Origin: Nitrospinota bacterium
GTDB taxonomy: Bacteria; Nitrospinota; Nitrospinia; JACRGO01
Length of the DNA stretch: 15,905 bases
Direction of reading: 5' to 3'
Assembly: GCA_016212295.1 (NCBI GenBank)
Contig: JACRGO010000126.1
Location: forward strand, 1 to 15,905
Shown here: in pieces, positions 1 to 15,905 of the stretch
Layout: each line of letters starts with the position of its first letter
Numbering within the stretch: the stretch's first letter is position 1
Program-made: the position numbers and the translations under genes
The notes under the pieces: generated by a model
What the model saw: the letters and a program-made list of their open reading frames with translations, nothing else
What the model was told of the DNA's origin: nothing
The model's database searches: none

Positions 1-389
1 GAGGAAACCAGCATTTTCCCTGTTTTTTTATAAACCGCCTGGACCGTCTTTTTTTCTCCGGCCTTGATTTTTATAAGGGAGATTCCATTTTTCGGCTTTT
101 GAATCCTGTAGCCCTTTACCGCGTCGAACCGTACCGTGATTTTTTTATCCGGCGCGACCTCCACAGATGCCTGGCCATCCTTTCCAGTCTGCTTCTTTTC
201 CCCGTCCACAGAGAACGGGACGTTCGGAATCATCTTTCCCTTGTGGTCCTGGGTAGCAACGGTCAGCGTTGCCGTTTTTGCTTTATAGACCCTCCCGGTG
301 ATCTTATGCCCAGCCTGGGACAAGCCGGGAAAGAAGGAAAATACTGTTATGAGAGCGAAAAAAATTGTTATCAGCCTTTTCATATTCAT
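1..389 (-). CDS. Secreted Ig-like/carboxypeptidase-regulatory-like domain protein (N-terminal part, runs off left edge)
   Basis: Reading from 389 towards 1 gives 129 open codons and continues past the window edge. Residues 1-25 form a signal peptide: MNMKR, a hydrophobic stretch, then a small-residue site near SQAG. The rest is beta-rich: GRVYKAKTATLTVATQD, then IPNVPFSVDGEKKQTGKDG, a pattern like the 'proline..variable..G..TD.DG.A' turn of prealbumin-like or SpaA/Big-type Ig folds. An exported adhesin-like or structural role is inferred only from this fold. The start could be 395, 389 or 383. AAAGGA lies 6 bases before the ATG at 389, which favours that one. A strong minus-strand terminator hairpin lies about 95 bases upstream, so this gene either has its own promoter after it or is controlled by it. 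No enzyme motif is visible. Confidence 0.72.
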   Translation of the reverse strand, partial: MNMKRLITIFFALITVFSFFPGLSQAGHKITGRVYKAKTATLTVATQDHKGKMIPNVPFSVDGEKKQTGKDGQASVEVAPDKKITVRFDAVKGYRIQKPKNGISLIKIKAGEKKTVQAVYKKTGKMLVS

Positions 390-417
390 ATACATTCCTT
401 TCGAGATTACGGGGCCG

Positions 418-438
418 TTCACGGTTTACGGTTCAGGG
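418..438. repeat. Short tandem heptamer repeat upstream of the left gene
   Basis: Three imperfect heptamers stand head to tail: TTCACGG, TTTACGG, TTCAGGG. They lie in the leader of the left-edge gene, between its start and the terminator at 484-531. No function is apparent. Confidence 0.5.
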
Positions 439-483
439 TTAATAATAACCTCCGCTGGTTTTTGAAAAGCTGATCCGGCGGGC

Positions 484-531
484 AAAAAAAAGTCCGCCCT
501 TCACGCCATAAAGGCGTTCCGGGCGGACTTT
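484..531 (-). terminator. Strong Rho-independent terminator on the minus strand
   Basis: An 11-bp GC-rich stem (489-499 with 521-531, AAAGTCCGCCC/GGGCGGACTTT) is topped by a second 5-bp stem (503-507 with 513-517). On the minus strand it is followed by a run of T from the A-tract at 484-491. The plus strand has no comparable T-run, so it works in the minus direction. No minus-strand protein gene lies between it and cytochrome b, so it ends either a non-coding transcript or a leader of the gene that starts at 389. Confidence 0.8.
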
Positions 532-590
532 GGAATATCGAAATTCTTTTTAAACAGCCTGGAAAATTCAGGCGGAGAAGGAGGAAACAG

Positions 591-606
591 TAGGTAGGTA
601 GGTAGG
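591..606. repeat. TAGG x4 microsatellite
   Basis: Four exact tandem copies of TAGG lie in the non-coding stretch 396-832, inside a purine-rich segment on the plus strand (573-630) with many GGA triplets. Such a tract can vary in length by slippage. On the minus strand it gives a CCTA repeat in the candidate small RNA. Confidence 0.7.
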
Positions 607-672
607 GGATGAGACGAGGAAGGAGGGTTCAAAAAAACGAGAAAGGCCGCATACGCCAGCAGGCAAAAAGAT

Positions 673-708
673 CATTGATTCCCCCTAGGATGCAAAACGG
701 AATCAATG
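673..708. repeat. Perfect 10-bp inverted repeat
   Basis: CATTGATTCC (673-682) and GGAATCAATG (699-708) are perfect inverted repeats around a 16-base loop. Short T-runs lie a few bases outside on both strands, so it could act as a weak bidirectional terminator or as a protein-binding site between the two divergent promoters. The right arm overlaps the -10 region of the putative minus promoter. Confidence 0.55.
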
Positions 709-734
709 CTACTCCTTTTTATTTTTCTTGTCAA
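706..734 (-). promoter_or_regulatory. Putative sigma70-like promoter (minus strand)
   Basis: The -35 TTGACA is a perfect consensus match (729-734). A 17-base spacer leads to TAGCAT (706-711), which matches TATAAT at four of six bases. It points into the non-coding interval that ends at the terminator at 484. Confidence 0.42.
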
Positions 735-774
735 GAAAATTTTTATTCAGCGGGGAATTTTCAGACGTTTGCCC

Positions 775-804
775 TTGACTCTATTCAGAACATGCTTCTA
801 TTAT
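775..804 (+). promoter_or_regulatory. Putative sigma70-like promoter of the cytochrome b gene
   Basis: TTGACT (775-780), an 18-base spacer and TATTAT (799-804) lie 28 bases before the cytochrome b start. An overlapping TATAAT at 802-807 would need a 21-base spacer. It is divergent from the minus promoter at 706-734. Confidence 0.55.
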
Positions 805-832
805 AATATTTTTATGGATTTTATAGAGCGCT

Positions 833-1954
833 ATGGGAATGAAGAAAATTAAAAAATCTTTTCTGGAAAAAATCAAACCTGAAAAACTCAACTGGAGACA
901 CTACTTCGGGGGGGCCACACTTGTATTTTTCCTGATCCAACTCCTGACCGGACTCTACATGATGTTCTATTACGAGCCGGGGCTTAAGGACACCTATAAA
1001 TCCATCCAATACCTCGCCAACGAGACCCTGCTTGGCTCCTTCCTGCGGAACACTCACCGCTACGTGGCGTTTCTCATGGTCTTTACCGCCTTCTTCCACA
1101 TGGCGCGAGGCTTCTACCGCGCCGATTACATTGGAAGGAAGACCCACTGGATCACCGGGGTGGTCCTCTTCCTCATGGTGCTGGCGTTCACGGTCACCGG
1201 GGCCATCCTGCCCTGGGAGTGGAAGGGATACTGGATCATGGAGATGTTCATCAACTTCACCCAGACCTTCCCCCTCATTGGATTAAAGCTGCGCTACTTC
1301 CTCATGGACACCTACACGCCCATGAGGAACTTTATCGTGCACGACATCTTTTTTCCCATCACAACGCTAATCCTGCTGGAGTACCACTGCCTGGGCAGGA
1401 TCAAAAAGAGAAGGGGAATCACGCAATACATCCTCAGCCACTTCCTAATCACCCTGCCTATACTTGCAATAGCCTTGGCCCTGGTTATGCTTTACCCAAT
1501 CCCGACGCAAGATCCGGATATCCTACCAATGCCCCTGGACGGCCGCTTTATCCCTGCCCCGGAATGGTTCTTCGTGACATTTCTTATACCATTCTGGAAG
1601 TTCCACAAAAACACGGTCCCAATCTTCACATTCTACATTCCCCTGGCCTTGGCGGCGCTATTGATCGCCCTCCCTTTCCTGCGCAGGAAGAATTTTCCAA
1701 GGGTCCCTAAATTTTCCTTGGCGAAACTCCTCTTCTACGGACCCGCCACGGTGGTGATACTATTCCTTTTCCTCGGCACAATATATGGGAGCCACGACTC
1801 GCCCTGGGCGGGCTGCAACTGCTGCCACAACGTGTCAATGGGGGAGAGGATGGGCATCCCGCCTGTCACCTTCAAGGACAGGACAAGAAATCCGCTTAAC
1901 GAGAACAGGAAGTGGATGATGCTCCACTGGTACGAGCCGCAGGTTACGTGGTGA
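833..1954 (+). CDS. Cytochrome b (b6/subunit IV fusion type) with C-terminal haem c motif
   Basis: Membrane subunit of a bc/b6f-type quinol oxidoreductase, 373 residues. The N-terminal half is cytochrome b6-like. The four haem b ligands are H75 and H89 (14 apart) and H170 and H185 (15 apart), the family spacings, and LPWEWKGYW (126-134) matches the conserved loop after helix C. The C-terminal half is subunit IV-like with the Qo motif PEWFF (243-247). After the last membrane helix (about 301-318) comes a short tail with CNCCH (328-332), a CxxCH haem c site with an extra cysteine, and MGIPP. No Rieske gene is seen beside it, so the partner is elsewhere. The haem c tail fits the Ccm genes at 4.8-6.4 kb. 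The Shine-Dalgarno before 833 is weak; an ATG at 839 is the alternative start. Confidence 0.93.
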   Translation: MGMKKIKKSFLEKIKPEKLNWRHYFGGATLVFFLIQLLTGLYMMFYYEPGLKDTYKSIQYLANETLLGSFLRNTHRYVAFLMVFTAFFHMARGFYRADYIGRKTHWITGVVLFLMVLAFTVTGAILPWEWKGYWIMEMFINFTQTFPLIGLKLRYFLMDTYTPMRNFIVHDIFFPITTLILLEYHCLGRIKKRRGITQYILSHFLITLPILAIALALVMLYPIPTQDPDILPMPLDGRFIPAPEWFFVTFLIPFWKFHKNTVPIFTFYIPLALAALLIALPFLRRKNFPRVPKFSLAKLLFYGPATVVILFLFLGTIYGSHDSPWAGCNCCHNVSMGERMGIPPVTFKDRTRNPLNENRKWMMLHWYEPQVTW

Positions 1955-1992
1955 TATGGCCAGTGACTAATGACTTCGCCAGAAGGGCGAGA

Positions 1993-2018
1993 GCGGCGTT
2001 ATAAGTCCGCGTTTTTTT
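1993..2018 (+). terminator. Possible terminator after cytochrome b
   Basis: GCGG (1993-1996) and CCGC (2007-2010) can pair around a 10-base loop, followed by G and seven T (2012-2018). A second small hairpin, TCGCC/GGCGA, lies at 1976-1990. The T-run also encodes the C-terminal Asn/Lys codons of the convergent M16 gene, so the signal may be partly coincidental. Confidence 0.3.
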
Positions 2019-3543
2019 CCACAGGCGCACCTTGATTGCTGTTTTTCTTCACCAGCACACCCACAGTGCGGTTTGATTTCACCAGATACTTCCGCGCCAC
2101 GCGCATGATGTCCTCCGGCGTCACCTTCCGGATTTCCTGGGTATGGTTCAGGAGGTATCGCCAGTCCCCTGCCACGGTTTCAAAATAAGAGAGGCGATGG
2201 GCCATCCCTGAATTTGAGCCCAACCCTCGGATGAATTCCGCTTCCATCTGGTTCACAACCTTTTGAAGCTCCTGACCTGATACAGGCTCATTTTTTAATT
2301 TTTCGATCTCTTCATAAAAGGCGTCCTCCACCTCCTTCACAGTATGCGGATACCTTGGAGTCCCTCCGAATACGAACAAATTCTCGAAGCGCGCGCCAGG
2401 GGCGTCGGAGGTGTCCGCTGAAACCGCCACCTCTTTTTCCTGGACCAGGGCCTTGAAGAGCCTGGAGGTGCGGCCAGCGGAAAGAACTCCATGTATGACG
2501 TCGAATACATAGTCGTCCTTGTGGGGCAACGTTGGTCTGTGGTATCCAATAAGGACCTGCGGCTCGGCTTCCAGTTCCACTTCCACCTTTTTCTCACCCT
2601 TTTGCTCAGGCTCCCGCGTTGAGGATGGAGGAGGAAGCTGCTGGGAAGGAATCCCGCCGAAGTAGTTCTCAATCAGCCGGAAGGTCTTTTCCGGGTCTAT
2701 GTCCCCTACCATTGCCACCACCGCGTTGTTGGGGGAGTAATATGATTTCAGGAATTTTTCCACCGCCTTCTTGGAAAGGAACCGTATGTCAGTGGCCCAT
2801 CCTATAATGGGGACCTGGTAGGGATGGGCAGTGAAGGCCGTGGCTATGAACTGCTCGTACAACTCGCCTTCCGGGGAGTTGTCCACCCTGAACCGCCTTT
2901 CCTCAAGGATCACATTCCGTTCCGCGTAAAATTCGCGCAACACGGGATTTTCCATTCTGTCCGATTCCAGATTGGCCCAGAGTTCCAGCTTATTGGACGG
3001 GAGGCTTATCATGTATACGGTATCGTCGTTGCTGGTGGCGGCGTTGAATCCCACTCCTCCTTGGTTCTGGTAATATCTGGAGTACACTTCCGACTCCACC
3101 AGGGTCTTATGTTCCTTCTGGACCTCCTGGAGCCTTGCGTTGAGTTGCGCTGTCTTTTCCTGGTCTTTTTTCGCGCCCTTCAGCTCTTCCTGGTCCAGGG
3201 CCTCTCCCAATTCCTCGATTATAGCAAGCAGCGGCTTTTCCTTTTCAAAGTCCTTTGTGCCGAGCCGCTTGGTCCCCTTGAAGAGAAGGTGTTCGAGGAA
3301 GTGCGCTATGCCGGTATTGCCCGTTACTTCGTCAACAGAGCCCACCTTGTAACGCATGAAGATGGATACCGTGGGTGAGGTGTGTCTCTCCATCACTATG
3401 ACCTTCATGCCGTTGGCCAAGGTGCGTTCCTTTACCCGCTTTTCAAGATCGAAGGAATGGGCCGGGGAAGGCCAAAGGAAAGTAATTAAGAGAAGCGGTA
3501 TCATTGCGGAATTAAAAGCGCGTGAAAGGGTATGGCTTTTCAT
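1999..3543 (-). CDS. Exported M16 family zinc metallopeptidase (M16B/insulinase-like)
   Basis: A 514-residue peptidase. Residues 1-30 are a signal peptide ending in SPAHS, so it acts in the envelope or periplasm. The inverted zinc motif HFLEH is at 81-85 (H81, E84 catalytic, H85), and the distal ligand is probably E215 in ERNVILEE. A charged insert of about 60 residues (roughly 100-160), coiled-coil-like and rich in E/K/Q, lies between them and is typical of one bacterial M16 subgroup. The C-terminal half carries the second M16 fold (VLIGYHRP, then the GRTSRLF motif). I chose the ATG at 3543 because AGGTGA lies 7 bases upstream and the signal peptide begins there. The frame is open to 3642, but those 33 codons translate a short repeat and the 3' end of another gene. 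Family members usually pair with a second, inactive M16 subunit; none is visible here. Confidence 0.94.
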   Translation of the reverse strand: MKSHTLSRAFNSAMIPLLLITFLWPSPAHSFDLEKRVKERTLANGMKVIVMERHTSPTVSIFMRYKVGSVDEVTGNTGIAHFLEHLLFKGTKRLGTKDFEKEKPLLAIIEELGEALDQEELKGAKKDQEKTAQLNARLQEVQKEHKTLVESEVYSRYYQNQGGVGFNAATSNDDTVYMISLPSNKLELWANLESDRMENPVLREFYAERNVILEERRFRVDNSPEGELYEQFIATAFTAHPYQVPIIGWATDIRFLSKKAVEKFLKSYYSPNNAVVAMVGDIDPEKTFRLIENYFGGIPSQQLPPPSSTREPEQKGEKKVEVELEAEPQVLIGYHRPTLPHKDDYVFDVIHGVLSAGRTSRLFKALVQEKEVAVSADTSDAPGARFENLFVFGGTPRYPHTVKEVEDAFYEEIEKLKNEPVSGQELQKVVNQMEAEFIRGLGSNSGMAHRLSYFETVAGDWRYLLNHTQEIRKVTPEDIMRVARKYLVKSNRTVGVLVKKNSNQGAPVEKNADL

Positions 3544-3594
3544 TTTTAGTTCACCTGAAAAAATTGTTTTGTGGCGTTTAAGCTTTTTCTCTGT

Positions 3595-3620
3595 CTGATC
3601 AGTCGGATCGGACTGATCAG
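3595..3620. repeat. Short inverted/tandem GATCAGTC repeat
   Basis: CTGATCAGTC (3595-3604) and GACTGATCAG (3611-3620) are perfect 10-bp inverted repeats around GGATCG. A further related unit follows (TCTGATC, 3621-3627). It lies between the decayed gene and the M16 start and overlaps the last codons of the former. When translated it gives the artificial D-Q-T/D-Q-S repeat. Confidence 0.6.
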
Positions 3621-4231
3621 TCTGATCTGCCGGGTCCATCAAGCGGCCGTGCGCCGCGGCATTCTGGATAGGCGCTGCATCCCCAAAACCGGGAACCGGC
3701 GCGCGCTCCCTTGCGGGTGGTTCGCAAGGCCATTACCTTGCCGCAGCGCGGGCAGGCGAGGACTTGCTTATCTGTGTTATCAGGCCGGCCCGCCTCATGC
3801 CGCCGCTGCCGCTCCTCAATCCTTGCTGTTGCAAGGCGCTCACTGTAGCCGCCTTCATTAATGAACTGGCGTTCCAGTCCGCCAATCTGCCGGTCGAGCA
3901 GGTAGTTGGCCTGATGAATAAGACATATTACCGCGTTTGCGACAACCGAGGGATCGGCATGGCCAAGCCACTTAGAATAGGCCCCGGCTATCGCCTGCTC
4001 GTCGGGATGGGTCTTTCCCACCCTTCGCACTTCCCTCGCTTGCGGGTCGTCTTTTTCCCATTGCGGCAGCCCGCGCTGCCGCAGAAAGTCTTCGTAGTCG
4101 AGCAGCAATTCGTCCAGGCTGGCGCGGGCGACATTCACAAGCCGCAGTTCGGTCTGGCTTGACGCCGCCGCCGCGCGGCTCCCCTTCGCGATGTTATGCC
4201 TCCCGCTGCGGGCCGCTTTTGTCCTGGCTGC
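3617..4231 (-). pseudogene. Truncated four-helix-bundle suffix protein with zinc ribbon
   Basis: The open frame from a GTG at 4138 gives 173 residues, but recognisable family sequence continues upstream in frame to 4231: AARSGRHNIAKGS, then SSQTELRLVNVARASLDELL. This matches the S23/IVP-like four-helix-bundle family that carries a 'suffix' domain. It then meets a TGA (4232-4234), and the first 60 or so residues of the bundle are absent because the TlpA-like gene lies there. The C-terminal part has CPRCGK ... WGCSAYPECRG, a topoisomerase-type C4 zinc ribbon. Composition is clearly more GC-rich than the neighbours, with many A/R codons, which suggests foreign origin followed by 5' deletion. A short functional product from the GTG is possible but has no clear ribosome binding site. 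The molecular role of this family is not established. Confidence 0.7.
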
Positions 4232-4310
4232 TCATGCGAGGCTGGTCCTCCCTGTGAGCAATATCGCGCATCCCTTGCTTAGGGTTGCGGCGTGGCAAAG
4301 TCAGCTTGGC

Positions 4311-4880
4311 TTATTGCTTTGTCAATTCCTTCAGGGCCTCCACAGCTTCGGGAGAGTCCCACTCGCGCGCGCCCGGCACACGGGAAACAATAGCTCCTGA
4401 CTTGTCGATGATGAAGGTTGTTGGAATGGAATTGGTCAGATAGAGGTTCTGGAAAAAACCGTCCGGGGACAGTAGAACGGAGAATGAGATATTGTTCTTT
4501 TCAGCGAATTGCTTCACGGCCTTCGGGTTCATCTGGTCGATGCTCACCGCCAGCACTGAAAACTTGTCTCCCTTCAATTTTTTACTGAGGGACTCCAGAG
4601 AAGGCAATTCCGCGATACAGGGATAGCACCAAGTGGCCCACACGTTCAGCAGCACCACTTTTCCCCGGTATTGAGAAAGGGAATGCTCCTTGCCATTCAG
4701 GTCGCGCAAGGTGAATTCCGGCGCGGCATACCCACGGTCGGGATAAGCGTTTAGGTCCACTCCCGCCTTGGCCATGGCGGGAAAAATCAGCGCGAAGAGA
4801 AACAGGGCGGCGGCAAGGCCCGGGCCAATGCTTACATGGGCCTTAAAAAAAAACCGTATGCTTGATATGCAGTACTTCAT
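4311..4880 (-). CDS. TlpA/ResA-type thiol-disulfide oxidoreductase
   Basis: A 189-residue thioredoxin-fold protein with an N-terminal hydrophobic segment (about 19-38, ending AMAKA), so it is exported or membrane-anchored with its active site in the periplasm. The active site is W84-C85-Y86-P87-C88 (WCxxC), preceded by KVVLLNVWAT. The cis-proline is P154 in SIPTTFIID. The AhpC/TSA-like start APEFTLRDLNGKEHSL is typical of the family. It overlaps the end of ccmC by 38 bases and follows it in the operon, so it most likely plays the CcmG role of reducing apocytochrome c cysteines before haem attachment. Other TlpA-like reductants cannot be excluded from sequence alone. GGAG lies 10 bases before the ATG at 4880. 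Confidence 0.92.
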   Translation of the reverse strand: MKYCISSIRFFFKAHVSIGPGLAAALFLFALIFPAMAKAGVDLNAYPDRGYAAPEFTLRDLNGKEHSLSQYRGKVVLLNVWATWCYPCIAELPSLESLSKKLKGDKFSVLAVSIDQMNPKAVKQFAEKNNISFSVLLSPDGFFQNLYLTNSIPTTFIIDKSGAIVSRVPGAREWDSPEAVEALKELTKQ

Positions 4881-5550
4881 CTCTCATTTTCTCCAATCGG
4901 ATTCTTTGCTTCATCAGCAAAAAGTACAGCAATGTGAATGCGGCCACTGATATCAACAGGGTCCAGGCCATGGAGGGGTCCATGCCGGAGGCCACCCCCT
5001 CCTTCATGTTCAGCATCTTTGGCTGTGGATGAAAGGTCCTCCACCAAAGGACCGAAAAATGGATGATGGGAATATCCAAAAAACCCACAATGCCGAGGAC
5101 CGCCGCATACCGCGCCCTCTGCGAACCCGCCTCGGCGTGGGCGCGGAGCATTAGGTATCCCATATAGATCAACCACAGAATCAAGGTGGAGGTCAGGCGG
5201 GCGTCCCACACCCACCAGGCGCCCCAAACAGGTTTGGCCCAGATGGGGCCGGTGACCAGGACAAGGCTGCAAAAGATGATTCCTATCTCAGCGGAGCAAT
5301 GCGCTATGGCGTCCCACTTGCGGTCCTTTTTCCATAAAAAGAGGACGCTGGCCGCGAAGACCACGAAAAACGCGAAAAAGGCCACCCATGCGCTTGGGAT
5401 GTGAAAATACATTATCCGCTGCACCACGCCCTCGGATTTTTCCATGGGCGCGTATGAAAAAATAAGCACGGCGGAGGCCAGGACAGCAGCCAGGGCGGCC
5501 CAAAAAACAAAGCCTCCGGGTTTATCGTTACTTGGACTTTTCGTTTCCAT
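4843..5550 (-). CDS. ccmC: Cytochrome c biogenesis protein CcmC (haem handling)
   Basis: A 235-residue inner-membrane protein with six predicted helices. It carries the tryptophan-rich haem-binding signature WGAWWVWD (109-116) between the two conserved external histidines, H50 (MYFHIPSAW) and H164 (PIIHFSVLWW). CcmC binds haem at the periplasmic face and loads it on the chaperone CcmE. The length and the LDIPIIHFSV segment match the family. It starts 10 bases after the ccmD-like gene and its end overlaps the TlpA-like gene, so they are probably cotranscribed. No ccmE, ccmF or ccmH is present in the window. Confidence 0.95.
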   Translation of the reverse strand: METKSPSNDKPGGFVFWAALAAVLASAVLIFSYAPMEKSEGVVQRIMYFHIPSAWVAFFAFFVVFAASVLFLWKKDRKWDAIAHCSAEIGIIFCSLVLVTGPIWAKPVWGAWWVWDARLTSTLILWLIYMGYLMLRAHAEAGSQRARYAAVLGIVGFLDIPIIHFSVLWWRTFHPQPKMLNMKEGVASGMDPSMAWTLLISVAAFTLLYFLLMKQRIRLEKMRDEVLHIKHTVFF

Positions 5551-5560
5551 GTTTTAAGGG

Positions 5561-5725
5561 CTATTTCGACGGGGCGGAAGGAGATTCCTTTGATTCCAGC
5601 TTTGCCCTTACAAGGTTGATCTCTTTTTGTAAATGGCTGTTCCGGCGGGAAAGCGAAAAATGATAAGCAAAAAATACGATCCAGACAATCAGATTGGCGG
5701 CAAGGAGATAATTCAGGTTTTTCAT
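5561..5725 (-). CDS. ccmD: CcmD-like small membrane protein
   Basis: A 54-residue frame between ccmB and ccmC. It starts MKNLNYLLAANLIVWIVF, giving one membrane helix that begins with the NY..AA pattern usual in CcmD. A basic stretch (SRRN) and a helical, charged tail (LQKEINLVRAKLE) follow, the layout of CcmD, which holds CcmE to CcmABC. It starts 15 bases after the ccmB stop and ends 10 bases before ccmC. The position is unusual: ccmD normally follows ccmC. Identification rests on size, topology and context, because CcmD sequences are poorly conserved. Confidence 0.7.
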   Translation of the reverse strand: MKNLNYLLAANLIVWIVFFAYHFSLSRRNSHLQKEINLVRAKLESKESPSAPSK

Positions 5726-5739
5726 CAGGGGCGATATTC

Positions 5740-6414
5740 CTACTCTTGGATGAGATGCTCGAAAATCATAAAGGAGGCGGTAAGAAAGATGATATCAAAG
5801 GCCCCTATCAATTTCAACCAGCCGGTGGCCTCGGAGAAGCCGCCGCTGTCAAGAAAACTCCCGGTCACCTTGACTGAGCCTATGATTATAGGGATGACCA
5901 AGGTGCATAAAAGAATTGGCAGCATGATCTCCCTGGCCTTCAATTTCATGGACATGGCCGAGAGTAGGGTCCCGATGGAGACAAAGCCCAGGGTCCCAAG
6001 AAAGATCACGAGTATGAGCTTCAAAAGTAGGGAAACGGAGACATCCAGATTGAAAAACAAAATGAAAACAGGGAGGATCATGGCCTCCATGCAAAGCATG
6101 TAGACAAGGTTGCCAATGGTTTTTCCAAGATATATGGAACTCCGGTCCATGGGGGAGAGCATGAGACCTGAAAGGCAGTCATTTTCCAATTCATGCAAAA
6201 AGGAGCGGTTCAGGCCGATGGTCCCGGAAAACACGATTGCCACCCATATAGCAGCCGGCGCCACGTCCCCTTTATTCACGACCCTCAAATCGATGGAGAA
6301 GATGAAGATGATGATGGTCAGGACCGCGAAAACGAACATGGAAAGGAATATTTCCTTGGTCCGCAGTTCAGATGCCAAGTCCTTCCAGATTATGGCTTTT
6401 ATTTCTTCGAGCAT
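5740..6414 (-). CDS. ccmB: Haem exporter membrane subunit CcmB
   Basis: About 224 residues, six membrane helices. The start MLEEIKAIIWKDLASELRTK is the typical CcmB opening, an amphipathic helix before the first membrane span. FSGTIGLNRSFLHELENDCL and GLMLSPMDRSSIYLGK are strongly conserved CcmB segments. CcmB is the permease half of the CcmAB ABC transporter, which releases holo-CcmE from CcmC. The frame is open a little upstream to a TTG at 6432; I chose the ATG at 6414 because it matches the family start, with GAGG 12 bases before it. The ATPase gene ccmA, normally directly upstream, is missing; a palindromic repeat and an unrelated methyltransferase lie there. Confidence 0.94.
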   Translation of the reverse strand: MLEEIKAIIWKDLASELRTKEIFLSMFVFAVLTIIIFIFSIDLRVVNKGDVAPAAIWVAIVFSGTIGLNRSFLHELENDCLSGLMLSPMDRSSIYLGKTIGNLVYMLCMEAMILPVFILFFNLDVSVSLLLKLILVIFLGTLGFVSIGTLLSAMSMKLKAREIMLPILLCTLVIPIIIGSVKVTGSFLDSGGFSEATGWLKLIGAFDIIFLTASFMIFEHLIQE

Positions 6415-6466
6415 GGCGCGACATGGCCTCAACCAAAATAAATTTTCTGTTTACATGACGTTGATG

Positions 6467-6523
6467 ATATTATTACGTTCCGAAATTTGCGTGGAAAATG
6501 CAAATTTCGGAACGTAATAATAT
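6467..6523. repeat. Perfect 24-bp palindromic repeat element
   Basis: Two perfect 24-base arms (6467-6490 and 6500-6523) surround a 9-base loop, GTGGAAAAT. The arm core reads TTACGTTCCGAAATTTGC. It lies between the Rsm22-type gene and ccmB, where ccmA would be expected. It has no T-run, so it is not a classical terminator. A half copy matching at 24 of 25 positions occurs at 12268-12292, which shows this is a dispersed repeat. Confidence 0.9.
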
Positions 6524-6600
6524 AATGAGATTCAAACAGAATATCCCTTAAAAATCAACCCTTCTTAAAATAAACGCCGTCCATTCGCATGGAATTGCCT

Positions 6601-7797
6601 TTATTCGTCCAAGGCAAGAACCACAGAATTTTTATTCAGCCTCCTTGTTTCACCCTCTCCGCTGAAACCCTGGAGAGAGATGTTTTCACCACGCTTCAAG
6701 CTGAGAAACGCCCCATTGGATTCGCTCTCGTCCTTCCTCAAAAGCTCAAACCGGAACCTGCCATCATTTCCACAAAGAAACGCTGAAACCTTCCCCTTCT
6801 CCGCCATCAATTCGCTCACAACCACGAAGCGGTCCTCTGCTCCGGTTTTTATTATCCCATGAGCCTCCTTCGAGACAATCAAATGGGTAAATTTAAGAGA
6901 TTCCTTTCTCAGCCCCGCCAACCGGTCAATCCTTGCTATATAATCCGGCCTTTCCCAATGGATATCGTCATGGCACCAATCTTTTTCCGACCTGCCAAGG
7001 GCCGGACATTTTAAAACCGGCGGACAAGGTGAAAGAATTGAAAACCTCTTTTCCCCGGCGAAGGCGTCCCTCAGGTAAAGCAAGGTCCTGGCGTGTATCC
7101 TCTGGGCGGGCTCCAGGAAAAAGGCCAGGCCGGTTGGCGCTAACGCCTTTTGTGCGAAGCGGATTATTTTAAGGTCGCGTTCCTTTTCCGGAGGCCCCAT
7201 CTCCGCCAGCACGTTCGAGAAAAATACCGCGTCAAATTCGAGCGCCAGGCCGCTGGTCCCCTCCAATATGCCAAGTCGAAGCGTCTGGTGGTCCACCTCG
7301 AATCCAGGCGACTCCTTTTTCAGGGCGTTGGAAACGTCCTTCGCCAGTTGGGTGTTTTCTTTTAAAATTTCAGGCGAGCGGTCAACGGACACAATCCTGA
7401 GCTTGAACTTCTCTCCTCTTTTTTTCGCGTGAAGGAAAAAGGCGGCGGCTATTCCAGCCGTGCCAGGACCGCACCCCGCGTCCAGAATGGAAAATTCTTT
7501 TTTATCCAGCCACTGGCCGCCACAAAGGCCTTCAGCTTTTTCGAGGAGGTAAACGGCTTTTAAAAAATTCGGCGGGAGGTAATAAAGGGTATAAGCGTCA
7601 CGGAACTTTTTTTGTCCCATGTAATCGGATTGCGGCTCCAGGCCCTTTTTTTGGGTGAACCATCTGGAGAGGTCCGCAATGTCCTTGGATAACTCTTGAA
7701 ACCGCTTGCTGTTCCCGTTGGACGGGAAACGTTTTTTCAGAATGTCCACAAGCATGGCAGGGACAGTTGCCATCCTTGGAGACAATAACTTATGCAT
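6601..7797 (-). CDS. Rsm22-type SAM-dependent methyltransferase family protein
   Basis: About 398 residues from the ATG at 7797. A Rossmann methyltransferase core is clear: motif I ILDAGCGPGTAG (about 104-115), motif II IVSVDRSPE, then FDAVFFSNVLAEMG in the motif IV region. Downstream is a cysteine cluster, SPCPPVLKCPA then KDWCHDD, followed by RKESLKFTHLIVSK. This is the signature of the mitochondrial/bacterial Rsm22 family, in which cysteines bind a metal or Fe-S cluster. Rsm22 acts in small-subunit ribosome biogenesis; the bacterial substrate is not settled. The frame is open to 7899, overlapping the upstream small gene. I prefer 7797, 10 bases after that gene's stop, although no good Shine-Dalgarno is seen; ATGs at 7773 and 7755 are alternatives. 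Confidence 0.83.
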   Translation of the reverse strand: MHKLLSPRMATVPAMLVDILKKRFPSNGNSKRFQELSKDIADLSRWFTQKKGLEPQSDYMGQKKFRDAYTLYYLPPNFLKAVYLLEKAEGLCGGQWLDKKEFSILDAGCGPGTAGIAAAFFLHAKKRGEKFKLRIVSVDRSPEILKENTQLAKDVSNALKKESPGFEVDHQTLRLGILEGTSGLALEFDAVFFSNVLAEMGPPEKERDLKIIRFAQKALAPTGLAFFLEPAQRIHARTLLYLRDAFAGEKRFSILSPCPPVLKCPALGRSEKDWCHDDIHWERPDYIARIDRLAGLRKESLKFTHLIVSKEAHGIIKTGAEDRFVVVSELMAEKGKVSAFLCGNDGRFRFELLRKDESESNGAFLSLKRGENISLQGFSGEGETRRLNKNSVVLALDE

Positions 7798-7807
7798 GTC
7801 TACATTT

Positions 7808-8035
7808 TTATCCGCGTTTTTTTGCCGCTTTCTTCCGTTCAAGGTATTTTTGAGCCTTCTTGTAGATGTCTTCAACGGACATTCCCCTAAAAAGTTCATT
7901 CTGAATCTTCAGGTAATCCCTTTTTTCATGGGAAATTTGAGATAAAAACCTTATGGCGTCGGCCTCCCCAAGTCCATTGAATAAGGCACTCAAGCCTTTC
8001 CTTTTAATTTCAGCATCGCTTGCAATCTTCCGCAT
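7808..8035 (-). CDS. Small antitoxin-like partner of the PIN protein
   Basis: A 75-residue charged protein: SDAEIKRKGLSALFNGLGEADAIRFLSQ, then DYLKIQNELFRGMSVEDIYKK and a very basic tail (ERKKAAKKRG). The pattern 'EI..KG...L...LG..DAIRFL.Q...DY.K' is seen in small proteins encoded next to PIN-domain genes. It starts one base after the PIN gene stop, with GGAGG 9 bases before the ATG, so the two are translationally linked. An antitoxin or partner role is inferred from this pairing. Its position after the putative toxin is the reverse of the usual vapBC order. Confidence 0.6.
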   Translation of the reverse strand: MRKIASDAEIKRKGLSALFNGLGEADAIRFLSQISHEKRDYLKIQNELFRGMSVEDIYKKAQKYLERKKAAKKRG

Positions 8036-8036
8036 T

Positions 8037-8480
8037 TTATTTCACCTCCGACCTTATGAAATCCACGGGATTCACTATGTTGAAATTCCCATCCATGAAC
8101 CGCCCTTTCTTTACAAGCTTATCATCGCATGTTATAAACCAGCTTGCCTGTCCATTGTCGGCGCATGCAAGATGCATCGCATCCCTGGGTTTTATACCCT
8201 TCAACGCCATGCTTCTTGCCGTTATCAGAATATCATCAGTCAGGTCAATATGTTCAGTGGCGAGCCTTGACATCATCTCAATCTTCATTCGCACATCCTC
8301 GCAAGGGTTGAGACTGTTTTCATAGTCAAGCATGAATGACAACAGCATGGTATATTTTTTTCCCTTGATCAGCTTCAGCAACGCGTTGATAGCCATGGTT
8401 TCCATCCTGATCTTTACCTGTGACTGATCGTCAAATGGACGGTTGTAAATATTCATGTCAAGGTAAAGCACGGTTTTCAA
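8037..8480 (-). CDS. PIN-domain protein (putative ribonuclease, VapC-like)
   Basis: 147 residues. Acidic residues lie where PIN nucleases carry their metal site: D8 in LYLDMNIYNRPFDD, D52/E54 in LDYENSLNP, D100 in GIKPRDAMHLA, and D119/D120 in ITCDDKL. The opening YLD.N.YNRPFDDQSQ marks a PIN subgroup distinct from classical VapC. PIN proteins cut RNA with Mg or Mn. The start is a TTG at 8480 with AAGGAG exactly 8 bases upstream; the start sits in a hairpin (8468-8486). The next gene begins one base after its stop and is probably its partner. Cleavage target and toxicity cannot be read from sequence. Confidence 0.82.
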   Translation of the reverse strand: MKTVLYLDMNIYNRPFDDQSQVKIRMETMAINALLKLIKGKKYTMLLSFMLDYENSLNPCEDVRMKIEMMSRLATEHIDLTDDILITARSMALKGIKPRDAMHLACADNGQASWFITCDDKLVKKGRFMDGNFNIVNPVDFIRSEVK

Positions 8481-8494
8481 CCGTGCTACTCCTT
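8468..8494 (-). promoter_or_regulatory. Start-codon hairpin with adjacent Shine-Dalgarno of the PIN gene
   Basis: GCACGGTT (8468-8475) and AACCGTGC (8479-8486) form a perfect 8-bp stem with a 3-base loop. On the transcript, AAGGAG (8489-8494) lies just 5' of the stem, and the TTG start (8478-8480) is at its tip. Folding would hide the start codon while leaving the Shine-Dalgarno free. The hairpin may also simply be a dispersed palindrome that landed here. Confidence 0.5.
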
Positions 8495-8501
8495 CACGGG
8501 A

Positions 8502-8530
8502 ATTCTAACCAAGTTTTCTTTAATAAGCAA
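8502..8530 (-). promoter_or_regulatory. Putative promoter of the PIN/partner genes
   Basis: TTGCTT (8525-8530), a 17-base spacer and TAGAAT (8502-8507) on the minus strand. Transcription would begin near 8495, leaving a very short leader that starts almost at the Shine-Dalgarno. Confidence 0.5.
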
Positions 8531-8654
8531 TTTTTTCATAAAGTTTAAATTTTAATTCCAGCAGCAGTGGCGTTGGATTCTCCACTGTGGTCAGAGGCAG
8601 GCAATGAGTGAAGATACGAGTCCGCTATGGCTAATGTACAGCCAAACAGCGTCT

Positions 8655-10775
8655 TTATTTTTTCCTCCGTCTTATTGCATACGCATCAATGTCCTTCTCG
8701 CCGGACCTCAGGAAATCGAGAAAATCCAATCCTTTGTACTTGCAAGTCTCGCAGATGCTGAGAAGAATCAAATAATCACGCAAACCGTTTCCAGATGTTA
8801 TCCCTTTGATGATGTGCCTGAGCATGGCAAATGGTTTTACCGCATGTTCGGCATTATTGTTGTTCCAAGGTATGCCGTCATATTCCAGGAAGGTAAACAG
8901 TTTGTCCCGGTTTTTTTCAAGTCGTTCCTTTATTTTGATTGCTATTTCGGTTGTAAGGCCAAAGCGAGATAGTTTTTGGTAATAACGATCCACTGATGAC
9001 AAATGTTTTTTTAAAAAGTAGTGTTTCAACCCAAAACGGTCCACCGTTTCAATAATTGGCCGCATTACATTTGTAAAGCCTTCCGCCATTCGTTTCAGCC
9101 CTTCATCATAAGGATGCTTGTACAGCGCATCATTAATATCCCTGATCAGGTGAATGAGGCACTTCTGCTGCCGGCAATTGATTCCGTCGTATGCCGCATA
9201 AAAATCAGATACCAAAACGCCCCTGAAATCCTTAAGCAACGTTTGCACATGGCCTCCCTCGCGAGTTTCGGTGCAGATATACGCAACTTCCTCCATATTT
9301 GCAAATATCCAGACAAACCAGTCGGCTCCCCGTACGCTTATCTTTGTCTCATCAGCATGGAGCAGACTCCCATTACAAAGTTTCGCCAGTATGTCATTGG
9401 ATGTTTTCTCGTATGATTTTGCCGCATTTTGCTTGATTCTGGTTGCTGTTCCTACTGTTATGTTTAGACCGAAGAGCCTGTTTAAACTTGTTTCGACAAT
9501 TTGCATTGGCAAACGCAACTCGATGCCTTGGTAGAGTGAATAAGCCATAAGATCATAACCATAATTGCTGGGCGGTAAACATTTAGCATCCGTCAAGAAG
9601 GTTTTGCCGCAATTCCTACACAAATATTGTTTATAAAGGTAGCGAACGATAAATCTCTTTATGCCATGACGCGTGAGCTTGAGATCGATCGCTGTTTTGG
9701 AGAGCTTCGCATTCGGATAAAATTTAGTTGAATGGCACTTTGGGCATGCGTTCGGACGTTGGCAATCAATAATCTTGTTTGGCGCCAGCGCTTTGCTGGG
9801 CTTTGGAGATTTAGTTAACGAGCGTTTCATGGCACGGTTTGTTTTTAGATAAACACGCTCTCTTTGATAGTCCCAGTAAGCCGCTTTGTTGATTATATCA
9901 AGTCCTGGAATAATGAAATTGTTCCTCTTGAAGCCAAACAAATGTTCTCGTTTCAGCTTGTTTATATCAACAATATCATTTTCATTCGCCACTTCTGCCC
10001 CTGGTTGACGGCATTGTAAGTTGAGCACCTTCTGGGCCACCACGTATAGCGCTTCGCAATCCTCTGCATTGTAGCAAATCAGCTTTTCTTTCTCTTGCAT
10101 GTTTCCGGAAGCTTCCCACATTTCTCGCCATACGATGGCATGTGCTCCAGAAGCCACCGGGTTTGACCACCTGAATCCATAATATCCCGCTATCTCCTTT
10201 AATCCATTCGATGGAACCGGGAAATAAACGCGACCGTAAATGAACGTAAGAAGATTTATAGGCGAAGACAGCGCATTCTTTATGGGTGAGTCTTGACTTA
10301 ATTCCCCATACCGGCCAAACATAGTCCTGATAAAAGTGGTTTCATATCTGCCATAACAGATCAGCGCCGGATTAGGTATACCACTCAGAATCCTTAAAAA
10401 TTCCTTCCAAATACTCTCCTCATCTTCCTGCTCGTCAGCCCAGGGGCTATGTTGCATGACTGAGTCGCCATTTCTGACCCGCATACCTATAAGGTAATAA
10501 AAATCACGGTCCGGCAGTCCTTCAACGTCCAGATAAACCGGTGTTCCTTCGATTTGCAGTTCGGGTCTGCCGACGATATGGATTTTTTTTTCTCGAATAG
10601 CGAACGCTTTAAGCGAATGATGATACTTCTCCCTTTTTTCTTTAAAACGCTTCGGGTGACGCCGTGGCCTGAAGGTAAAGGAAAGTTGAGTAATAGTGAA
10701 TATGCCTTTGCTGTTTAGTTTTTTTCGCTCTTTTTCCCTCATTCCGGCAAGCAGGCTGAGGTCGTCTTTTTCCAT
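8655..10775 (-). CDS. DEDD exonuclease-like domain fused to IS66-type transposase (3' part of a frameshifted gene)
   Basis: 706 residues. Residues 1-75 are the linker region of TM0106-type RecB-like nucleases. About 78-250 is an RNase H-like/DEDD exonuclease domain: D83 and E85 in YLDVEGLPD, and YNAED (235-239, YxxxD) as the last acidic motif. After a basic linker, 344-389 is a CxxC...CxxC zinc ribbon of IS66 type. About 400-690 is the DDE catalytic domain: D475 (HADET), D524 (LVSDFY) and E643 (NNNNAEHAVK), all present, and the C-terminal GLDFLDFLRSGEKD. In the other frame, 10739-11392 holds the missing N-terminal nuclease module; one extra C in the C6 tract at 10840-10845 would join both into about 912 residues. 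No IS66 tnpA/tnpB partners and no terminal inverted repeats were found, so it is unclear whether it still moves. Confidence 0.9.
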   Translation of the reverse strand: MEKDDLSLLAGMREKERKKLNSKGIFTITQLSFTFRPRRHPKRFKEKREKYHHSLKAFAIREKKIHIVGRPELQIEGTPVYLDVEGLPDRDFYYLIGMRVRNGDSVMQHSPWADEQEDEESIWKEFLRILSGIPNPALICYGRYETTFIRTMFGRYGELSQDSPIKNALSSPINLLTFIYGRVYFPVPSNGLKEIAGYYGFRWSNPVASGAHAIVWREMWEASGNMQEKEKLICYNAEDCEALYVVAQKVLNLQCRQPGAEVANENDIVDINKLKREHLFGFKRNNFIIPGLDIINKAAYWDYQRERVYLKTNRAMKRSLTKSPKPSKALAPNKIIDCQRPNACPKCHSTKFYPNAKLSKTAIDLKLTRHGIKRFIVRYLYKQYLCRNCGKTFLTDAKCLPPSNYGYDLMAYSLYQGIELRLPMQIVETSLNRLFGLNITVGTATRIKQNAAKSYEKTSNDILAKLCNGSLLHADETKISVRGADWFVWIFANMEEVAYICTETREGGHVQTLLKDFRGVLVSDFYAAYDGINCRQQKCLIHLIRDINDALYKHPYDEGLKRMAEGFTNVMRPIIETVDRFGLKHYFLKKHLSSVDRYYQKLSRFGLTTEIAIKIKERLEKNRDKLFTFLEYDGIPWNNNNAEHAVKPFAMLRHIIKGITSGNGLRDYLILLSICETCKYKGLDFLDFLRSGEKDIDAYAIRRRKK

Positions 10776-11392
10776 GGCTTTTTCACGGCACCGGCATTGA
10801 TATTCGCATTCAGAGCAATACCGGTTAATAATGAGGTCAGGGGGGAATTATTCGCCATCAGACACGCTATCTTACCAGCAATTTTCCTCACTTCACCTGT
10901 AAGCGCGCATGTCTTTACCTTCTGCGTCGAATAGCCATCTCCATGAATAATCTTTCCATGGCTGATCTCACGTTTTGTGGTTTCAGCCAGGGTTATCGCA
11001 TCAAACGCGATCATCAACTTATCTGCTTTTGTAAGTTTGCTGCTGATTATGAAGCGAATGGGAATGAATCGGACGGGCTTGCCTCGGCATTCAGATGAAA
11101 TCCGTTCTACCGCATGAAGGCAAGAGCCCAACTCCTTGCTTCTCGCAGGAAAATCAAACGCCAATTTCCAACTGGCAGCCTTTAAATTCATAGGCGAGGA
11201 TGGAGCAATAATGTATTCGACATTTTGAACTCCATCTATCAATCGTTTAATTCCACGAGTGAGATATGCGCCCTTTTTATTCCTCACCCACTCGGAATAG
11301 ATATTCCCCTTGCCGTCTTCGCCAAGAAATTGAAGCCAGCATTTGGCAGGACATTTGAGATAGGCTTCAAACATTTCCGAGGTAATAACCAT
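10739..11392 (-). CDS. RecB/Cas4-like nuclease domain (5' part of a frameshifted gene)
   Basis: 217 residues, the last 20 to 30 in the wrong frame. The start MVITSEMFEAYLKCPAKC (C14, C18) and QFLGEDGKGN, then SEWVRNKKGAYLTRGIKRL, are typical of the N-terminus of TM0106-family RecB-like nucleases (PD-(D/E)XK superfamily, related to Cas4). The core continues with LHAVERISSE, then KLTKADKLMIAFDA and ISHGKIIHGDGYSTQKVKT. After the C6 tract at 10840-10845, the -1 frame reads PPDLIINRYCSECEYQCRCREKA and runs directly into the downstream frame. That segment supplies the C-terminal cysteines (10788-10817), which with C14/C18 could bind an Fe-S cluster as in Cas4. The gene is therefore broken by one missing C, or joined by slippage. 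The ribosome binding site before 11392 is weak. Confidence 0.85.
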   Translation of the reverse strand: MVITSEMFEAYLKCPAKCWLQFLGEDGKGNIYSEWVRNKKGAYLTRGIKRLIDGVQNVEYIIAPSSPMNLKAASWKLAFDFPARSKELGSCLHAVERISSECRGKPVRFIPIRFIISSKLTKADKLMIAFDAITLAETTKREISHGKIIHGDGYSTQKVKTCALTGEVRKIAGKIACLMANNSPLTSLLTGIALNANINAGAVKKPWKKTTSACLPE

Positions 11393-11456
11393 AGAGTCTT
11401 TATTCCAGAATCACGATAAAAGCAAATTTCTTTCTTTTGTTAACGTCATGCTAATC

Positions 11457-11609
11457 AGCGCCTGAACGAAAACCCAATTCAAAGATGTTTCGAGCGAGGT
11501 TTGTAGTACCGCCTTTTGGCGGGCCTGCTGCTTTTAAAAAAAAAGACCGTCTGAAGGCGGTACTACAAACTTGGGAAAAGTGGAAAAATAGGATTTTCGT
11601 TCAGGCGCT
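11457..11609. repeat. Nested inverted repeat element, 153 bp
   Basis: Outer arms of 16 bp (11457-11472 and 11594-11609, AGCGCCTGAACGAAAA and its complement) enclose inner arms of 15 bp (11499-11513 and 11556-11570, GTTTGTAGTACCGCC and its complement). Both pairs are perfect. The centre holds a run of nine A and further small stems. It lies between the nuclease-transposase gene and the hypothetical pair. The nested layout suggests one palindromic element inserted into the loop of another. The A-run gives T on the minus strand, but not in terminator position. Confidence 0.85.
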
Positions 11610-11623
11610 ATATTGAGGAACAT

Positions 11624-12247
11624 TCAATGCAGATATTTGGAGCGGGCGTTTGCAGTGGGGATGATCCCTTCGCTGATCAGGCGGCCTGCGTCCCTCTTGC
11701 TGTCCGTCTTGACCCATTTTTCATAAATTCTCAGAAGGTTCTCCTTTTTACCAATGGAGGTTTTCTGGCTGACTTCGCACAGGACGTCAGTGATAGGGAA
11801 AAATTTTTCCGCCAGTTCATTGTATAAAGAGGAAAAAACTTCCCCATTTTTTTTATTCTTCATTATCGCCGCCAGATTGGAGTAAGCGACGCTCCCCACC
11901 ACTCCATAAAAATCCACGTCCACCAGCTTCCTGTTCAGGCTGTCAGAGAAGAATCCTGCAATGAAGAGGGTGAAATCGCCCAGTTCCTTGAACCGCCTGA
12001 TCTTTTCATAGGCGCCGGCGCTCAGCGCCTTGTTCAGTTTCTGGGTGAGGGGTTCCTCGTTTTCAACGTCTCCTCCTAGAAAAATCCTCTCGGCCTTCAG
12101 GCATTCATTAAGAAGATTCACGAGATAGAACTCAACTGTGTCGCTTACGTCCGTATGTTGGTTCCTGATGGAAGATACAACCATTTCCTTGAAATACTCA
12201 GCGCATCTGTTGCCAGGGATGATCGCTGTATTTTCAACAGCAGCCAT
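11624..12247 (-). CDS. Conserved hypothetical protein
   Basis: 207 residues from the ATG at 12247, chosen because AGGAGG lies 8 bases upstream; the frame is open to 12334 but those codons translate the repeat at 12268-12292 and the end of the preceding gene. Mostly helical, no signal peptide, no membrane helix. The central segment LGDFTLFIAGFFSDSLNRKLVDVDFYGVVGSVAY is very regular and looks like the conserved core of a family found in deltaproteobacteria-like genomes, followed by LLRIYEKWVKTDSKRDAGRL. I know no function for it. It lies 53 bases after another hypothetical gene on the same strand, probably in one transcript. Confidence 0.82.
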   Translation of the reverse strand: MAAVENTAIIPGNRCAEYFKEMVVSSIRNQHTDVSDTVEFYLVNLLNECLKAERIFLGGDVENEEPLTQKLNKALSAGAYEKIRRFKELGDFTLFIAGFFSDSLNRKLVDVDFYGVVGSVAYSNLAAIMKNKKNGEVFSSLYNELAEKFFPITDVLCEVSQKTSIGKKENLLRIYEKWVKTDSKRDAGRLISEGIIPTANARSKYLH

Positions 12248-12267
12248 TAGGACCGCCTCCTTTCTTG

Positions 12268-12292
12268 TATTATTACGTTCAGAAATTTGCGT
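12268..12292. repeat. Half copy of the palindrome at 6467-6523
   Basis: Matches one arm and the start of the loop of the palindrome at 6468-6492 at 24 of 25 positions (A at 12281 instead of C). The second arm is missing. It lies in the 53-base gap between the two hypothetical genes, just downstream of the stop of the first. Confidence 0.85.
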
Positions 12293-12300
12293 TTTCCGCG

Positions 12301-12681
12301 CTACGGAAAGGAAATGCCTGTTTGCTTCAGCCATTCCTCTTCGTTAAAACGGTTTGTGCAATACTCCTCGAATTCTACTTCACAGGAGGAGAGTTTCCGG
12401 CCGTCAATATATTGTTCCTTTTTTTCCGTCAATAACCGGGTTTCCGGGATTTTAGGTGAAACATTGCCTTTAAGCCCGGCTTCCTCTCCCTTTTGCATAA
12501 TGGCCTGGAGCATATCGTCTGTTTTCGCCATCATGACAAAAATGGTTTGGGGGCTGAGTTTACCCTTATGGAGAAGATTGAGCAGTTCTTTTTTAACCGC
12601 AGGCGAGCTAACAAGGGTTTCAAAAATTTTTTTATACAGGGGCTCGAAGTCCTTATCATGAATTTGATTATTATTAGCCAT
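12301..12681 (-). CDS. Hypothetical protein
   Basis: 126 residues with a good ribosome binding site (AGGAGG, spacing about 7) before the ATG at 12681. Soluble, mostly helical and charged: FEPLYKKIFETLVSSPAVKKELLNLLHKG, then a Lys/Glu-rich middle (PETRLLTEKKEQYIDGRKLS) and a C-terminal FEEYCTNRFNEEEWLKQTGISFP that looks like a conserved end motif. No known domain recognised. It is first in an apparent two-gene unit with 11624-12247 and divergent from era. Confidence 0.72.
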   Translation of the reverse strand: MANNNQIHDKDFEPLYKKIFETLVSSPAVKKELLNLLHKGKLSPQTIFVMMAKTDDMLQAIMQKGEEAGLKGNVSPKIPETRLLTEKKEQYIDGRKLSSCEVEFEEYCTNRFNEEEWLKQTGISFP

Positions 12682-12828
12682 TTTCCGCCCTCCTTTTTTA
12701 TTTTGTTCTTTATTATTATTAACGGTTTTCCGCCAAAACTCTTGAGAGCCTGATTAAACTCCCGCTGCGTCAACCGCCTCCGCCATTTTTTTCTCCTGCT
12801 AATTATTGAGCAATTCTTATACCATAGC

Positions 12829-12857
12829 GCGACATTCCAACATGAATAATGTATTAT
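12829..12857 (+). promoter_or_regulatory. Possible promoter of era
   Basis: GCGACA (12829-12834), 17 bases, then TATTAT (12852-12857). The -35 matches four of six bases. It would give a leader of about 90 bases, which includes a short CAGGTGGCAGGTGTCAGG repeat-like tract. Confidence 0.35.
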
Positions 12858-12953
12858 AGTAATAGTTCTCAGGTGGCAGGTGTCAGGAAAACCAAAGGGT
12901 TATGTAGAAGAAAACTTTTCCCTGAAACCTGGCAGCTATTACATTTTTATCAA

Positions 12954-13838
12954 ATGCAAAAATCAGGATTCATAGCCATTCTTGGACGGCCCAATGTGGG
13001 TAAGTCCACCCTTCTGAACCGTATTGTCGGCAAGAAGGTCTCCATTGTCACTGAAAAACCCCAGACCACCAGAAACAGAATAATGGGGATAAAAACGGCA
13101 GGAGAGGCCCAGATGGTTTTCATCGACACGCCGGGCATTTACGAGGGTAATCTGGAGTTGTGCCAATACATGCGCAAACAGGCGCTCATGGCCTTGAAGG
13201 GGGTGGACCTGGTCCTTTTCGTGACAGACCGCCATGGAAATGTCCACGATGACGATGCCTATATCCTTTCACGGATAAAGCAGCGCCAGGTTCCGGCCTT
13301 TTTCATTTTGAACAAGGTGGACAAAATGGGGCCGGAATCCGTTCTTCAAACCATTGACCGCTTTCAAAAAATTTTCCCCTTTGGCGAGTTTTTCCCTGTT
13401 TCCGCCCTGAAGGAGGGTTCCACGGACGCCATTGAGGAGAAAATTATTTCATCCCTGCCTGAAGGTCCCTTTTATTTTCCAGGTGATATGTCCACGGACC
13501 AATCGGAAAAATTTCTGATCTCTGAACTGGTCAGGGAAAAAATATTCCAATTGACCAAGCAGGAAGTGCCATATTCCACCGCGGTGGTTGTGGAGGACAT
13601 AAGTGAAGGAAAGAAGAAAGGGGTTCTGGTGGTTTACTGCGCTATTTACATGGAAAGGGATTCTCAAAAGGGTATATTGATCGGCAAGGGAGGCGGACTG
13701 CTGAAAAAGATAGGCACCATGGCGAGGGAGGAAATGGAGCACCGCCTTGGGACAAGAATTTATCTTGACCTTCAGGTGCGGGTGAAAAAGGACTGGAGCC
13801 ACTCTCCGCGTTATATAAAAGACATGGGGTATGAATAA
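12954..13838 (+). CDS. era: GTPase Era
   Basis: 294 residues, the family length. Era binds the 3' end of 16S rRNA and couples 30S maturation to GTP. G1 GRPNVGKS is at 11-18, the switch I PQTTR at 36-40, G3 DTPG at 58-61, G4 NKVD at 120-123, and G5 SALKEG follows. The C-terminal KH domain carries GILIGKGGGLLKKIG. The open frame begins at 12849, but I chose the ATG at 12954 because MQKSGFIAILGRPNVGKS is the normal Era opening; no clear Shine-Dalgarno precedes it. It stands alone on the plus strand between minus-strand genes, without its frequent neighbours rnc or recO. Confidence 0.95.
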   Translation: MQKSGFIAILGRPNVGKSTLLNRIVGKKVSIVTEKPQTTRNRIMGIKTAGEAQMVFIDTPGIYEGNLELCQYMRKQALMALKGVDLVLFVTDRHGNVHDDDAYILSRIKQRQVPAFFILNKVDKMGPESVLQTIDRFQKIFPFGEFFPVSALKEGSTDAIEEKIISSLPEGPFYFPGDMSTDQSEKFLISELVREKIFQLTKQEVPYSTAVVVEDISEGKKKGVLVVYCAIYMERDSQKGILIGKGGGLLKKIGTMAREEMEHRLGTRIYLDLQVRVKKDWSHSPRYIKDMGYE

Positions 13839-13884
13839 GCAGCAGGATTCCACACTATGTATTTGTAGTTCTGCGGTGGATTCA

Positions 13885-14286
13885 TCAGGGATTTATCACG
13901 CTATGGCCGCGATTCCGCATGCAGTTTATGAACGCCTTCTTGTAACTTTCCTCGGCGCTTAATCCCTGGGCGCCTGCCCCGCCAAGACCTCCAACCGCCG
14001 CGCCTATAGCTGTGCTGGTTCCGATATTACTTCCAGTCGCGGCCCCAAGCACTGCCCCTGCCGCGGCGCCAACAAGACCGCCTGCCACGGCCCCTTTACC
14101 CGCCTCCTGCGCCGTGCCGCCTGACGCCTCTGTCGCCAACTGTTTGCATTCAACCTTATCCGCCTCGATCCGGCCTGCGTTCGCGTCGCCGTGCGGATCC
14201 ACTGTCGGGGTCCAGTTGCCCTGAGAAGCGCACCCCCCTAAAAACAAACCGGAAACAAGAGCCAGCGAAAAAATTTTCTTAACCAT
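13885..14286 (-). CDS. Glycine-zipper lipoprotein
   Basis: 133 residues. A lipoprotein signal peptide ends in the lipobox LGGC (C19), so the protein is likely lipid-anchored in the envelope. Residues about 63-108 are a Gly/Ala glycine-zipper: GKGAVAGGLVGAAAGAVLGA, then GAAVGGLGGAGAQG, as in the Rick_17kDa/SlyB-like and OmpA-associated zipper proteins. The C-terminus has SYKKAFINCMRNRGHSV, a motif common after the zipper in this lipoprotein type. AAGGAG lies 6 bases before the ATG at 14286, and a good promoter precedes it. An envelope integrity or stress role is known for some relatives but is only an inference here. Confidence 0.88.
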   Translation of the reverse strand: MVKKIFSLALVSGLFLGGCASQGNWTPTVDPHGDANAGRIEADKVECKQLATEASGGTAQEAGKGAVAGGLVGAAAGAVLGAATGSNIGTSTAIGAAVGGLGGAGAQGLSAEESYKKAFINCMRNRGHSVINP

Positions 14287-14323
14287 TTTTATCTCCTTTT
14301 TTAAGATTGATGACCTTAATGAG

Positions 14324-14352
14324 ATTCTAGGTTATTTATGTTTGAAAGTCAA
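14324..14352 (-). promoter_or_regulatory. Sigma70-like promoter of the lipoprotein gene
   Basis: TTGACT (14347-14352), a 17-base spacer and TAGAAT (14324-14329), 38 bases before the start codon, each box matching five of six consensus bases. Confidence 0.65.
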
Positions 14353-14412
14353 AATTTTTTCGCCAAGGAAGCCCATGTAAGAACTTATCGCCCTTCTGGC
14401 GGACAAAAAAAA

Positions 14413-14526
14413 TCAGGGACCAGGAGTCAGAATTAAAAATTTTCTTGCTGGCTCTATAGTCCCGTCAGGGCTATGGAGCCAGCAAATGCATAAAATTTGT
14501 CCTATATTCTGACCCCTGATACCTGA
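14413..14526. repeat. Nested inverted repeat, 114 bp
   Basis: Outer 21-base arms (14413-14433 and 14506-14526) match at 18 positions; they are of CAGGAGTCAG/CTGACCCCTG type. Inner 15-base arms (14445-14459 and 14471-14485, TTGCTGGCTCTATAG type) match at 14. The central loop is TCCCGTCAGGG. The nested plan resembles the element at 11457-11609, with different sequences. Confidence 0.8.
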
Positions 14527-14760
14527 CCCCTGAATTCCATCCCCCCCTGTTAACTATTTGATTCATAAGCGAAAGAAATGGAAATTCCTGTACTATTAAA
14601 AACGTGTTGAAAAATAATGGCCGGCTGCCTTGCTTAGCAGAAAAAAAAATCCTAAAATGTGCGCCTAATTTGATATGGATACATTTTGGAAATTTCAAAT
14701 TTCGTAACATTTTAGCTCTTTGAAAAATCAGCGTACCGGGCCGGGACGTATCTTCTTTCC

Positions 14761-14883
14761 TTGCCGGGAGCGCGGGCGTCCCGCCCGCTCTTCAAGCAGT
14801 TGGCGCGGCGGCGTTCCCGGCAAGCGCAATTACGCTTCTCGCTGCCATTTCCCTAAGATAGCGGGCGGGACGCCCGCGCTCCC
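14761..14883. repeat. GC-rich long inverted repeat with competing fold
   Basis: Perfect 24-bp arms lie at 14766-14789 and 14860-14883 (core GCGCGGGCGTCCCGCCCGC). A second perfect pair, TTGCCGGGA (14761-14769) and TCCCGGCAA (14815-14823), shares bases with the left arm, so two folds exclude each other. A small AAGCG/CGCTT hairpin (14822-14837) lies inside. The GC content contrasts strongly with the AT-rich flanks. Confidence 0.9.
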
Positions 14884-15101
14884 AGGACTTGCTACCAGAA
14901 ACCTCAGGGCAACGCCCTGGGAAACAAAAAGCCCATGCCTTACACACCCTGAATGAGTGGGACAGAATCGCTCAATTCAGGTTAAAAAAAGCATTCTTCT
15001 TAACTTAATGCCGGTGAAGCTAAGCTCCCCCACGCGGCCTATACTGGTCCCTCAGCCGCCACAGGGCCTGGGCGTCCAGCTTCTCTCCCTTAATTCACAA
15101 T

Positions 15102-15497
15102 TCAAGGCGGCCCCATTTTCCCATTTTTATAACTGAAGCTGAATAATACTAATAATAGCGCTTGCATTATCCATGCAGGCAGCATATTGCCCGGCGTAAT
15201 CAAACCTGACTGGACCGCGAAAATTCCGGCAAGTATCAAACCGGATAGAACAGGAAAAACGGTTAAGAGCAAAACGCCTTTTCTTTCCAACGGCTCTCTA
15301 TCCGCCCAGAGTAAAAGAAAAGTCCACCCAGCCATGAGAGAGGCCGCTATGCGCATGGCATAATCATTTCCCGGGTTAAAGTTTGGGATCCCAAACACCG
15401 CGCCGGCAACCTCAGGCGATAGCATGGGAATGATGACAAGCGCGTCAAAAACCGCCCCCATCCAATAACTTATCCTGAAAAGTTTTATTTTTGTCAT
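15102..15497 (-). CDS. Small integral membrane protein, unknown function
   Basis: 131 residues from the ATG at 15497 (134 from a GTG at 15506; neither has a well-spaced Shine-Dalgarno). Four hydrophobic helices: about 8-27, 47-64, 74-94 and 105-121, with little loop sequence. AMRIAASLMAGWTFLLLWADREPLERKGVLLLT between helices 2 and 3 looks like the conserved core of a small four-helix membrane protein family. No catalytic motif. It begins only 6 to 15 bases after the methyltransferase gene and is probably cotranscribed with it. Confidence 0.78.
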   Translation of the reverse strand: MTKIKLFRISYWMGAVFDALVIIPMLSPEVAGAVFGIPNFNPGNDYAMRIAASLMAGWTFLLLWADREPLERKGVLLLTVFPVLSGLILAGIFAVQSGLITPGNMLPAWIMQALLLVLFSFSYKNGKMGPP

Positions 15498-15512
15498 ATT
15501 TACCACAAGCTT

Positions 15513-15905
15513 TTATTTTTCTCCCTTGAATAAACAGTACCCTATCTTTCCGCTTAATACTGCTTTAAATAATATTCTTTCATTTTGCATGGCTTTGAGC
15601 ACTCCTTTTAAGCCATATTCTTGGCATATCCTTGCGACTGTCTTGATTCTTTCGGCAATTGACATTGTAAAAAAACGGTGTTTAACGTCACGGTCCTCTC
15701 TTATTTTCCAAAACATCTCGGGTTTTGACCATTCATCGAATTCATAAGTGATGTTTCTTGCTCCGGCCTTTTTCAGCATGTCGAGCCACTCATTGAACTC
15801 CAGAGGCGTCGTCCCGTACCTTTCGGCAAATTCTTCACGCTCTTCCATTGGAAGTTTCTTTCTCCATGTTGATTCATGGATAAGGATTTTTCCGTTTGGT
15901 TTTGC
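15513..15905 (-). CDS. SAM-dependent methyltransferase, C-terminal part (runs off right edge)
   Basis: 130 residues, open to the window edge. The upstream codons read AKPNGKILIHESTWRKKLP, the strand and turn that follow 'LKPGG' in class I methyltransferases, so the ATG at 15848 is internal and not the start. ERYGTTPLEFNEWLDMLKKAGARNITYEF is the usual post-core region with the final beta hairpin, followed by EMFWKIREDRDVKHRFF. The SAM-binding motif I lies outside the window. The substrate is unknown. The stop is 6 to 15 bases before the membrane protein gene. Confidence 0.8.
   Translation of the reverse strand, partial: AKPNGKILIHESTWRKKLPMEEREEFAERYGTTPLEFNEWLDMLKKAGARNITYEFDEWSKPEMFWKIREDRDVKHRFFTMSIAERIKTVARICQEYGLKGVLKAMQNERILFKAVLSGKIGYCLFKGEK

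Follow-up and report, generated by a model that had tools for sequence, protein, structure and literature searches.

A widespread and apparently undescribed single-chain fusion of a Cas4-like module, a predicted exonuclease and an IS66-type transposase

The window analysed here, a stretch of 15,905 nucleotides from a Nitrospinota bacterium (contig JACRGO010000126.1 of assembly GCA_016212295.1), carries on its minus strand a gene in which a Cas4/TM0106-like module, a predicted DEDDy exonuclease, a zinc ribbon and an IS66-type DDE transposase domain follow one another, with the gene for a PIN-domain protein 175 bp downstream (Table 1). In the window copy the gene is divided between two overlapping ORFs in different frames; the frame of the second is open upstream to ...PPDLIINRYCSECEYQCRCREKA, and the junction of the two frames therefore lies at the G6/C6 run, a position at which none of the 76 full-length homologue frames is shifted. 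A genome of the same genus holds an intact homologue of 925 aa (41% identity). The window thus has a family member that is either frameshifted or mis-sequenced, and this is the only copy of the fusion gene in its genome. The 706-aa ORF exceeds the NCBIfam cut-offs both for TIGR03491 (TM0106 RecB-like nuclease, 132.2 bits against 97.45) and for NF033517 (IS66 transposase, 195.6 bits against 180). The residues cited in the first-pass annotation of this DNA (D83/E85, YNAED, CxxC..CxxC, D475, D524 and E643 of ORF2) are all present, and of the domains it named for an HMM comparison, RNase_H_2 (PF13482) and DDE_Tnp_IS66 (PF03050) were matched by Pfam, whereas the catalytic residues of PD-(D/E)XK are absent from the Cas4-like part.

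Table 1 Features of the fusion gene and its neighbours, in positions of the window
Feature	Position	Strand	Remarks
75-aa ORF, possible PIN partner, neighbour	7808..8035	minus	no family match; pairing from position only
PIN-domain protein, probable toxin, neighbour of fusion	8037..8480	minus	PF01850, E 7e-5
Whole fusion gene	8655..11392	minus	911 aa with frames joined; frameshift-split in the window copy
ORF2, 706 aa: end of TM0106 module, predicted DEDDy exonuclease, zinc ribbon, IS66-type DDE transposase	8655..10775	minus	
IS66-type DDE transposase domain	8784..9566	minus	PF03050, 114 bits; NF033517, 195.6 bits
Zinc ribbon CxxC...CxxC (C549, C552, C591, C594)	9609..9746	minus	100% conserved, 77 sequences
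Predicted DEDDy 3'-5' exonuclease (RNase_H_2); D288, E290, E350, Y440, D444 of joined protein	10029..10538	minus	PF13482, 76.9 bits
ORF1, 217 aa: N-terminal Cas4/TM0106-like module	10739..11392	minus	catalytic PD-(D/E)XK residues absent
C6 run (G6 on plus strand), junction of both frames	10840..10845	minus	frameshift or sequencing error

Two short peptide patterns run against 84,980 species genomes yielded 200 relatives, the best 80 of which were fetched; the family size is thus a minimum, and the sample leans towards the subfamily of the window. In 76 of these 80 the whole chain, a protein of some 900-1,000 aa, lies in a single frame (overall about 850-1,090 aa, with several cut at contig ends) that aligns along the chain, and a module order shared by 76 homologues is far beyond chance. 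The bacterial hosts belong to the Nitrospinota, Nitrospirota, Planctomycetota, Verrucomicrobiota, Acidobacteriota, Cyanobacteriota, Bacteroidota, Pseudomonadota, KSB1 and Hydrogenedentota, and there is one archaeal host, a Thermoplasmatota MAG; most host genomes are MAGs and many of the contigs are short MAG fragments. The fusion also occurs on two cyanobacterial plasmids, under the annotations 'TM0106 family RecB-like putative nuclease' and 'transposase IS66, putative'. No relatives were found in viral contigs, and a phage search returned only a weak match, to the IS66 part. The fusion of modules named in the first-pass annotation is thus real, and its impression that similar fusions exist elsewhere is borne out by the recovery of these full-length relatives of identical domain order in many genomes. 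Its further remark that it knew of no description of their function agrees with our failure to find a publication on a Cas4-like/DEDD/IS66 fusion in the open-licence literature searched, and the chain is widespread and, apparently, undescribed.

The N-terminal module was compared with known folds (VIA-align, Foldseek) through an AlphaFold2 model of one homologue, L026, built with 70 relatives (pLDDT 89.9). Residues 1-211 of the model match the Cas4 protein of a Cas4/Cas1/Cas2 complex (7mi4; VIA-align Z 18.6, 2.9 A over 188 residues), and the module also has a profile match to 8d3l (E 1e-6). Among 77 sequences, C14 is conserved in 93% and C192, C195 and C201 in 100%; the four cysteine positions of a predicted Fe-S-type cluster are kept in 72-76 of the 76 homologues. 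COG2251 is a family in which Cas4-like DUF83 is joined to PF13482, often together with AAA domains (PMC3985635), and the TM0106/COG2251 proteins (TIGR03491) resemble the fusion in having a Cas4-like module with a cysteine cluster followed by RNase_H_2 (DEDD). They differ from it in two respects. First, relatives of about 1,100 aa have a longer C-terminal part where the fusion has its IS66 transposase. Second, these relatives retain the H, D and D-T-K of the PD-(D/E)XK site, whereas among the 76 fusions the H is found in 2, the D in 28 and [DE]xK in 1, and the conserved D of the TM0106 motif 'VDLF' is N in all 76. Since nuclease residues are lost while the cysteines and the DEDDy and DDE residues are kept, the Cas4-like module is probably a catalytically dead, structurally maintained domain, whereas the exonuclease and the transposase appear catalytically competent. 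An active end-processing nuclease in the Cas4-like part, as suggested earlier, is consequently not supported, with a [D/E]xK motif in just one of the 76 homologues. The two nuclease domains named in the first-pass annotation in fact make up one known family, as the RNase H-like part belongs to TM0106/COG2251 and is no extra acquisition (PMC3985635).

The five DEDDy residues (D, E, E/D, Y, D) are found in 76/76 homologues, and residues 284-460 of the L026 model match the exonuclease domain of E. coli DNA polymerase II (VIA-align Z 15.1). Residues and model together identify the RNase_H_2 part as a predicted 3'-5' exonuclease of the PolB-type DEDDy class, its catalytic residues complete. The triad of the DDE domain (D680, D729 and E848, with codons near 9352, 9205 and 8848) is 100% conserved in 77 sequences, and model residues 532-890 match the transposase of ISCth4 (VIA-align Z 15.0). 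The C-terminal part of the fusion comprises a zinc ribbon and an IS66-type DDE domain with its triad intact.

A single copy of the fusion gene is present in 27 of 44 host genomes; those copies within a genome that were compared are divergent, with the qualification that MAG assemblies may collapse identical repeats. In eight homologue pairs dN/dS ranges from 0.08 to 0.36; purifying selection acts on the fusion, an accessory gene that spreads horizontally and is present mostly as a single copy. Direct repeats flank the gene in 13/74 loci, against 0.25 expected from mismatched upstream/downstream pairs. The window gene is itself flanked by a direct repeat of 22 bp, which was considered as an att site and rejected, as it is a genome-wide repeat with 188 matches; with this repeat genomic, that of L052 a REP-like hairpin and that of L036 weak, approximately 10 of the 13 loci are informative. 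In several of these the repeat is a tRNA 3' end, as in L026 (where 30 bp of tRNA-Gly are duplicated exactly), L030 (tRNA-Asn), L040 (a tRNA), and L011 and L051 (both tRNA-Glu), while in L007 it is the 3' end of comM (153 bp at 80%); the direct repeats of L044 and L059 match no named site type. L057 has an integron attC, with GTTAGGC (3562) just before the gene and GCCTAACAAGCGCC...GTTAGGC (GCCTAAC...GTTAGGC) just after it, and the attC of L060 resembles that of L057; L060 and L066 were recognised by eye. Most loci lack a visible att site, and no attC was seen around the window gene.

The units bounded by recombination sites measure 2.8-5.4 kb and hold the fusion alone (L051) or the fusion with AbiEi/AbiEii (L026), HigBA (L007) or UPF0175/DUF3368 (L040); furthermore, two Bacteroidota sets have in common a block of the fusion and an AbiE pair between unrelated flanks. 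No integrase was recognised within the units of L026, L007 and L051, and a tyrosine integrase lies just outside that of L040. The integron was discarded as a general carrier, as home-made attC scans gave 5 matches versus 1.3 in shuffles, and 4 versus 1.5 in mismatched pairs; consequently, only L057, L060 and L066 are claimed as integron cassettes, with L062, L078 and L084 likely to be cassettes also. Integron integrases above the cut-off occur in 11 of about 47 host genomes, that of the window included, versus 0/14 controls, an excess that we do not count as proof because the arrays beside them are unconvincing. The fusion gene is often cargo between the recombination sites of other systems, be they integron attC sites or the 3' ends of tRNA genes or comM. 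It is like integron cassettes in the attC boundaries of L057 and L060, and like CIMEs at tRNA genes in the duplicated tRNA or gene 3' ends without an internal integrase (PMC5704250), but these likenesses explain the travel of the gene and not the action of its protein, and no such boundary was seen in the window.

Toxin-antitoxin genes are prominent among the neighbours. Among 143 ORFs lying within about 1.1 kb downstream, AbiEii, DUF6088, AbiEi_4, Gp49/HigB, DUF5615, UPF0175, PIN and Abi_2 recur; among 113 upstream ORFs only PIN families do so, and among 148 distal ORFs only ParE, with single matches to RelE and to a nucleotidyltransferase partner listed. As the neighbour ORFs come from a greedy finder, these family counts are tallies without a test. 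A homologue of the window PIN protein (35% identity) adjoins the fusion gene in L043. Toxin-antitoxin genes are frequent integron cassettes, and the association may consequently reflect shared transport and not shared function. A PADLOC scan near the fusion gene found little besides AbiE and no defence-island signature, none of the recurring neighbour families listed is a cas gene, and no CRISPR-like repeat arrays recur beside the gene.

Within the family, the N-terminal and C-terminal halves have been exchanged by recombination. For L018 and L073, identity is 93% in the N half, drops to 32% in the middle and reaches 63% over the DDE region, and dS is 0.18 against 2.08. L007 and L015 lie beside the same comM gene (approximately 75% nucleotide identity) and share about 90% identity in the N half, 46-71% in the C half and 83-93% in HigBA, whereas in L066 and L069 the pattern is reversed, the C half being almost identical and the N half further apart. 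In trees of the two halves, 18 strong splits are common to both and 14/39 strong splits of the N half are contradicted by strong splits of the C half; the breakpoints map to the DEDDy domain, at around residues 355 and 420. The mosaic pairs come for the most part from MAG contigs and some may be assembly chimeras, but mosaics recur in separate data sets and their shared halves are non-identical, which argues against this explanation.

We tentatively propose, at a probability of about 0.45, that the fusion is an accessory enzyme of a single chain that trims and joins DNA, spreads as cargo and acts on mobile or incoming DNA. In this reading, the dead Cas4-like module would grip a DNA end or a single strand and the DEDDy domain would trim it from the 3' side; choice of the DNA would fall to the zinc ribbon with the surrounding or middle region, and its cutting or joining to the DDE domain. 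Less surely, selection may keep the fusion for its action on other mobile or incoming DNA and not for its own movement. Of the two possibilities raised in the first-pass annotation, an unusual insertion or repair mechanism and a domesticated DNA-processing enzyme, the second fits better, provided that horizontal spread of the gene as cargo is taken into account; an unusual insertion chemistry is at most conceivable.

A doubtful alternative is that the protein is a defence effector, i.e. a domesticated transposase whose variable C half recognises foreign mobile DNA and degrades or traps it. Its position as cargo, the toxin-antitoxin and AbiE neighbours in three phyla, the change of the C half by recombination at a conserved locus (L007/L015) and the WYL regulators adjoining helicase-bearing TM0106 relatives, a defence-like context, are all consistent with such a role, and it is on neighbours, recombination pattern and this context that we less surely consider a defence-like function. 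However, the PADLOC scan showed no consistent defence neighbours other than toxin-antitoxin pairs, and the C-half changes may be neutral gene conversion, because swaps also run in the reverse direction (L066/L069).

It is unlikely that the fusion is an autonomous IS66-like insertion sequence that has gained accessory domains and moves by cut-and-paste from ends too short or diverse to see. With IS66 TnpC (NF033517, PF03050) it shares the transposase domain, zinc ribbon and DDE triad, and the intact triad could equally be compatible with real transposition from cryptic ends; the patchy spread across phyla, the many copies that lie near a contig break, and inverted repeats around it in 6/74 loci would also suit this reading. 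The features by which we judged an IS66 insertion sequence were terminal inverted repeats, an 8-bp target duplication, tnpA/tnpB companions (which are absent from some IS66 members) and several near-identical copies. Yet the inverted repeats differ in sequence between loci, those of L052 being a multi-copy REP-like hairpin, and no terminal inverted repeats common to the loci were found within 500 bp or in a wider search with mismatched-locus controls, so that the mapping of genomic copies proposed earlier yielded no common ends. The fusion further differs from TnpC in its extra N-terminal 450 aa, in being mostly single-copy and in lacking a recurring TnpB neighbour among the top 25 families listed. 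No near-identical fusion DNA was found in 290 other Nostocales, and in Paraburkholderia the gene occurs in 2/117 genomes (in one of them IS-broken), whereas many of the 117 contain the IS-like repeats of its 10.7-kb locus. A swapped DNA-binding half without visible ends is, moreover, hard to reconcile with self-mobility. A link to REP sequences or palindromes was also considered and set aside, as the palindromes in the window are low-copy and hairpins in Verrucomicrobia occur in only two genomes tested. These hairpins appear to accompany a neighbouring small transposase-like ORF.

Also improbable is that the fusion acts as the integrase of small 3-5 kb elements at the 3' ends of tRNA and protein genes, with toxin-antitoxin genes as passengers. 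This would account for L026, L007 and L051, whose units are bounded by duplicated target-gene ends, and CRISPR adaptation is known to pair a DEDD exonuclease with an integrase (PMC10284694). Against it, L057 and L060 are integron-type cassettes moved by IntI, L040 has a tyrosine integrase close by, L011 and L051 use the same tRNA-Glu site despite differing C halves, and no DDE enzyme is known to produce such long target-gene duplications. Integrase-less units bounded by att sites (CIMEs) are, in addition, already known (PMC5704250). Rather improbable, too, is a trimmer-integrase in one chain, in which the dead Cas4 would capture ends, DEDDy trim them and IS66 insert them, building the units bounded by tRNA or gene ends where the fusion is the sole recombinase-like gene. 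CRISPR adaptation (Cas4-Cas1, and the Cas1-Cas2/DEDDh trimmer-integrase) likewise brings together a Cas4 fold, a DEDD trimmer and an integrating enzyme, and the Cas1-Cas2/DEDDh system is the nearest functional analogy, as distinct from membership; the fusion has a DDE/IS66 domain in place of Cas1, a dead Cas4 and DEDDy in place of DEDDh. Finally, the frameshifted window copy might suggest the local insertion of an IS66 copy into a nuclease gene, a reading already refuted by the 76 homologues from many phyla that have these modules in a single chain and in this order.

In CRISPR adaptation and transposition the Cas4 fold, DEDD trimming and DDE joining are supplied by separate proteins, whereas here they are combined in one conserved chain, and its relatives, of which at least 200 were detected, are annotated as 'IS66 transposase' or as 'RecB-like nuclease'. 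Should the protein prove to trim and join DNA, it would be a one-protein system for studying how end trimming and strand transfer are coordinated; should it serve in defence or maintenance, it would represent the recruitment of an IS66 transposase into the cargo of integrons and islands. In both cases, re-annotation is needed for many genes now listed under IS66 or nuclease.

The 22-bp motif CAAATTTCNGAACGTAATAATA, of which three copies lie in the window, is an abundant MITE-like palindromic repeat, with 188 matches across the window's own genome when up to 3 mismatches are allowed and a frequent arrangement as inverted pairs approximately 129 bp apart. Diverged copies of the nested palindromes found upstream of the fusion gene (the Cas4-like, DEDDy exonuclease and IS66 transposase chain) occur on contig 146 of the same genome, and several are present in a same-genus genome. 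The window's own genome also contains three integron integrase genes scoring above the TIGR02249 cut-off (contigs 146, 3 and 182), and the same-genus genome a further two; no clear attC array was found adjoining the integron integrase genes of either genome.

Repeats also accompany the fusion gene in other genomes. In the verrucomicrobial loci L031 and L052, a small ORF adjoining the fusion gene is bordered by GTAGCAGCCGACGTNAGGAGGCTC hairpins and, judged by eye, resembles a REP-associated transposase. In locus L084 a tandem repeat precedes the gene.

Repeats in the window and at loci carrying fusion-gene relatives
Feature	Sequence	Positions	Placement
Nested palindromes, 153 bp		window 11457-11609	upstream of fusion gene
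22-bp motif	CAAATTTCNGAACGTAATAATA	window 6468-6489, 6501-6522, 12268-12289	
Verrucomicrobial hairpin repeat	GTAGCAGCCGACGTNAGGAGGCTC	L031 2465-3230; L052 3164 and 6476-7204	
74-bp tandem repeat	TCGTTAAGCAGAAA	L084 131-350 (copies at 131, 205, 279)	upstream of fusion gene
tRNA-Glu 3' region, identical 44 bp		L011 1-44, 3506-3549	both contig ends

Two plasmid-borne TM0106 nuclease genes of approximately 1,100 aa (L113, L115) are adjoined by WYL-domain regulators and further defence-like genes.

In L011, a 3.5-kb MAG contig, the fusion gene stands alone between the tRNA-Glu repeats; the arrangement could stem from excision as a circle, from copies in tandem or from the assembly having broken at a repeat.
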